From Oscillospiraceae bacterium (GTDB lineage Bacteria > Bacillota > Clostridia > Oscillospirales > Oscillospiraceae), in the NCBI GenBank assembly GCA_017552325.1, contig JAFZQE010000061.1:1-56321 (forward strand): 56,321 nt of DNA, in the 5' to 3' direction. Of the stretch, positions 1 through 56,321 are shown one piece after another. The first letter of the stretch is position 1; the number at the start of each line of letters is the position of its first letter. The translations under genes and the position numbers were made by a program. The notes below the pieces were generated by a model. The model had not been told where the DNA came from, ran no database searches, and was given only the letters and a program-made list of their open reading frames with translations.

Positions 1-198
1 GCTGCGGCTCGTCGGTCGGCTGCGGCTCGTCAGTGGGCTGCGGCTCGTCGGTCGGCTGCGGCTCGTCGGTCGGCTGCGGCTCGTCGGTCGGCTGCGGCTC
101 GTCAGTGGGCTGCGGCTCGTCGGTCGGCTGCGGCTCATCGGTGGGCTGCGGCTCGTCGGTCGGCTGCGGCTCGTCGGTCGGCTGCGGCTCATCGGTGG
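1..198 (-). repeat. 18-bp tandem repeat, eleven copies, coding for PTDEPQ
   Basis: Eleven consecutive 18-bp units fill positions 1-198 and continue beyond the window. Units differ only at a few third-codon positions (cgtcggtcg, cgtcagtgg or catcggtgg endings), so the encoded hexapeptide is unchanged. The tract is in frame with the cohesin-like gene and is prone to slippage that changes linker length without frameshift. Confidence 0.95.
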
Positions 199-664
199 GC
201 TCGGGCTCCTTCTCGATCGTCAGGGTCGCGGAGGAGGAAGCGCCTTCCATGTAATCCTGGAAGCCGGTGTCATAAGCCTCGTCGATGCTGCAGGTGAAGG
301 TGTAATCGCCCTCCTCGAGAGCATCCGCGCCGGTGAAGACGATGGTGCAGATAACGTCCCCGCTGTTGAGCTCAAAGCCGTAAGCGTTATCGCCCGAGAA
401 CAGGAGCTTGTCGGGGTTGGAGGTCTCATCCAGGTCGCCGTTCATCGAGTGCGAGGAATAAGTAAGGCCATCGGGCGCAGTGACAGTGAAGCGGATGCCG
501 GCGAAATCACTGATGCTCTCCGCTGCGGTGATCGTAAAGGTGACGGTGTCGCCGTCCCGGACGACCGAAGTGCCGATGCCGGCGGCGGATGCGGTAACGC
601 CGGAGAAGAACACAGCGACAAGGGCCACAGCCAGGAAAACGGCAATGAATTTACTACGTTTCAT
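1..664 (-). CDS. Secreted cohesin-like protein with PTDEPQ-repeat tail (partial)
   Basis: The gene starts at the ATG on 662-664 and runs off the left edge, so the C-terminus is missing (221 codons visible). An AGGAG ribosome site lies about 8 nt upstream. Residues 1 to about 28 form a signal peptide (MKRSKFIAVFLAVALVAVFF). Residues about 29-155 read like a cohesin-type beta-sandwich, with the pattern GDTVTFTI, then DFAGIRFTV, then GDVICTIVF, then a closing SSATLTI strand. This is followed by an EKEPEP spacer and at least eleven six-residue PTDEPQ repeats, a Pro/acidic linker typical of wall-spanning surface proteins. It follows the dockerin-bearing protease gene in the same direction. A scaffold or surface-anchor role is inferred; cohesin assignment rests on fold-like pattern only. 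Confidence 0.75.
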   Translation of the reverse strand, partial: MKRSKFIAVFLAVALVAVFFSGVTASAAGIGTSVVRDGDTVTFTITAAESISDFAGIRFTVTAPDGLTYSSHSMNGDLDETSNPDKLLFSGDNAYGFELNSGDVICTIVFTGADALEEGDYTFTCSIDEAYDTGFQDYMEGASSSATLTIEKEPEPTDEPQPTDEPQPTDEPQPTDEPQPTDEPQPTDEPQPTDEPQPTDEPQPTDEPQPTDEPQPTDEPQ

Positions 665-724
665 ATCGATACTCCTTTTTTTGTTTTACTGCGTCAGACG
701 CAGCAGAAACAAATGATTCCGGAT

Positions 725-766
725 CACTTACTTGAAGAACGGCTTATGCCATTCTTCAAGTAAGTG
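725..766. promoter_or_regulatory. 15-bp perfect inverted repeat overlapping the promoter of the cohesin-like gene
   Basis: The arms cacttacttgaagaa (725-739) and its exact reverse complement (752-766) are separated by 12 nt. No T-run follows on the minus strand, and the right arm overlaps the proposed -10 box at 763-768, so an operator is more likely than a terminator, although a terminator for the upstream protease gene cannot be excluded. Confidence 0.6.
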
Positions 767-792
767 TATCACAGTTATGTTACCTTTGTCAA
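763..792 (-). promoter_or_regulatory. Promoter of the cohesin-like gene
   Basis: A perfect TTGACA (787-792, minus strand) sits just after the stop codon of the protease gene, followed by an 18-bp spacer and TACACT (763-768). Transcription would start inside the 725-766 inverted repeat. A second short palindrome, CTGCGTC-A-GACGCAG (689-703), lies in the leader. Confidence 0.5.
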
Positions 793-796
793 CTGT

Positions 797-3700
797 TTAC
801 CAGGGAATTTCGGCAGATCCGACCACCTGCTGGGCGATCGCCGTGCCGTCCTTGGACTCGATCTTGCCGTTGCCGTTCACGTCGGCCACGAGTCTCTCAA
901 GCGGATCGGTCAGGTCGTAGAGCTCGACCGCGTAGCGCTTGACCATCGTGCCGTCCTTGGTCTCGACCTTGCCGTTGAGGTTCACGTCGCCCTTGTAGAC
1001 GAGGCAGATCGTGGTGTCCTCTTCGACCAGGATCGTAAAGGTGTGGTTGCCGTCCTCGTCGTCCACGCAGTCGACCGTGGTGTAACGGTAGAAGTCTTCG
1101 TCCCAGTCAACAGCCTTCGTCGGCGGGAACGGGCCGTCCTTCACGATGACCGCGACCGCAATTTCGGCGTCGACCGTGAAGGTGACCTCGCCGAGGTAGA
1201 GGCTGTCGGCCTCGATGCTGGTCGTCGCGCCGCCGTTGGTGTAGTCCTCAATGGTGATCGAGTAGCCGACCACGAACGGGATCACGGTGACGTCGTCTAC
1301 GTCAAGATACTCGTTGGCTTCACTCGTGGTCACGGTGACCTCGGTATTCTCCTCGGGCACAGTGAAGTACATAACGGCATAAATGCCTTCCCCGATCGGC
1401 TCGAGGCTTGCGTAAGCGATATTGATGATACCGTTCTCTTCATCAACGTAGACGGAGGTGAGCTGCAGGCCGGGATTGACCTCGTAATCGACAAAGGTCA
1501 TCGCATCGGGATCGTACTCGATGGTCGCAAAGCCGTTGTAGTAGGCCTCAGGACCAGGGAATTCCAGCCCCGGGGTGGTGACGCCGATCTCAACAATGCC
1601 GTCTTCGCTGTAGGTATCCGGGTTGAGCAGTTCAGCGGAATCCAGTTCAACATCGGGCCTGCGGATCACGGATCTGACAGAATCCAGGCCGCCGATGATC
1701 TCAACGATCTCGGTATCCTCGGGATCTTCGATCGAGACAATCTCAACGTCCTCGATGTCAACCGGCTCGCCGGCGATCTCCGTATCGTAGGGATTGATCT
1801 TCTCGAGGTGCATGACCTCAGACTCGGCGAAGATGACGCTCTTCTCTCTCAGGAACTCGCTGCCGATCAGGCTGCCGCTGTCGTCGCCGCCGACTTCGAA
1901 GGAACCGATGTAGCCGGCCGCGTCGAAGTAGTTGTCGTACAGCGTGGACAGGTTGGTCGCGCCGTCGATCTTGCCGACGAACTGAGCCACCAGCTCATCA
2001 GCCATCATGTCAACGTAGTAGATGCCGCCGACGGTGTTGTCCGCGATGAAGACGCCGTCTTCAGTCTCACTGTCGATCACACCGGCAGAGTACATCATGG
2101 AGTAAGCGGTCGGGTCGTCGCTCATGGTAAGTCCTTCGACAACGCCGAGATTCATGTATCTCAGGCCGAAGGTGGGCTCGCCCTCCTCGATCTCCGGCTC
2201 GATCAGGAGGAGATAAATCTCTCCATTCGCCGTCAGGGCGTAGTAGTAGAGGCCGAGGCCGTCGTTCATGGTCAGGCCGGCGAAGGTGATCGCGACCATA
2301 TTCCAGCTGGCAACGCCGCTGAAGCCGGTCATAGTATCCAAGCCGCCTTCATCGTAGAAGAGGAGGTAGCCGGCATTGCTGACGCCGATCACATTCGTCA
2401 GGAAGTCCACTTCGGCGGGATCGCCGGTCTCTTCGTCTACATTGTCGTAATCCAGGAAGGTGAAGTTCGGGATGGAAGCGCCGTCAATGAGGGCAAACGG
2501 GTTGTCGATCACTTCCCAGATGTCGTGCCAGAAGGAATCGTAAGTATAATCCTCGGCATTGTAGCTGTGGAAGTCGTTGTCGGTGTCATTGCCGTAGATG
2601 TAACCGCCGCTCTGGGCGCCGCCGTAGAAGTAGCTGAACACTTCGTCGCCGGAGAGGTTCACGGTGCTCATGTCGTTCAGATCGATCGACACGAATTCGA
2701 CGTCATCGTCACCGAAGGCCACCTGGCCGTAGATCGTGGCGTCGATGGGAACGGGTGCCAGGACCTTGACGTGCGCGGAGCCGGAAACCGTGGGCGTCAA
2801 GTTGGAGGTCGCAATGATCTCCGTTTCGCCGGCGCCGACCGCGGTAACCACGCCGTTGGCGTCGACGGTGGCGACGTTCTCATCCAGAGAACTCCAGGTC
2901 ACGCTCTTGTCGCTCAGGACCAGCGGGGACACCGTCGCGCGCAGGGTCTCGGTATCGCCGACCATCATCAGCAGATCGTCGGGACTCACAACGACCTCGG
3001 AAGCATTGTCAGGATCGATCTCAACGGTCTCCTCGGTGTAGTACTCGTCTCTGACGAAGAGGTAGCAATTGGTCGTGGGCTGGCTGGTGTAGCACCAGAA
3101 GTAATTGCGGCTGCTGTTCCAGGCAATCCAGAAGTTGACAGTGAAGTAATCAACGCAGGTCAGCCTGTTGCCGTCATAGTTCCAGGGTGCTTCGTTGTAT
3201 GCGGCGGGTCTGTTGCCGCTCTGCGGGTAGATATAAGTGCCGTCGGCCACGCACTGCAGCGAGAAGCCGTTGCCGCTCGGATTCGCCACCCAGCGGATTC
3301 CGTCGATGACATCATCCACTTCGATGTAGCGGCCGGTGTAATCGCCGATCGTGCCGTCCTGAACAGTCACTGCGCTGTTCACGACAAGGTAGCCGGAGCC
3401 GTATCTGCTCTCCAGAGCCTGCACGCTGCCTGCCGTATTGGCGGAGACGATGATGTAGTCTCTGCCGCTCTCAAGCGTCGTGGCGGGGATGTAGACCTCG
3501 TGCTTCGTCGTGATCACGACGGGCACGGTGCCGGAACCGCTCAGGCGGATCAGGGAGGCGTCTTCGTTGGCGGCATAGTCGCCGGCGAAGGCGGCCACAG
3601 CGCCCTCCAGGCCGAGGCCGGAGATGTCGAAGGTCACGGTGACTTCTTCACCCGGCTCGCTCTGCTCGGGAACGGTGCCGACAAAGACCTCGTTGCCCAG

Positions 3701-6700
3701 GATGTCAACGATCGCGATGAAGGCCAGATAGTTGTCATCCTTCGCGGTGACGGCGATCTGGGTCTTGTCGTCGTTGACCTCGACCTTGGTGATCTGCGGA
3801 GCAATGCTGTCGACCAGGAAGGTGTAGTCGATGGAAGCGCCGTCGCCGATCTCGCCGTCTTCAAGCAGGCCGGCGATTTCACCGGCGGTCACAGCGGTCC
3901 TGTTCTCGCCCGGGTGGAGCATCATGCCGTAGTACTCGGGGACAGCATACAGGCCGATCGTGAAGGTGTCGCCGTCCTTCAGGCCGAGCTTGGCAGCGCT
4001 GGTGTTGAGGGACATGGTCTTCGTGCCGGTATCGCGCCACTGCTGACCGTTCACGTAGTACCAGGCGCCGGTAACGTTGTTGTTGAAGGTGCCGTTGGTG
4101 ATCAGGCCGCCATCATCGTCAAGCGCCATCCAGCCGACGCTCGCGGCGTTGCGGATCAGGTTGTACTTGAAGTTGACAAGAGCCGTGTCGGCATTCACCG
4201 CCAGGCGGTCGGCCGGGAACTCGTCCTCAACCGCGTAGGGGTTGCCCATGTAGATGCTCTCTTCAGCACCGTAATTGACCGTCAGGTAGTTGGTAACGGC
4301 ATTGCCGGTGTAGCTGATCTTGGTGCTGCCGTAGGCCTTGTCGATCGCGCTGACGCAGTCGAACATGGAGGCGTCGGTCCAGCTGCCGTAGTAGCCCAGA
4401 ATTGGGATGGTGTGGATCGCGCCGACCATCTCGCCGTCATCGGTCTCGGTGAGAGGATAGACGTAGGTAAAGCCCTCGACGTAGAAGCCATTCTCGAAAT
4501 AGTAATCGAGAACCATCATGGTGTACTCGTCAAGAGTGAGATTCACCGTGACAGTAACGCTCTCGCCAGCGGGAACGAGCAGGGTGTCGGTGCCGCCCTG
4601 GGCTTCCAGCCACTCGAGCAGGAGCTGCGCGTCGTAGGAGCTGATGCCGTCCTCGCCGTCCATTTCGCCGGCGTCGAGATCGAGGTCCTCATAATAAGGG
4701 CTTTCGGCCTGGCCGGCCTCGTAAGCGCCGGTGATGTAGTCGAGCAGAGCCTGCGCGTCGTCCTCGTCGGTGTCACCGTCCTTGTCGACGTCGTGGAGGT
4801 TCGGGATGAGGGTCGGGAAGCTGTAGCTCTCGTAGAAGTCTTCGCCAGCGAGGAGGAGGATCGTGGCGTCATCCAGGAACAGGTTGCCGTCTGCGTCAGC
4901 GCCGGCGATCCACTGGGTGAACAGATCCGTCGCAAGGAAGTACTCCATGTCGATATCGCTGAAGTTGTTGACGGTAAAGCTGAAGGTGTACTCGCCGGTG
5001 CGGGCGGCGTCCTGGCCGAGCTCGACCTTGACCTTGCCGTCCTTCCAGGAGGCGGTGGCGTCCTCGCCCATCAGGATGTAAGACTTGGCCTGCGTGGCAG
5101 CAAAGGTGTCGCCCAGACCGGAGTCCTGCTGCAGGATGGAAACATAGTCGCCGTCGTTGATCATCGGGGTGGCCGTGCTCATCAGCAGGGAGTTGATGAG
5201 GGTGCGGCGGTTCTGGCCGGTGACCTCTTCAAGGTTGTTCTCGCGGATGTACTGGCCGAGCAGGGCAGCCATGCCGGTGACGTGAGGCGCCGCCATGGAG
5301 GTGCCGCTCATGTACTCGTACTCGGTATCGGTCATGCCGTTAACGGAGTAGATGTCACCGCCGGGGGCCGTGATCTCAGGCTTCATGATCAGGCTGCCGG
5401 GAACGCCCCAGGAGCTGAACACGGTGACGGTGGCGTCCTCGCGTTCGGTGTTGATAATGGGCATCGCATCCGCGGTGATCTCCACCGTGCCGGTGTAGTA
5501 GCCGTCCGCAGCCGTGGAGTTTTTGCGGATCTCATCGCCGTCGGCCTTCAGGATGGAGACGACGGGAGCCCTGTATTTGTAGCCGGACAGGTTCATGTTG
5601 ATGGTGCCGGCCTGGTTGTTGATGATGATTACCGCAACAGCGCCCTGCGCGACGGCAGCGTTGGCCTTCACGTAGAACGAGGAGGAGCCGCGGTAGCAGA
5701 TGGCGACCTTGCCGGACAGAACCTCGCTGCCCAGAACGGCAAAGGCGTCATTTTCGGTTCCGATCGCAGTCTCGCCGTTGTCATCGTCTTCATCCGTCAG
5801 CGGAGTAACGCCGGGGCCGTTGACCAGCACGTATTCATAAGTACCGGCGATGGTGCTGATCGGCCTGTTGCCGTACGCAGAGCCGTCGTTGCCGGTGGTG
5901 ATCTCCGTAAAGCCGATCAGCTGATCGTCGTTAAAGATCAGCGGAGCGGCGATAGTGCCGACGTTCTCAGCCGCAGCAACACAGAGGCTGTTGACGAAGG
6001 AGCCGGGGGAGCCGCCGGTGTGCAGGCCCACGTCCTCCAGGTAGAGGTAGGGGATGCCGGAGGGTGCGAAGTAGCCCCACTTGTATGCGTTGCCCGCGGA
6101 GATGGACACCACGGTGCCGCACTCGACCAGGCTGTCCAGGATCGCCTGGTAGCCGTTGGAGAAGGTAAAGCCGGGAGAGCCGGAGCCCAGCGACAGGTTG
6201 ACGGAGTCGGCGCCGAGAACGATGGCGTCCTCGATGGCGACCATGTAGTCGGAGTCGTAAGCGCCGCCGCCTCTGCCGAAGACCTTCATTGTGAGAATCT
6301 GCGCGTCAGGCGCAACGCCGACGGCGAATTTGCTGGTCGCAGACTCGACGAACTTGCCGTCGACCTTCACATAGCGGTTGGCCGCCGCGATGCCGGACAC
6401 GTGCGAGCCGTGCTCGCCCTGCGTATCGCTGTCGTGGTCGGTGGTGTAGCCGCCGTCAACATAGTTGTAGGCGTAGGGGATCTTGGTGTTCTTGTAGACA
6501 TTCTGGTTGACCGTGACGTTCAGCTGGCCGGCTTCTGCAAGCGCGCTGATATCGGCCCAGGTCAGCAGATCATAGTCGCCGCCGTCTTCCTCAAGGGCGT
6601 ACTCCAGAGCCTCAGGATCGAAGGAGATATGATCCTGGTTCGTGCCGGTGTCGATGATGGCAACCTTGGAGCCGGCGCCGGTGTAGCCGTTCGCCCAGAC

Positions 6701-7321
6701 CGCAGTCGCGCCGACCATCTGGTCGGTGGTGATGGCCGTATTGACCTCGTCGACCTGGGGCTCGTATTTGGTCTCAAGCCACACGTCGCTGACGCCGGCA
6801 ACAGCCTTGATGGTCTCGATGTCGCCGTAGCGGACCTCGGCCGAAATGGCGTTGACCAGCAGCGTCATATTCCACTTGACGTTCATCGAAACGCCCTCGG
6901 ACACGATCGCCGCCTCCACAGCAGCCTGCTGCTGCTTCAGCGAGTCACGATAGGAGATCGCGCTTCTGTTCACGCCGACGCCCTGGGTGTCATAGCCGGC
7001 CGGAATGGTGGCCAGAGCATCCAGAACGATAGAGACACGGACGATCTCATCGGGATCGAACGGGTCCTCTTCCTCAAGCGGAATCTCTTCTTCCTCGATC
7101 TTGCCGAGCTTGGGCACGTTCAGTGTGCTCGGGTCGATCTCTTCCTGTTCCAGCTCCGTGCCGCCTTCAAAGCCGGCGGTCACGCGCTCGTCCGTCTCCT
7201 TCACGGGCTTTTCCGGTTCGACGATGGTGATGTCGTCGATGGCCCAGCCCGCAATACCCAGGGACAGGACCATGGCAGCCGTGAGCAGAATGGACAGGAA
7301 CCGCTTGAATGTCCTACTCAT
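797..7321 (-). CDS. Giant secreted subtilisin-family (S8) protease with C-terminal dockerin
   Basis: This 2174-residue protein has a signal peptide (1-27), an acidic propeptide-like region and an S8 catalytic domain. The triad is visible as Asp224 in VAIIDTG, His304 in GEHGSHVSG and Ser675 in SGTSMAAPH. A PA-type insert (about 500-590, GKVAICYRG) lies between His and Ser, as in lactocepin/C5a-peptidase relatives. After Fn3-like segments come an internal EF-hand/dockerin-like pair (DVDKDGDTDEDDA), a lectin-like module, a Big_2 domain (SVTWSSLDENVATVD), a cohesin-like beta-sandwich (about 1880-2000) and a final type I dockerin with two calcium loops (DVNLNGKVETKD, DVNGNGKIESKD). GGAGGA precedes the ATG. 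It likely degrades extracellular protein while docked to a surface scaffold; the docking partner is inferred. No LPXTG anchor is seen. Confidence 0.93.
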   Translation of the reverse strand: MSRTFKRFLSILLTAAMVLSLGIAGWAIDDITIVEPEKPVKETDERVTAGFEGGTELEQEEIDPSTLNVPKLGKIEEEEIPLEEEDPFDPDEIVRVSIVLDALATIPAGYDTQGVGVNRSAISYRDSLKQQQAAVEAAIVSEGVSMNVKWNMTLLVNAISAEVRYGDIETIKAVAGVSDVWLETKYEPQVDEVNTAITTDQMVGATAVWANGYTGAGSKVAIIDTGTNQDHISFDPEALEYALEEDGGDYDLLTWADISALAEAGQLNVTVNQNVYKNTKIPYAYNYVDGGYTTDHDSDTQGEHGSHVSGIAAANRYVKVDGKFVESATSKFAVGVAPDAQILTMKVFGRGGGAYDSDYMVAIEDAIVLGADSVNLSLGSGSPGFTFSNGYQAILDSLVECGTVVSISAGNAYKWGYFAPSGIPYLYLEDVGLHTGGSPGSFVNSLCVAAAENVGTIAAPLIFNDDQLIGFTEITTGNDGSAYGNRPISTIAGTYEYVLVNGPGVTPLTDEDDDNGETAIGTENDAFAVLGSEVLSGKVAICYRGSSSFYVKANAAVAQGAVAVIIINNQAGTINMNLSGYKYRAPVVSILKADGDEIRKNSTAADGYYTGTVEITADAMPIINTEREDATVTVFSSWGVPGSLIMKPEITAPGGDIYSVNGMTDTEYEYMSGTSMAAPHVTGMAALLGQYIRENNLEEVTGQNRRTLINSLLMSTATPMINDGDYVSILQQDSGLGDTFAATQAKSYILMGEDATASWKDGKVKVELGQDAARTGEYTFSFTVNNFSDIDMEYFLATDLFTQWIAGADADGNLFLDDATILLLAGEDFYESYSFPTLIPNLHDVDKDGDTDEDDAQALLDYITGAYEAGQAESPYYEDLDLDAGEMDGEDGISSYDAQLLLEWLEAQGGTDTLLVPAGESVTVTVNLTLDEYTMMVLDYYFENGFYVEGFTYVYPLTETDDGEMVGAIHTIPILGYYGSWTDASMFDCVSAIDKAYGSTKISYTGNAVTNYLTVNYGAEESIYMGNPYAVEDEFPADRLAVNADTALVNFKYNLIRNAASVGWMALDDDGGLITNGTFNNNVTGAWYYVNGQQWRDTGTKTMSLNTSAAKLGLKDGDTFTIGLYAVPEYYGMMLHPGENRTAVTAGEIAGLLEDGEIGDGASIDYTFLVDSIAPQITKVEVNDDKTQIAVTAKDDNYLAFIAIVDILGNEVFVGTVPEQSEPGEEVTVTFDISGLGLEGAVAAFAGDYAANEDASLIRLSGSGTVPVVITTKHEVYIPATTLESGRDYIIVSANTAGSVQALESRYGSGYLVVNSAVTVQDGTIGDYTGRYIEVDDVIDGIRWVANPSGNGFSLQCVADGTYIYPQSGNRPAAYNEAPWNYDGNRLTCVDYFTVNFWIAWNSSRNYFWCYTSQPTTNCYLFVRDEYYTEETVEIDPDNASEVVVSPDDLLMMVGDTETLRATVSPLVLSDKSVTWSSLDENVATVDANGVVTAVGAGETEIIATSNLTPTVSGSAHVKVLAPVPIDATIYGQVAFGDDDVEFVSIDLNDMSTVNLSGDEVFSYFYGGAQSGGYIYGNDTDNDFHSYNAEDYTYDSFWHDIWEVIDNPFALIDGASIPNFTFLDYDNVDEETGDPAEVDFLTNVIGVSNAGYLLFYDEGGLDTMTGFSGVASWNMVAITFAGLTMNDGLGLYYYALTANGEIYLLLIEPEIEEGEPTFGLRYMNLGVVEGLTMSDDPTAYSMMYSAGVIDSETEDGVFIADNTVGGIYYVDMMADELVAQFVGKIDGATNLSTLYDNYFDAAGYIGSFEVGGDDSGSLIGSEFLREKSVIFAESEVMHLEKINPYDTEIAGEPVDIEDVEIVSIEDPEDTEIVEIIGGLDSVRSVIRRPDVELDSAELLNPDTYSEDGIVEIGVTTPGLEFPGPEAYYNGFATIEYDPDAMTFVDYEVNPGLQLTSVYVDEENGIINIAYASLEPIGEGIYAVMYFTVPEENTEVTVTTSEANEYLDVDDVTVIPFVVGYSITIEDYTNGGATTSIEADSLYLGEVTFTVDAEIAVAVIVKDGPFPPTKAVDWDEDFYRYTTVDCVDDEDGNHTFTILVEEDTTICLVYKGDVNLNGKVETKDGTMVKRYAVELYDLTDPLERLVADVNGNGKIESKDGTAIAQQVVGSAEIPW

Positions 7322-7480
7322 ACTCTTTTCCTCCTTGATGGAAAGATAACTATATAAAGTGTTTCCACATTATATACATATAAGGGGTCAGCGAGAAATC
7401 GGGGAAAAAACGGGACTTTTCCGGGAAACGCCGATAAGGCCGGCGCATTTTCCCGGCATGTTAATTTTATCTCAAATTGT

Positions 7481-7510
7481 ATTATACTATATCAACCCCG
7501 GATCTGGCAA
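7481..7510 (-). promoter_or_regulatory. Candidate promoter of the S8 protease gene
   Basis: TTGCCA (7505-7510) and TATAAT (7481-7486) on the minus strand are 18 bp apart, about 160 nt upstream of the ATG. The 386-bp gap 7322-7707 otherwise holds AT-rich leader sequence with a second possible -10 near 7369-7374, and the dipeptidase terminator; I see no gene in it. Confidence 0.4.
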
Positions 7511-7644
7511 GTAAAATCTTTATTATCTTCAGATTTTTCCGCTTGCGGGACCTGTCGCGGGCTGCGCGGAGCGAAAACGGGTCGGATCCAACTTATACGT
7601 TTAAGTAAATTTACCACACTGATTCGATAAAGTCAACCGGAAAT

Positions 7645-7683
7645 TTATATGCTCCCGGTGAAACGAAGACCGGGAGCATATAA
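7645..7683 (-). terminator. Terminator downstream of the M20 dipeptidase
   Basis: A 15-bp perfect stem (ttatatgctcccggt, 7645-7659, with its complement at 69-83 of the same hundred) and a 9-nt loop lie 25 bp past the stop codon. Confidence 0.75.
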
Positions 7684-7707
7684 GCGGCAGCGCGGAACGG
7701 GCGCGGA

Positions 7708-9087
7708 TCAGAAGTCCAGCTTTTCCAGCTCGATCAGCGCGAGGATATAGACCTTCAGCGCCTCCAGCAGCCAGTCCTTGCTGGCGGCCTCGTCCACGCC
7801 GTGGATCGGCCCGGCGAAATCGGGCGCGGGGCGCTCCGGGTGCTCGGGGCCGAAGGAGACGGCGTTCGGGAAGTCGCGGGCGTAGGTGCCGCCGCCGATC
7901 GTGTAGGGCTCGGCGTTCTCGCCGGTCACGTCGTTGTAGGCCCGGATGCAGACCTGCACCTCGGGCTTGTCGAGGCTCATGTAGAAGGGCGGGGCTTCGG
8001 TGTCGGTTTCCACGTCCAGCACGTCGGCAAAGCGCTCGCCGATGACGGCGGCGATCTTCGCGCCGCTGGTATTCGTGGGGTAGCGGCTGTCGTAGGTCTG
8101 CACCATGCGGCCGTCCTTCACGCCGATCATGCTGCCGACGATGGTGAGAGGCCGGAAGAGCCCGTCGTCCGCCTGTACGCCGACGCCGCTGCCGTCGGGC
8201 TTCGTGCAGAGCTCATACACGGCCCGCAGGAAGGCCGCCTCCCCTTCTCCGGCAAGGCCCTGGTTGAGGATCGCGCCGGCCAGCACGCCGATCGCGTTGA
8301 CCGTCCCCTCCGGGAGGGAGGCGTGGCCGCCGATGCCGGCCGCCGTCAGATGCCAGAGGCCGTCTTCCTCACGCTCGACCGTCAGACCCGGGGCGGGCTC
8401 GACCTTGTCGGCGCGGATCCTGGCCTCGGCCTTGTCGGGGATCGCGTTGGAGACGAAGCCGCCCTTGATGTCGACGATCTTCTCCAGCGGCGCCTTCGCG
8501 GTCATGAAGCCGCGGGTGATGCCCTTTTCGCCGTTGCAGAGCGGGAAGTTCGCGTCCGGGCTGAAGCAGAAGACCGGCGCCTTGTAGTTGGCGAGATAAT
8601 AGATCACGTCGCCCATGCCGCTCTCCTCGTTCGCGCCGAGCAGCGCGCGCACGGGATACCGCAGGGGGATGTTCTTCTCTTTCAGATATTTCAGCGCGTA
8701 GAGGCACAGCACGCTCGGCCCCTTGTCGTCCATGACGCCGCGGCCGATGATCCAGCCCTCGCGCTCGCGCATCGTGAAGGGATCCTCTTTCCAGCCCTCG
8801 CCGACGGGGACGACGTCGAGGTGGGTGATCGTGGCGAGGTAGTCCTCCCCTTCCCCGATCTGCGCGTAGCCGATGTAGTTTTCGCAGTTGACGGTCTCGA
8901 GGCCGAGCTCCTCCGCGATCTTCAGGCCCTCCGTCAGCACGCGGGCCGGGCCCTCGCCGAAGGGCATGCCGGGCTTCGCCTCGCCCTGGACGCTGTTGAT
9001 CGCAACGAGGCGGGCGATGTCCTCGAAAATGCGCGTTTCGTTCTCTGCGACGAAACGGTCGATGTCCTGTCTGAGCTGAATGTCCAT
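7708..9087 (-). CDS. M20 family metallo-dipeptidase (Sapep/PepV type)
   Basis: The 459-residue product matches the M20 dipeptidase family that cleaves dipeptides, usually with Mn or Zn. The first metal-ligand motif is THLDVVPVGEGW (His89, Asp91); GRGVMDDKGP carries the bridging Asp near 120; GANEESGMGD carries the catalytic/metal Glu pair (154-155); and HGVDE (His429) gives the C-terminal histidine ligand. There is no signal peptide, so it is cytoplasmic and probably finishes peptides imported from outside, in keeping with the neighbouring secreted protease. AAAGGAG precedes the ATG. It is a single-gene unit with its own promoter and terminator. The exact substrate is not determinable. Confidence 0.92.
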   Translation of the reverse strand: MDIQLRQDIDRFVAENETRIFEDIARLVAINSVQGEAKPGMPFGEGPARVLTEGLKIAEELGLETVNCENYIGYAQIGEGEDYLATITHLDVVPVGEGWKEDPFTMREREGWIIGRGVMDDKGPSVLCLYALKYLKEKNIPLRYPVRALLGANEESGMGDVIYYLANYKAPVFCFSPDANFPLCNGEKGITRGFMTAKAPLEKIVDIKGGFVSNAIPDKAEARIRADKVEPAPGLTVEREEDGLWHLTAAGIGGHASLPEGTVNAIGVLAGAILNQGLAGEGEAAFLRAVYELCTKPDGSGVGVQADDGLFRPLTIVGSMIGVKDGRMVQTYDSRYPTNTSGAKIAAVIGERFADVLDVETDTEAPPFYMSLDKPEVQVCIRAYNDVTGENAEPYTIGGGTYARDFPNAVSFGPEHPERPAPDFAGPIHGVDEAASKDWLLEALKVYILALIELEKLDF

Positions 9088-9118
9088 GCCTGGCGCTCCT
9101 TTCCGATTCTATGGTCTT

Positions 9119-9148
9119 ACTATACACCCGCGCACCCGCCCGGGTCAA
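9119..9148 (-). promoter_or_regulatory. Promoter of the M20 dipeptidase
   Basis: TTGACC (9143-9148) and TATAGT (9119-9124) on the minus strand, 18-bp spacer, about 30 nt upstream of the start codon. Confidence 0.55.
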
Positions 9149-9247
9149 GCAGCGGTTTCCGGCGCGGCGCGCAGAAAATATGGAATGCGCTCTTCCGCCC
9201 GCGTCCGCAGAGGCACGGCCACGGGCTCCTCGGAGGGTCGAAGTAAT

Positions 9248-9318
9248 ACCCGCCCGGGAGAAATCTCCCGGGCGGGTTCGTCGTTCTTCTAAAAACTAAA
9301 AACTACAAACTAAAACTA
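9248..9318 (-). terminator. TAG-rich 3-prime module and hairpin, copy A
   Basis: Read on the minus strand, the TAG stop of the LRR/Ig gene (9316-9318) opens a stretch of repeated TTTTAG/TTTGTAG words, then AGAACGACGAA, then a 14-bp perfect stem (arms 9248-9261 and 9264-9277) of CCCGCCCGGGAGA type. Similar modules follow four other genes in this window (12000, 34311, 37509, 40286). Confidence 0.8.
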
Positions 9319-11445
9319 ATTCACCGTGAGCGTCGCGGCGGAGCTGTAGACGTAGCCCTTGTCGTTGGTGACCTTGCAGCGGTACTGATAGCCGTTCCGG
9401 AAGGACTTCGCCTCGATCGTCAGCGTCGCGGTGGCCGCGCCGGTGCCGCTGCACTCCTGCCAGCTGCCGGAGCTGCTCGTCCGATAGTACCACTGGTAGC
9501 TCGCCGCGCCTTCGGCCGTGACGGTGAATTTGACCGTCGCACCCTCAGAGGCTGATTTGCTCGCCGGCTGGGCCGTGATCACGGGCTTCTCGGTCACGGT
9601 CAGCTTGACCGCACTCGTGTAGACGTAGCCCATGGCGTTCGAGACCTTGCAGCGGAACTGCCAGCCGTCGCGCGTGCTCTTGGCCGTGACCTTCAGCGTG
9701 GCTGTCGTGCAGCCGCTCAGAGCGGTCTCCGCCCAGCTGTCGCTGCTCGACTTGCGGTAATACCACTGGTAGCTCGCCGCCCCGGTCGCCGTGACGGTAA
9801 ACTGCGCGACGGAGTCCAGGCGTGCGGTCGCGCTCTTCGGCTGGGTGACGATGACGGGCTTCTCGGTGACGGGATCCTTTTTGAGCGTCAGCGTTGCGGC
9901 GTTGGAGTAGGCGTAGCCCTTCGCGTTGCTGACCTTGCAGCGGAACTGCCAGCCGTCGCGCGTGCTCTTGGCCGTGACCTTCAGCGTGGCTGTCGTGCAG
10001 CCGCTCAGGCCGGTTTCGAGCCATTCGCCGGTCTCCGACTTGCGGTAATACCACTGGTAGCTCGAAGCTCCGTTCGCCGTGACCGTGAAATACACCGTCT
10101 TATCGAGGTCAACGGTCTGGCTCTTCGGCTGGGTCGTGATCACGGGCTTGTCGGTAACGGTCAGGGTCGCCGCGTTCGTATAGACATAGCCCGCCTCATT
10201 CGAGACCTTGCAGCGGTACTGATAGCCGTTTCTCGCCGTGGTGCCCTTGATTTTCAGGGTCTTCGTCGTATTGCCGTCCGTCGTGCTCTTGGCCCAGCTG
10301 CCGCTGCTGCTCGTGCGATAGTACCACTGGTAGCTCGCCGCGCCGTCGGCCGCGACGGTGAAGCTCGCGGTCGTGTTCACATAGACCTTCGCGGACTTCG
10401 GCTGAGTCGTAATGGTCGGCTTGACGGTCGTGCTTTTTACGGTCAGCGTGACCGTGCTCGAGGTGACGCTTGCCGCGGCGTTCGATACCTTGCAGCGGTA
10501 CTGGTAGCCGTTGCGGGCCTTGGTCGCGCTCACCTGCAGCGTCGCCTTGTTGTAGCCGGCGGTCGCGGACGTGCAGTTGTTCCAGCTGCCCGTGCTGCTC
10601 GTCCGGTACTGCCAGCGGTAGCCCGTTGCGCCGGTGGCCTTGACGGTAAACTTCGCCGTGCTGCCCTCGCTCACCGTCTGGCTCTTGGGCTGCGTCGTGA
10701 TCGTCGGCTTGTATATCAGCGTGGTGCCCCAGTCGAACCAGAGTTTATGCGATTTCGTACCTTCATCGCCTTCATCAAACATATATTCATAAGAAATGCT
10801 CCACGGGCCCTCGCCTTTGTGTTCGAGCCTTTCTCCGTATGTAATGAGGAAAAGCAGCCCCGGGCAGTTGCTGACGTCGAGGACTTCGAACTCGGTATAT
10901 TGGCTATAAAAGTCCCGAAGCGCCGTGTTCTTGGAAATATCCAGCGAAGTCAGGGGGGTATTGCCGACCCCCAGATATTCCAGCTTTGTATTCTGCGACA
11001 CGTCGAGAGAAGACAAGGACGTATTGCTGGCGTCCAGGTGAACCAGTTCCTTATTGTTCGATAGATCCACCGAGTACACCGAATTATATTCGAAACACAG
11101 ATAATTCAGCGCAGTTAAGTACTCAATGCCCTCAAGTGAGTGGATGCCCTCAAAAACGCACTCTATATAAGTAGCGTTGGCGATCTCGGAAGCGCTGAGA
11201 ACGCCGTCGCCGTTGGCGTCGAAATGATCGGACACGTAGCTGCGGAAGTTGTCGTCCGGGAAGTTGGCCGCATTGATCGTGACGCTGCCGTTGACCGCGG
11301 CGGTCTCGGCGGCTTCGGCCTCCGGGTCAATGACGGCGATGGGTTCTTCTTCGATCTCCACGATCTCGATGTCCTCGGCGGCGGCCGCAGGGATCAGCGA
11401 CAGCGCCATCACGAGGCAGAGCAGCAGGGCAAGCAGGCGTTTCAT
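9316..11445 (-). CDS. Secreted LRR and Ig-like repeat protein (paralogue 1)
   Basis: The 709-residue protein has a signal peptide (MKRLLALLLCLVMALSLIPA) followed directly by AEDIEIVEIEEE. An EF-hand-like segment (FDANGDGVLSASEI, about 75-90) leads into short leucine-rich repeats (LSSLDVSQNTKL, to about residue 215). Residues about 245-709 are five Ig-like repeats of about 93 residues, each opening with a KPxIxxQP-type strand and containing YQWYYR and GxQxRCKVSN. It is presumably a surface adhesin or binding protein; the ligand is unknown. The gene ends in the shared TAG-rich module. Close relatives lie at 34381-36351 and 40364-44410, so this is a local paralogous family. Confidence 0.9.
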   Translation of the reverse strand: MKRLLALLLCLVMALSLIPAAAAEDIEIVEIEEEPIAVIDPEAEAAETAAVNGSVTINAANFPDDNFRSYVSDHFDANGDGVLSASEIANATYIECVFEGIHSLEGIEYLTALNYLCFEYNSVYSVDLSNNKELVHLDASNTSLSSLDVSQNTKLEYLGVGNTPLTSLDISKNTALRDFYSQYTEFEVLDVSNCPGLLFLITYGERLEHKGEGPWSISYEYMFDEGDEGTKSHKLWFDWGTTLIYKPTITTQPKSQTVSEGSTAKFTVKATGATGYRWQYRTSSTGSWNNCTSATAGYNKATLQVSATKARNGYQYRCKVSNAAASVTSSTVTLTVKSTTVKPTITTQPKSAKVYVNTTASFTVAADGAASYQWYYRTSSSGSWAKSTTDGNTTKTLKIKGTTARNGYQYRCKVSNEAGYVYTNAATLTVTDKPVITTQPKSQTVDLDKTVYFTVTANGASSYQWYYRKSETGEWLETGLSGCTTATLKVTAKSTRDGWQFRCKVSNAKGYAYSNAATLTLKKDPVTEKPVIVTQPKSATARLDSVAQFTVTATGAASYQWYYRKSSSDSWAETALSGCTTATLKVTAKSTRDGWQFRCKVSNAMGYVYTSAVKLTVTEKPVITAQPASKSASEGATVKFTVTAEGAASYQWYYRTSSSGSWQECSGTGAATATLTIEAKSFRNGYQYRCKVTNDKGYVYSSAATLTVN

Positions 11446-11502
11446 GTGAGATTCCTCCTTCAGATTGATTATTCAGCCGGGTTATTGAGCTTCCATATCA
11501 TA

Positions 11503-11531
11503 AATATACCGCGTTTTCCCCGCAGGGTCAA
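11503..11531 (-). promoter_or_regulatory. Promoter of LRR/Ig paralogue 1
   Basis: TTGACC (11526-11531) and TATATT (11503-11508) on the minus strand, 17-bp spacer; GGAGGA lies upstream of the ATG. Confidence 0.55.
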
Positions 11532-11564
11532 GAGAATTCGGAGTTCGGCATTTCAGAAAAGAAC

Positions 11565-11609
11565 GGATTGCCACACCGGTGACGTCGGTCACCGGTTCGC
11601 AATGACAGG
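11565..11609. repeat. REP-like palindrome
   Basis: The segment pairs a gattgccac left end with a ttcgcaatgac right end around the core CCGGTGAC-gt-CGGTCACCGG-type palindrome. This is the style of extragenic palindromes common in gut Clostridia; the 615-bp gap 11446-12060 holds this and several other repeats, and no gene that I can support. Confidence 0.5.
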
Positions 11610-11633
11610 ATTGAGGGTTTGCCCGCGTTTCCC

Positions 11634-11661
11634 GTAGGGGCCGGCGTCCCCGACGGCCCGC
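11634..11661. repeat. GC-rich intergenic repeat, plus orientation
   Basis: The sequence gtaggggccggcgtcc followed by a ggcccg end reappears as a diverged inverted copy at 11872-11897 (cgggccgccgaggcatcgg, then cccctac). The pair brackets the first 74-bp repeat copy. Confidence 0.45.
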
Positions 11662-11755
11662 AAAAAAGCCTCCCTTCCGCAGAAGGGAGGTGGCGTCCGG
11701 CATCTCCCGCACGCCGGACGACGGAGGGTTTCCTTTGGTTTTTAGGGAAACCCCC

Positions 11756-11829
11756 AGTCGCCTGCGGCGACAGCCCCCTTTTGCGAAAGGGAGCCTTGAG
11801 GACACGCCGCCCCCTTTCACAAGGGGGCC
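11756..11829. repeat. 74-bp direct repeat, copy 1
   Basis: This copy starts agtcgcctgcggcgacagcc, contains two purine/pyrimidine hairpins (cccccttttgcgaaaggg and ccccctttcacaaggggg) and differs by one base in my reading from copy 2 at 11914-11987. Confidence 0.9.
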
Positions 11830-11913
11830 ATGAGAGCGGGCGGGGCAAGCCCCGCCCCTGCGGAGGGGACGCGGGCCGCCGAGGCATCGGCCCCTACGAA
11901 AGGGAACCCCTCA

Positions 11914-11987
11914 AGTCGCCTGCGGCGACAGCCCCCTTTTGCGAAAGGGGGCCTTGAGGACACGCCGCCCCCTTTCACAAGGGGGCC
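11914..11987. repeat. 74-bp direct repeat, copy 2
   Basis: This is a near-identical second copy of 11756-11829 (one base different by eye, ggg-a-gcc against ggg-g-gcc). It lies directly upstream of the TAG-rich module of plsY. Confidence 0.9.
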
Positions 11988-11999
11988 TTCCATAAGGAA

Positions 12000-12063
12000 G
12001 CCGCCCGGGTTTTTCCCCGGGCGGCCGTTGTTCTAAAAACTAAAAACTACAAACAAAAAACTA
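12000..12063 (-). terminator. TAG-rich 3-prime module and hairpin, copy B
   Basis: The TAG stop of plsY (12061-12063) opens the TAG-rich stretch on the minus strand, followed by AGAACAACG and a GCCGCCCGGG stem (arms 12000-12009 and 12016-12025). Confidence 0.8.
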
Positions 12064-12690
12064 TTCCTTCGTCTTGGCGTGGAAATCCGGCTCGGTGCCC
12101 TTGAGCAGGCGCTTGATGTTCTCGCGGTGCTGGATGATGACGACGCACATCGCGAAGATCGAAAGAAGCAGGCGCGGCGTGTTCACATGCACGAGGATCG
12201 CCGCGACCGTGATCGCCAGCGCCCCGCAGATCGAACCGACCGAGACCTTTTTGCTCAGCAGCGCGAAGACGATGAAGGAGCCGAAGACCGCCGCGCCGAC
12301 GATCGGGTGCACCATCAGCGAGATGATCCCGCCGGTCGCGACGCCCTTGCCGCCGCGGAAATCGTAGGTGAAGGGGAAGCAGTGGCCCAGGATCACGGCC
12401 ATGCCGCCGGCCATCAGGCCCCAGTCGCCCAGCGCGCCCGGGTCGCCGAATTCGCCGCCGAACATGAAGTAGCCCAGCAGCATGCCCGTCAGCGCCTTGA
12501 CCATGTCGCCCGCCAGGGTCAGCAGCCCGGGGCCCCAGCCGAAGGTGCGCGTCATGTTGGTCGCGCCGGCGTTGCCGCTGCCGTGCTCGCGGATGTCGTT
12601 GCCCATCAGGCGGGAGATCCAGATGGAGAAGCTGACGGAGCCGATCAGATAGGCCGCCAGCACCACCAGGACAAATTTCAATACTGTCAT
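12061..12690 (-). CDS. plsY: Acyl-phosphate:glycerol-3-phosphate acyltransferase
   Basis: PlsY transfers an acyl group from acyl-phosphate to glycerol-3-phosphate, the first step of membrane phospholipid synthesis in most Firmicutes. The 209-residue product has the three family motifs: AYLIGSVSFS with REHGSGNAGATN near the N-terminus, the GGMAVILGHCFPF segment, and RGGKGVATGG. Several hydrophobic segments fit the usual integral membrane topology. Length is typical. Its stop codon is part of the recurrent TAG-rich module, and its leader contains a threefold 14-bp repeat. It is transcribed alone from its own promoter. Confidence 0.97.
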   Translation of the reverse strand: MTVLKFVLVVLAAYLIGSVSFSIWISRLMGNDIREHGSGNAGATNMTRTFGWGPGLLTLAGDMVKALTGMLLGYFMFGGEFGDPGALGDWGLMAGGMAVILGHCFPFTYDFRGGKGVATGGIISLMVHPIVGAAVFGSFIVFALLSKKVSVGSICGALAITVAAILVHVNTPRLLLSIFAMCVVIIQHRENIKRLLKGTEPDFHAKTKE

Positions 12691-12706
12691 CGTTATCGCC
12701 TCACAG

Positions 12707-12748
12707 CGTTTTCATCGGGTCGTTTTCGTCAGGTCGTTTTCGTCGGGT
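12707..12748. repeat. Three tandem 14-bp repeats in the plsY leader
   Basis: The units cgttttcatcgggt (12707-12720), cgttttcgtcaggt (12721-12734) and cgttttcgtcgggt (12735-12748) are head to tail between the plsY -10 box and its start codon, placing them around the start of the transcript. Confidence 0.85.
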
Positions 12749-12751
12749 ATT

Positions 12752-12780
12752 ATTATACACGCGGCCGGGGCGCTTTTCAA
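12752..12780 (-). promoter_or_regulatory. Promoter of plsY
   Basis: TTGAAA (12775-12780) and TATAAT (12752-12757) on the minus strand with a 17-bp spacer. Confidence 0.6.
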
Positions 12781-12809
12781 TGCTCCGGCCCGATTGTTAA
12801 TATCTTATT

Positions 12810-13451
12810 TTATTCCCGTTCCGCGCTCTGGAAGACGGTCCAGGGCCACTGCGCCGGGGGCGGCGCCTCGAAGCGCAGCGCTTCCCCGCTCGCCGGGTGC
12901 CGGAAGGAGAGGCTCTGCGACCAGAGGGCGATGTCGCAGCCGTCCTCGAGGAGGCTGTATTTCCGGTCTCCGACCAGGGGCCAGCCACGTGAGGAAAACT
13001 GGCAGCGGATCTGGTGCGTGCGCCCGGTGACGAGCTCGATGCGCACGAGCGACAGCCCTTCGGCCCGCGCCGGGGTCTCGTAACGCAGCACCGCCTCCTG
13101 CACGCCTTTCGCTGGAGCCTGCACAACGTAGGTCTTGCGCTCGGACCTGTCGCGCAGCAGCAGGTCGCGCAGCTCGCCGCGGTCGGGCGTCCGGCCGTGC
13201 ACGACGGCGAGGTAGCGCTTGTCGAAGGCGCCGTCGCGGATCTGCCGGCTGAGTTCGGAGGCCGCCTCCGCCGAGCGCGCGAGCAGCATCAGCCCGCCGA
13301 CCACCCGGTCGAGCCGGTGCACGGTGCGGATCTCGTCGGTATGCAGTTGTTCTCGCAGCAGCTCCGGCACGCCGCCCGGCTCGTCCGTGGACAGCAGGCC
13401 CGCCGGCTTGAGGACGACGACGATCTGCCTGTCAAGATATACGATCTCCAT
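12810..13451 (-). CDS. RluA-family pseudouridine synthase
   Basis: The 213-residue protein has the RluA family active-site motif HRLD with catalytic Asp48, preceded by the typical KPAGLLS segment (15-21) and followed by KRYLAVVHG and RTHQIRCQF. It isomerises uridine in rRNA or tRNA; the target site cannot be told from sequence. It lacks an N-terminal S4 RNA-binding domain, as in the shorter family members. The gene lies divergently from the rlmD-type methyltransferase, so two RNA-modification genes share an intergenic region. Confidence 0.9.
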   Translation of the reverse strand: MEIVYLDRQIVVVLKPAGLLSTDEPGGVPELLREQLHTDEIRTVHRLDRVVGGLMLLARSAEAASELSRQIRDGAFDKRYLAVVHGRTPDRGELRDLLLRDRSERKTYVVQAPAKGVQEAVLRYETPARAEGLSLVRIELVTGRTHQIRCQFSSRGWPLVGDRKYSLLEDGCDIALWSQSLSFRHPASGEALRFEAPPPAQWPWTVFQSAERE

Positions 13452-13513
13452 GTTCTCCCCCGCTCTCGCCCGATTGCGTCCATTTTATCACGCCGCCCCG
13501 CCCTTCTCAAGCG

Positions 13514-13548
13514 AAATTGCGCGAAAAGAGTAGTCAGCGGCGCAATTT
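13514..13548. promoter_or_regulatory. Inverted repeat upstream of the rlmD-type gene
   Basis: AAATTGCGC (13514-13522) and GCGCAATTT (13540-13548) form a perfect 9-bp dyad with a 17-nt gap. An extended -10-like TGCTATCCT follows at 13551-13559. Operator function is a guess. Confidence 0.3.
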
Positions 13549-13577
13549 TGTGCTATCCTTAATTTGGGTGATTGTTT

Positions 13578-14732
13578 ATGCCTGAAAGCAAGATCTGTCC
13601 GCACGCGGCGCGCTGCGGCGGCTGTCAATACCAGGGCCTGCCCTACGCCGAACAGCTGGCGAAAAAGCAGGCGCTCGCGGAGGAGCTGCTCGGCTCCTTC
13701 GGCCCCGTGCTGCCGATCCTCGGCGCGGACGAGCCGACGCACTACCGCAACAAGGTGCACGCCGCCTTCGGCTACGACCGGCAGCGGCGCGTCGTCTCCG
13801 GCGTCTATCAGCCGGGCAGCCACGTCATCGTACCGGTGGAGGACTGCATGATCGAGGACGAAACCGCCGACCGCGTGATCGCCGCCGTGAGGGAGCTGCT
13901 GCCGAAGCTGAAGCTGTCGGTCTACGACGAGCGGCGCGGCGGCGGCTGGCTGCGGCACGTGCTGGTGCGGCGCGGCCTCGCCACCGGGCAGCTGATGGTG
14001 GTGCTCGTCGCCGTGTCGCCGGTGTTCCGGAACCAGAAGGCCTTCCTCGCGGAGCTGCTCGGGCGCTTCCCCGAGATCCGCACGGTGGTGTTGAACGTCA
14101 ACGACCGCTTCGGCCCCGTCGTGCTCGGGCCGAAGAGCAAGGCGCTGTACGGCGACGGCTACATCGAGGACGAGCTCTGCTCTCTTCGCTTTCGCGTCTC
14201 TCCCTCGGCCTTCTACCAGATCAACAGCGCCCAGTGCGAGAAGCTCTACGCGGCGGCCATCGACTTTGCCGGTCTTACCGGGACGGAGACGGTGCTGGAC
14301 GCCTACTGCGGCGTCGGGACGATCGGGCTCTGCGCCGCGGCGAAGGCGAAGCAGGTCGTCGGCGTCGAGCTCAACCGCGAGGCCGTGCGCGACGCGATCG
14401 CCAACGCCCGCCTCAATGGGATCAAAAACGCCTTTTTCGCCGCCGGAGACGCCGGGGCTTATATGGAGGACATGCTGCGCGAGGGCGGGCGGCCCGACGT
14501 CGTGCTGATGGATCCGCCGCGCGCCGGCAGCGACCGCCGCTTTCTCGAGGCGCTGATCCGCTGCGCGCCGAAGCGCGTGGTCTACGTCTCCTGCGCGCCG
14601 GACACGCTGCGCCGGGATCTGGAGATCCTGACCCGCGGCGGCTACCGCGCCGAGGCGATCCGGCCGGTGGACATGTTCCCGTACACGGAGCATGTGGAGT
14701 CAGTCGTATTGATCACTCGAGTCGGGTTGTGA
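13578..14732 (+). CDS. 23S rRNA (uracil-5-)-methyltransferase, RlmD/TrmA family
   Basis: The 384-residue product is a SAM-dependent uracil-C5 methyltransferase. Iron-sulfur cluster cysteines are at C7, C13 and C16 (CPHAARCGGC) with a fourth candidate in VEDCMIE. The Rossmann core is VLDAYCGVGTIGL, followed by the DPPRAG motif and the catalytic-cysteine motif VYVSCAPDT (Cys339). It lacks the N-terminal TRAM domain of longer members. I chose ATG 13578 because GGGTG lies 7 nt upstream; a TTG six bases earlier is possible. The last dozen codons (TCA, GTA, TTG, ACT, CGA) are unlike the rest of this GC-rich gene and match the repeat at 15294-15324, so the 3-prime end seems to have been replaced by an inserted element. 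Confidence 0.92.
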   Translation: MPESKICPHAARCGGCQYQGLPYAEQLAKKQALAEELLGSFGPVLPILGADEPTHYRNKVHAAFGYDRQRRVVSGVYQPGSHVIVPVEDCMIEDETADRVIAAVRELLPKLKLSVYDERRGGGWLRHVLVRRGLATGQLMVVLVAVSPVFRNQKAFLAELLGRFPEIRTVVLNVNDRFGPVVLGPKSKALYGDGYIEDELCSLRFRVSPSAFYQINSAQCEKLYAAAIDFAGLTGTETVLDAYCGVGTIGLCAAAKAKQVVGVELNREAVRDAIANARLNGIKNAFFAAGDAGAYMEDMLREGGRPDVVLMDPPRAGSDRRFLEALIRCAPKRVVYVSCAPDTLRRDLEILTRGGYRAEAIRPVDMFPYTEHVESVVLITRVGL

Positions 14733-14768
14733 CTACAGATTGAATGTTACTAAAAATGAAAAGGAAAC

Positions 14769-15206
14769 ATGATGGAAACAAAAAACAGATGCTATACGTA
14801 TTTCAGAATTGTCGGAGATTTTGACCCCGATATTGCGACTGCTCGTTTAGGTCTTATGCCAACAGAAAGTTGGAAAATCGGAGATACTCGGAGAAACGGC
14901 ACAAAGTTTGATTTCGCTTTGTGGGAATATGGTAGATGTTCGGAATACGATGTTCTTGTTGAAAACCAAATGCGAAAAACCATATCCGACCTACTCGACA
15001 AAACTGATATTTTGAATCAAATTAGAAGTGAATATGATGTAAGTTTTTGCCTTGAGATTGTTCCGACGATCTATGTAGGAGATACAAATCCTTGTCTTGC
15101 TCCGCCTTTGGATATTATTGATTTTTGTCACGCAACCAGAACAGAAATTGATATAGACATGTATATCTACTCACAGGAAGATGAGACTGATAAAATACTC
15201 GGATGA
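14769..15206 (+). CDS. DUF4279 domain protein (cassette 1)
   Basis: The 145-residue protein matches DUF4279: YTYFRIVGDFDPD at the start, then RLGLMPTESWKIGD with TRRNG, a WEYG segment, a helical middle with a repeated Leu/Ile pattern, and TEIDIDMYIYS at the end. The family has no proven enzymatic activity; members are often found near polymorphic-toxin and immunity loci, which is family knowledge rather than evidence here. An AAAAGGAAA ribosome site precedes the ATG. Codon use is AT-rich, unlike the flanking chromosome, which points to transfer. No toxin gene is adjacent. Confidence 0.85.
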   Translation: MMETKNRCYTYFRIVGDFDPDIATARLGLMPTESWKIGDTRRNGTKFDFALWEYGRCSEYDVLVENQMRKTISDLLDKTDILNQIRSEYDVSFCLEIVPTIYVGDTNPCLAPPLDIIDFCHATRTEIDIDMYIYSQEDETDKILG

Positions 15207-15216
15207 AACAAGTGAC

Positions 15217-15324
15217 CAACGACATAGACTTTACGTCGAGGGTCGTGGCAACAGCGTAGATAATGGTCTTTTTATTCACGCTATTGTCCCAAGGCATGTG
15301 GAATCAGTCGTATTGATTACACGA
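15217..15324 (+). repeat. Cassette repeat S1
   Basis: This 108-bp segment aligns without gaps to S3 (16492-16599), about three quarters identical by eye. In frame it reads QRHxxY, then RGNSVDN, then FIHAIVPRHVESVVLITR. It contains an imperfect inverted repeat (CAACAGCGT 15249-15257, ACGCTATTG 15278-15286). An open frame from ATG 15181 to the TAG at 15331-15333 (50 codons) includes it. Confidence 0.85.
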
Positions 15325-15380
15325 GCCGAGTAGAGGCTACAACATAGATATGACAAGGATGAAAAAAGGAGAATGTATCA

Positions 15381-15785
15381 ATGGGATTGTTTGATGCTTT
15401 TATGAAGAAAAAAACTGAGCTTTCCGACCAGCAAAAGAGATGGAATAAGATGTGGGATCTGTGGGCATCGGGACAAGTTGATTCACCCTATGCAGAATTG
15501 ATGACCTATCAAAGCGAGATAAACAACGGAGGACACGATCAATACTTTGTAAATGTTGAAAACATATCTGATTTACAAAAAGAAGTGTCAGTTTTAGCGA
15601 CGATTTTGCCAGAAACGCTTCAACACAATTTGCAGGTTGCGTATCAAGCATATCTGGAGTCAAGTGAAAAAGATCTTGACCAATCGGCGGATGAGATTTT
15701 TGAAAAATGTGACAACGTTTTTTTTGAGAACGAGGAGCAGATTGATTGCCTATTAAAAGCTTATGCTGAAAGGATCGTCCTTTAA
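15381..15785 (+). CDS. DUF4375 (DMP19-like) protein (cassette 2)
   Basis: The 134-residue protein has the DUF4375 hallmark INNGGHDQYFVN (about residues 49-60) and an alpha-helical remainder with an acidic C-terminus (DLDQSADEIFEKCDN). DMP19, the named member, is described as a DNA-mimic protein; other members are of unknown role and some sit in immunity-gene neighbourhoods. AAAGGAG lies upstream of the ATG. AT-rich codon use contrasts with the surrounding genes. It is flanked by repeats S1 and S2, consistent with an independent cassette. Confidence 0.85.
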   Translation: MGLFDAFMKKKTELSDQQKRWNKMWDLWASGQVDSPYAELMTYQSEINNGGHDQYFVNVENISDLQKEVSVLATILPETLQHNLQVAYQAYLESSEKDLDQSADEIFEKCDNVFFENEEQIDCLLKAYAERIVL

Positions 15786-15866
15786 GTTTGCTTGTTGAGC
15801 ATGACCAGAGATTAACTTAGTATCTATATTGTTGTCTCAACCGTTTCAGAAAGCGGGAACTAAGCC

Positions 15867-15958
15867 ACGAGGGCGTGCGAGTAATCAGTGTAGATAATGC
15901 CCGTTTTATTCACGCTATTGTCCCGGCGCACGTGGAGACGGTGGTATTGATGGAGCGA
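15867..15958 (+). repeat. Cassette repeat S2
   Basis: This copy is more diverged at its left end. From 15889 it reads SVDNARFIHAIVPAHVETVV in one frame, ending at a TGA (15965-15967) that overlaps the ATG of the next gene as ATGA. Most differences from S1 and S3 fall in third codon positions. Confidence 0.8.
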
Positions 15959-15963
15959 TTAAA

Positions 15964-16464
15964 ATGAAAAAATACACAGTATTGTTTTTAAAAAACAGGT
16001 TGTTGATTACATCGTTATTCGGATCATTCTTTTTTCTTCTGTTCTTTTTTGTCTTACTGTTTATTCCAGATGCTGCTTATCCCCCGATTTTTGCGCTTTT
16101 AGCTTATGTTCCTTTCGTAATATGGTATGGTATTGATATTATTATGACGATTCGTTTTCGAAAACTGATTCGCTTTCAGGAAAACCTCTTAAATGTTGTT
16201 TTCAATGATGATAATGCCATACCTCTGTTTCCAAAATCCTTGACATACATATCAGATAGTTGGTTGATTTTTTCCGGAAAAGAGGCTTTTCACAAGCTAT
16301 TTATTGAGAGAATCTCAATTAAAACAATTCACACCAATATGGGAAATGACTATAATCTGAAGATAATGACCCGTAAAGGGAAAACTTACACAAAGGTAAT
16401 TGATTCCTATACAAGTGCGAAAAAGATTCAAAATTGGCTAAAAAACACAAAATGCTCGATATAA
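15964..16464 (+). CDS. Small membrane protein of unknown function (cassette 3)
   Basis: I do not recognise this 166-residue protein. It has a basic N-terminus, two strongly hydrophobic segments (about residues 15-37 and 40-60, rich in Phe and Leu), then a soluble tail of about 100 residues with alternating beta-like strands (YLKIMTRKGK-like pattern near 125-140) that could be a PH-like fold. The start codon overlaps the stop of the repeat S2 reading frame. It is the most AT-rich of the three cassette genes. An immunity role is conceivable from context only. Confidence 0.7.
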   Translation: MKKYTVLFLKNRLLITSLFGSFFFLLFFFVLLFIPDAAYPPIFALLAYVPFVIWYGIDIIMTIRFRKLIRFQENLLNVVFNDDNAIPLFPKSLTYISDSWLIFSGKEAFHKLFIERISIKTIHTNMGNDYNLKIMTRKGKTYTKVIDSYTSAKKIQNWLKNTKCSI

Positions 16465-16491
16465 GTATTGTTTGATAAATGATAAAATGTT

Positions 16492-16599
16492 CAACGGCAT
16501 ATTCCATACGAGGACGACCGTGGCAACAGCGTAGATAACGCCATTTTTATTCACGCTGTTGTCCCGAGGCACGTGGAGACTATAGTCCTTCTGTCACGG
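16492..16599 (+). repeat. Cassette repeat S3
   Basis: This last copy reads QRHIPY, then RGNSVDN, then FIHAVVPRHVETIVLLSR. It holds a perfect 9-bp inverted repeat, CAACAGCGT (16524-16532) and ACGCTGTTG (16553-16561), with a 20-nt loop. GC-rich host-like sequence resumes right after it. Confidence 0.85.
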
Positions 16600-16664
16600 G
16601 ACATGCCGCAGCGGCAGGATCGCAGACCGGGACATGCCGCGGCGGGGATCGGGAGAGATGAGAT

Positions 16665-17099
16665 ATGATCAGAAGAGCGGATAAAAAAGACGCGGCGCTC
16701 CTTGCCTCGCTGGCCGTGCAGATGTGGACGGAGCATGATCCCGCCGAGCTGGCGGAGGAGTTCCGCGCATCGATCGGGGACGAGGACGCGGCCTGCTTTC
16801 TCAAAACCGCCGCCGGCAGAGCGGTCGCCTTCGCGCAGTGTCAGCTGCGGCATGATTTTGTGGAGGGCACGGAGACCTCGCCGGTCGGATATCTGGAGGG
16901 CGTCTTCGTCGCGGAAGGATATCGCCGGAGAGGCGTTGCCGCGGAGCTGCTGGCCGCCTGCGAGAACTGGGCGAGAGAGAAAGGCTGCGCGGAGTTTGCC
17001 AGCGACTGCGAGCCGGACAACCTCGACAGCCTGCGCTTCCATCTGGCGACGGGCTTTGAGGAAGCCAACCGGATCATCTGCTTTAAGAAAAACCTGTAG
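16665..17099 (+). CDS. GNAT acetyltransferase resembling aminoglycoside 6-prime-N-acetyltransferases
   Basis: The 144-residue protein has the GNAT acetyl-CoA loop EGYRRRGVAAELL (about 86-98) after the YLEGVFV strand, and a C-terminal segment ASDCEPDNLDS then HLATGFEE that follows the pattern of AAC(6-prime) type I enzymes. A ribosome site GGAGAG lies upstream. Aminoglycoside acetylation is a family-level suggestion; many such chromosomal proteins have other substrates. It is the first host-like gene after the cassette array. Confidence 0.8.
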   Translation: MIRRADKKDAALLASLAVQMWTEHDPAELAEEFRASIGDEDAACFLKTAAGRAVAFAQCQLRHDFVEGTETSPVGYLEGVFVAEGYRRRGVAAELLAACENWAREKGCAEFASDCEPDNLDSLRFHLATGFEEANRIICFKKNL

Positions 17100-17258
17100 A
17101 CTTTTGGTCGGAGCCCCGGAATACGGGCCGCCAGCGGCGATCCGGCTGGACTGCTGCGGGCTTCGTGTAAAGACAGTAATTTTTCCGTGTTTTCCGCCGG
17201 TGACGGCCGGAGGGAGAGGCACGGCTGAGGAGGACTCCCCCCGGAGGGGACGCAGCGC

Positions 17259-19007
17259 ATGGAACAGACAAAACCCCTATTCATCATTCGACGGTACCGA
17301 TCGATCCTCACGGCGGCGATCATCGTGGAGGCCGTCAACTATATCGTGTCGCTGACCGACAGCATCGTCGCCGGAAACCTGGTCAACAGCTCGGCGCTGG
17401 CGGCCATCGGACTTTTCGCGCCCTTTCTGTCCTTCATCACCTTCCTGTCGTCGATCATCATCTCCGGCACGACCCTGAACTACTCCTTCGAGATCGGCCG
17501 CTTTGACAAACGGCGCGCGCTGGAGTTCTTCAGCCATGGCGTTTACATGGCTCTGCTCACCGGCGCCCTTTTCTCTGCCGCCCTCTTCGCTTTCCGGGGG
17601 CTGATCATTCCGGGTCTCACCTCTTCCGCCGTGATGCAGCAGTACCTGAGAGAGTACTGCAGCGTCATCCTGCTGTTCTATCTGATATTTCCGGTCTCGC
17701 ACTACCTGGACAACATGACGGTCGCGGACGGCGGCGAAAAGCTCTCGGCCGCGGCGAACATCGTGTTCATCCTCAGCAATGTGCTGCTGTCGATCCTTTT
17801 CGCCCGACTTTGGAGCGTGAAGGGCATCGCCTTCGCCTCGGTCGTCAGCAGGCTGCTGTTCATTCTGATCCTCAGCGCCCACTTCTTCGGCAATAAGGGC
17901 ACGCTGCGGCTGCTCCGGCACTGGAAGCTCCGGGACTTCCTGACGATCGTCCGCAGCGGCGGCGTCAAAGCCTCCATCTATGCGCTGGAGGGACTGACCC
18001 TGCTGGCCGTCAACCTGTTCGCCGTCCGCTTTTTTGACAGCGACACGCTGGTCCTGCTCGTCATGGCGGAAAAGTACCTCGGGCTGCTGACCCTGTTCAT
18101 CGGCCTGGCCATGGCCGCGCAGCCGCTGATCAGCACCCTGAGCGGAGAGAAAAACAACAAGGCCCTGCGCCTGATGATGCGGACGGTCAGCTTCGACATG
18201 CTGGCCGCCGGGCTGATCCTCTCCCTGCTTACCCTGCTGTTCACGCCCTATCTGGTGGGCGCCTTCGGCATCAGCGCCGAGCCGCTGCGCGGGCAGGGCG
18301 TCGTCGCGCTGCGGATCGTCGCGGCCACCCTTCCCCTGCACGCGCTTCTGCTTCTGTATTTCATCTATTATAATCTGATCGGGCGGCAGTCGGCTGCCCT
18401 CACCCTCAGCGTATTCAAGAATCTGATCAGCCCGCTCGTGCTGGTGGCGCTGTTCTCTCTCATCTTCAAAACCGGCCTGGGGATCTGGCTCGGCTTTTCC
18501 CTCGCGCCTCTCGTCTCTCTGATCGTCTGCTCCCTGCTCATCTTCCTGCGCTGCACGAAAAAGCGCGGGGAGCCCTTCCCTCTGCTGATCCCCCGGGACA
18601 ACGAGGACAGGACCTTCATCTACGACTTCGCCGTCAATGCGGAGAACGCCGTGGCTGTTTCGCGGACGGCGGACGCCGTGCTCCGGGGCTTTCCGGTCTC
18701 CGAGCAGACGCGGACCTTCCTTTGCCTGACGCTGGAGGAGATGCTGATGCTGATCCGGGAGAAAAACGGGGAGAAAAAAGTCTTCGCCGAGTGCACGATC
18801 CTGGTCGAGCCGGAGGGCGTGCGCATGATCCTGCGCGATTCCGGCCGCCTGTTCGACATCACGGAGGCGGACGCGCGCGCCGATTCTTTCCGACAGTATG
18901 TGGTCGCGGCGCTGATGCTCGCCCACGAGTACAAGGCCTACCTGATCACGACCGGCTACAACCGCAACGAGCTGTTCTTTCCGTCGGGCGCGGCGGAAGG
19001 CTCGTGA
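17259..19007 (+). CDS. MATE-family transporter fused to a GHKL-like ATPase domain
   Basis: Residues 1 to about 450 contain about twelve hydrophobic segments in the MATE/polysaccharide-flippase pattern (IVEAVNYIVSLTDSIVAGN at the start). MATE proteins export cationic compounds using Na+ or H+ gradients. The remaining 130 residues are soluble and resemble an RsbW-type GHKL ATP-binding fold: LTLEEMLMLI as N-box, MILRDSGRLFD as D/G1-box, and a terminal TTGYNRNELFF strand. The N-box lacks the canonical Asn, so activity is uncertain. The length (582) exceeds a normal MATE (about 450). A 159-bp GC-rich gap precedes it with no clear riboswitch. Function of the fusion is unknown. Confidence 0.8.
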   Translation: MEQTKPLFIIRRYRSILTAAIIVEAVNYIVSLTDSIVAGNLVNSSALAAIGLFAPFLSFITFLSSIIISGTTLNYSFEIGRFDKRRALEFFSHGVYMALLTGALFSAALFAFRGLIIPGLTSSAVMQQYLREYCSVILLFYLIFPVSHYLDNMTVADGGEKLSAAANIVFILSNVLLSILFARLWSVKGIAFASVVSRLLFILILSAHFFGNKGTLRLLRHWKLRDFLTIVRSGGVKASIYALEGLTLLAVNLFAVRFFDSDTLVLLVMAEKYLGLLTLFIGLAMAAQPLISTLSGEKNNKALRLMMRTVSFDMLAAGLILSLLTLLFTPYLVGAFGISAEPLRGQGVVALRIVAATLPLHALLLLYFIYYNLIGRQSAALTLSVFKNLISPLVLVALFSLIFKTGLGIWLGFSLAPLVSLIVCSLLIFLRCTKKRGEPFPLLIPRDNEDRTFIYDFAVNAENAVAVSRTADAVLRGFPVSEQTRTFLCLTLEEMLMLIREKNGEKKVFAECTILVEPEGVRMILRDSGRLFDITEADARADSFRQYVVAALMLAHEYKAYLITTGYNRNELFFPSGAAEGS

Positions 19008-19028
19008 AGCGCCGAAAGGAGGAAACGC

Positions 19029-19469
19029 ATGGACAAATGGGATTATCTGCGGGAGCTGCAGCGCTCCTTCGCCTTCGATCTGAGCATCGGCGACGACGGG
19101 GCGGCGCTGACGAACCGCGGCACGGGCGGTCGGATCGAGATCTTCGAGGATTCGTTCGGCGACGGGGAGTCCCTCTACACGGAGTACATCGTCAGTTTTT
19201 CCACCCAGCACCGCCATTTTGAGGATCCGGACGACGTGGAGGACTATGTCCGCCGGATCCTGAACGACGAGGTGCTGCCGATCGAGTTTTATTATCACGG
19301 GGAGCGGCGCTTCGGCAGCGAGATCGGGAAAGACGATTACAGGCGCCTGTCTCCGGAGTTTCCGGCCGGGTTTTTCGGCTATCCCGCCGAGTATCTGTCG
19401 CAGTTTGAATACGAGATCCACAGCTGGTCCGGGAAGTACGACACGGATCGCCGCAGCCCGGAGGAATAA
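19029..19469 (+). CDS. Hypothetical protein, acidic, 146 residues
   Basis: I do not recognise this protein. It has no signal peptide or membrane segment, is rich in Asp, Glu and aromatic residues, and contains a mixed strand/helix pattern (GGRIEIFEDSFGDG, then YTEYIVSFSTQ, then DVEDYVRRIL). AAGGAGGAAA lies 8 nt before the ATG, only about 20 bp after the MATE gene, so the two are probably co-transcribed. The size and composition recall small SMI1/Imm-like proteins, but no signature is visible. Confidence 0.75.
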   Translation: MDKWDYLRELQRSFAFDLSIGDDGAALTNRGTGGRIEIFEDSFGDGESLYTEYIVSFSTQHRHFEDPDDVEDYVRRILNDEVLPIEFYYHGERRFGSEIGKDDYRRLSPEFPAGFFGYPAEYLSQFEYEIHSWSGKYDTDRRSPEE

Positions 19470-19534
19470 AGAAACGCGCAGAAGCAGCCGGATCGGCTGC
19501 CGCGCAGGCTCACGGAAGACGGAGGTTTTGAGAC

Positions 19535-19855
19535 ATGAAGAAAGTTCGCATCACGGTCAAGCGGATCGCCCGCTATGACGATCTGATCGCGCAGTATGAA
19601 AACCCGATCGAGCACGCCTGCGCGATGGAGCCCGGGCAGAGCTTCGTCGCAAACGGCTGGGAGCGGCCGGAGGGCTTCTGCCTCAGCGCCTGGGAGACGC
19701 TGTCCCCCTTCGTGCTGGCGCTCTCGCACGGCGGCGAAAACTTCTACGACGGCTGGATGAAGGACCCGAAGTCCGCGATGCTGTCCTGCAACGACGGCTT
19801 CCGGCCGGTGAGCTTCCTGCTGGAGGCGCTTGACGAGGACGCGCAGGCAGACTGA
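19535..19855 (+). CDS. TIGR04076-type small protein
   Basis: The 106-residue product fits the TIGR04076 family by its KVRITVKRI start, the PGQSFVANGWERPEGFC middle segment, WETLSPFVLALSHGG and the CNDGFRPVSF motif near the end. Members are small cytoplasmic proteins of unknown function with conserved cysteines, here at about positions 29, 49 and 90. GGAGG precedes the ATG. It is spaced 65 bp from the previous gene and 28 bp from the SDR gene, in one likely operon. Confidence 0.8.
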   Translation: MKKVRITVKRIARYDDLIAQYENPIEHACAMEPGQSFVANGWERPEGFCLSAWETLSPFVLALSHGGENFYDGWMKDPKSAMLSCNDGFRPVSFLLEALDEDAQAD

Positions 19856-19883
19856 GCCGCCGGGCAAAGGAGACGGGAAAGAA

Positions 19884-20714
19884 ATGAGTAAGGACATTCT
19901 GATCACCGGCGCGGGCGGCGGCATGGGGCAGGCGGCCGTGGAGCTCTTCACGGGCCGCGGATATCGCGTTTTCGCCCTGGATCTCGCGCCCTGTCCCGCG
20001 CGGGAAAACATCGTCCCCCTGCAGGCCGACGTCACCGACGAGGCGAGCGTCGCGGCAGCCTTTGAGGCCGTGCGCGCCGAGAGCGAGGGGCTTTACGCGA
20101 TCGTCCACTTTGCGGGGATCTACACGCTCGATTCGCTGGTCGAGATTTCGCCGGAGCGCTTCGAGCGCGCCTTCCGCATCAATCTCGGCGGCCCCTATCT
20201 GATCAACCGGACATTTCTGCCGCTGCTGAGCGCCGGTTCGCGCGTGATCATAGTGACGAGCGAGCTCGCCGTGCGCGATCCCCTGCCCTTCACGGGGCTC
20301 TACGGGATCACGAAGACCGCGCTGGACAAGTACGCCTATTCGCTGCGCATGGAGCTGCAGCTCAAAGGAATTTTCGTGTCGGTGCTGCGCACGGGCGCGG
20401 TGGACACCGGGATGCTCGGGGATTCCACGCGCCAGCTCGACGCCTTCTGCCGCGGCACCAGGCTTTACGCCTTCAGCGCCAATCGCTTCCGGGACATCGT
20501 CGACCGGGTCGAGGCGCGCCGCATCCCGCCCGCCGCGATCGCGGAGAAGATCTTCCGCATCGCGGAGGCAAGGCGGCCGGGCTTCGCCTACTCGATCAAC
20601 CGCAACCCGCTGCTGATCCTGCTCGACCTGCTGCCGAAGCGGGCAAGGTTTGCCGTCATCCGGAAGATCCTCGAGAGCCCGAAAGACGGAAAAGGAGAAA
20701 ACAAACATGTTTGA
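19884..20714 (+). CDS. Short-chain dehydrogenase/reductase (SDR)
   Basis: This is a classical SDR of 276 residues: cofactor loop TGAGGGMGQ (8-16), an acidic end of the second strand (ALDLAP), the HFAGIY equivalent of the NNAG motif, a catalytic serine in VTSE, and YGITK (Tyr140, Lys144). I placed the start at ATG 19884, just before the SKDILITG strand, with AAAGGAG upstream; an in-frame start 54 bases earlier would only add a basic tail. The substrate is unknown. Its 3-prime end overlaps the next gene by 8 bp. Confidence 0.88.
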   Translation: MSKDILITGAGGGMGQAAVELFTGRGYRVFALDLAPCPARENIVPLQADVTDEASVAAAFEAVRAESEGLYAIVHFAGIYTLDSLVEISPERFERAFRINLGGPYLINRTFLPLLSAGSRVIIVTSELAVRDPLPFTGLYGITKTALDKYAYSLRMELQLKGIFVSVLRTGAVDTGMLGDSTRQLDAFCRGTRLYAFSANRFRDIVDRVEARRIPPAAIAEKIFRIAEARRPGFAYSINRNPLLILLDLLPKRARFAVIRKILESPKDGKGENKHV

Positions 20715-21258
20715 ACGGATCGAAACCGAACGGCTGATCCTGCGGAAGGCCGAGGCGCGGGACCTGGAGCTGATCTGGCGGCGGGTTTGGAGCGACGAGA
20801 GGCTGGCCGCGACGATGCTGTGGACGCCGACGAAGACCCGGGAGGAGGCGGCCTCCCGGCACGAGCGGACGGTCGCCTATCAGGCCGACAACTGCGCCTG
20901 GTTCGTCTGTCTGAGGGAGACGGACGAGCCGATCGGCTTCGGCGGCATGCGGGAGATCGAGCCCGGCGTCTGGGACGAGACCGGGCTGTGCATCGCGAAG
21001 GACTGGCAGGGGCGCGGCTACGGAAAGGAGATGCTGCGCGCGCTGCTTGATCTCGCTTTCCGCAAGCTGGGCGGGCAGCGCTTCCTCTACAGCTGCTTCC
21101 ACGGCAACGAGGCCTCTGCCGCACTGTGCAAGAGCTGCGGCTTCGTCTACACGCACAGCAGCGAGGACGTCCGCCAGCGCGACGGCTACGTTTATCTCTG
21201 CGACCACTACGAGCTGAAGAGGGAGGCCTGTTGTGATCCTGACGATCCGACGCTTTGA
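20707..21258 (+). CDS. GNAT acetyltransferase (RimJ/RimL-like)
   Basis: The 183-residue protein begins MFERIETERLILRKA, the hallmark of the RimJ/RimL branch of GNATs, and has the acetyl-CoA loop DWQGRGYGKEM (about 100-110) and a final YLCDHYEL strand. These enzymes acetylate amino groups of proteins or small molecules; the substrate is unknown. Start ATG 20707 is supported by AAAGGAG inside the preceding gene. It overlaps both neighbours (8 and 26 bp), so translation is probably coupled. Confidence 0.85.
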   Translation: MFERIETERLILRKAEARDLELIWRRVWSDERLAATMLWTPTKTREEAASRHERTVAYQADNCAWFVCLRETDEPIGFGGMREIEPGVWDETGLCIAKDWQGRGYGKEMLRALLDLAFRKLGGQRFLYSCFHGNEASAALCKSCGFVYTHSSEDVRQRDGYVYLCDHYELKREACCDPDDPTL

Positions 21259-21760
21259 GGAGCTCGACGGCCGGCGTCTGATGGCGCTCTACCGCGAGAG
21301 CAACGAGGAGAACATCGATTACTTTTTCCCCGGCGCCGAAGACCGCGCGCAGGCGCTGCGGCAGGTCGAGCAGGGCTTTCTGGACTACCTGCGCGGGGAC
21401 TTCTTTGCCAAAGAGGGCAACGAGTACCGGGTGCTGGAGGAGGACGGCGAATGGCTGAGCGCCCTGCGGCTATATCCGGTGCGCGAGGGGCTGTATTACA
21501 TCGAGGCGCTGGAGACCGATCCGGCGCGCCGCCGCGAGGGCTGCGCCGCGCGGCTGCTGGAGGGCGTGATCGCCGGGCTGAAGGCGCGCGGGCCCTTCCG
21601 GCTCTGCGACTGCGTCGGCGTCAAAAACCTCCCCTCCCTGCGCACGCACGAGCGCTGCGGCTTCCGCATCGTCGGCGAGCCGGGGCGCGACTGGCTGCGG
21701 GACGCGCCGGACGAGGGGACTTACGGCATGGAATACCGATATCAGGAGGTGGAAACATGA
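21233..21760 (+). CDS. GNAT acetyltransferase
   Basis: The 175-residue protein opens with a GTG start 26 bp inside the previous gene (ILTIRRFEELDGRRLMALY). The acetyl-CoA segment is ETDPARRREGCAARLLEG (about 97-114), followed by CVGVKNLPSLRTHERCGF, the usual strand-helix that positions the acceptor. Target unknown. Overlap with the next gene is ATGA. It belongs to a run of three back-to-back GNAT genes. Confidence 0.8.
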   Translation: MILTIRRFEELDGRRLMALYRESNEENIDYFFPGAEDRAQALRQVEQGFLDYLRGDFFAKEGNEYRVLEEDGEWLSALRLYPVREGLYYIEALETDPARRREGCAARLLEGVIAGLKARGPFRLCDCVGVKNLPSLRTHERCGFRIVGEPGRDWLRDAPDEGTYGMEYRYQEVET

Positions 21761-22197
21761 AGATCCGAACGCTCGATCCGGCGGATTACGACCGGGTTTA
21801 CCGGCTGTGGCTGTCCTGCCCGGGCCTCGCGCTGAACGACCGGGACGACTCGCGGGAGGGGCTTGCCCGCTTCCTGCGGCGAAACCCCGACACCTGCTTC
21901 GCCGCCGAGGAGGACGGCGAGCTCGTCGGCGTGATCATGACCGGCTACGACGGGCGGCGCGGCTATATCTACCACACCGCCGTCCGGCCCGACCGGCAGG
22001 GGCGCGGCATCGGCGCGGCGCTGGTGCGCGCGACGACGGAGGCGCTGCGGGCCATGGGCGTGAGCAAATGCGCGCTGATCGCCTTCGCGGACAACGAGGG
22101 CGGCAACGCCTTCTGGGAAAAGCAGGGCTTTCGGCTGCGGACGGACATCGTCTACCGCGACCTCCTGCTCAACGCCTTCGAGAAGATCATCACCTGA
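21757..22197 (+). CDS. GNAT acetyltransferase
   Basis: The 146-residue protein shows MKIRTLDPADYDRVYRLW, the acetyl-CoA loop RPDRQGRGIGAALV (about 76-89) and NEGGNAFWEKQGF, a full GNAT order at typical length. I start it at ATG 21757, which overlaps the previous stop (ATGA) and has AGGAGG upstream. A longer in-frame extension upstream is an artefact. Substrate unknown. Confidence 0.87.
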   Translation: MKIRTLDPADYDRVYRLWLSCPGLALNDRDDSREGLARFLRRNPDTCFAAEEDGELVGVIMTGYDGRRGYIYHTAVRPDRQGRGIGAALVRATTEALRAMGVSKCALIAFADNEGGNAFWEKQGFRLRTDIVYRDLLLNAFEKIIT

Positions 22198-22209
22198 GGC
22201 GCGAAATAC

Positions 22210-22238
22210 TTGCCAAAGCGGAAAAATAAGATTATAGT
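22210..22238 (+). promoter_or_regulatory. Promoter of msrA
   Basis: TTGCCA (22210-22215) and TATAGT (22233-22238) with a 17-bp spacer, 30 bp before the start codon. Confidence 0.6.
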
Positions 22239-22268
22239 AGGAACAGCGGAAAACGAGGAGGGACGAGG

Positions 22269-22757
22269 ATGAAAACGATCTATCTGGCCGGCGGCTGCTT
22301 CTGGGGAACGCAGAAGTTCTTCGATCAGTTCGACGGCGTAACGGAAACCGAGGTGGGCTATGCCAACGGCCCCACCGAAACCCCCAGCTACCAGCAGGTC
22401 TGCGCGAGCAGCGGCCATGCCGAGACCGTCCGCATCGTCTACGACGAGGCGCGCATCAGCCTGACCGAGCTGCTGGACATGTTCTTCCTCGCCGTCGATC
22501 CGCTGTCGGTCAACCGCCAGGGGCCGGACGCCGGCGTCCAGTACCGCAGCGGGATCTACTACACCGAGCCCTCCCAGCTGCCGGAGATCGAGGCACGCAT
22601 GCGCCGGGAGGAGGAAGCGCGCGGGCAGAAGCTCGCCGTTGAGTTGCTGCCGCTGCAGAACTTCTATCCGGCGGAGGAATACCATCAGAAATACCTGGAC
22701 AAGAACCCGACGGGCTACTGTCACCTGCCGCGGCATCTTCTCCATCTGAAAAAGTAA
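22269..22757 (+). CDS. msrA: Peptide-methionine (S)-S-oxide reductase
   Basis: MsrA reduces methionine-S-sulfoxide in proteins using thioredoxin. The catalytic motif GGCFWG lies at residues 8-13 (Cys10), followed by the EVGYANG and YQQVCASSGHAETV segments and GVQYRSGIYY, all typical. Length 162 is normal for the single-domain form. There is no fused MsrB. It has its own promoter and is followed at 18 bp by the C11 peptidase gene, so the two may be co-transcribed. Role: repair of oxidised protein, useful to an anaerobe exposed to oxygen. Confidence 0.96.
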   Translation: MKTIYLAGGCFWGTQKFFDQFDGVTETEVGYANGPTETPSYQQVCASSGHAETVRIVYDEARISLTELLDMFFLAVDPLSVNRQGPDAGVQYRSGIYYTEPSQLPEIEARMRREEEARGQKLAVELLPLQNFYPAEEYHQKYLDKNPTGYCHLPRHLLHLKK

Positions 22758-22775
22758 GGAAAAGGAGCGATCATC

Positions 22776-25280
22776 ATGCCTGACAACAGACCGAAAGGCA
22801 GAGAAAGAAATGTCACCGGCCAGAGCGCCGGGGTCCATCGCCGCGGCGAGGGGCTGGGCACCGGCCCGGTCGGCAGCGGAAGCAGCCCGACGGGGCAGAG
22901 CTCCGGCGGCGGTCCGCGCGGCTATTCCTCCGGCGGCGGCACCCGCGCTTCCGGCGGCCGCAGCCCGCTTCTGATCATCATTATCATCGTCGCCGTGCTC
23001 GTCTTCGGCGGGGGCGGCGGGCTCCTGAACATCCTCGGCGGCGGCAGCGGCGACACGGGCACGCAGAGCGGCTCGACCGGCTCCTACGATTCCCTGCTCC
23101 CCGGCACGGGCAGCCAAACCGGCACCGGAACGCAGAGCGGCTCGACCGGCCAGAACATGCAGACCGGCACCGGCACCGGTTCCATCGCCGATCTCCTGTT
23201 CGGCGGCGGCAGCAGCTGGAGCGGCGGCGGAAGCAGCAGCACCTGGACGAGCACGGCCAACACCGGCAAGCTCGACCGCAGCGTCTCGCCCGACGCGCGC
23301 GAAAAGTACACCCAGATCCGCGGCGACGGCAAGGACCAGGTGACCGTGCTGGTATACATGTGCGGCACCGACCTCGAGTCGCGCAGCGCCATGGCTTCCC
23401 GCGACATGGCCGAGATGGCGGCGGCCAAGTTCAGCAGCAACCTGAACCTGGTGATCTGCACCGGCGGCTGCCGCCAGTGGCAGACGCCAAACATCAGCAC
23501 AAGGGTCAACCAGATCTTCGAGCTGCGCGACGGCTATCTGAAGGATACCGGTACGAACGCCGGCAGCGGCTCGATGACCGACCCGAACACGCTTCTGAGC
23601 TTCCTGCGCTACGGCACCGCCAACTATCCCGCCAACCGCTACATTCTGATCCTCTGGGACCACGGCGGCGGCTCGATCTCCGGCTACGGCTACGACGAGA
23701 GGTATCAGAACAGCGGCTCGATGTCGCTCGCCTCTCTCTCCCAGGCGCTGAAGGCCAGCGGCGTGAAGTACGACTTCATCGGCTTTGACGCCTGCCTGAT
23801 GGCCACCGTTGAGAACGCCTCGATGCTCGCCGAGTACGCCGACTACATGATCGCCTCCGAGGAGACCGAGCCCGGCGTCGGCTGGTACTACACCAACTGG
23901 CTGACCGCGCTTTCGTCGAATCCCGGCATGCCCACGCTCGACGTCGGCAAGCAGATCGTGGACGATTTCATCTCCTACTGCAACCAGAAGTGCCCCGGAC
24001 AGGCCACGACCCTCTCCGTCGTCGACCTGGCCGAGCTGGGCGAGACCCTGCCCGCGGACATGAAGGCCTTCTCCGAGGATCTGACGGGCATGATCACCGG
24101 CGGCGAGTACAAGACCGTCTCCACCGCCCGCGGCAACACGAAGGAATTCGCAAGCTCCACCAAGATCGACCAGATCGACTTCGTGGACTTTGCACAGCGC
24201 GTCGGCAGCAACGAGGGCGAGGTCCTGGCCGATACCCTGCGCAGCGCGGTCAAGTACAACCGCACCGGCTCGAGCGTCACCAACGCTTACGGCCTGTCGG
24301 TCTACTTCCCGCTCAAGAAGCTGTCCACCGTCGATCAGGCCGTGAAGGCCTACGACGCGATGGGCATGGACGAGAGCTATTCGGACTGCATCCGCGCCTT
24401 CGCCAGCATGGAGGCCGGCGGCCAGGTCAGCACCGGCGGCACCGGCAACAACCCCTACGCCTCGCTGATCGGCAACTACAGCGCCGGCAGCTCCTCGAGC
24501 AGCACCGGGCTCGGCGATATCAGCAGCCTGCTCAATGCTGCGATGTCCGGCGACATGAGCAGCCTGCTCGGCCTCGGCAGCAGCGGCTTCTTCAGCGGCC
24601 GCTCGATGCCGGATATCGACAGCGCGGCCGCGTATCTGGCCGAAAACCGCCTGAACCCCGACCTGCTCTTCTGGCAGCGCAACGCCGACGGCGACTGGGT
24701 CATCTCCCTGGATGAGACACAGTGGAGCTATGTGCAGGACGTCGCGCTCAACGTCTTCTACGACGACGGCGAGGGCTATGTCGACCTGGGCCTGGACAAC
24801 GTGTTCGGCTTTGACGATTACGGCAACCTCCTGCCCGACCGCAGCGGCGCCTGGCTCGGCATCAACGGCCAGACCGTGGCCTACTACTACATGGGCTCCG
24901 CTGAAAGCGACGAAGGCAGCTATATGATGGGCTATGTCCCCGCCCTGCTCAACGGCGAGCAGGTGCGCCTGATCCTGATCTTCGACGACGAGCATCCCTC
25001 CGGCTTCGTGGCCGGCGCGCAGCCCGCCTATGCCGAAGGCGAGACCGAGACCCTTGCCCGCGGCCTGATCGAGCTGCAGGACGGCGACGTGCTCGACTTC
25101 CTGTGCGACTTCTACTCCTACGACGGCGTCTATCAGGACAGCTACATGCTCGGCGAGGCGCTGACGGTCAGCGGCGGGCTTGTCGTCAGCGACCTGAGGC
25201 TGGACGGCAATCTCCGCATCCTCTACCGCTTCACCGACATCTATCAGCAGCACTACTGGTCGGAGGTCCTGCCGGACTGA
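22776..25280 (+). CDS. Clostripain-family (C11) cysteine peptidase, membrane anchored
   Basis: The 834-residue protein has a Gly/Ser-rich N-terminus (1-62), one membrane segment (about 64-80, LLIIIIIVAVLVF) and a long low-complexity Gly/Ser/Thr linker. The C11 domain begins with VTVLVYMCGTDLESRSAM and holds the catalytic dyad His296 in WDHGGGS and Cys340 in GFDACLM, then ASEETEPGVGW. C11 peptidases cut after basic residues (clostripain, PmC11) and often self-activate. After the peptidase comes a second Gly/Ser linker (about 555-610) and a beta-rich C-terminal domain. The active domain should face outward. GGAG lies before the ATG, and a bidirectional terminator follows. Confidence 0.93.
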   Translation: MPDNRPKGRERNVTGQSAGVHRRGEGLGTGPVGSGSSPTGQSSGGGPRGYSSGGGTRASGGRSPLLIIIIIVAVLVFGGGGGLLNILGGGSGDTGTQSGSTGSYDSLLPGTGSQTGTGTQSGSTGQNMQTGTGTGSIADLLFGGGSSWSGGGSSSTWTSTANTGKLDRSVSPDAREKYTQIRGDGKDQVTVLVYMCGTDLESRSAMASRDMAEMAAAKFSSNLNLVICTGGCRQWQTPNISTRVNQIFELRDGYLKDTGTNAGSGSMTDPNTLLSFLRYGTANYPANRYILILWDHGGGSISGYGYDERYQNSGSMSLASLSQALKASGVKYDFIGFDACLMATVENASMLAEYADYMIASEETEPGVGWYYTNWLTALSSNPGMPTLDVGKQIVDDFISYCNQKCPGQATTLSVVDLAELGETLPADMKAFSEDLTGMITGGEYKTVSTARGNTKEFASSTKIDQIDFVDFAQRVGSNEGEVLADTLRSAVKYNRTGSSVTNAYGLSVYFPLKKLSTVDQAVKAYDAMGMDESYSDCIRAFASMEAGGQVSTGGTGNNPYASLIGNYSAGSSSSSTGLGDISSLLNAAMSGDMSSLLGLGSSGFFSGRSMPDIDSAAAYLAENRLNPDLLFWQRNADGDWVISLDETQWSYVQDVALNVFYDDGEGYVDLGLDNVFGFDDYGNLLPDRSGAWLGINGQTVAYYYMGSAESDEGSYMMGYVPALLNGEQVRLILIFDDEHPSGFVAGAQPAYAEGETETLARGLIELQDGDVLDFLCDFYSYDGVYQDSYMLGEALTVSGGLVVSDLRLDGNLRILYRFTDIYQQHYWSEVLPD

Positions 25281-25297
25281 GGCCGGATCGCAACAAT

Positions 25298-25336
25298 AAA
25301 ATGATCGCGGGAACCATCGGTTCCCGCGATCATTTT
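25298..25336. terminator. Bidirectional terminator between convergent genes
   Basis: A perfect 18-bp stem (25298-25315 with 25319-25336), A-run on the left and T-run on the right, separates the C11 peptidase from the convergent small export protein. Confidence 0.9.
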
Positions 25337-25354
25337 TATCTTTTCGCAGACATA

Positions 25355-25834
25355 TTAAAAGATATAGTTCACGCCGTAGGTCACGCCGATGACGATGGCC
25401 GCCGCGATCAGCACGCCGAGGCCGATGGGGATGATAGCCTCTCTTGTCCGCAGTCCCAGTACCGCCGCTACCAGCGCGCCGGTCCATGCGCCGGTGCCCG
25501 GCAGCGGGATCGCCACCAGGAGGATCAGGCCGATCGCGCCGTAGCGGCGGACTTTTTCGCCCTTGCTCTCCGCCTTGTTCTCCATGCCGCTGATCCAGGC
25601 GTCCAGCTTTGCGCTTTTTCGCCGCAGCCATGCGAAGACCCGCCGCACATAGGCGATGATGATCGGCACCGGGAAGAGATTGCCGAGGACGGCGGCCAGG
25701 GCCGAGGCCTTGTAGCCCAGGCCGAGAGACACGCCGTAGGGAATCCCCACGCGCAGCTCCGCCACCGGCACCATCGATATCATAAAGGTCTGCAGCATCC
25801 TGCCGACCGTGCTGTTCATCAACCAGTCAAGCAT
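25355..25834 (-). CDS. Small multidrug export-type membrane protein (COG2426)
   Basis: The 159-residue protein has the pattern of the putative small multidrug export family: MVPVAELRVGIPYG near the start, NLFPVPIIIAYV, a charged cytoplasmic loop (about 70-95) and VAIPLPGTGAWTGALVA followed by a C-terminal membrane helix. About four hydrophobic segments are visible. Transport function in this family is inferred from old annotation and weakly supported. It stands alone, with a terminator directly downstream. Confidence 0.85.
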   Translation of the reverse strand: MLDWLMNSTVGRMLQTFMISMVPVAELRVGIPYGVSLGLGYKASALAAVLGNLFPVPIIIAYVRRVFAWLRRKSAKLDAWISGMENKAESKGEKVRRYGAIGLILLVAIPLPGTGAWTGALVAAVLGLRTREAIIPIGLGVLIAAAIVIGVTYGVNYIF

Positions 25835-25934
25835 TCGTCTTCTCCTGTCAAAAGCTGTTTGTTAAAACCGCGCGCGGCACAGCCTAAGGAAGCGCGGATG
25901 AAATAATCCCTAGGTACGGAAACGGAGGCGGCGC

Positions 25935-27287
25935 ATGAGCGGGATCGAAGCGCTTGTTGAAAACCTTCGCACGCTCGTCTGGGGGCCCGGCATGCTGGCG
26001 CTGCTCTTCGGGACGGGCGTTTTTCTCTCGCTGCGCTGCGGCTTCCCGCAGCTTCTGCAGCTGCGTACCGTCCTGCGCGACAGCTTCGGAAAGCTGCGGC
26101 GCGGCGGGCCGGACGACGGCGGGATCCCGCCCTATCAGGCGCTGACCACGGCCCTGGCCGGGACCGTCGGCACCGGGAACATCGCCGGGGTGACCGGCGC
26201 GGTCCTGCTCGGCGGGCCGGGCGCGGTGTTCTGGATGTGGGTCGCGGCCTTTTTCGGCATGGGCACCAAATACGCGGAGATTGCGCTGGCCGTCCGTTAC
26301 CGGGCGGACGGGGATCCGCCGCGCGGCGGACCGATGTACACGATCGAGCGCGGGCTCGGCGCGGCATACAGGCCGCTGGCCGCGGCTTTCGCCCTCTGCG
26401 GCGGGCTCGCCTGCTTCGGGATCGGGAACATCGCGCAGAGCAGCGAGATCGCCGCAGCGGCCGGATCGCTCTTCGGCGCTCCTCCCCTGCTGGCGGGGCT
26501 GCTCCTCTGCGTGACCGTCGCGGCCGTCCTTTGGGGCGGCGGGCGGCGGATCGGAAGCTTCACGGGCCTCGCGGTGCCGCTGATGGCGGGGCTGTATCTG
26601 GCGGCGGTGCTGCCGGTGCTGATCCTGCACGCGCGGGAGCTGCCCGCGCTCTTCCGGCTGATCGTCCGAAGCGCCTTCTGCCCGCGCGCGGCGGGCGGCG
26701 GGATCTGCTTCGGCGCGCTGCGCCAGGGCTTCTCCCGCGGGATCTTTTCCAACGAGGCCGGGCTCGGCTCCGCGCCGATGGCCCACGCCGCCTCCTCCTG
26801 CCGCGAGCCCTGCGGGCAGGCGGCCTGGGGCGTGGTCGAGGTCTTTCTGGACACCTTTGTGATCTGCACGCTGACGGCGCTGGTCGTTCTGCTGTCCGGC
26901 CTCGGCCTGGGGCCGGAGGACGCGGCGGCCTATGGCAGCTACAGCGAGGCTGCCTCCGCCGCGCTCGGCCGGATGCTGCCCGGCCGGGCGGGCGGCCGCG
27001 TCGTCCCCTTCTGTCTGCTGTTTTTCGCCCTGTCGAGCATTATCGGCTGGGGCTATTACGGCGAGCTCTGCTGGGGCTGGCTGCTGGGCGGTCGGGCGGC
27101 TGCGGCATTCCGCGCGGTATTTGCGGCGGTCTGCCTGGTCGGCGCGCTCGGCTCCGGGCGGCTGATGTGGGCGCTTTCGGACGCGCTCAACGGCCTGATG
27201 GCGCTCCCGAACCTGATCTCGCTCCTGCTGCTGTCGGGCCGGGCGGCTGCGATGAACCGCGCCTACCGTCTGCGCGGCGGGCCGTAA
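25935..27287 (+). CDS. Alanine/glycine:cation symporter family (AGCS) protein
   Basis: The 450-residue membrane protein has the AGCS signature region ALAGTVGTGNIAGVTGA, FGMGTKYAEIALAVRYR, GGPMYTIERGLG and FSNEAGLGSAPMAHA, with about ten hydrophobic segments. The family imports alanine or glycine with Na+ or H+. The soluble N-terminus is short and the length is typical. GGAGG precedes the ATG. Its stop is only 6 bp from the stop of the convergent LRR gene, and I see no terminator hairpin between them. Confidence 0.93.
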   Translation: MSGIEALVENLRTLVWGPGMLALLFGTGVFLSLRCGFPQLLQLRTVLRDSFGKLRRGGPDDGGIPPYQALTTALAGTVGTGNIAGVTGAVLLGGPGAVFWMWVAAFFGMGTKYAEIALAVRYRADGDPPRGGPMYTIERGLGAAYRPLAAAFALCGGLACFGIGNIAQSSEIAAAAGSLFGAPPLLAGLLLCVTVAAVLWGGGRRIGSFTGLAVPLMAGLYLAAVLPVLILHARELPALFRLIVRSAFCPRAAGGGICFGALRQGFSRGIFSNEAGLGSAPMAHAASSCREPCGQAAWGVVEVFLDTFVICTLTALVVLLSGLGLGPEDAAAYGSYSEAASAALGRMLPGRAGGRVVPFCLLFFALSSIIGWGYYGELCWGWLLGGRAAAAFRAVFAAVCLVGALGSGRLMWALSDALNGLMALPNLISLLLLSGRAAAMNRAYRLRGGP

Positions 27288-27293
27288 GGGCGC

Positions 27294-29183
27294 TCAGTCG
27301 TGAAGGATCTTGCAGGCGGGCAGCGTCCGCTCCAGACGCTCGATCATCTCCGGCGTCAGTTCTTCGTTGCCGCGGATGTCCAGCTCCTTCAGCCCGCTCA
27401 GATTGAGCAGGGCGGTGACGGAGGTGAGGCGGTTGTTCGAAAGGTCCAGCTTCTCCAGATTGGACATATAGGCCAGCGGCGTCACGTCGAAGATCAGATT
27501 GTCCGACAGATCCAGCTCGCGCAGTTTTTCGAGAGACTGGAGGTCGTAGATTGACTCCAGGTTGTTGCCGCTCAGATCGAGCTTTTCCAGCGCCGGGATC
27601 CGGACGATCTCGGACAAATCGAAGGCCTCGCCGAAGCCGCTCAGATCGAGCACCGTCAGGTCCATCCGGTAGCGCTCCCCGTGGAGCTCCACCGTATACA
27701 CCAGGCGGGAGGTTTCAAAGTAGCAGTCGGGCAGGCTGCGCTTGAGCTCTTCCACCGCCTCGCCCGTCAGCTCCGGGTTTTCCTTGATATTCAGCTCCCT
27801 GAGCGAATAGAGCGCGCTCAGCGCCTGCAGATCCTCGTTGTGCAGCCAGGCGTTCTCCAGATCCAGCTTTTCCAGCAGATAGAGAGGGGCGAGCCCGCTG
27901 AGATCGTGCAGCTCGTTGCCGGAGAGCCTGAGCTCCCGCAGCTCAGTCAGATTGCTGAGCGCGGCCGTCGTGCCTATCTCGTTGCCGCTCAGATCCAGAA
28001 GCTGCAGCGACTTCATCGCCATCAGCGGGCGCAGGTCCGCGACCCGGTTGCCGGCGATATTGAGCTCGGTCAGATAGGGCAGATCCATCAGCGGGGTCAG
28101 ATCGACGATCTCGTTGCCGCTCAGATCCAGCTTCGTCAGCTGACGGCAGACGGACAGCGCGGAGATATCGCTCAGCTGCCGCCCGCTCAGATCAAGCTCG
28201 GTCACTTCCTCGCTGAAGGTCACGCCGCCCAGCGTCAGCTCCTTCGCCTCCGCCACCGCGGTCTCGCTGTGGATCGCGCAGTTCGGCAGGGCCTCCGAGA
28301 GCTCCTTCAGCTGCGCCTCGGAGATCTCGATGTCGCGGATGCTCAGCATTTTAAGCTCGGTCAGCGCATAGAGCGGCGTAAAGTCGCGGATCGGGTTTTT
28401 GTCCAGATACAGGGTCCGCAGTCCGCTCAGCGAGGCCAGCGGCGCGACGTCGTCGATCTCGTTGCCGCTCAGATCCAGCATCGTCAGGCCGCCGAGCCCG
28501 GAGAGCGCGGAGAGATCGCGCAGACCGTCCTCCGTAAGGCTCAGGCTGCTGAGTCCGTACAAGGCCGCCACGCTTTTCAGATCCTGCTCGTTCAGCGTCG
28601 TGCGCCGGATGATCAGCGAGCTAACGCTGCGGTCGTACTCCATGCCGGCGATCGTGATCTTGCCCGCCTGGCGCTCCAGCTCCTTGGCGTCTTCCAGCAG
28701 ACCGATCCGCATGCGGATCGACTCGTCGCGCAGATCCATGGCGCGCAGCAGCTCCAGCGCCTTGTCGTAGTTGCCCAGCGCCTCGTAGCAGTCGACCATC
28801 CGCAGCCGGATCTCCTGGCTGTCCTGGATCGCTGCCGCCTGGCGCAGATGGCCGAGCGCGCTGTCATATTCCCCGGCGCGATAGCTCTCCTCCGCGGCGC
28901 GCAGGTGCTCCTCGTAGTGCCGCTCCGCCGTCGCGCCGCGCAGGGACAGGCCCATGATCAGCAGCAGGGCGAAAACGATGACGAGGCCGATGAGAACGCT
29001 CCGCCTCCTGAGTCGGGACGGGCGGTCCTCCATCAGCTCCTGCTTCAGCTCCTCGAGCGATTTCCTCTCCGGGGCAGGCTTTTTATTTTTCACCGGCTTT
29101 TTGTCTCTGGCCGGCTTCTTTTCCCGGACCGGAGGCTGCTCCGCTGGCGCGGCATGCCGCCCGGTCACGCTTTTTTCATTCAT
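27294..29183 (-). CDS. Membrane-anchored TPR/LRR protein
   Basis: The 629-residue protein has a cytoplasmic Lys/Pro-rich N-terminus (1-60), a single membrane segment (63-80, VLIGLVIVFALLLIMG), TPR-like helices (about 88-160, AEESYRAGEYDSALGHLRQA) and from about residue 200 a long array of leucine-rich repeats of internalin type, such as LDLSGNEIDDVAPLASL and LDLSGNNLESI. The domain would face the outside. It may mediate protein binding at the surface; no partner is evident. I start it at ATG 29183 because upstream codons lack family sense; the ribosome site there is weak (GAAAAGAAG). It differs from the Ig-type LRR paralogues, having no signal peptidase site. Confidence 0.87.
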   Translation of the reverse strand: MNEKSVTGRHAAPAEQPPVREKKPARDKKPVKNKKPAPERKSLEELKQELMEDRPSRLRRRSVLIGLVIVFALLLIMGLSLRGATAERHYEEHLRAAEESYRAGEYDSALGHLRQAAAIQDSQEIRLRMVDCYEALGNYDKALELLRAMDLRDESIRMRIGLLEDAKELERQAGKITIAGMEYDRSVSSLIIRRTTLNEQDLKSVAALYGLSSLSLTEDGLRDLSALSGLGGLTMLDLSGNEIDDVAPLASLSGLRTLYLDKNPIRDFTPLYALTELKMLSIRDIEISEAQLKELSEALPNCAIHSETAVAEAKELTLGGVTFSEEVTELDLSGRQLSDISALSVCRQLTKLDLSGNEIVDLTPLMDLPYLTELNIAGNRVADLRPLMAMKSLQLLDLSGNEIGTTAALSNLTELRELRLSGNELHDLSGLAPLYLLEKLDLENAWLHNEDLQALSALYSLRELNIKENPELTGEAVEELKRSLPDCYFETSRLVYTVELHGERYRMDLTVLDLSGFGEAFDLSEIVRIPALEKLDLSGNNLESIYDLQSLEKLRELDLSDNLIFDVTPLAYMSNLEKLDLSNNRLTSVTALLNLSGLKELDIRGNEELTPEMIERLERTLPACKILHD

Positions 29184-29304
29184 GGCAGACACTTCTTTTC
29201 GCCCGGCCGCGCATGCGGATCCGCACCGGCAGCGACACATCTTGTCCCTCAGGGCATACTTCTCTACTATATTTGGTATTATATCACGTCCGCCGCCAAG
29301 AATC

Positions 29305-29331
29305 AAGCCCGGGAGCTCCGCTCCCGGGCTT
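29305..29331 (-). terminator. Terminator downstream of the ABC operon
   Basis: An 11-bp stem (AAGCCCGGGAG, 29305-29315, with 29321-29331) follows the permease stop, preceded on the minus strand by AACGACG, the same word seen in the TAG-rich modules, but without the TAG stretch. Confidence 0.7.
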
Positions 29332-29353
29332 GCGTCGTTTGATTCGGTTTTCC

Positions 29354-30004
29354 TTACCGGATGTCCAGCCGTTCGAAGCGGCGCTGAGAAATGCGCAGTG
29401 CGAGCAGCGTGCCCGCCGCATAGACCAGCACCGACACGGCCAGGAAGACGAGCTTCGCGCCCCTATGCTGCGGGTCGGGCGTGTCGAGTACGTCGCGCAT
29501 GAAGGGGACGGCGTAGCAGCCGACGATATCGGCCGTGACGAAGACCGCCGCGAAGACCGCGCCCTTGACGAAGCTCACGCCCACCTTGTTCACGTCCCGG
29601 TAATAGCTCGGGAAGAACACCAGATGGTACAGGCCGAAGAAGAGGAAGCCCTCGCCCAGCAGAGCAAGATTCGCGTCCATGCCGGCGGCGTTCGGCGTGC
29701 TGCCGAGGATCCGGTGGAGCTGGATGAATCCGAAGCACAGCAGCATCTGCACGAGCTCGAGCAGCAGCGTCAGCAGGAAGCGCGCGCCCACCAGATCCCT
29801 CCGCGCGATCGGCAGCGTCATCGTGTAGACCACGTCCTGGTTTTCTCGGCCGCTCAGGCAGATGAAGAACAGGCCGAGCGTCAAATAGAAATAGATCAGG
29901 CTGAGAGGGTAGTTCGGCACCAGCGCCAGCGCGCTCAGCGCCAGCATGAGCGGCGTGGACGGGTGCAGGCAGAGCGACAGTTCCTTTTTCAGAAGATTTT
30001 TCAT
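29354..30004 (-). CDS. ABC-2 type transporter permease
   Basis: The 216-residue protein has about six hydrophobic segments and starts MKNLLKKELSLCLHPSTPLM, the usual opening of small ABC-2 permeases; RENQDVVYTMTLPIARRDLVGARF is the typical first cytoplasmic loop. It overlaps the ATPase gene by 4 bp (ATGA). It should pair with that ATPase as an exporter of unknown substrate; such XRE/GntR-controlled pairs are often linked to antimicrobial-peptide resistance, which is inference here. Confidence 0.88.
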   Translation of the reverse strand: MKNLLKKELSLCLHPSTPLMLALSALALVPNYPLSLIYFYLTLGLFFICLSGRENQDVVYTMTLPIARRDLVGARFLLTLLLELVQMLLCFGFIQLHRILGSTPNAAGMDANLALLGEGFLFFGLYHLVFFPSYYRDVNKVGVSFVKGAVFAAVFVTADIVGCYAVPFMRDVLDTPDPQHRGAKLVFLAVSVLVYAAGTLLALRISQRRFERLDIR

Positions 30005-30846
30005 GCCTCCGTCGCCTCCTTTTCCAGATGCACCATGATCTCCTCGAGATTCGTCTCCCGGCTCGCAAAGGGCAGCTTCCCGGCGTCCTCCGCGCGGACG
30101 AGCGCCGTTTTCCCGTTTTTGCTGCGGCGCGGGCCGATCAGCAGCGCATCGAGCGCGGGATCCGCCTCCTCATATTCGGCCAGGCGGTAGGCCCGGACAA
30201 AGGCCTCGATGCTCGACTCGGCGCGGATCTTCCCGCCGGCGATGTAGAGGATGTTGTCGGCGGTCTTGTCCAGATCCGAGGTGATGTGCGTGGAGAAGAG
30301 GATCGTCTTTCCCTCGTCGCGCAGATCGAGGAAGATCTCCAGCAGCTCCTCGCGCGACACCGGGTCGAGGCCGGAGGTCGGCTCGTCGAGGATCAGCAGG
30401 TCCGCCCCGTGCGAGAGCGCGAGCGCGAGCAGGTATTTGATCTTCATGCCGTTCGAGAGCTTCTCCGGCGTCTTCTCCTCGTCGAGCGAGAAGAGCTCGA
30501 AATACCGGCGGTAGGCCGCCTCGTCCCAGGTCCCGTAAAAACGCTTCGTCACGGCGGTGATCGTTTTGAGCTTTTTGCGGTTGTAGAAACTCATGCCCGC
30601 GGACACGAAGCCGATGCGCTGCTTGATCTCCTGCTCATGGCCGCGGAAATCCTCGCCCCAGAAGCGGATCTCGCCGCCGTTCGGGCTGAGAAAGCCGAGC
30701 AGCGAGTGCAGCGTGGTCGTTTTGCCGGCGCCGTTGCGCCCGATAAAGCCGGTGATCTTCCCCTCTTCCAGGGAAAAGCTCACGCGGTCCAGCCGAAAGG
30801 CCGGATAGATCTTCTCCAGATCTCTGACTTCCAGTACCGTTTTCAT
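30001..30846 (-). CDS. ABC transporter ATP-binding protein
   Basis: The 281-residue protein has Walker A GRNGAGKTT (about 36-44), a signature motif in degenerate form (LSNGMKIKYLLALAL), Walker B LLILDEPTSGLDP and the H-loop STHITSD. The final 80 residues form the extra C-terminal region common in drug or bacteriocin exporters. It is coupled by 4-bp overlaps to the regulator upstream and the permease downstream, so the three form one operon. Confidence 0.94.
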   Translation of the reverse strand: MKTVLEVRDLEKIYPAFRLDRVSFSLEEGKITGFIGRNGAGKTTTLHSLLGFLSPNGGEIRFWGEDFRGHEQEIKQRIGFVSAGMSFYNRKKLKTITAVTKRFYGTWDEAAYRRYFELFSLDEEKTPEKLSNGMKIKYLLALALSHGADLLILDEPTSGLDPVSREELLEIFLDLRDEGKTILFSTHITSDLDKTADNILYIAGGKIRAESSIEAFVRAYRLAEYEEADPALDALLIGPRRSKNGKTALVRAEDAGKLPFASRETNLEEIMVHLEKEATEA

Positions 30847-31256
30847 CCTTTTCTCTCCTGCATCTGTTTTGCTACTTCCAAAAACAGGTCCGGCCTCACC
30901 AGCGCAAGCCCCTGTTCAATATCCCCCAGCACCAGCAGGCTGTCGCCGGGCTCGATGTGGAAGCTGCGCCGTGCCTTGGCAGGAATGACGATCTGCCCCT
31001 TGTCGCCCACCGTCACCATGCCGAACACGTATCTTCCCTTCGGCTGCTTCGGTTCATTGAGAAGATCGCCGTGCAGCAGGCTTTCCAGCGTCGTGTTGAA
31101 GAAGTCGGCCAGCGCGTCGCAGCGCAGCACGTCCGGGACACTTTCGCCCGACTCCCACTTGGCCAGCGTCTGCCGCGAGACGCCGAGCTTCTCGGCCAGC
31201 GCCTCCTGGGAGAGGCCGGCCTCCCTGCGAAGTTTCGCAATATTCTCACCGATCAT
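30843..31256 (-). CDS. XRE-family regulator with AbrB-type domain
   Basis: The 137-residue protein joins an N-terminal XRE helix-turn-helix (about 7-60: LSQEALAEKLGVSRQTLAKWE) to a SpoVT/AbrB swapped-hairpin domain (about 76-115: GMVTVGDKGQIVIPAKAR). Both parts are DNA-binding in their families. It is the first gene of an operon with an ABC exporter, so it probably controls that operon and itself. A promoter and a large inverted repeat lie directly upstream. Confidence 0.9.
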   Translation of the reverse strand: MIGENIAKLRREAGLSQEALAEKLGVSRQTLAKWESGESVPDVLRCDALADFFNTTLESLLHGDLLNEPKQPKGRYVFGMVTVGDKGQIVIPAKARRSFHIEPGDSLLVLGDIEQGLALVRPDLFLEVAKQMQERKG

Positions 31257-31279
31257 ACATTTCCCACCTTTCGCACCAT

Positions 31280-31307
31280 ATTATAACAGAACGGCGCGGG
31301 AATACAA
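31280..31307 (-). promoter_or_regulatory. Promoter of the XRE-ABC operon
   Basis: TTGTAT (31302-31307) and TATAAT (31280-31285) on the minus strand with a 16-bp spacer. The spacer and -35 lie inside the left arm of the 31285-31342 inverted repeat. Confidence 0.5.
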
Positions 31308-31342
31308 GCAATCAGGCTTGACATTTCCGCGCCGTTTCTGTT
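31285..31342. promoter_or_regulatory. Imperfect 18-bp inverted repeat at the XRE promoter
   Basis: Arms AACAGAACGGCGCGGGAA (31285-31302) and the near-complement ending at 31342 enclose a smaller CAAG/CTTG stem. It could end transcription of the carboxypeptidase gene (stop at 31356) or be the operator of the regulator. Confidence 0.5.
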
Positions 31343-31355
31343 AAAAATCCTGGCG

Positions 31356-32714
31356 TCAGCCCTTCGGGCCAAAGCCGTTTTCCTCGTAGTATGCCCTGGC
31401 ATAGCGCAGCAGGATCTCCCCTGCCTGCCCGCGCAGCTCCGCCGTCTCCGCGCCGAGCACGACCGCGACGATCGTATGCGTCTCACCGTTCACGGTCACA
31501 GGCAGCGACGCCACCACGCAGTAGCCCGCCCGGTTGGTCGAGCCGGTCTTGAGCCCGTTCACGCCGGGCATGTTGAAGACCAGCGGATTGGAATTGGCCG
31601 TCGTGAAGCCGAGCTTGCTCAGATGCACGAACTGCAGCCCGGTCATCTCCGTGACCTCCGGCGCCTTCTCGAGCAGATAGGCGCTCAGGCGGAAGAGGTC
31701 CATCGCGCTCATGCTGTTCTGCCGCTTGCCGGGCAGGCTCGACTCGCTGTAGCTCGGCAGGCCGTGCGGCGTATAGAAGCGGGCGGAGAGCAGCCCGAGC
31801 TCGGCCGCGCGCTCGTTCATCCGCGCGACGAAGTCCTCCTCCGAGCCTTCGGCATACTCCGCCAGCGCCAGCGCGCACTCGTTGCTCGAGGCCAGCATCA
31901 TCGCCTGCATCAGCTCTTCGAGCGGGATCCTGTCGCCCGGGGAGAGGCTGACGACGCCGTCGGCCGACCAGGAGAGGCGCGCCGCCTTCGTCGAGATCGT
32001 CACCTCGGCCTGCGCGTCGATCTCGCCGTCTTCGATCGCCTCGGCCAGCAGCAGATAGGTCATCAGCTTCGAGAGGCTGGCGATCGGATAGCGCCATGCG
32101 CGGTTATGGGAGAAGAGCACCTCACCGGTGTCCGCGTCGCCCACCAGCACCGCGTTGAAGGCGCCGAAGTAGTCCTCCTGCTTCAGCTCGTAGAGGTCGG
32201 GCGCGAAGGGCTGGGTCGGGTCGATGCGCAGCTGGCCCGCGCCGTCGAAGCGGATGGTCAGGTCGAGCAGGAGCTGCACGTCGGCCAGCGAGAGATAGAG
32301 CTCCCTGTCGTCGGAGCGGTAGCTGTAATAGCGGCGCTCGCCGTCGTCGACGAAGAGGCGGTTGCGCTTGAGGGAGAGGTAGGAGATGGCGAAGTTCGTC
32401 GTGTCCTTCTTCGCCTCATCCTTCGGCGCGGGCTCGCCGGTCGTGATCCGCCACAGCTCGCCGTCGCTCCCGCCGCTCTGGTAGTCCACGCGGAACTGCT
32501 TTTCCGTCCCCCGCAGCGCCTGCGCCAGGTCGCTGAGCGAGAGGAAGAGATTCCCCTCGTAGGAATCGCTGTAGGCCCGCAGGGAGACTGTGAGCTCCCC
32601 GACGCGGGCGTCGATCAGATAGGGCCTCGTCCCCTCTGCCAGGGCAGCGCCCGCCGTGCCGCAGAGCAGCAGGACGCACAGCAGCAGGGCAAGGGCAGAG
32701 CGGAGCACTTTCAT
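31356..32714 (-). CDS. D-alanyl-D-alanine carboxypeptidase (S11, DacA/DacF type)
   Basis: The 452-residue secreted protein trims the terminal D-Ala from peptidoglycan stem peptides. It has a signal peptide (MKVLRSALALLLCVLLLCG), a copper-amine-oxidase-like N-terminal module (GNLFLSLSDLAQAL, about 35-150) instead of the plain penicillin-binding start, then the S11 motifs: SLSK (Ser213, Lys216), SSN in LASSNECAL and KTG in GLKTGSTNRAG. I start it at ATG 32714, which begins the signal peptide; the longer open frame upstream would bury it. The usual C-terminal beta domain and amphipathic anchor are missing, as the protein ends soon after KTG. Confidence 0.92.
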   Translation of the reverse strand: MKVLRSALALLLCVLLLCGTAGAALAEGTRPYLIDARVGELTVSLRAYSDSYEGNLFLSLSDLAQALRGTEKQFRVDYQSGGSDGELWRITTGEPAPKDEAKKDTTNFAISYLSLKRNRLFVDDGERRYYSYRSDDRELYLSLADVQLLLDLTIRFDGAGQLRIDPTQPFAPDLYELKQEDYFGAFNAVLVGDADTGEVLFSHNRAWRYPIASLSKLMTYLLLAEAIEDGEIDAQAEVTISTKAARLSWSADGVVSLSPGDRIPLEELMQAMMLASSNECALALAEYAEGSEEDFVARMNERAAELGLLSARFYTPHGLPSYSESSLPGKRQNSMSAMDLFRLSAYLLEKAPEVTEMTGLQFVHLSKLGFTTANSNPLVFNMPGVNGLKTGSTNRAGYCVVASLPVTVNGETHTIVAVVLGAETAELRGQAGEILLRYARAYYEENGFGPKG

Positions 32715-32745
32715 CGGCAGCGCCTTCTTTCCGGCTTTTTTCTTC

Positions 32746-32774
32746 AGTATACCCCAGCTTTCGCCCCGAATCAA
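32746..32774 (-). promoter_or_regulatory. Promoter of the D,D-carboxypeptidase gene
   Basis: TTGATT (32769-32774) and TATACT (32746-32751) on the minus strand, 17-bp spacer. Confidence 0.6.
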
Positions 32775-32778
32775 CTGA

Positions 32779-33006
32779 AAAATCCCGGAAGCCTGCGGTT
32801 TCCGGGATTTTCGGGCTGCAGACGAACCCGTGGGATCAGGGATCGACAAGCATGGGGAGATTGTGAAGAGGGGATGGGAGTCCCCTCTTCACGTCCAATC
32901 ATGCAAAAAACGGGAACTATTCGTTAGTTCCCGTTTTTGCTGTCAAGCTGTCGACACCTTGTCGACAGCTTGAAAAATCCCGGAAGCCTGCGGCTTCCGG
33001 GATTTT
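32779..33006. ncRNA. Cluster of five hairpins, possible structured RNA or stacked terminators
   Basis: Perfect stems lie at 32779-32811 (AAAATCCCGGAA), 32863-32892 (GTGAAGAGGGGA), 32906-32938 (AAAAACGGGAACTA), 32943-32973 (TCAAGCTGTCGAC) and 32974-33006 (again AAAATCCCGGAA). The first and last share stem and loop. The last, next to the small ORF stop, works as a terminator on the minus strand. Whether the block is one RNA is unknown, and the ncRNA label is tentative. Confidence 0.4.
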
Positions 33007-33018
33007 CGGCAGAGCTGC

Positions 33019-33132
33019 TCAGATCTGAAAGGCGCTCAGCACCAGCGCCAGCAGCAGGGCCAGCAGGTACATGGCCCCGGTAAAGGTCTGCATGGGATCG
33101 GTCGTCGAGCAGCGGTTTTCGTTTTCGTTCAT
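33019..33132 (-). CDS. 37-residue membrane micro-protein
   Basis: From ATG 33130-33132 the frame reads MNENENRCSTTDPMQ and then a hydrophobic helix (TGAMYLLALLLALVLSA) ending FQI. GGAGGA lies 7 nt upstream with ideal spacing, and a terminator-like hairpin follows 12 bp after the stop. I do not recognise a family; a single-pass small membrane protein is what the sequence shows. Confidence 0.65.
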   Translation of the reverse strand: MNENENRCSTTDPMQTFTGAMYLLALLLALVLSAFQI

Positions 33133-33311
33133 GGTCAAATCCTCCGTTCAAAGCGTTTTCCCTTTCGGTTGACATAATAGTATTACAATCAGTGTCCGAA
33201 AAACCGCCCCGAAATATTTTTCTTTTCGGAGTATTGGGTGTTTTATTGGACAGTTTTCTGTGTTATACTGGAATCGGAGTATGAACAACGCCGTTGTCGA
33301 GGAGGGATACC

Positions 33312-34298
33312 ATGCCGAAATCGCCGAATCAAAAACTCAAGCTGCTGATCCTGCAGCGTTTTCTGACGCGCTGCAGCGACGAGGCGCACCCGGTCACGGT
33401 GCAGGAGATGATCGAGGAGCTGGCCCGTCACGACGTGGCCGCCGAGCGCAAGACGATCTACGACGACCTGGAGACGCTGCGCCGCTTCGGGCTGGATATC
33501 GTGCAGCGCAAGGACCGGAGCACCGGCTACTACGTCGCCTCGCGCGACTTCGAGCTGCCGGAGCTGAAGCTGCTGGTCGACAGCATCCAGAGCTCGAAGT
33601 TCATCACGCAGAAAAAGACCCTGAGCCTGATCCGGAAGCTCGAAAACCTCGCCAGCGTCTACGAAGCGCAGCTTCTCGAGCGCCAGGTCTACGTGCGCGG
33701 GCGGGTCAAGAGCATGAACGAGAGCGTCTACTACAACGTCGACGAGATCTCCGGCGCGATCACGCGCGACCGGGCGATCCGCTTCAAATACTTCGAGTTC
33801 ACGCTTGCCGGCGAGCGCCGCTACCGGCACGAGGGCGCCTGGTACACCGTCAGCCCCTTCGCGCTGATCTGGGACGACGAGAACTACTATCTGCTGGCCT
33901 GGGACGCCTCGGCCGAGCGCATGAAGCACTTCCGGGTCGACAAGATGACGAACATCGAGCCGACCGAGCAGCGGCGCGAAGGCAAGGAGACCTTCAAAAA
34001 GCTCGACATGTCCTCCTACACCCAGCGGGTCTTCGGCATGTTCGGCGGCGAGCAGCAGCGGGTGCGCCTGCGCTTTCTCAACCACCTTGCCGGCGCGGTG
34101 ATCGACCGCTTCGGCAAGGACACGATCCTCACGCCCGACGGCGACGAGCATTTCATCATCGCGGTGGATCTGGTCGTGAGCCCGCAGTTCTTCGCCTGGG
34201 TCTTCGGCTTTGGCGCGGAAGCGGAGATCCTCTCCCCCGAGGCCGTGCGCCTGCAGATGGGCCGCGAGGCCGCGAAGATCGCCGCGCGCTACGAATAA
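33312..34298 (+). CDS. WYL-domain transcriptional regulator
   Basis: The 328-residue protein has an N-terminal winged helix (about 5-75; VTVQEMIEELARHDVAAERKTIYDDLETLRR pattern), a middle WYL domain (about 145-220; IRFKYFEF, then YTVSPFALIWDDENYYLLAWD, then FRVDKM) and a C-terminal WCX-like extension. WYL regulators sense small ligands or nucleic acid and commonly control stress or defence genes. I start it at ATG 33312, with GAGGAGGG 6 nt upstream. The target is unknown; the neighbour upstream is the divergent micro-protein gene. Confidence 0.92.
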   Translation: MPKSPNQKLKLLILQRFLTRCSDEAHPVTVQEMIEELARHDVAAERKTIYDDLETLRRFGLDIVQRKDRSTGYYVASRDFELPELKLLVDSIQSSKFITQKKTLSLIRKLENLASVYEAQLLERQVYVRGRVKSMNESVYYNVDEISGAITRDRAIRFKYFEFTLAGERRYRHEGAWYTVSPFALIWDDENYYLLAWDASAERMKHFRVDKMTNIEPTEQRREGKETFKKLDMSSYTQRVFGMFGGEQQRVRLRFLNHLAGAVIDRFGKDTILTPDGDEHFIIAVDLVVSPQFFAWVFGFGAEAEILSPEAVRLQMGREAAKIAARYE

Positions 34299-34310
34299 AC
34301 AGGAAATAAG

Positions 34311-34383
34311 AAACCGCCCGGGATCATCTCCCGGGCGGTTTCCGTCGTTCTGCTAAAAACTAAAAACTACAAGCTAAAAACTA
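34311..34383 (-). terminator. TAG-rich 3-prime module and hairpin, copy C
   Basis: The TAG stop of the LRR/Ig paralogue 2 (34381-34383) opens the TAG-rich stretch on the minus strand, then AGAACGACGG and a 13-bp stem AAACCGCCCGGGA (34311-34323 with 34329-34341). On the plus strand the same hairpin can end the WYL gene. Confidence 0.8.
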
Positions 34384-36351
34384 TTTCACCGTGAGCGTTG
34401 CGACCGAGCTGTAGCGGTAGCCGATCTCGTTGGAGACCCTGCACTTGTACTGATAGCCGCTGCGGAAGCTCTTCGCCTCGACCGTCAGAGTCGCAGAGGT
34501 CGCGCCAGTGCCCGTGCACTTTTTCCAGGAACCGGTGCTGCTTGTGCGGTAGTACCACTGATACGCCGTCACGCCGGTCGCCTTGACGGTGAACTTCACG
34601 GTCGTGCCCGCCGAGGCGGTTTTGTCCGCGGGCTGCGTCGTGATCACGGGCTTCGTCTGTACGGTCAGGGTCGCGGCGGAGCTGTACCTGTAGCCCGCGT
34701 CGTTCGTGACCTTGCAGCGGTACTGGTAGCCGCTGCGGAAGCTTGCGGCCGAGACGGTCAGGGTCGCGGTGGTTGCGCCCGTGCCGCTGGATTTCTTCCA
34801 GGAGCCGGTACTGCTCGTGCGGTAATACCACTGATAGCCCGTCGCGTTGCTGGCCTTGACCGTAAACTTGACGGTCTCGCCCTCCGCGACGGTCTTGCTC
34901 GCTGGCTGGGTCGTGATCGTCGGCTTGGGCAGCACGGTCAGGGTCGCGGCGCTCGAGGTCGCGGTGCCGGAGGCGTTCGTGATCTTGCAGCGGTACTGGT
35001 AGCCGTTCCGCGAGGTCTTGGCCTCGACGCTCAGCGTCGCCGTCCGGCAGCCGGGCAGCGTGGTGTTCGTCCAGCTGCCGGAGCTGCTCGTGCGGTACTG
35101 CCACTGATAGCTCAGATCCTCGCTCGAGGCCTTGACCGTGAAGCTCGCGGTCTTGCCCTCGGCGATGCTGAGGGACTTCGGCTGCGTGCCGATCGCAGGC
35201 TTCGCGGGCGCCTCGGTAACGATCTCGACTGAGCTGTCGTCATAGCCGAGGAGAGCGCCCCCGCCGGAGTGTACATAATGATTCTCCGGCCCGTAGATGT
35301 ATTTCGCGGACGCGTTCGCTTCCAGCAGGCGCGGACATTCGCTGATGTACAGCTTTTCGATCTGATTGTTCCAGCAGTAGAGCTCGGTCAGCGCCGCGTT
35401 TTTGAACAGATGCAGCTCCTTTAGCTCATTGCCGTAGCAGTAGAGTTCGGTCAGCGCCGTGTTCTTCAGAACGTCCAGCTCGGACAGCTCATTCTTGCTG
35501 CACTGCAGGATCGTCAGGGCCGTGTTTTTCGAGACGTCCAGCTTCGTCAGATTGTCGTTGTTCACATACAGCTCCGTCAGCGCCTTGCACTTGGAAACAT
35601 CCAGAGACAGAAGCGTGCCGTTGCTGCAGCCGACGTAAGTCAGCGCCGTGTTCTGCGACAGGTTCAGCGAGAGGATGCCGGTGTTGCTGCAGCTGAGACG
35701 TTCCAGCGCCGTGTTGTACGTCAGATTCAGCTCGATCAGCGGGTTGCCGCCGCATTCCAGATTGGTCAGCGCGGCGCAGTCCGAAAGGTCCAGCTCCGTC
35801 AGCTCGTTGCTGCTGACGCTGATGGTTGCCAGCTTCGAGCAGTTCGACAGATCGATCGAAGTCAAGTCGTTGCCGTAGCATCTCAGATATTCCAGATTGA
35901 TGTTGTGCGAGAGGTCCAGTACGGTCAGATTATTGGTAAAGCAATCCAGCTTTTTCAGCTTGATGTTCTTCGACAGATCCAGCGAGCTCACCTGGCTCTT
36001 GTAGCACTCCAGGATCTCAAGCTCTGTGAAATACTCGATGCCCTTCAGAGAGAGCTTCCCCTTGTTGATGCAGCAGATATCCGTGACCGCGGCGATCTCG
36101 GAGGCGCTGAGCACGCCGTCCCCGTTTGTATCGCAGTAGGTCGACACATAGTTGCGGAAGGTCTCGTTCGGGAAGTGCGTCGCGTCGACGGCGATATCGC
36201 CGGTCGCGGCGGGCTCGGCAGCCTCGGGGTCGATGACGGCGATGGGCTCCGCCTCTTCGAGGTCGATGATCTCGATATCCTCGGCGGCGGCCGCTGGAAT
36301 CAGCGACAGCGCCAGCACGAGGCAGAGCAGCAGGGCAAGCAGACGTTTCAT
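34381..36351 (-). CDS. Secreted LRR and Ig-like repeat protein (paralogue 2)
   Basis: The 656-residue protein has signal peptide MKRLLALLLCLVLALSLIPA, then AEDIEIIDLEEAEP, an EF-hand-like segment (CDTNGDGVLSASEI), about ten LRR units (for example LTSIDLSNCSKLATIS and TELYCYGNELKEL, to about residue 350) and three Ig-like repeats (about 392-656) with YQWYYR and GYQYRCKVTN motifs. I start it at ATG 36351, with AGGAGGAAC upstream. It is nearly identical in plan to 9316-11445 but with more LRR and fewer Ig units, as expected from repeat expansion. Likely surface adhesion; ligand unknown. Confidence 0.9.
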   Translation of the reverse strand: MKRLLALLLCLVLALSLIPAAAAEDIEIIDLEEAEPIAVIDPEAAEPAATGDIAVDATHFPNETFRNYVSTYCDTNGDGVLSASEIAAVTDICCINKGKLSLKGIEYFTELEILECYKSQVSSLDLSKNIKLKKLDCFTNNLTVLDLSHNINLEYLRCYGNDLTSIDLSNCSKLATISVSSNELTELDLSDCAALTNLECGGNPLIELNLTYNTALERLSCSNTGILSLNLSQNTALTYVGCSNGTLLSLDVSKCKALTELYVNNDNLTKLDVSKNTALTILQCSKNELSELDVLKNTALTELYCYGNELKELHLFKNAALTELYCWNNQIEKLYISECPRLLEANASAKYIYGPENHYVHSGGGALLGYDDSSVEIVTEAPAKPAIGTQPKSLSIAEGKTASFTVKASSEDLSYQWQYRTSSSGSWTNTTLPGCRTATLSVEAKTSRNGYQYRCKITNASGTATSSAATLTVLPKPTITTQPASKTVAEGETVKFTVKASNATGYQWYYRTSSTGSWKKSSGTGATTATLTVSAASFRSGYQYRCKVTNDAGYRYSSAATLTVQTKPVITTQPADKTASAGTTVKFTVKATGVTAYQWYYRTSSTGSWKKCTGTGATSATLTVEAKSFRSGYQYKCRVSNEIGYRYSSVATLTVK

Positions 36352-36419
36352 GTCGGTTCCTCCTGTCGTGGTAAAAATATGCAGAACAAGCGGCAAAAGC
36401 GCGTTTTTCCTTATAGATT

Positions 36420-36449
36420 ATTATATCGGCGGAGAGGCGCGCATGTCAA
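36420..36449 (-). promoter_or_regulatory. Promoter of LRR/Ig paralogue 2
   Basis: Perfect TTGACA (36444-36449) and TATAAT (36420-36425) on the minus strand with an 18-bp spacer; the best sigma-A match in the window. Confidence 0.75.
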
Positions 36450-36486
36450 GTGGCGGATCGGAAAAAGCGCGCATCGTGTTTTCCTG

Positions 36487-36515
36487 TTGCCGAGCATGGC
36501 AGAATCTGTTATAGT
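36487..36515 (+). promoter_or_regulatory. Promoter of the alpha/beta hydrolase
   Basis: TTGCCG (36487-36492) and TATAGT (36510-36515), 17-bp spacer, divergent from the LRR/Ig promoter. Confidence 0.6.
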
Positions 36516-36543
36516 AAAAGAAAAAACGCAGGAGGTCACGGCC

Positions 36544-37494
36544 ATGCGCTGGATCACAGACGAAAACTACGCGGAGCAGCTGCGCACGGAGGTCGAGCCC
36601 TGGCTCGCCGCTCGGCGGGAGACGGGCTTCGACGAGCGGGTCGAGGGGCAGCCGATCTATTTCGAGCACTACCGGGTGGACAGCCCCAGGGGCGTCGTGG
36701 TGATCAGCCACGGCTTCACCGAGTCGGCCGGGAAGTTTGCGGAGAGCTTCTATTATCTGCTGCAGGCGGGCTACGAGGTCTGGATGCCCGAGCACCGCGG
36801 GCACGGGCGCTCCTTCCGCCCCAACGACAATCCCTACGTCGTGCATGTGGAGCGCTTCGACGACTATGTGGACGATCTGCGCCATCTGGTCGAGACCCGG
36901 GTGAAGCCCGCGTCCGGCGAGCTGCCGCTTTATCTCTTCTGCCACTCGATGGGCGGCTGCATCGGCGCGCGCCTGATCGAAACCGGCCCCGATCTGTTCA
37001 AAAAGGCCGTGCTCTCCTCCCCGATGCTGGGACTGAGCTTCGGGAAGATCCCGATCCCGGTGGCCTACGCGGTCGCCTGCCTCAAGAGCGTCGGCGAAGG
37101 CGCGAAGCAGCCGCTGACGCCGGTCACGGCCTTCCCCGAGGAGCGCTACGCCGACAGCGCCGGCAATTCCGAGCCGCGCTTCGACTGGTATTACGCGCGG
37201 AAGCTGGCCGAGCCGAAGTTCCAGACCTGCGCGCCCTCCGCCGGCTGGGGCCGGGAGGCGATCCGCGCCTGCGCCCGTGCGCGGAAGGAGGCCGGGCGGG
37301 TGAAGATCCCGGTGCTGCTGTTCCAGGCCGGGGCGGACGTCTATGTGAAGAACGCCTCGCAGGACGAGTTCGCCGCGCGCGTCCCGGGCTGCGAGCTGCG
37401 GAGGATGCCCGGCATGCGCCACGAGCTCTACGTCAGCGACACGGCCTTCCTGAAGGACTACTGGCAGCAGATCTTTGATTTTTTTGAGAAGTAA
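36544..37494 (+). CDS. Alpha/beta hydrolase (monoacylglycerol lipase/lysophospholipase-like)
   Basis: The 316-residue protein shows VVVISHGFTES (oxyanion region), the nucleophile elbow CHSMGG, and later GADVYV and MRHELY supplying the Asp and His of the catalytic triad. EHRGHGRSFR is the usual helix after strand 4 in the serine aminopeptidase S33/lysophospholipase L2 group. No signal peptide, so cytoplasmic. An ester or acyl-glycerol substrate is inferred from the family. It is a one-gene unit ended by the hairpin of module D. Confidence 0.9.
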   Translation: MRWITDENYAEQLRTEVEPWLAARRETGFDERVEGQPIYFEHYRVDSPRGVVVISHGFTESAGKFAESFYYLLQAGYEVWMPEHRGHGRSFRPNDNPYVVHVERFDDYVDDLRHLVETRVKPASGELPLYLFCHSMGGCIGARLIETGPDLFKKAVLSSPMLGLSFGKIPIPVAYAVACLKSVGEGAKQPLTPVTAFPEERYADSAGNSEPRFDWYYARKLAEPKFQTCAPSAGWGREAIRACARARKEAGRVKIPVLLFQAGADVYVKNASQDEFAARVPGCELRRMPGMRHELYVSDTAFLKDYWQQIFDFFEK

Positions 37495-37508
37495 AACGGA
37501 AAAACAAA

Positions 37509-37581
37509 CCCGCCCGGGAGAAATCTCCCGGGCGGGCTTCGTCGTTCTACTAAAAACTAAAAAACTACAGGCCAAAAACTA
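37509..37581 (-). terminator. TAG-rich 3-prime module and hairpin, copy D
   Basis: It starts (minus strand) two bases after the TGA of hypB: TAG-rich words, AGAACGACGAA and a 13-bp stem CCCGCCCGGGAGA (37509-37521 with 37524-37536). It separates the convergent hydrolase and hypB genes. This is the only copy where the gene stop is not itself the first TAG. Confidence 0.8.
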
Positions 37582-37583
37582 TC

Positions 37584-38255
37584 TCAGCCCTCGATCCAGG
37601 CGCGGGTCTGCTCGCGCAGCCAGTCGGCCCAGGCGCCGATGCCCTCGCCGGTGCGGGAGGAGATCGGGATGATCTTCATGTTGGGATTGAGGCGGCGGAC
37701 ATACTCGCTGCACTTCTCGATGTCGAAATCAAAATAGGGCAGCACGTCGATCTTGTTGATGAGCAGCACGTCGCAGACGGAGAACATCAGCGGGTACTTG
37801 AGGGGCTTGTCGTCGCCCTCGGGCACGGAGAGGATCATCGCGTTCTTCACGGCGCCGGTGTCGAACTCCGCCGGGCAGACGAGGTTGCCGATGTTCTCAA
37901 GGATCGCGAGATCGACGTCCTCCACGCCGAGGCCCTCGAGGCCCTGCTTGGTCATGCCCGCGTCGAGGTGGCACATGCCGCCGGTGTGCAGCTGGATGAC
38001 CTTCACGCCGGTCTTCTCGATCGTCGCGGCGTCCACGTCAGAGTCGATGTCGGCCTCCATGACGCCAATGCGCAGCTCGTCCTTCAGCGCCTCGATCGTG
38101 CGGCGCAGAGTCGTCGTCTTGCCGGAGCCGGGCGAGCTCATCAGGTTCAGCAGAAAGGTCCTGTTCTTTTTCAGTTCCTCGCGCAGCCGGTCGGCCTCGC
38201 GGTCGTTGTTTTCAAAAACGCTCTGTTTGATCTCCAAAATGCGGTAGCCTTCCAT
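37584..38255 (-). CDS. hypB: Hydrogenase/urease-type nickel incorporation GTPase HypB
   Basis: HypB is a SIMIBI GTPase that helps load nickel into [NiFe] hydrogenase. The 223-residue product has the P-loop SSPGSGKTTTL (about 38-48), the metal-binding CHLDAG segment with GGMCH, the ENIGNLVCPAEFD motif and the guanine-specificity motif NKID. It lacks an N-terminal histidine-rich nickel store and the N-terminal CXXCGC motif. No hypA, hypC-F or hydrogenase gene is visible, so it is an orphan in this window. GGAGGGATC precedes the ATG. Confidence 0.94.
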   Translation of the reverse strand: MEGYRILEIKQSVFENNDREADRLREELKKNRTFLLNLMSSPGSGKTTTLRRTIEALKDELRIGVMEADIDSDVDAATIEKTGVKVIQLHTGGMCHLDAGMTKQGLEGLGVEDVDLAILENIGNLVCPAEFDTGAVKNAMILSVPEGDDKPLKYPLMFSVCDVLLINKIDVLPYFDFDIEKCSEYVRRLNPNMKIIPISSRTGEGIGAWADWLREQTRAWIEG

Positions 38256-38288
38256 AGGGATCCCTCCGAATAGTTTTTTAACGCCTTG

Positions 38289-38317
38289 ATACTAACACAA
38301 TCAGGCGAGCAATGCAA
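38289..38317 (-). promoter_or_regulatory. Promoter of hypB
   Basis: TTGCAT (38312-38317) and TAGTAT (38289-38294) on the minus strand, 17-bp spacer. Weak -10 box. Confidence 0.4.
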
Positions 38318-39464
38318 GCGCGGCGCGGAAGCTCTGTTCAAATTTCGCTCCGTAGATCGCGTAGCCGCTGTTTTCCGCCGAGCAGCAGGCGCGGCCGGTA
38401 TCCAGCGCGGTGGCGAAATCCGCGGCCCCGGGCCAGTCATCGCCGCAGGCGGGCAGCAGCCCGGCCTCCGCCGCGGCCTCCCGCAGCGCGGGCTGCGCGA
38501 GCAGCCAGGCGAGGAAGGCCTCCGCCTCCTCCCGCTTCTCCCCCGCGAGCACGGCAAGGCCCCAGAGCAGCGCCTCCGTCCGCGCCTCGCAGCCCTCCAT
38601 CGGCGGCAGCGGCAGGATGCACAGCTCCTCCCGGTCCGCTGTCAGCAGATCTCGGCTGCTGCAGATCCCGCAGATCAGCTCCCCGCGCTCGACGGCCGCC
38701 AGCACCGGCACGTCCAGCGAGACGAGGCCGCCCTCAAAGGCGGCGTCCGCCAGCAGGTTGTAGACCTCGCGGTAGGCCTCGCTCTCGAGGTCCTGCTCCC
38801 GCTGCGCGTAGAAGGGGCTGCCCTTCTGCGTCAGCGCGCCGGCGAAGAGCGCGGCGAAGGAATCCGCCGAGAAGAAGGGGCGCTCGACGCGCCGCCCGTA
38901 GTCCGAGGCCAGCGCGCACAGCTCCTCGAGCGTGGGCTCCTCCGACAGGCGATCGCGGTTCTCCGCCTTGACGACGAGCACGGGCAGCTCACCGCCCAGG
39001 GGGCAGAAGCCCGCCGGCGCGCCCCGGAAGAAGGGACGCAGCGCGCCAAGCTCCCCGACCGACGGGGCAAGCTTTCCCTCCGCGGCCAGCGAGGCGGCGC
39101 GGCCGCCGTCGCAGAGCAGGAGGTCCGGGCTGCCCTGCGCCAGGGCGGCGCGCAGCTCCTCCGCGGAGTTGAAGGTATAGACGAAGATCTGACTCTCGGG
39201 GTGCTGCGCGGTATAGTCCTCCGCAAGCGCCGCAAGCGACTCCGCCAGGGGCAGATCCCGGGCGAGCCAGAGCGACAGGCTGCCCTCTTCCGGCTCGGGA
39301 AGGATCACGGCGCCCGGCGTCGCCTCCGGTAGGGCGGAGCTCTCCGCGCCTGCCGTCGCCTGCGCGGGAGCGGCTTCGGTCGCCTGCGGTCCGTTCTCCC
39401 CGCAGCCGGCCAGCAGCGCCAGACAGAGCAGCAGCGCCGCCCACAGTCTCCCCTTTCGTTTCAT
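38301..39464 (-). CDS. Extracellular solute-binding lipoprotein
   Basis: The 387-residue protein has a lipoprotein signal with lipobox LLAGC (Cys21), an Ala/Pro-rich spacer (to about 55) and a family 1 solute-binding fold: LSLWLARDLPL, SQIFVYTFNSAEEL, DLLLCDGG, and a hinge-type AFLAWLLAQPAL near the C-terminus. Such lipoproteins deliver sugars or peptides to ABC permeases. No permease or ATPase is next to it, so it is an orphan or is paired with a distant transporter. Coding spans into the promoter region of hypB downstream. Confidence 0.85.
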   Translation of the reverse strand: MKRKGRLWAALLLCLALLAGCGENGPQATEAAPAQATAGAESSALPEATPGAVILPEPEEGSLSLWLARDLPLAESLAALAEDYTAQHPESQIFVYTFNSAEELRAALAQGSPDLLLCDGGRAASLAAEGKLAPSVGELGALRPFFRGAPAGFCPLGGELPVLVVKAENRDRLSEEPTLEELCALASDYGRRVERPFFSADSFAALFAGALTQKGSPFYAQREQDLESEAYREVYNLLADAAFEGGLVSLDVPVLAAVERGELICGICSSRDLLTADREELCILPLPPMEGCEARTEALLWGLAVLAGEKREEAEAFLAWLLAQPALREAAAEAGLLPACGDDWPGAADFATALDTGRACCSAENSGYAIYGAKFEQSFRAALALLA

Positions 39465-39537
39465 CGCAGCCTCCCAAGCGGCCGGCCTGTCTCAAAGGCC
39501 TGTCGAAAATCCGGGTATTCCCCTTGTTCACAGGATG

Positions 39538-39567
39538 AATATAGCACAAATCCGGGGCTTTTGGCAA
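39538..39567 (-). promoter_or_regulatory. Promoter of the solute-binding lipoprotein
   Basis: TTGCCA (39562-39567) and TATATT (39538-39543) on the minus strand, 18-bp spacer. Confidence 0.5.
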
Positions 39568-39572
39568 GGGCT

Positions 39573-39601
39573 TTGCTTTTTGCGGCGGGATGGTGTATAC
39601 T
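39573..39601 (+). promoter_or_regulatory. Promoter of the HAD phosphatase
   Basis: TTGCTT (39573-39578) and TATACT (39596-39601) with a 17-bp spacer, back to back with the lipoprotein promoter. Confidence 0.55.
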
Positions 39602-39628
39602 GATGAAAAAAGAAGTGGGAGGATCGCG

Positions 39629-40288
39629 ATGAGCATCAAGGCCGTCATTTTCGACATGGACGGTACCGTCCTGGACACGCTGGAGGATCTGAAGAACGCG
39701 ACGAACGCCGCGATGAAGGCCTTCGGGCACCCGACGCTGACGCTCGAGCAGGTGCGCCGCTACGTCGGCAACGGCTCGCGGCGGCTGATCGAACAGGCCC
39801 TGGGCGAGGGTGCGGACGCGGCGGAGATCGAACGCGTGCTGGCCTGGTACGTGCCCTGGTACGACGCGCACTGCTGCGTCCTGACCCGGCCCTACCCCGG
39901 GATCCCCGAGCTGATGGAGAAGCTGAAGGCCGCGGGGCTGCGGCAGGCGATCGTCTCCAACAAGCCGGACGCCATCGTGCGCGCGCTGGCCGCGGACTTT
40001 TTCCCGGGCCTGGCGGAGCTTTCCGTCGGCGAGCGGGAGAGCGAGGGCGTGCGGCGCAAGCCCTGGCCAGACATGCTCGACGCGGCGCGGCACGCGCTCG
40101 GGCTGCGGCGGGAGGACTGCCTCTTCGTCGGCGATTCCGAGGTCGACGTCCGGACCGCCGCGAACGCCGGGCTGCGCTGCGTGTCCGTGACCTGGGGCTT
40201 CCGCAGCCGCGAGACCCTGCTCGCCGCCGGCGCCGAAACGCTGGTCGATACGCCCGAAGAACTCGCTGCGCTCGTTCTCGGTTTTTAG
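39629..40288 (+). CDS. HAD-family phosphatase, phosphoglycolate phosphatase-like
   Basis: The 219-residue protein has the HAD motif I FDMDGTVLDT (nucleophile Asp near residue 9), a helical cap (about 15-85), motif II IVSNKP, motif III Lys in RRKPWPDML and motif IV LFVGDSEVDVRTA. It belongs to the Gph-like subfamily IA. Phosphoglycolate is the usual annotation, but related enzymes take pyrophosphate and other substrates. I start it at ATG 39629, with GGGAGG 7 nt upstream. The TAG stop opens the fifth TAG-rich module. Confidence 0.9.
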   Translation: MSIKAVIFDMDGTVLDTLEDLKNATNAAMKAFGHPTLTLEQVRRYVGNGSRRLIEQALGEGADAAEIERVLAWYVPWYDAHCCVLTRPYPGIPELMEKLKAAGLRQAIVSNKPDAIVRALAADFFPGLAELSVGERESEGVRRKPWPDMLDAARHALGLRREDCLFVGDSEVDVRTAANAGLRCVSVTWGFRSRETLLAAGAETLVDTPEELAALVLGF

Positions 40289-40343
40289 TTTGTAGATTTT
40301 AGTTTGCAGAAGAACGGCCGCCCGGGAGATTCCTCCCGGGCGG
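40286..40343 (+). terminator. TAG-rich 3-prime module and hairpin, copy E
   Basis: On the plus strand the TAG stop of the HAD gene (40286-40288) is followed by TTTGTAG, TTTTAG and TTTGCAG words, AGAACGG and an 11-bp stem CCGCCCGGGAG (40318-40328 with 40333-40343). It is the only copy on the plus strand and shows the module follows gene direction. Confidence 0.8.
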
Positions 40344-40363
40344 TTGTCGTTTGGTGTGGTGTT

Positions 40364-43300
40364 TTACGCGTTGTAGTGGATGGTCGCGTTCGTCAGAGGA
40401 TCGTTATACTCTCCGATCGTGATCTTGTTCCACTGGGTCTTCGTGCCCTTGTAATAGACGTCGGTCAGATTCAGATTGTTCGTGAAAGCCCATTTGCCGA
40501 TCGACGTGACGCTCTTGCCCAGCCGTACCTCCCGCAGATCGCACTTATAGAACGCATGTTCTCCGATCGTCTTCAGCGTGCTCGGGAGCGTCACGCCCGT
40601 CAGCGCTTCGCAGTTGCTGAACATACCGTCAGGGATCGCAGTAAGGCCCTTGCCGATCTTCGCGCTCGTCATCGCGCGGCAGCTTTGGAAAGCATGTTCT
40701 CCGACCAGGGTCACGCTGTCCGGGATCGTCACGCTCGTCAATCCGGTGCAGTACAGAAAGGCTTCTTTTCCGATCTCGGTGACGCTGCCCGGGATCGTCA
40801 CCGCCGTCAGCTTTTCGCACTTATAAAAGGCTTTGTCAGCGATCGTCTTGACGGTGGACGGGATCGTATAGCTGCCGGTCATACCCGGCGGGCAGTAGAG
40901 CAGCGTCGTTTTGCTCTTGTTCAGCAGCGCGCCGCCGGAGGATGCATAATTGGCGTTGTCGGCGGAGACCGTGATCGACTGCAGTGCGAAGCACTGGAAA
41001 AACAGGGATGAGTCGATCGTTTCCATCCCGCTGCCGAAGCTCACTTCTGTAAGATTCGAGCATTGGTAGAAGCATTTCTCCGGCAGGCTCGTCACGCCGT
41101 CCGGGATCGTCACGCTCTCCAGATTACCGCACACACTGAAGGCAGACTCCTTGACCGTGGTGAGAGTCGACGGAAGCGTCAGAGCGCCGCTCATCCCCCT
41201 CGGGCAGTAGATCAGCGTCTTCTTGCTTTTGTTCAGCAGCGCGCCGTGGTAGGAGGCGTATTTTGTGTTGCCGGAGGCCACGGTGATCGACTCCAGCGCG
41301 CTGCATTCATAGAAGATGCCCGTGTCTATGCTTTTGACGCCCTTGCCGATGCTTACGCTTTTCAGGCGCTCGCAGTATTGAAAACACATATCTCCCAGCG
41401 TGACGACGCTGTCGGGAATCGCGACGGACGTCAGGAGACTCCTCCAGAACGCCTTCTCGCCGATCTCTGTCACGCCGTCCGGGATGACGACCTCGGTCAC
41501 ACCGCAGCTCATGAAGGCCTCGCTGCCGATCACGGTCACACTGTCAGGGATCTCCACGGTGCGCAGGGATGGGCAGCGACAGAATGCGCCGTCGGGGATC
41601 GCCGTGATGCCGCCGCCCAGCTTTATGCTCTGCAGCCCGCAGTGATCAAAGGCATGCTCCCCGATCTCGCTGAGCGTCACCTCGTCCAGCGAGAAATTCA
41701 GCTTCTCACAGTCGGCGAAAGCATAGGCGCCGACGCTCGTCAGATTCTTTGGGACCGTGATGGTATGCAGCAGCTTGCAGCCGTCGAACGCATGGTCTCC
41801 GATCGAGGTGACCGTATCCGGCAGCGACACGGTCTCCAGATTGTAGCAGCCCTTGAACAGGCTGCTGCCGACGTGCGTGGTGCCGCTGCCGATCGTCACA
41901 TACCGGGGCCTGTAGACAGTCCACACAGCAGAACAGTTATCCGGGAACGGACCTGAACCGGTAATGCTCAGATTGCCCTTGTCGTCCATCCACCACTTGT
42001 GCGATTCGTCGATATCATCGCTGCGGACGACATAGACTTCCCTGCTGACCGTGACCCCGCCCGGGCCGCTGATCAGGCAGCGGAATGTATATTTGGCATT
42101 TTCATAGGTCGACTTGACCTTCAGGCTGGCTGTCTGGCTGCCGCTCAGCTCGCAGTCCGTCCAATCTTCCCATCCGTTTTTCCTCCACTGCCACTGGTAG
42201 CTCTCCGCTCCCTCGGCTTCCACCTTGAAGGTTACCGTCACGCCCTTGCCCGCCCAGTAGATTCGGGGCTGATCCGTGATCACGGGGCCGGTCAGGGTAT
42301 AGCGGAAGAGCGGATAAGTGCTGTTGACGGGGTACATCTGCACGTGCTGATAATAATAGCTGCGTCCGTCATAATACGGGCCGAGGGATTTCTCGTAGAC
42401 GTAGTTGTAGACCTCTTTCAGGGTCATCGTGCCGTTTTTATTCGCGTCAGCCTCATGGTCATTCCCGATGCCATAGGCCAGATAGGTCGTAAAATAATTA
42501 TATGATCCGGTAAGGGTCTCGCCTTCCATGCCCCAGCTGCTCTCCATGTGAGCGGCCGCTGTCAGCACATAAAACTTGGAGCTGCGGAACTCGCCGGTGT
42601 TGGAGATCACGCCGTCGTCGCTGACGGGGATCATCTCGTTCTGCTCATCGAAGACAGAGATGACATAATCGCTAAACAGCCCTTCATATTCGCCCGAGCT
42701 GCTGGGAACATAGCTGACCGTGCCGTTGTTGACGATCGCCGCGCCGGAGCCGCAGGAGCCCAGCAGCACGATGACCTTGCCCGGCACGTCTTTCAGCCAG
42801 GCTGCCAACTGTTCAAGGAGAATATAATCATCCTGGGCGCCGGGGACGGCGATCGTGACCAGCGCGCCGGCTTCCGGGCCGCTGGGCACGTTCACTACGC
42901 CATGGGTCGCAATGAAGAACAGCGACACGTCGTTGTCGTCCGCGCCGGCAAAGGCGCTGCTGATCGCGTCGCGGATGCCGTTGTTGTCCAGATCGTAGGC
43001 GCAAGTGACCTCGTATCTCCCGCCGTAAGCCGCGTCGATATCGTTCAGCATCAAATTCATACGGAGCACGTCGCTTTTATTTCGTTTGGCGGTCTCCCAG
43101 GAGAAATGCACCTCGCCGATCAGCAGCGCGCGGTATGTAATATTGCCCGCCGTCTTCAGCGTGGCGGCGTCGGAATAGACGTAGCCGCCCGCGTTCGAGA
43201 CCTTGCAGCGATACTGATAGCCGTTGCGCTTGGCTTCAGCCTTCACGGTCAGCGCCGGTCCCGTCGCGCCGTTCGCCGTGCACTTGCTCCACGTCCCGCT

Positions 43301-44410
43301 CGCGCTCGTGCGGTAATACCACTGATAGGCGGCTGCGTCCGTGGCCGTCACCCGGAAGTAGGCGTCCGTACCGGTGGAGGCGGTGAAATCCTTCGGCTGC
43401 TTGGTGATGACGGGAACGGGGATCGCCTCGACCGTCAGCGTTGCCGCCTCGGTGTAGACCGAGCCGCCCGCATTCGAGACCTTACAGCGGTACTGGTAGC
43501 CGTCGCGCTTCGTCTCGGCCGCCACGGTCAGCGTCACGGTCGACGCGCTTTCGGCCGTGCTCTTGGACCAGCTGCCGCTCGCGCTCGTGCGGTAATACCA
43601 CTGATAGGCATCCGCGCCGGTCGCCGCGACGCTGAACTGCGCCTCCGTCCCGGCGACAGCCGTCACGTCCGCCGGCTGCTTCGTGATGACGGGAACGGGG
43701 ATCGCCTCGACCGTCAGCGTCGCCGCCTCGGAATAGACGGAGCCCTTCGCGTTCGTGAGCTTGCAGCGGTACTGATAGCCGTTGCGCTTCGTCTCGGCCG
43801 TCACGCTCAGCGTCGCGGTCGACGCGCTTTCAGCCGTGCTCTTGGACCAGCTGCCGCTCGCGCTCGTGCGGTAATACCACTGGTAGGCGTCCGCGCCCTT
43901 CGCCTTGACGGTGAATTTTACGGTCTGGCCGACCTGCGCGCTCTTGTCGGCGGGCTGGGTCGTGATCAGGGGCTTGACAGTGACGGTCAGGGTCGCGACC
44001 CGGGTGTAGCTCGTGCCGGCGCTGTTGCGGACCTTGCAGTAATACTGGTAGCCGCTGCGGAAGGTCTCGGCGACGACCGAAAGCGTGGCCGTCGTCGCGC
44101 TCGCCGTCGTGCTCTCCTTCCATTCTCCCTCTGCGCTCGTGCGGTAATACCACTGGTAGCTCTCCGCGCCGGTCGCCGTGACGGTGAATTTCGCCGTCGT
44201 GCCGACGTAGGCCGTCACACTCTGCGGCGAGGCGGTGATCGTCGGCTTGGATGATTCAAGCTCCTCGACGGGTTCGGTGATCGGCTCCTCGACGACGTCG
44301 ATGGGATCTTCCGGCTCGATCTCGACGATCTCGATGTCCTCGGCGGCAGCCGCCGGGATCAGCGACAGGATCATCACCAGGCTGAGAAGCCATGCGAGAA
44401 GACGTTTCAT
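40364..44410 (-). CDS. Secreted Ig-like / caspase-like / BspA-type LRR protein (paralogue 3)
   Basis: The 1348-residue protein has signal peptide MKRLLAWLLSLVMILSLIPA then AEDIEIVEIEPED. Four Ig-like repeats (about 55-416) with YQWYYRTSA and GYQYRCK are followed by a peptidase-like domain (about 418-700): RALLIGEVHF, ISSAF, FFIATHG (His503) and VLLGSCGSG (Cys553), the His-Cys order and spacing of clan CD (caspase/gingipain type). A fifth Ig-like domain (about 707-805) precedes a long BspA-type LRR_5 array (about 840-1348, for example VTIPDSVTLVGEHAFQSC), ending in VYYKGTKTQW. Proteolytic activity is unproven. It is a surface or secreted protein related to the two LRR/Ig paralogues. Confidence 0.88.
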   Translation of the reverse strand: MKRLLAWLLSLVMILSLIPAAAAEDIEIVEIEPEDPIDVVEEPITEPVEELESSKPTITASPQSVTAYVGTTAKFTVTATGAESYQWYYRTSAEGEWKESTTASATTATLSVVAETFRSGYQYYCKVRNSAGTSYTRVATLTVTVKPLITTQPADKSAQVGQTVKFTVKAKGADAYQWYYRTSASGSWSKSTAESASTATLSVTAETKRNGYQYRCKLTNAKGSVYSEAATLTVEAIPVPVITKQPADVTAVAGTEAQFSVAATGADAYQWYYRTSASGSWSKSTAESASTVTLTVAAETKRDGYQYRCKVSNAGGSVYTEAATLTVEAIPVPVITKQPKDFTASTGTDAYFRVTATDAAAYQWYYRTSASGTWSKCTANGATGPALTVKAEAKRNGYQYRCKVSNAGGYVYSDAATLKTAGNITYRALLIGEVHFSWETAKRNKSDVLRMNLMLNDIDAAYGGRYEVTCAYDLDNNGIRDAISSAFAGADDNDVSLFFIATHGVVNVPSGPEAGALVTIAVPGAQDDYILLEQLAAWLKDVPGKVIVLLGSCGSGAAIVNNGTVSYVPSSSGEYEGLFSDYVISVFDEQNEMIPVSDDGVISNTGEFRSSKFYVLTAAAHMESSWGMEGETLTGSYNYFTTYLAYGIGNDHEADANKNGTMTLKEVYNYVYEKSLGPYYDGRSYYYQHVQMYPVNSTYPLFRYTLTGPVITDQPRIYWAGKGVTVTFKVEAEGAESYQWQWRKNGWEDWTDCELSGSQTASLKVKSTYENAKYTFRCLISGPGGVTVSREVYVVRSDDIDESHKWWMDDKGNLSITGSGPFPDNCSAVWTVYRPRYVTIGSGTTHVGSSLFKGCYNLETVSLPDTVTSIGDHAFDGCKLLHTITVPKNLTSVGAYAFADCEKLNFSLDEVTLSEIGEHAFDHCGLQSIKLGGGITAIPDGAFCRCPSLRTVEIPDSVTVIGSEAFMSCGVTEVVIPDGVTEIGEKAFWRSLLTSVAIPDSVVTLGDMCFQYCERLKSVSIGKGVKSIDTGIFYECSALESITVASGNTKYASYHGALLNKSKKTLIYCPRGMSGALTLPSTLTTVKESAFSVCGNLESVTIPDGVTSLPEKCFYQCSNLTEVSFGSGMETIDSSLFFQCFALQSITVSADNANYASSGGALLNKSKTTLLYCPPGMTGSYTIPSTVKTIADKAFYKCEKLTAVTIPGSVTEIGKEAFLYCTGLTSVTIPDSVTLVGEHAFQSCRAMTSAKIGKGLTAIPDGMFSNCEALTGVTLPSTLKTIGEHAFYKCDLREVRLGKSVTSIGKWAFTNNLNLTDVYYKGTKTQWNKITIGEYNDPLTNATIHYNA

Positions 44411-44577
44411 GCGCGTATCCTCCTGAATCGAACTTGTGTTTCATATGTTTTCGCCAAAACACGGGTCCCCTTTCGGGACCGTCATACTATGATAACGTTT
44501 CAGAGGTCCCATCGGTTGCATAAGTTTCAGAAAAAAATAAAAATTTTACGGCCGCGCCGTTCTGCTCACGAAACACG

Positions 44578-44617
44578 AAAAACCTTTGCGAACTCAAAGG
44601 AGTTCACAAAGGTTTTT
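44578..44617 (-). terminator. Terminator overlapping the end of rsmG
   Basis: The stem AAACCTTTGCGAACTC with GAGTTCACAAAGGTTT has one mismatch; its left half on the minus strand includes the last codons and TGA of rsmG (44604-44606), and an A/T run flanks both sides. Confidence 0.75.
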
Positions 44618-45311
44618 TCCTGATCTGCGCCCAGGGACGCGGGTATCTGGCGGGGGTGTCGCCGGTCTTGCGGATAATCACGAGCGAATGCCGGATCTCC
44701 GTGCCGGGGATCGTGTAGCCTGCGACGCGCTCGAGCTCGCCGCCGAGCAGGCGGATCGCAGGCATCGCCTCCTCGAGCTCTTCGGCGCAGTCCGGGCCTT
44801 TCATCGCGAGGAAGACGCCGCCCTTTCTGACCAGCGGGAGGCAGAGCTCGCTCAGCACGCGCAGCCGCGCCACCGCGCGGGAGGCGGCGGCGTCGAAGCC
44901 CGCGCGGAATCCCGCCGGCGCCTCCTCGGCGCGCGCATGGACGCAGGCCACGTCCTCAAAGCCGAGCCGTGTGCTGCACTCGCGCAGGAAGCCGATCCGC
45001 TTGTCGAGGCTGTCCAGCAGCGTCAGCTTCAGCGCCGGGCAGGCGATCTTCAGCGCGAGGCCCGGGAAGCCCGCGCCGGTGCCGACGTCGATCAGGCTTT
45101 TCCCCTCGAGCTCACAGACCGTCAGCAGCGCCGCGCAGTCGAGAAAGTGCAGGCGCGCGACCTCGTCCTCGCCCTCGATGGCCGTCAGGTTCATGACGGC
45201 GTTTTTCTCCGCCAGGAAGTCCGCGTAGATGCGGTAGCGCTCGAGCATCCTCCCGTCCTGCGGCAGACCGAGCGCTTCAAAGCCCTCCCGCAGCGTCTGT
45301 TCCAAGCTCAT
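44604..45311 (-). CDS. rsmG: 16S rRNA (guanine-N7)-methyltransferase RsmG
   Basis: RsmG (GidB) methylates G527 of 16S rRNA with SAM. The 235-residue product has the family opening with MNLTAIEGEDEVARLHFLD and the SAM pocket LIDVGTGAGFPGLALKI (about 78-94), then LTLLDSLDKRIGFL and AEEAP with SRAVARL. Length is typical. It lies 21 bp downstream of the SleB-like gene in the same direction and may share its transcript. The terminator overlaps its stop codon. Confidence 0.96.
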   Translation of the reverse strand: MSLEQTLREGFEALGLPQDGRMLERYRIYADFLAEKNAVMNLTAIEGEDEVARLHFLDCAALLTVCELEGKSLIDVGTGAGFPGLALKIACPALKLTLLDSLDKRIGFLRECSTRLGFEDVACVHARAEEAPAGFRAGFDAAASRAVARLRVLSELCLPLVRKGGVFLAMKGPDCAEELEEAMPAIRLLGGELERVAGYTIPGTEIRHSLVIIRKTGDTPARYPRPWAQIRKKPL

Positions 45312-45332
45312 CGTTCCATCCTCCGGCGTCGA

Positions 45333-46187
45333 TCACATGTAAAAGTCGTGGCCGCCGATCGTCGTCACATAGACGTAGTACTGCCGCAGCCAGCTGTCGT
45401 CCGCGACGGCGGGCGCGACGAAAAAGAGGCTGTCCCCCACGGTCTTGTAGCCCTCCAGACTGACGCAGGCGGCGATCACCGCGAGAGGCTTCGCCTTTTC
45501 GTAGATCTTGCCGTCGTAGACCGGGGAAAACTGCACCCCGCCCTGCGTGTCGAAGATCACGTCGAAGACCGTGTCCGGGAATTTGTCGCTGGCAACCCGG
45601 TTGAGCACCACGTTGCCGACGCCGACCATGCCGACGAAGGGCTGCCCGTCGGCCTCGGCGCTGATGACGCGGCTGAGCCAAAGGAGATTGTCGCTGCCGT
45701 AGGTGTCCTCGTAGTAGTGCTCCCCGCCCTGCAGGATCTCCGCCTCGCGCAGGCTCAGCTCGACGCGGTCGTTCTCCGGGGCGATCTCGGCGCGGAGGTT
45801 GAAGATCTTTTCGATCATCTCCACCGGGAAATAGGGCCGCCCCTCGACGATCAGGATGCCCTTGAGCAGGAGCAGCCAGCGGCCGTTGACCGACATGTAA
45901 CTGAGCCCGGCCTCCGCGCTCAGCGACAGGCCCTCGCCCTCGACGCTGACCTTGTGCGTCACGCGGTCGTAGCTCTCTTCGGCCTCCAGCCCGAGAAAGG
46001 CGCAGACGTCCGCCACCGACAGGTAGACGACCTCGCCGCTGCGAAAGCCGCGGCCGGTCAGCAGCCCGTCGGCGTAAACACGGACCGAGGGGACTTCCCG
46101 TTCCCTCGCAAAGGCCGTCCCGGAAACTGTCAGCAGCAGTATTGCCGCCAGCAGCAGGGACAGCGCGCGTTTCGCCGTCTGTTTCAT
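45333..46187 (-). CDS. SleB-type cell-wall hydrolase with copper-amine-oxidase-like N-terminus
   Basis: The 284-residue secreted protein has a signal peptide (MKQTAKRALSLLLAAILLL), a copper amine oxidase N-like stalk module (about 35-150; GEVVYLSVADVCAFLGL and RPYFPVEMIEKIFNL) and a SleB/hydrolase_2 domain (about 165-284): LSRVISAEADGQPFVGMVG with the catalytic Glu, then NVVLNRV and GVQFSPV. SleB proteins act on spore cortex or peptidoglycan. The divergent neighbour is spoIIP, which supports a sporulation or germination role. Confidence 0.88.
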   Translation of the reverse strand: MKQTAKRALSLLLAAILLLTVSGTAFAREREVPSVRVYADGLLTGRGFRSGEVVYLSVADVCAFLGLEAEESYDRVTHKVSVEGEGLSLSAEAGLSYMSVNGRWLLLLKGILIVEGRPYFPVEMIEKIFNLRAEIAPENDRVELSLREAEILQGGEHYYEDTYGSDNLLWLSRVISAEADGQPFVGMVGVGNVVLNRVASDKFPDTVFDVIFDTQGGVQFSPVYDGKIYEKAKPLAVIAACVSLEGYKTVGDSLFFVAPAVADDSWLRQYYVYVTTIGGHDFYM

Positions 46188-46225
46188 GCCCTTCCCCTTT
46201 CGGCGGCCGATCCGCCGCCGTTAAA

Positions 46226-46254
46226 ATTATAGCCGATTCCGCCCCCGCTTGCAA
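46226..46254 (-). promoter_or_regulatory. Promoter of the SleB-like gene
   Basis: TTGCAA (46249-46254) and TATAAT (46226-46231) on the minus strand, 17-bp spacer. Confidence 0.6.
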
Positions 46255-46348
46255 GAGGGCAAAACGCCGAAGCGCCGCGCTCGACGGATTGCGGCCGCTT
46301 TTTCTTGCCCGTGCGGGGATAATGGAGGCGAGGAAGGGCGGTGTTTTG

Positions 46349-47398
46349 ATGAGGAGAGCGAGGATCCTGACCGGGCTGCTGCTGGGCGTGCTGAGCCTGC
46401 TCCTGCTGCGGGAAGCGGAGCGTGTTCTGCCGGAGGAGACGGCCGGGCGGATGCGGAACGTGGAGATCCCGGTCTGGCAGGCCGCCTCCCCGGCCCCGAC
46501 GGAGATCCCGACGCTCCACCTCCCGGTCCCGCGCCACACGCCCGCGCCGACGGAGGAGCCCTCCATAACGGAGGAGCCTTCCCCCGCTCCGACGCCCTTT
46601 GAGGAGCCGCCCCCGGAGCCTACGCCGCTGCCGGACGGGAGCCGCATCCTGCCGACGACGATCCTCGGCGGGCTGAGCGTGCGCAACGAAACGGGCTATG
46701 AGCTGGACGTCGGCGCGATCCTGGAGGCCGGACCGCCGCAGCGCCTGCCGGCCGAGGGGCCGCAGATCCTGATCATCCACACCCACTCCAGCGAGGCCTA
46801 CACCCCCGCCGGGCTCGACCGCTACGAGGCCAGCGATACCAACCGCACCGAGGACGAGCGCTACAACATCATCCGCGTCGGCGACGAGCTGTGCGGCATC
46901 TACGAGGCGGCCGGGCTGCGCGTGATCCACGACCGCGGCGTCTACGACTACCCCAGCTATACCGGCTCCTACGGCCGCTCGGGCGCGGCGGTCGAGGCAT
47001 GGCTCGCCGAGTATCCGGACATCGCGGTCGTGATCGACATGCACCGCGACGCGCTCGGCAGCGAGGGCGTCGTCTACAAGATCATGGCCGAGGAGAGCGG
47101 CACCGTGGCCAGCCAGATCATGCTGCTCTGCGGCAGCGACGCCAGCGGCCTCGAGCACCCCGGCTGGCGCTCGAATCTGGCGCTGGCGCTGTATCTGCAG
47201 GCCGCTGTCTGCGAGAGCTACCCTTCTCTGATGCGCCCGGTGTCGCTGGTGCCGCAGCGCTACAACCAGCATCTGAGCAGCGGGGCGCTGATCATGGAGG
47301 TCGGCAGCAGCGGCAATACGCTGCAGGAGGCTCTTGCCGCGGTGCGGCTTTTCGGCGAGGCCACCGCCCCGGCGCTGCTCGCGCTCGCCGAGCCGTAG
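46349..47398 (+). CDS. spoIIP: Stage II sporulation protein P
   Basis: SpoIIP is the amidase/endopeptidase that thins septal peptidoglycan during engulfment. The 349-residue protein has an N-terminal membrane segment (ILTGLLLGVLSLLLL), a Pro/Thr/Glu-rich linker (about 45-100; TPAPTEEPSITEEPSPAP) and the amidase domain with zinc motifs IHTHSSEAY and VIDMHRDAL plus a final EVGSSGNT. I start it at ATG 46349, where the membrane segment begins; an in-frame ATG at 46322 is possible. Its presence shows the organism belongs to a spore-forming lineage. It stands alone rather than with gpr as in Bacillus. Confidence 0.94.
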   Translation: MRRARILTGLLLGVLSLLLLREAERVLPEETAGRMRNVEIPVWQAASPAPTEIPTLHLPVPRHTPAPTEEPSITEEPSPAPTPFEEPPPEPTPLPDGSRILPTTILGGLSVRNETGYELDVGAILEAGPPQRLPAEGPQILIIHTHSSEAYTPAGLDRYEASDTNRTEDERYNIIRVGDELCGIYEAAGLRVIHDRGVYDYPSYTGSYGRSGAAVEAWLAEYPDIAVVIDMHRDALGSEGVVYKIMAEESGTVASQIMLLCGSDASGLEHPGWRSNLALALYLQAAVCESYPSLMRPVSLVPQRYNQHLSSGALIMEVGSSGNTLQEALAAVRLFGEATAPALLALAEP

Positions 47399-47405
47399 TT
47401 TGTCC

Positions 47406-47434
47406 TTTACAAAAGCCCCGCTTCATGGTAAAGT
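47406..47434 (+). promoter_or_regulatory. Promoter of the rubrerythrin gene
   Basis: TTTACA (47406-47411) and TAAAGT (47429-47434), 17-bp spacer, 52 bp before the start codon. Confidence 0.5.
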
Positions 47435-47485
47435 AAAAGTACGCGAAAGCACACCGAAAAACCATATTAAAAGGAGGATTTTACC

Positions 47486-48052
47486 ATGAAAAAATGGGTT
47501 TGCCCGGTTTGCGGTTATGTTCACGAGGGCGATACGCCCCCCGAGAGATGCCCCGTCTGCAAGGTCCCCGGCGAGCGCTTCACGCTGCAGGCCGAGGAGC
47601 TGAGCTGGGCCGCCGAGCACGTGCTGGGCGTCGGCAAGGTCTTCGGCGCCGACGTGCCCGAGGACGTGAAGGAGACCATCATCTCCGGTCTGCGCTCCAA
47701 CTTTGAGGGCGAGTGCAGCGAGGTCGGCATGTATCTGGCCATGGCCCGCGTCGCCTATCGCGAGGGCTATCCCGAGATCGGCGCCTACTGGGAGAAGGCA
47801 GGTCTGGAGGAGGCCGAGCACGCCGCGAAGTTCGCCGAGCTGCTGGGCGAGGTGCTGACCGACAGCACGAAGAAGAACCTGGCCATGCGCGTCGACGCCG
47901 AGAACGGCGCCACCGCCGGCAAGTTCGAGCTGGCCAAGCTCGCCAAGAAGTACAACCTCGACGCCATCCACGACACCGTGCACGAGATGGCCCGCGACGA
48001 AGCCCGCCACGGCAAGGCCTTCAAGGGCCTGCTGGAGAGATACTTCAAGTAA
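47486..48052 (+). CDS. Reverse rubrerythrin (rubredoxin-first), peroxide reductase
   Basis: The 188-residue protein has an N-terminal rubredoxin domain (1-40; CPVCGY and CPVCK) followed by a ferritin-like di-iron domain with [31 protein letters not shown] and [13 protein letters not shown]. This domain order is that of reverse rubrerythrins, which reduce hydrogen peroxide with NADH-linked partners in anaerobic Clostridia. AAAGGAGG lies upstream of the ATG. A tight downstream pair of small membrane genes may be on the same transcript. The gene is one more sign of an oxygen-sensitive anaerobe. Confidence 0.94.
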
Positions 48053-48055
48053 GGC

Positions 48056-48202
48056 GTGAAGAGCCGCAAGCAAAAGACGGCCGGTCAGAAAGGGTCCCGG
48101 AAGAAGTGGCTGATCGTCGGCCTGATCATCCTTGCCGTTTATGAAGCCGTGCTCTACGTCATCGCCCGGCGTCTGCTGGAAAAAGACCTGAAAAGTCGAT
48201 AA
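48056..48202 (+). CDS. 48-residue basic single-pass membrane protein
   Basis: From GTG 48056, 3 bp after the rubrerythrin stop, the frame encodes a basic N-terminus (KSRKQKTAGQKGSRKK), one hydrophobic helix (WLIVGLIILAVYEAVLYVIA) and a charged tail, ending in TAA at 48200-48202. TAAGG lies just upstream. Coupled translation with the rubrerythrin is likely; I recognise no family. Confidence 0.5.
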   Translation: MKSRKQKTAGQKGSRKKWLIVGLIILAVYEAVLYVIARRLLEKDLKSR

Positions 48203-48266
48203 CCTGCCACGCCGCGGCAAAGAGTAAACTTTCCAGCCGCGGCCGCATTTCATGGAGGTGCATGCA

Positions 48267-48512
48267 ATGAACATCTCTCCTATGACTCCGAAGTTTTTAC
48301 AGGAGACCTTTCTCAACATCTGCATCATCATCGGCGCGATCGTGGGGCTTGTGGGCCTCTTCTGTCTGATCTTTACCGATCTCTCCAAGCTTGACGCGGT
48401 GATCGTCACGGTCCTGGGCGCTGCGATCTTTTTCGGCTTCCGCAGGGTCAAGTCCCTGAAGGCCGATTATGAGGCGAGCCGCCCGGAAAAGGATCCCGGG
48501 GACGAGTCCTGA
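48267..48512 (+). CDS. Small two-helix membrane protein
   Basis: The 81-residue protein has two hydrophobic segments (about 16-34, ICIIIGAIVGLVGLFCLIF; and about 42-58, VIVTVLGAAIFFGF) and a charged, acidic C-terminus. GGAGGTG sits 7 nt before ATG 48267, which decides the start against ATG 48252, which overlaps that site. I do not recognise a family. It is codirectional with the rubrerythrin and closes that short unit. Confidence 0.75.
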   Translation: MNISPMTPKFLQETFLNICIIIGAIVGLVGLFCLIFTDLSKLDAVIVTVLGAAIFFGFRRVKSLKADYEASRPEKDPGDES

Positions 48513-48567
48513 GCCGAGCGGCGATCCCGGCCGGGACATCCGTTTCAGATCCCAAAATTATCATCAA

Positions 48568-48602
48568 ACAAAAAACCACCGACACTGTCGGTGGTTTTTT
48601 GT
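48568..48602. terminator. Bidirectional terminator between convergent genes
   Basis: A long stem (AAAAAACCACCGACA with TGTCGGTGGTTTTTT) separates the small membrane gene and the convergent dockerin protein gene. Confidence 0.9.
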
Positions 48603-48617
48603 GTCTGTTATTCGGTT

Positions 48618-51600
48618 TTACCAGTCATAGCTCCTGGAGCCGATGACCGACATCGCGATCATCGTGGCCTCCTTGCCCTGCAGCTCGCCGTCGAAATTGA
48701 GGTCTGCGGCGAAGATCTGCAGCGCCTCTTTCCCTTCGGTCAGATTGTTGTTCCCGACCACGATCTGCCTGATCAGGGTCGCGTCCTTGCCCTCGACCGA
48801 TCCGTCCAGATCCGCGTCGCCCCGGAAGACGATCACAAGATTCACGTCCTCGTCGGCCACGGTGACGCTGTAGCTGTGCACGCCGTCCGCCGTCGTGCAG
48901 CTCAGGCGGGTCAGCGCGCCGTTTGCGTCAACGAGAGCAATGGCGCAGGCCCGATCGGCCGCGACGGTGAAGCTCACCTCGCCGCTGTAGAAAGCTTCGG
49001 CGTTCAGGCTCAGCGTCGCGAGGCCAAGGGTGTAGTCCTCGACGATGATGTGGTGGCCGAGCTGCTCGAAGGCCGCGCTGACCGTCACATCCGCCGCGGG
49101 CATGGCGAAGTGATAGCTCCCGGCGCTCTCGTCAAAGGCGATATCCGTCCAGGTCTCGCCGTCCGTCGTATAGCGCAGCCAGGAGAGCGCGCAGCCCTCG
49201 TCCGGCGTCACCGTCAGCGTGACGGTCTCGCCCTCGGCGGCGCTTTCCTTGTCCGCTGTGACCGCGCCGCCCTCAAAGCTCCCGATCAGGATCTGATACC
49301 GAAGCACGTCGATGATCACATGGGTGGCCTTTGTCGTTCCGTCGGCCTCATAGACCACGGTGTAGTTCGTCCCGCTCTCGGTCAGCGTGCCGAGGACGCC
49401 GCCCTCCGGCAGGAGGATCAGATGGTCTTCCGGGATCACGATGCCGCCAGCGGCCTTCAGCGGACAGGAAGTCGCCGTGATATCCCAGGCGCCGGAGCCG
49501 ACGGTGATCGCCCCGCCGCCGCTCATCAGGCCGTATTCGTTCTTTCCGGTGCTCGTGATCGTCACATTGCCGCCGATCGAGATGCCGCCCATGGCGTCAA
49601 TGCCCAGGCCGACAGTCGTGAAATCGCCGCTGATGCTGACCGTTCCGATGGAATAGGCGGTGCGGATGTTTTCCTGATTGGTGATGTTCACATTGCCGTT
49701 CACGGTGATCCCGTTGAGGCCGTAGAGCGCGATGGCCTTCACGGTGCCGCTCACGTTGCCGTTGATCGTCAGGGTCTTCATGCACCAGATGCCGTTGCTC
49801 TCATCCGGGATGTCCAGGATCACGTCGCCGTTGATGATCACGTCGCCGCTGGTGGAATACAGGCAATAGGTGGTATTGCCGGCCAGATCCACCCCGTAGG
49901 GGGCTTCTACGGTCAGGCTCTGCTCGCCGGTCCAGTAGATCAGCGCGCTGCCGTAGTCCGTGCCGAAGTTCGGGGTCGCGGAGCTGAAGCTCAGCGTGCG
50001 GGTCGCCGGATCGTAGCTGGCGCTTCCGTCGCCCAGGATATCCGTGCGGTTGAACTCATCGACCTGGGTATTGATGATATACAGCGGATAGATCTCCTTG
50101 GTGACGACCGTGACAGTCACGTCGGAGGCGGGCATCGTAAAGCGGTACTTGTTCGCGCCGTCGGGTCGCTTGGTCGTCTCGATCTCGTTGCCGTCCTCGT
50201 CCGTGACGGTGATGCTGACGAAGCGGTGGTAGGAGTCGGTCCGGATGTTGACGTCGACGGTGTCGCCCTCCTTGGCGGTCTCCTTCGTCGAGGTGATCGT
50301 GACGCCCTCCCTGGCGCCGACGAGCGTGACGGAATACATGACGGCCTGCTTGAAGGTCGCGCTCACGGTGGCCGCCGTAGCGGGCATATAGAAGTTCGTG
50401 CCGTTCACGCCGTGCAGATAGAGCTCGTTGCCGTTTGCGTCGGTCACGGTCAGGGTATCCAGCTCGTAGCCCTCGTCCGGCGTCACCGTCAGGTAGACGA
50501 TATCGTCCTCAAAGGCATCCGCGGGCGCGGTGACCGTGCCGTGCTCGGTGGGCAGAACGGTGATGGGCTGGTAATACTTGACGATCAGCCACATGTCCGA
50601 GGTGCCCGCTGTCCACTGGGAGTAGTCAAATGCCTTGGTGTAGCCATCACCATTGGTGCTGCTCAGAAAGATCTTCGCGTGGCCAGCCTTCTCGGCCGTG
50701 ATCAGCCAGGGGCTGTCGCCTTCCGTCCAGGGTGTCTCCGTGCTGAAGTCCCATCTCAGGTATCCGGAAGACCAGCTCTGTGCGGTAATGATGCGGGTCA
50801 GGTCAAGCGTCTTCCCTTCCTCCAGCACCGCCTCAAATTCATATTCGCCGTAGGCGCTGCTCACGGCAGTGAATTTCTGTGCCGGCGTCAGGTCCATGAC
50901 GTTGATGTCAACGCTGTAATAGAAGCCCTCGTCGACGCACATCTGGTTCCAGCCGATGGAAACCGTGACGTCGTAGGCGGGCATCGTAAAGCAGAAGTGA
51001 TAAGCGTCCGGCCAGCTGGTGTTTGAGGGGTACGGGCTGCACTTCATCGGCTGAGCCGGATAATAGCCGGGATCCGGGTACGCCGTGACGGTGATCGTCT
51101 CGCCCTCCGCGGCGTCATACTTGTCCGGGACGAGCGTGCCGTGCAGCGGCTGGGTGATGTTGACGTGGTAGGTCGGAGGGTCGTCGATCCACATGTAGCC
51201 GCCGAAGGCCGACCAGTCGCTGTTGTAGTCCGGGCGGAAGTAGATGATCTTCGTGCCCGCGTGGGCGGCGTCCACCGTATAGTTGTCGCCGTCGGGGTAC
51301 CAGGGGCCGAGCTGGGTGCCGTTCGAGACCAGGACGACCTTGATCTGCTGGCCCTCCTCGAGGGTGGTCATGAGCTTGTACTCGGTTGTCGAGGACGCGT
51401 AGTTCTGCTCGAACTTGTCCCTCGACTCGTCCAGGTCGTTGACCGTCCAGCCGTAGCGGCCGATCAGATAGTAGCCGTAGTTCAGGCCCACAGGCTGTGT
51501 GGGCGGCGTAACGCCTTCCTGCCCGGCCGACTCTTCCGTTTCGACGATCTCGATGTCTTCGCCGTCGTCCGGCCCCTCCGCGAATGCGGCTGGGATCAGA

Positions 51601-51653
51601 GAAACAAGCATCAAAAGGGCAAGCGCTATGCTGAGGATCTTTTTGATTTTCAT
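48618..51653 (-). CDS. Secreted beta-repeat protein with C-terminal dockerin
   Basis: The 1011-residue protein has signal peptide MKIKKILSIALALLMLVSLI then GEDIEIVETEES. At least four InlB-B/Flg_new-like repeats follow, each ending in a FxMPAxDVTVS-type strand (near residues 230, 430, 510 and 895). Between the third and fourth lies a parallel beta-helix-like region with short hydrophobic rungs (VIINGDVILDI, TLTINGNVSGT, GITVNGNVNIT). The end is a type I dockerin with two calcium loops (DADLDGSVEGKD and DLNFDGELQGKE). It is probably a carbohydrate-binding or structural component docked on a cohesin. The enzyme domain, if any, was not recognised. Confidence 0.87.
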   Translation of the reverse strand: MKIKKILSIALALLMLVSLIPAAFAEGPDDGEDIEIVETEESAGQEGVTPPTQPVGLNYGYYLIGRYGWTVNDLDESRDKFEQNYASSTTEYKLMTTLEEGQQIKVVLVSNGTQLGPWYPDGDNYTVDAAHAGTKIIYFRPDYNSDWSAFGGYMWIDDPPTYHVNITQPLHGTLVPDKYDAAEGETITVTAYPDPGYYPAQPMKCSPYPSNTSWPDAYHFCFTMPAYDVTVSIGWNQMCVDEGFYYSVDINVMDLTPAQKFTAVSSAYGEYEFEAVLEEGKTLDLTRIITAQSWSSGYLRWDFSTETPWTEGDSPWLITAEKAGHAKIFLSSTNGDGYTKAFDYSQWTAGTSDMWLIVKYYQPITVLPTEHGTVTAPADAFEDDIVYLTVTPDEGYELDTLTVTDANGNELYLHGVNGTNFYMPATAATVSATFKQAVMYSVTLVGAREGVTITSTKETAKEGDTVDVNIRTDSYHRFVSITVTDEDGNEIETTKRPDGANKYRFTMPASDVTVTVVTKEIYPLYIINTQVDEFNRTDILGDGSASYDPATRTLSFSSATPNFGTDYGSALIYWTGEQSLTVEAPYGVDLAGNTTYCLYSTSGDVIINGDVILDIPDESNGIWCMKTLTINGNVSGTVKAIALYGLNGITVNGNVNITNQENIRTAYSIGTVSISGDFTTVGLGIDAMGGISIGGNVTITSTGKNEYGLMSGGGAITVGSGAWDITATSCPLKAAGGIVIPEDHLILLPEGGVLGTLTESGTNYTVVYEADGTTKATHVIIDVLRYQILIGSFEGGAVTADKESAAEGETVTLTVTPDEGCALSWLRYTTDGETWTDIAFDESAGSYHFAMPAADVTVSAAFEQLGHHIIVEDYTLGLATLSLNAEAFYSGEVSFTVAADRACAIALVDANGALTRLSCTTADGVHSYSVTVADEDVNLVIVFRGDADLDGSVEGKDATLIRQIVVGNNNLTEGKEALQIFAADLNFDGELQGKEATMIAMSVIGSRSYDW

Positions 51654-51739
51654 AAAAGTACCTCCCGGTTGATGGATCGGCGGCGCCCGGAAACCGGCTG
51701 TTCCGCCTCGGATCGATAGCCTGTCTGCCGATTTACTGT

Positions 51740-51748
51740 ATTATAGCA
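51740..51748 (-). promoter_or_regulatory. Extended -10 promoter of the dockerin protein
   Basis: TGCTATAAT on the minus strand (51740-51748), about 85 nt before the start codon; no clear -35. Confidence 0.4.
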
Positions 51749-51814
51749 CAAAACTGTTTTCTCTGCACGGGAATTTGCAAATATTTTTCGTTTTTTACGG
51801 CTTCTCGCCGGCGC

Positions 51815-53722
51815 TCACCAGATCGTGATGCGCTTCTCGGGCGGGATGTACATGCCGTCGTTTTCCGTCACGCCGAAGGCCTCGTACCACTCGGAGAAGT
51901 TCCGGGGCGGCATGTTGGCGCGCAGCTCGGCCGGAGAATGGACGTCGTTGACCAGCAGGAGCCGGATGTACTCCTCCTTCGCCTTCATGCACCAGACGCG
52001 CGCCCAGTTCGTGAAATAGCCCTGAAAATCCGGGGCCTCGAGGCCGTGCATGATCTCGAGCGTGACGCCCATGCCGCCGTTGTCGGCGATGTTCTCGCTG
52101 ACGACCAGCTCGCCGTTGACCTTTCCGCCGTGGAACTCGATGCCGTCGAACTGGTCGATCATGTCAGCGGTCAGCGCCTTGAAGGCCGCGAAGTCCTCCT
52201 CCGTCCACCAGTTCTTCAGATTGCCGTTCTCGTCGAAGTTCGCGCCGTTGTTGTCAAAGGCGTGGGAGATCTCGTGCCCGATGACCGCGCCGATGCCGCC
52301 CAGGTTCTCGCTGACGCTCTGCTGCAGCGAATAGAAGGGCTTCTGCAGGATGGCTGCCGGGAAGGTAATGTCGTTGGCGCTGGGGTTGTAGCAGGCGTTG
52401 ACCATGTGGCCGGGCATCAGCCACTCCGTCCGGTCCACGGGCTTGAGCGCCTTATCCAGCTGATCCCTGGCGCGGATGGCGAACAGCTGCCGCATCGCGT
52501 CGAAGTAGGAGGCGTCTCCGTCGAAGACGAGCTTCGACCAGATGGGCTTGATCTCGTCCGGGTAGCCCATTTTGATCTCGATGGTCGAGAGCTTCCGGAT
52601 CGCCTGCTCCTTGGTGGCCTCGGCCAGGAAGCCGTTCTTGCGCACGCGCAGCTTATAGGTCTCGATGATCTTTTTCACCAGGTCGACGACGTCCTTTTTG
52701 GCCTCCTCGCCGAAATAGGTCCTGCCGTAGTAGACGCCGACCGGCTCGGAATACATGCCGGACACGGTCTTGTAGGCCTGCTTTTCCAGCGCGGGATCGG
52801 CCGCAACGCCGGTCAGCGCGCGCATGTAGGTCCGGCCGAGCGCGGCGAGCTCTTCGGAGAGATAGGCCGTGCTCTTCAGCAGGGTCCTGACATAGGCCCA
52901 GTGCAGATAGAGTCCGAGCTTGTCCTCCGAGAAATAGCCGTTCATCTCGCGGATCGCCTTCGGGTCGTACACGACCAGGGTCTTCGGCGCCTTCTCGCCG
53001 TAGAGATCTGTCAGGAGCTTTTTGCTGTCGAAGGGCGCGACCTGGGCCGCCACCTCGTCCGCGTCCATCGGATTGTGGCACTTGTAGTACTCGGCCCATT
53101 CGAGCTGGCTCTTGACCTTTTTCGCGACAAGCGCGTCAAAGGCGAGCATGTCGTCGAGATACTGCTTCTGCTCCTCCTCCGTCAGCGGCGTGAAGGCCAG
53201 CACCCTGGCGGCCATGTCCGCATAGAGGGCGAGCAGCTGTTTGCCGGCGGGGTTGTCCTCGGCGTAGTAGCTCGTGTCGGGCAGGATGATGTCCGGCCCC
53301 AGCACGATGAAGGAGTGCTTCGTCGCGTCGGCCATGTCGGCGGTCACGTCCATTCGGATCGGCAGCTCGACGCCCTGGATCAGAAGCCCGGCCGCGGCCG
53401 CGTTGAGCTCGTCCACGGTCTTAATCGCCCGGAGCTCTTCCAGGACCGGCAGCACGGGGGCGATGCCCTCGCGGTTCCTCCGCTCCGTGTCCAGCACCTT
53501 TTTGTACAGCGCGATCGCGTACTTCATTTCGGGGATGTCGCTGCTCCTGCTGCCCTCCGCAAAAGCGCGGAAGTCCGCCATCATGATCTTTTCCACATCC
53601 TGATCCAGGACGGAAAAGCCGCCCGTCGTCGGCCTGTCGTCCGGGATCACGGCCGTCGCCAGCCATTCGCCGTTGACCGCCTCATAGAGATTGTCCTGAA
53701 TCCTTACCTTGTTTTCGCTCAC
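51815..53722 (-). CDS. pepO: M13-family zinc endopeptidase (PepO/neprilysin-like)
   Basis: The 635-residue protein has the zinc motif VIGHEISHAFD (His483, Glu484, His487) and the downstream Glu543 in ENIADNGG, at the spacing of M13. ADITFPAAIL is the NxxxFPA-type segment before it. No signal peptide is seen, as in lactococcal PepO, so it is cytoplasmic and cleaves oligopeptides. It starts with GTG at 53720-53722, with AGGAG upstream. With the M20 dipeptidase and the secreted proteases it makes a peptide-use set. It is a one-gene unit. Confidence 0.95.
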   Translation of the reverse strand: MSENKVRIQDNLYEAVNGEWLATAVIPDDRPTTGGFSVLDQDVEKIMMADFRAFAEGSRSSDIPEMKYAIALYKKVLDTERRNREGIAPVLPVLEELRAIKTVDELNAAAAGLLIQGVELPIRMDVTADMADATKHSFIVLGPDIILPDTSYYAEDNPAGKQLLALYADMAARVLAFTPLTEEEQKQYLDDMLAFDALVAKKVKSQLEWAEYYKCHNPMDADEVAAQVAPFDSKKLLTDLYGEKAPKTLVVYDPKAIREMNGYFSEDKLGLYLHWAYVRTLLKSTAYLSEELAALGRTYMRALTGVAADPALEKQAYKTVSGMYSEPVGVYYGRTYFGEEAKKDVVDLVKKIIETYKLRVRKNGFLAEATKEQAIRKLSTIEIKMGYPDEIKPIWSKLVFDGDASYFDAMRQLFAIRARDQLDKALKPVDRTEWLMPGHMVNACYNPSANDITFPAAILQKPFYSLQQSVSENLGGIGAVIGHEISHAFDNNGANFDENGNLKNWWTEEDFAAFKALTADMIDQFDGIEFHGGKVNGELVVSENIADNGGMGVTLEIMHGLEAPDFQGYFTNWARVWCMKAKEEYIRLLLVNDVHSPAELRANMPPRNFSEWYEAFGVTENDGMYIPPEKRITIW

Positions 53723-53782
53723 TGCCGTCTGTCTCCTTTCAATTTCCTTGTCCGTTCCGGAACTTGTATTTCACAATAATAT

Positions 53783-53811
53783 ATTGTATCTCATCTTTCC
53801 CCGGAATTCAA
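53783..53811 (-). promoter_or_regulatory. Promoter of pepO
   Basis: TTGAAT (53806-53811) and TACAAT (53783-53788) on the minus strand, 17-bp spacer. Confidence 0.55.
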
Positions 53812-53856
53812 TGGGCATCGCCCGGCGCCCGGCCCTGTTTTTCTCCGTCTGCGCAA

Positions 53857-53888
53857 AAAAGAGACCGTCCGGGAGGACGGTCTCTTTT
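53857..53888 (-). terminator. Terminator downstream of the radical SAM gene
   Basis: A 14-bp stem (AAAAGAGACCGTCC with GGACGGTCTCTTTT) with a TTTTTT run on the minus strand follows the radical SAM stop at 53932. Confidence 0.85.
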
Positions 53889-53931
53889 GTGAAAGAGCGC
53901 GAAAAAGCGCGGCGGAAGGAGCGCCTTCGAT

Positions 53932-54684
53932 TTACGGACGGTATGTTCTGATGATCTCAAGAATATCCGTCTCATAGACGTTTCCGTTCAGGACGTCGCC
54001 GTTTGCGTCAAAGGATATCGTTCTGATATCCTCCGGATCTTCCTCATAGGGAGAAAACGGCGCGGCCTTGTCATCAAAGTATTCCCGAAGATATTTGAGC
54101 GCGTTCCCTGACGGAAAAACCACGTTCCCCTGATTCAGCGGGATACGCAGAGGCTCAAAGGCCCGGATGATCTCTCTTGTTTTTTCATTGTATGGGTTCT
54201 GATCCCCGGCGCTTACCAGCCATGCGGGCTGGAGCTTGACCGGGATCCCGGCATTCACGGCGCATTCGGCAAAAAACATGACGGGATCGAGAGGAATGGT
54301 CTCCTGATGAAAGGCGTCGACGGACAGCAGCAGGGCGTTGACGCCGCTGTCGGCCAGACTCGACGCGACGGCTTTGATCCTGTCTTTATTCTTCGAGAAA
54401 AAACCGTTTGTGATGACCTGCCTTTTGGCGACTCCGAGACCTGCCGCGGTTTTGTGGATCGCGCAGACCGTCTCGGGATAAAGCAGCGGTTCTCCGCCGA
54501 ATGTCATCACAGTCGAAATGTCGTAGCGGGAACAGATCTTCCGTACGGCTTCCGCGGCGACCGTTTTGTCGATATGTTCCGTGAAGCCCTCGTGGTCGCC
54601 CTCCGAGCAGTGCCTGCACTTTCCCGTGCAGGCCATTGTCACGACAAATTCGATCTTTTTCAGGTTCTTCAGGTATGGATTCAT
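53932..54684 (-). CDS. Radical SAM protein of unknown substrate
   Basis: The 250-residue protein has the cluster motif CTGKCRHC (CX3CX2C, about residues 19-26), the glycine-rich MTFGGEPLLYP segment that binds SAM, and strands VITNGFF and LLLSVDAF. There is no SPASM or second cluster domain; the protein ends in SFDANGDVLNGNVYE, a segment seen at the end of short PTM-type members. No precursor peptide or partner is recognised next to it. The promoter is close to consensus, and the gene is a one-gene unit. Confidence 0.85.
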   Translation of the reverse strand: MNPYLKNLKKIEFVVTMACTGKCRHCSEGDHEGFTEHIDKTVAAEAVRKICSRYDISTVMTFGGEPLLYPETVCAIHKTAAGLGVAKRQVITNGFFSKNKDRIKAVASSLADSGVNALLLSVDAFHQETIPLDPVMFFAECAVNAGIPVKLQPAWLVSAGDQNPYNEKTREIIRAFEPLRIPLNQGNVVFPSGNALKYLREYFDDKAAPFSPYEEDPEDIRTISFDANGDVLNGNVYETDILEIIRTYRP

Positions 54685-54722
54685 ACTGCGTTTTGCTCCC
54701 TCAATTCCGATCTGTCGCGCTG

Positions 54723-54752
54723 ATTATACCACAGCCAAAGATGCCGAAACAA
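54723..54752 (-). promoter_or_regulatory. Promoter of the radical SAM gene
   Basis: TTGTTT (54747-54752) and TATAAT (54723-54728) on the minus strand, 18-bp spacer; TGG precedes the -10, as at the next two promoters. Confidence 0.6.
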
Positions 54753-54757
54753 CAGGA

Positions 54758-54792
54758 AAACCTCTCTTCGCCTTTTCAGACGGGAGAGGTTT
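54758..54792 (-). terminator. Terminator of the pyrophosphatase-like gene
   Basis: AAACCTCTC and GAGAGGTTT form the stem; T-rich sequence follows on the minus strand, about 45 bp past the stop at 54839. Confidence 0.75.
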
Positions 54793-54838
54793 CTCCTGCA
54801 GCGCAAGATACGCGCCGAACGGCTTGTCAAGCCGGGAT

Positions 54839-55204
54839 TCAGCGGCGTATCAAAACGCCTTTCATATACTGTGTTTCATTATGCGTTCTGTATACTTCCA
54901 TCTTTTCTTCTTCCGTGCAGCCGATCAGCAGCTTGATTTCCGAATCTTTTTTCAGCAGGTCGACAATGCACATGATGGCGTCGATTCTTTTTTCTCCGCT
55001 TCCCACCCAGACGTCGATGCCGGAGCCGTCCATGGACGCGGTGTCTTTCAGATATCCGTAGTCCACCCGATAGATGAAATCGGGAAATCCGGGATGAGCG
55101 GATCCTTTGGGCCTGTCGATCACGATCTCCGAGCTGTCCGCCAGTTCATCCAGCGCGTCCCAGAAGGCATCATTAAAGCAATTAAAGTCATTTTTCCCGT
55201 TCAT
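54839..55204 (-). CDS. Small inorganic-pyrophosphatase-like protein
   Basis: The 121-residue protein shows IDRPKGSAHPGFP, then YRVDYGYLKDT, which matches the substrate/metal strand of family I pyrophosphatases (PVDYGYL), and then SGIDVWVGSG. Later, MCIVDLLKKDSEIKLLIGC and EVYRTHN complete a conserved short form often annotated as pyrophosphatase in Clostridia. It is shorter than a full enzyme (about 170-180 residues) and lacks several acidic metal ligands, so activity is uncertain. I start it at ATG 55204, with GGAGA 7 nt upstream. Confidence 0.75.
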   Translation of the reverse strand: MNGKNDFNCFNDAFWDALDELADSSEIVIDRPKGSAHPGFPDFIYRVDYGYLKDTASMDGSGIDVWVGSGEKRIDAIMCIVDLLKKDSEIKLLIGCTEEEKMEVYRTHNETQYMKGVLIRR

Positions 55205-55238
55205 GTTATTGTCTCCGCAACTAAGTTTTTTCGAATGG

Positions 55239-55267
55239 ATTATACCACTGCAAAGCGGGTCAGGCAA
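55239..55267 (-). promoter_or_regulatory. Promoter of the pyrophosphatase-like gene
   Basis: TTGCCT (55262-55267) and TATAAT (55239-55244) on the minus strand, 17-bp spacer. Confidence 0.6.
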
Positions 55268-55368
55268 CGAAAAAACCTATTTTTGACCCGGCATTGCAGG
55301 AATGATGCAGGATGAGGGATTTGAATTGCGCTGCTGCGCTCGGCTTCCTATATTTCTCTCTCTGCGCC

Positions 55369-55400
55369 AAAAAAGACCACCCTCCCGGGTGGTCTTTTTT
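55369..55400 (-). terminator. Terminator 5-prime of the paired repeats, likely for the HIT gene
   Basis: AAAAAAGACCACCC and GGGTGGTCTTTTTT form a perfect stem with a TCCC loop. The 320-bp gap 55205-55525 holds this, a promoter and repeat block A; no gene is visible. Confidence 0.8.
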
Positions 55401-55402
55401 GC

Positions 55403-55451
55403 CTGAGTACGCCCAAAAGGTGCAAAACCAAACTAAGTACGCCTAAAAGGT
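55403..55451. repeat. Paired CTAAGTACGCC repeat, block A
   Basis: Two copies, ctgagtacgcccaaaaggt (55403-55421) and ctaagtacgcctaaaaggt (55433-55451), start 30 bp apart. The same pair with the same spacing and the same C/T order occurs at block B (56123-56170). Confidence 0.85.
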
Positions 55452-55525
55452 TCACGTCTGTCCAGACAAACCGAAACGAATCATTCAACGAGAAATAAAC
55501 AGGGAAGAAAACGCTTCTTTTCCTG

Positions 55526-55951
55526 TCATCTTTTAATAAATCCTATTATTTTCAGCCTCTCATGCATAACGCGCACATCTTCCTTAGCCCCTGCCGGCGT
55601 TGGCCATTCTCCCGGATTTCCCAGTCGATCCCCGGTTTTTCTTGGGATTATGTGTACATGAAAATGAGGGAGCGATTGGCTCACGGGACTGTTGGCTGAC
55701 ATGATGTCGGCTCCGTCGTAACCGCAGTTTTCAATCAGATGTTTACTGACCTTCTGTACCATGGACCAAACCATACAAGCCAAATTGTCGGGACAATCTG
55801 TCACGTATCGATAGTGCTTCTTGGGTATAACAAGAATATGTCCGTCATAATCCTTCGAGATGTCCATGAAGGCGAGAGTCTCATCGTCTTCACAGATTCT
55901 GAGTCCCTGTATCTCACCGGACCCTATTTTGCAAAACACACAGTCTTCCAT
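55526..55951 (-). CDS. HIT-family nucleotide-binding protein
   Basis: The 141-residue protein has the N-terminal zinc-type CxxC (CVFCKI), LAFMDISKDYDGHILVIPKKH and the triad motif HFHVHIIP, defining the HIT family of nucleotide hydrolases/transferases. It is probably cytoplasmic with an Ap4A or AMP-type substrate. I start it at ATG 55951, with AGAGGAAAGG upstream; the ORF extends further but no start is better. It is more AT-rich than most of the window and lies between two matching repeat blocks 720 bp apart, suggesting acquisition. Confidence 0.88.
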   Translation of the reverse strand: MEDCVFCKIGSGEIQGLRICEDDETLAFMDISKDYDGHILVIPKKHYRYVTDCPDNLACMVWSMVQKVSKHLIENCGYDGADIMSANSPVSQSLPHFHVHIIPRKTGDRLGNPGEWPTPAGAKEDVRVMHERLKIIGFIKR

Positions 55952-56044
55952 ATTTGCCTTTCCTCTCATGACCCATAACTTGATATTGCATTCCATAACA
56001 GAGAATCGATGATTGCAAAAGCCAAAGCCCGATTTATCAATGTG

Positions 56045-56073
56045 ATTATACCAAACTCTATTCGTTGAATCAA
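56045..56073 (-). promoter_or_regulatory. Promoter of the HIT gene
   Basis: TTGATT (56068-56073) and TATAAT (56045-56050) on the minus strand, 17-bp spacer; leader about 90 nt. Confidence 0.65.
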
Positions 56074-56122
56074 TAGAGTAAGCTCTTCTGCCCACGGTAG
56101 ACAAAAGAGCTTACTTGGATGC

Positions 56123-56170
56123 CTAAGTACGCCCAAAAGTACACTTTTTAAGCTAAGTACGCCTAAAAGT
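56123..56170. repeat. Paired CTAAGTACGCC repeat, block B
   Basis: Copies ctaagtacgcccaaaagt (56123-56140) and ctaagtacgcctaaaagt (56153-56170) match block A in spacing and orientation. Confidence 0.85.
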
Positions 56171-56203
56171 ACACCAGCGAACAGCTCAACAAGGCGTAAG
56201 TTG

Positions 56204-56321
56204 TCAGCACTCAAGTTGAAGATACTTTGACAACGCGCCATCTTCTTCAAATTCTTCCATCACGACAAAACCGTTCTTTTCCAAAACTCTTATGGAAGCC
56301 TGATTATTTGCATAAGTGAAA
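56204..56321 (-). CDS. GNAT acetyltransferase, C-terminal fragment (cut by window edge)
   Basis: Thirty-eight codons are visible from the right edge to TGA at 56204-56206: NNQASIRVLEKNGF, then EEDGALSKYLQLEC. The NxASIRVLEKxGF segment is the last helix and strand of GNAT acetyltransferases. The start and catalytic core lie outside the window. The frame is AT-rich like the HIT gene. Confidence 0.75.
   Translation of the reverse strand, partial: FTYANNQASIRVLEKNGFVVMEEFEEDGALSKYLQLEC

Follow-up and report, generated by a model that had tools for sequence, protein, structure and literature searches.

The window, by which we mean the whole stretch of DNA analysed (56,321 nucleotides from an Oscillospiraceae bacterium), carries a cassette array behind an rlmD-type gene. 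The array is real, and we consider it highly likely that it consists of stacked, mobile cassettes of one gene each, acquired via site-specific recombination in the last codons of rlmD. Comparison between genomes shows the cassettes, as far as their sequences tell, to be interchangeable core-to-core units across genomes and positions. An earlier note on this DNA had proposed an integron-like array, and its interpretation is partly supported. The literature that we searched holds no description of such rlmD cassette arrays.

The array in the window and its repeats

The host (target) gene is a 23S rRNA uracil methyltransferase gene of the rlmD/rumA type (13572..14732, + strand; PF05958, 1.6e-22). 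The core GCAYGTGGARWC is found exactly at 14690, 15294, 15928 and 16569, always on the + strand of the window, which reproduces the positions and the unit lengths of 604, 634 and 641 (core to core) given in the earlier note. If up to one mismatch is allowed, the window holds 7 copies against 2.1 expected, and none of 100 shuffles reaches 7. The four cores flank three co-directional AT-rich units of one gene each, with GC contents of 38.9, 40.5 and 34.6% compared with 68.8% for rlmD and 62.9% on the 3' side of the array.

The left junction lies inside rlmD, where the homology starts at an exact match to the attB-like core GCATGTGGAGTC (14690..14701, +); the putative crossover dinucleotide is the GA at 14697-14698 (+) within it. 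Unit 1 encodes a DUF4279 protein of 145 aa (14769..15206, +; PF14106, 5.3e-20) and is followed by repeat 1 (15211..15303, +), an arm with an inverted repeat plus the core at 15294. Unit 2 encodes a DMP19 protein of 134 aa (15381..15785, +; PF14300, 2.4e-8), so that both family names proposed before hold, and is followed by repeat 2 (15845..15937, +), with a type 2 arm and the core at 15928. The protein of unit 3 (166 aa; 15964..16464, +) has no Pfam match and an N-terminal part that is hydrophobic by eye; behind it stands repeat 3 (16486..16578, +), with a type 1 arm and the core at 16569. No Rfam model matches positions 14500-16800 up to E 1, and terminator-like sites are likewise absent from 14600-16800 (0, against 1.8 in shuffles), which rules out a known RNA element or terminator.

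Each window unit opens within RlmD tail codons (HVE[ST]VVL to a stop) and closes with an arm of about 90 bp, so that unit 1 now provides the C-terminus of RlmD: the rlmD codons from the core to the end (HVESVVLITRVGL and the stop) belong to unit 1. The host's own tail, HVETIVLLS, now lies 1.9 kb away from its gene, 3' of the last repeat, and has a host-like GC content; by translation and GC, this displaced rlmD 3' end runs from HVETIVLLSRDMPQ to the stop (16570..16668, +).

The repeat is larger than the core: the window has three copies of 93 nt, the other two being 61% and 78% identical to the first. Chance is excluded, since other Bacillota genomes contain an exact 30-base sub-pattern of it in 61 stretches, which by accession prefix come from 57 assemblies. 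Model searches gave 45 + 78 matches, less 2 weak ones (14 bits) and 3 of the 78 (one weak and antisense, two truncated where the locus ends), leaving 118, of which 104 are distinct; removing five weak matches and one without an anchor (L117) gives the 98 repeats used here, which still include a few weak matches (17-30 bits). Two of the 61 stretches, L140 and L150, have no model match and were left out of the counts.

Anchored on the core, with the consensus GGCAYGTNGA, the 98 repeats show a conserved arm from -82 to +10, followed by variation at third codon positions. HVE stands in frame after the core in 85 of 97 repeats and is absent in 12, one row being too short to read. An open frame of 10 codons after the core is not peculiar to the HVE frame: it is seen in 95/97 repeats there and in 85/97 and 29/97 in the other two frames. 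An inverted repeat (at least 12 of 14 pairs) occurs in 63/98 arms and 6/53 rlmD ends, compared with 12/98 and 1/53 in shuffled controls, and stops short of the core. Its covariation is modest: in 76 in-register repeats, 75% of cells are paired against 74% in shuffles, with 21 double-change cells against 13.8, a count reached by 6/500. An extended attC-like fold taking in the core did not come out consistently across the repeats shown. Arm typing left 22 of the 98 repeats unclassed. Several units repeat a 15-nt arm motif in their 5' tails. L099 and L101, despite unlike arms, have a common T at +7, an observation less easily reconciled with a GA crossover.

Occurrence and exchange of the units

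Within the order, the repeat model matches 19 of 394 genomes, the window's own included, three of them weakly (27-30 bits); weak matches of 25-37 bits in the class and phylum were not counted as members. A second array in the window's own genome, which holds a DUF2716 unit, follows the other of its rlmD paralogues. Repeats are present in 3 of the 21 rlmD1 3' flanks searched, three of which were shorter than 1 kb. For 34 arrays, 2.5 kb or more of upstream sequence is available; 24 of them have rlmD within 4 kb upstream and one has an orphan rlmD fragment; the available upstream sequence of the remaining 9 holds no rlmD, and an ICE-like end explains two of these (L107 and L176). In all there are 74 arrays, 53 with one recognised repeat and 21 with two or three; many arrays lie close to contig or locus ends. 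The length is 506-1504 bp in 46 of 53 delimited units, and 48 of the 51 measured, all shorter than 2.8 kb, have their longest ORF oriented like rlmD (L110 and L126, with units of at least 2.8 kb, are outside this set).

Like units (84–98% DNA identity in the pairs given here) occupy different contexts, and their homology begins at or near the core; pairs resting on very short upstream stretches were left out. A GNAT unit is shared by five loci (92-98% identity over 558-582 bp), and one unit follows rlmD in L109 and a repeat in L148 (96% over 481 bp). Specifically, the DMP19 unit, second in the window array, is first behind rlmD in L162, at 84% identity from core to core (660 bp), where the host RlmD and the closer of the two paralogues in the window's genome (G000) are 42% identical, and a homologue of the DUF4279 protein, 74% identical, lies within a unit of the same format in L161. 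A cassette array that varies between relatives, as the earlier note predicted, is thus what unit order and contexts show. Nor is the core restricted to these genes: it stands beside unrelated cargo elsewhere, with 57 clusters from the 88 cargo proteins near the 98 repeats.

A Pfam scan of 50 further cargo proteins gave 8 GNAT acetyltransferases, 19 proteins without a match and otherwise mixed families; none of the 50 matches a recombinase or transfer family. Carriage by phages or plasmids was rejected: viral contigs contain no match to the 30-base pattern, and neither plasmids nor phages contain one to window repeat 3.

A model for insertion and its possible enzymes

Compared across loci, the cassette format is a 3' core half with RlmD tail codons and stop, an ORF in the rlmD direction, and an arm of about 90 bp with the 5' core half. 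In the model that we favor, the core of a circular cassette (GGCAYGTN|GA) would recombine with the rlmD core (CAYGTN|GA). The left junction would be regenerated as a usable site, because the cassette brings an identical coding half, while the right junction would bear the cassette's own arm; repeated insertion would follow from these two properties, with the newest cassette adjoining rlmD. RlmD would retain its HVE[ST]VVL C-terminus after each insertion, and the cargo may be expressed by read-through from rlmD.

A serine recombinase, supplied in trans, is the probable mover. This is suggested by exchange at or near the short GA step together with ICE-like elements with large serine recombinases at the same rlmD site: in L107 and L176, serine-recombinase gene ends are fused to cassette tails at the same core. 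In the loci examined, no serine-recombinase gene with its 3' end at this core has the cassette arm there. Large serine recombinases occur in 13 of the 19 chosen repeat-bearing genomes and are absent from 6, some assemblies being incomplete and only repeat-bearing genomes being compared; no recombinase found in these genomes was identified as using the repeats. Of the expectation that variable units with one core would be accompanied by a co-occurring recombinase, the first part is borne out and the second is not established. Four serine recombinases (two from the window's own genome and those of L107 and L135) match Ccr models far below the cut-off. Recombinase genes lie beside the arrays in L107, L176, L098 and L135, and 5 kb off the array in L115; the gene adjoining the array in L135 is for a small resolvase.

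The mover could instead be a tyrosine recombinase that has an accessory binding site in the inverted repeat or the GGGTCGTGACTACAG motif; we rate this as possible, though unlikely. Such recombinases are present in all 19 chosen repeat genomes, and the recurrence of the 15-nt arm motif in the 5' tails of several units would suit it. In L098, a tyrosine recombinase (PF00589, 460 aa) is encoded 0.8 kb beyond the array; ARAGORN finds no tRNA beside it that would mark a separate tRNA-inserted element. However, an array-adjacent protein of this kind was seen only in L098, with tblastn adding just one weak match, in L150. Moreover, the serine-recombinase gene ends and the other arms share only the short GA step with the cassette tails, and the overlaps of tyrosine recombinases are usually longer than that.

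It is improbable that homologous recombination suffices, with RecA swapping units via the repeats and the conserved rlmD end and no dedicated recombinase active today. The repeats are sufficiently similar for this, tails and arms could act as homology, and no cognate recombinase was found in the genomes and loci examined. However, the homology begins at or near the core, and what precedes the core on the left varies between rlmD, repeats and other arm types; the RlmD tail also follows 85 of 97 repeats.

We give very little credence to the units being decayed ends of larger rlmD-integrated elements (ICE/IME remnants): rumA is a target of serine-integrase ICEs in the accessible part of PMC4701971, and the same core is also where alternative rlmD tails and serine recombinases are seen, but the units are short, recur across genomes with a fixed ORF direction (48/51), and 0/50 scanned cargo proteins match a recombinase or transfer family.

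Relation to known systems

The best reading is that the cassettes behave like those of integrons, with an att layout like that of SCC/ECC elements. As in integrons, single-gene cassettes of one direction, each with its own 3' site, are stacked at one receptor site, and the sites vary and the cargo is unrelated. Integrase-less integron cassette arrays are known as CALINs, which the arrays described here resemble. Here, however, the receptor site is inside a protein-coding gene, and the cassette restores the C-terminus of its product. The R boxes of attC sites read RYYYAAC ... GTTRRRY, with the crossover at GTT; GTTRRRY is found at the core in 1/98 repeats and paired boxes in 0/98. IntI (TIGR02249 above cut-off; at E <= 0.001 the model also catches general tyrosine recombinases) is found in none of the 19 chosen repeat-bearing genomes, several of whose assemblies are incomplete. 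On the window's contig neither of the two families searched, PF07508 and TIGR02249, has a match, in agreement with the earlier remark that the window has no IntI. With no IntI above cut-off and no paired attC boxes, integron membership is rejected: the rlmD cassette arrays are not integrons.

SCC/ECC elements (CcrAB, rlmH) likewise insert at the 3' end of an rRNA methyltransferase gene. In the accessible text of PMC6222049, ECCs have an inverted repeat in attR and in the circle site, with several attR sites in 16/32 ECCs; they encode CcrAB large serine recombinases and have sizes from 21, probably kb. The inverted repeat is similarly placed here, in the attR-like arms (63/98) and rarely in the gene-borne site (6/53 rlmD ends). 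In contrast, the units are mostly 0.5-1.5 kb with no recombinase seen in them, the 50 scanned cargo proteins include no ccr recombinase, and the target is rlmD with the core GGCAYGTNGA rather than rlmH with the core TATCATAA.

The streptococcal rumA ICEs, correctly cited before as integrating into this gene, use a single serine integrase and exchange coding 3' parts reciprocally, as far as the available part of PMC4701971 describes them. Target gene and exchange are thus of the same kind, but the ICE carries its integrase, with attR in the integrase gene, whereas the cassettes do not: neither the window units nor the 50 scanned cargo proteins include an integrase gene; in L107 and L176 one adjoins the array. 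The cassette arm is also unlike the serine-recombinase gene ends seen here.

That the arrays are a Firmicute version of the AID arrays of gut Bacteroidales, selected for immunity genes against interbacterial toxins, is a very remote prospect and is rejected on cargo content: both systems line up small acquired genes in gut bacteria, the earlier note placed DUF4279 and DMP19 near toxin-immunity loci, and the L110 unit has SUKH and Tox-GHH genes and the single PADLOC match among 10 proteins (HEC-07, L110:4776-6206, 2.6e-8), but this immunity and toxin pair is the only one among the 50 scanned proteins, which by family matches are mostly GNATs, unknowns and mixed families rather than immunity genes, PADLOC has no match for the three window genes, the host belongs to the Bacillota, and the window's contig shows no recombinase of the two families searched.

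Integrons are the textbook gene-cassette collectors and are known mainly from Proteobacteria. We weigh evenly, for and against, the wider proposition that these arrays may be their independent counterpart in gut Bacillota: recombinase-free one-gene cassettes, collected at rlmD, whose probable movers are serine recombinases acting in trans, with an SCC-like att logic that re-encodes the rlmD C-terminus, so that rlmD would never be lost and would serve as the expression site. If true, there would be a second cassette system, with other sites and a protein-coding target, and cassette capture would have more than one evolutionary origin. A reservoir of exchanged small genes, most of them unannotated, would come to light in uncultured gut Bacillota, carried in a cassette format that mends its own target gene.

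The array behind rlmD and its repeat

The four cores (GGCAYGTNGA) that the earlier note had placed at the 3′ end of an rlmD-type gene, at 14690, 15294, 15928 and 16569, are confirmed exactly as described, and their number exceeds chance. They mark the 3′ portion of a larger repeat with three 93-nt copies in the window. The three units, each consisting of RlmD tail codons, an ORF and an arm of about 90 bp, are AT-rich (34.6–40.5% GC, versus 68.8% for rlmD and 62.9% for host-like sequence) and encode a DUF4279 protein, a DMP19 protein and a third protein that matches no Pfam family; downstream of the array lies a gene for a GNAT acetyltransferase. The C-terminus of RlmD now reads ...DMFPYTEHVESVVLITRVGL-stop, its final codons belonging to unit 1, and the sequence 3′ of the last repeat, HVETIVLLSRDMPQ..., is taken, judging from its sequence, as the displaced 3′ end of the host rlmD. 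Just past the array, within this putative tail, lies an 18-nt direct repeat, CGGGACATGCCGC(A/G)GCGG (16597–16645). The 5′ tails of several units, including the window near 14710–14740, contain GGGTCGTGACTACAG-like sequence common to the arm, and near 916–1010 of L157 (L numbers denote stretches of related genomes) a tail is fused to an arm with no ORF between them. Searches of the array stretch for Rfam families and for terminator-like sites found neither. Elsewhere in the same genome (G000; G numbers denote the genomes compared), a fourth repeat lies with a DUF2716 unit behind the second rlmD paralogue.

When 98 anchored repeats of related genomes are compared, information content extends from about −82 to +10 around the core and is highest from −24, and from the core onward the third codon positions carry the variation. 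An in-frame HVE follows the core in 85 of 97 repeats (HVE[TSC] in 77 of 97). Inverted repeats were found in 63/98 arms and 6/53 rlmD ends, versus 12/98 shuffled arms and 1/53 shuffled ends; covariation maintains that of the arm in part only. There are at least three arm sequence types, with 22 of the 98 arms outside the patterns used, and arm type tracks cargo in both pairs compared by eye in alignment: the DMP19 unit (window and L162) and the DUF4279 unit (window and L161). Other arms are joined at the same core, for example with the junction TTCTGTT|GAGAC (L114 between 6318 and 6415, L142, L170, L131), so further cassette-end types exist. An alternative RlmD tail of the form VCCLYHQKKDFISV... 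recurs immediately 3′ of a repeat (L107, L109, L143, L155, L159), and in G013 (L036) and G036 (L044) rlmD itself ends with it. In L049 and L042 the rlmD end carries a different short element, a palindrome around the core; that of L049, GTCGAGACAGT...ACTGTCTCGAC, occurs in two copies 200 bp apart, at 1137 and 1337 (rlmD strand).

Cassettes, cargo and change of context

Because the model misses some existing arm types, the number of units is a minimum and two cassettes are contained in some 'units'; with this proviso, 46 of 53 units delimited on both sides are 506–1504 bp long, 48 of the 51 below 2.8 kb have their longest ORF in the same orientation as rlmD, and the stop of this ORF lies 81–168 bp ahead of the core in 41 of those 48. 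Cargo proteins of 80 aa or more number 88 and form 57 clusters, from which 50 proteins (some clusters sampled twice) were scanned against Pfam: 8 are GNATs and 19 have no match. Other cargo includes a methyltransferase, 23S_rRNA_IVP, DUF2716, DUF5071, DUF6998, GmrSD, M3 and trypsin-like peptidases, a 2′-5′ RNA ligase, a beta-lactamase fold and a CPT-like protein, and SUKH and Tox-GHH occur together in a single locus. One cluster of related small proteins was seen in L095, L120 and L125, each time in a unit behind rlmD; the L125 member is 23S_rRNA_IVP by Pfam.

The DMP19 unit is second in the window and first behind rlmD in L162, with 84% DNA identity over 660 bp, core to core (window 15293–15951). 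The RlmD of the L162 host shares 42 and 41% identity with the two paralogues of G000, to which it may be non-orthologous, so these values give an indication only of host distance. One GNAT unit recurs at 92–98% DNA identity in five left contexts (L097, L114, L142, L146, L168), and a unit behind rlmD in L109 matches one behind a repeat in L148 (96% identity, 481 bp). In many of these pairs homology starts at the GA of the core (+8), the preceding sequences otherwise differing, which suggests that exchange takes place at or beside this dinucleotide. In the remaining pairs its start lies before or after this point, or the locus stops there; the L099/L101 pair points to exchange slightly leftward of GA.

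rlmD as probable platform and the spread of the repeat

Recognised repeats number one in 53, two in 18 and three in 3 of 74 arrays. Among the 34 arrays with at least 2.5 kb of upstream sequence, 24 have an rlmD-type gene within 4 kb upstream, one (L052) has an orphan fragment of the rlmD 3′ end, and 9 have no rlmD in the available upstream sequence; two of these 9 (L107 and L176) are preceded by a large-serine-recombinase gene whose 3′ end is fused at the core. Four arrays with shorter upstream sequence (L103, L124, L129, L143) likewise stand behind rlmD. Orphan rlmD C-terminal fragments within or adjoining arrays (L052:6542–6749, L112:2005–2202, L113:2471–2554) are possibly a carried receptor site. 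A close rlmD1, the paralogue whose 3′ flanks were compared, is present in 22 genomes, and repeats were found in 3 of the 21 flanks searched (G000, G030, G033), which span 0.1 to 14 kb, three being below 1 kb.

An exact 30-base pattern matched 61 stretches of public genomes, or 57 assemblies counted by accession prefix. The record titles are exclusively from Bacillota, many mentioning the rumen or another animal-gut site, and name Oscillospiraceae, Ruminococcaceae, Ruminococcus, Lachnospiraceae, Clostridiaceae, Erysipelotrichaceae and Solobacterium, as well as Clostridia/Clostridiales without a family. The pattern had no match in viral contigs, nor repeat 3 of the window in plasmids or phages. 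With the covariance model, whose counts are lower bounds because of the search filters, matches were obtained in at least 19 of 394 genomes from the same order as the window (its own genome included; G336, G351 and G385 depend on 27–30 bit matches), at least 7 of 391 of the class (four weak, at 25–37 bits, its own, G775 and G792) and at least 4 of 299 of the phylum (three weak and its own). Beyond the 19, the repeat was also found in the same-genus genomes G030, G033 and G036. Many repeat-bearing genomes are MAGs, with repeats frequently close to contig ends.

Candidate recombinases and known systems

No cognate recombinase was found, and the serine recombinases seen at the rlmD core carry other arms. 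Serine recombinases (PF07508) are encoded in 13 of 19 genomes chosen solely among those with the repeat (16 from the order scan plus G030, G033 and G036). The 3′ ends of large-serine-recombinase genes continue, at the rlmD core, into cassette tails or other sequence in L107 (7997–9736), L176 (end near 6523, minus strand) and L032 (near 2522). These ends resemble those of streptococcal rumA ICEs, which, according to passages of PMC4701971, use a single serine integrase. The four serine recombinases compared with models of Ccr, the recombinases of SCC/ECC, all scored far below cut-off. Alternatively, a tyrosine recombinase may move the cassettes: one (PF00589; L098:2169–3551) is encoded 0.8 kb past a two-repeat array, with no tRNA beside the gene. 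Within the available sequence that array is not behind rlmD.

We found no description of such arrays in open-licence PMC papers. The att layout is like that of SCC/ECC, which likewise lies at the 3′ terminus of a gene for an rRNA methyltransferase and, according to PMC6222049, has an inverted repeat in attR and the circle site. The arrays do not qualify as integrons, since none of the 19 chosen repeat-bearing genomes gave an IntI match above cut-off and paired attC boxes occur in none of the 98 repeats; despite this, the way of working is alike. Sequence comparison establishes the unit boundaries, the regeneration of the tail and the exchange of contexts between genomes. In the mechanism that we propose, circular cassettes would recombine with the 3′ end of rlmD, the left junction would remain a usable site after insertion, and the cargo would be read together with rlmD.
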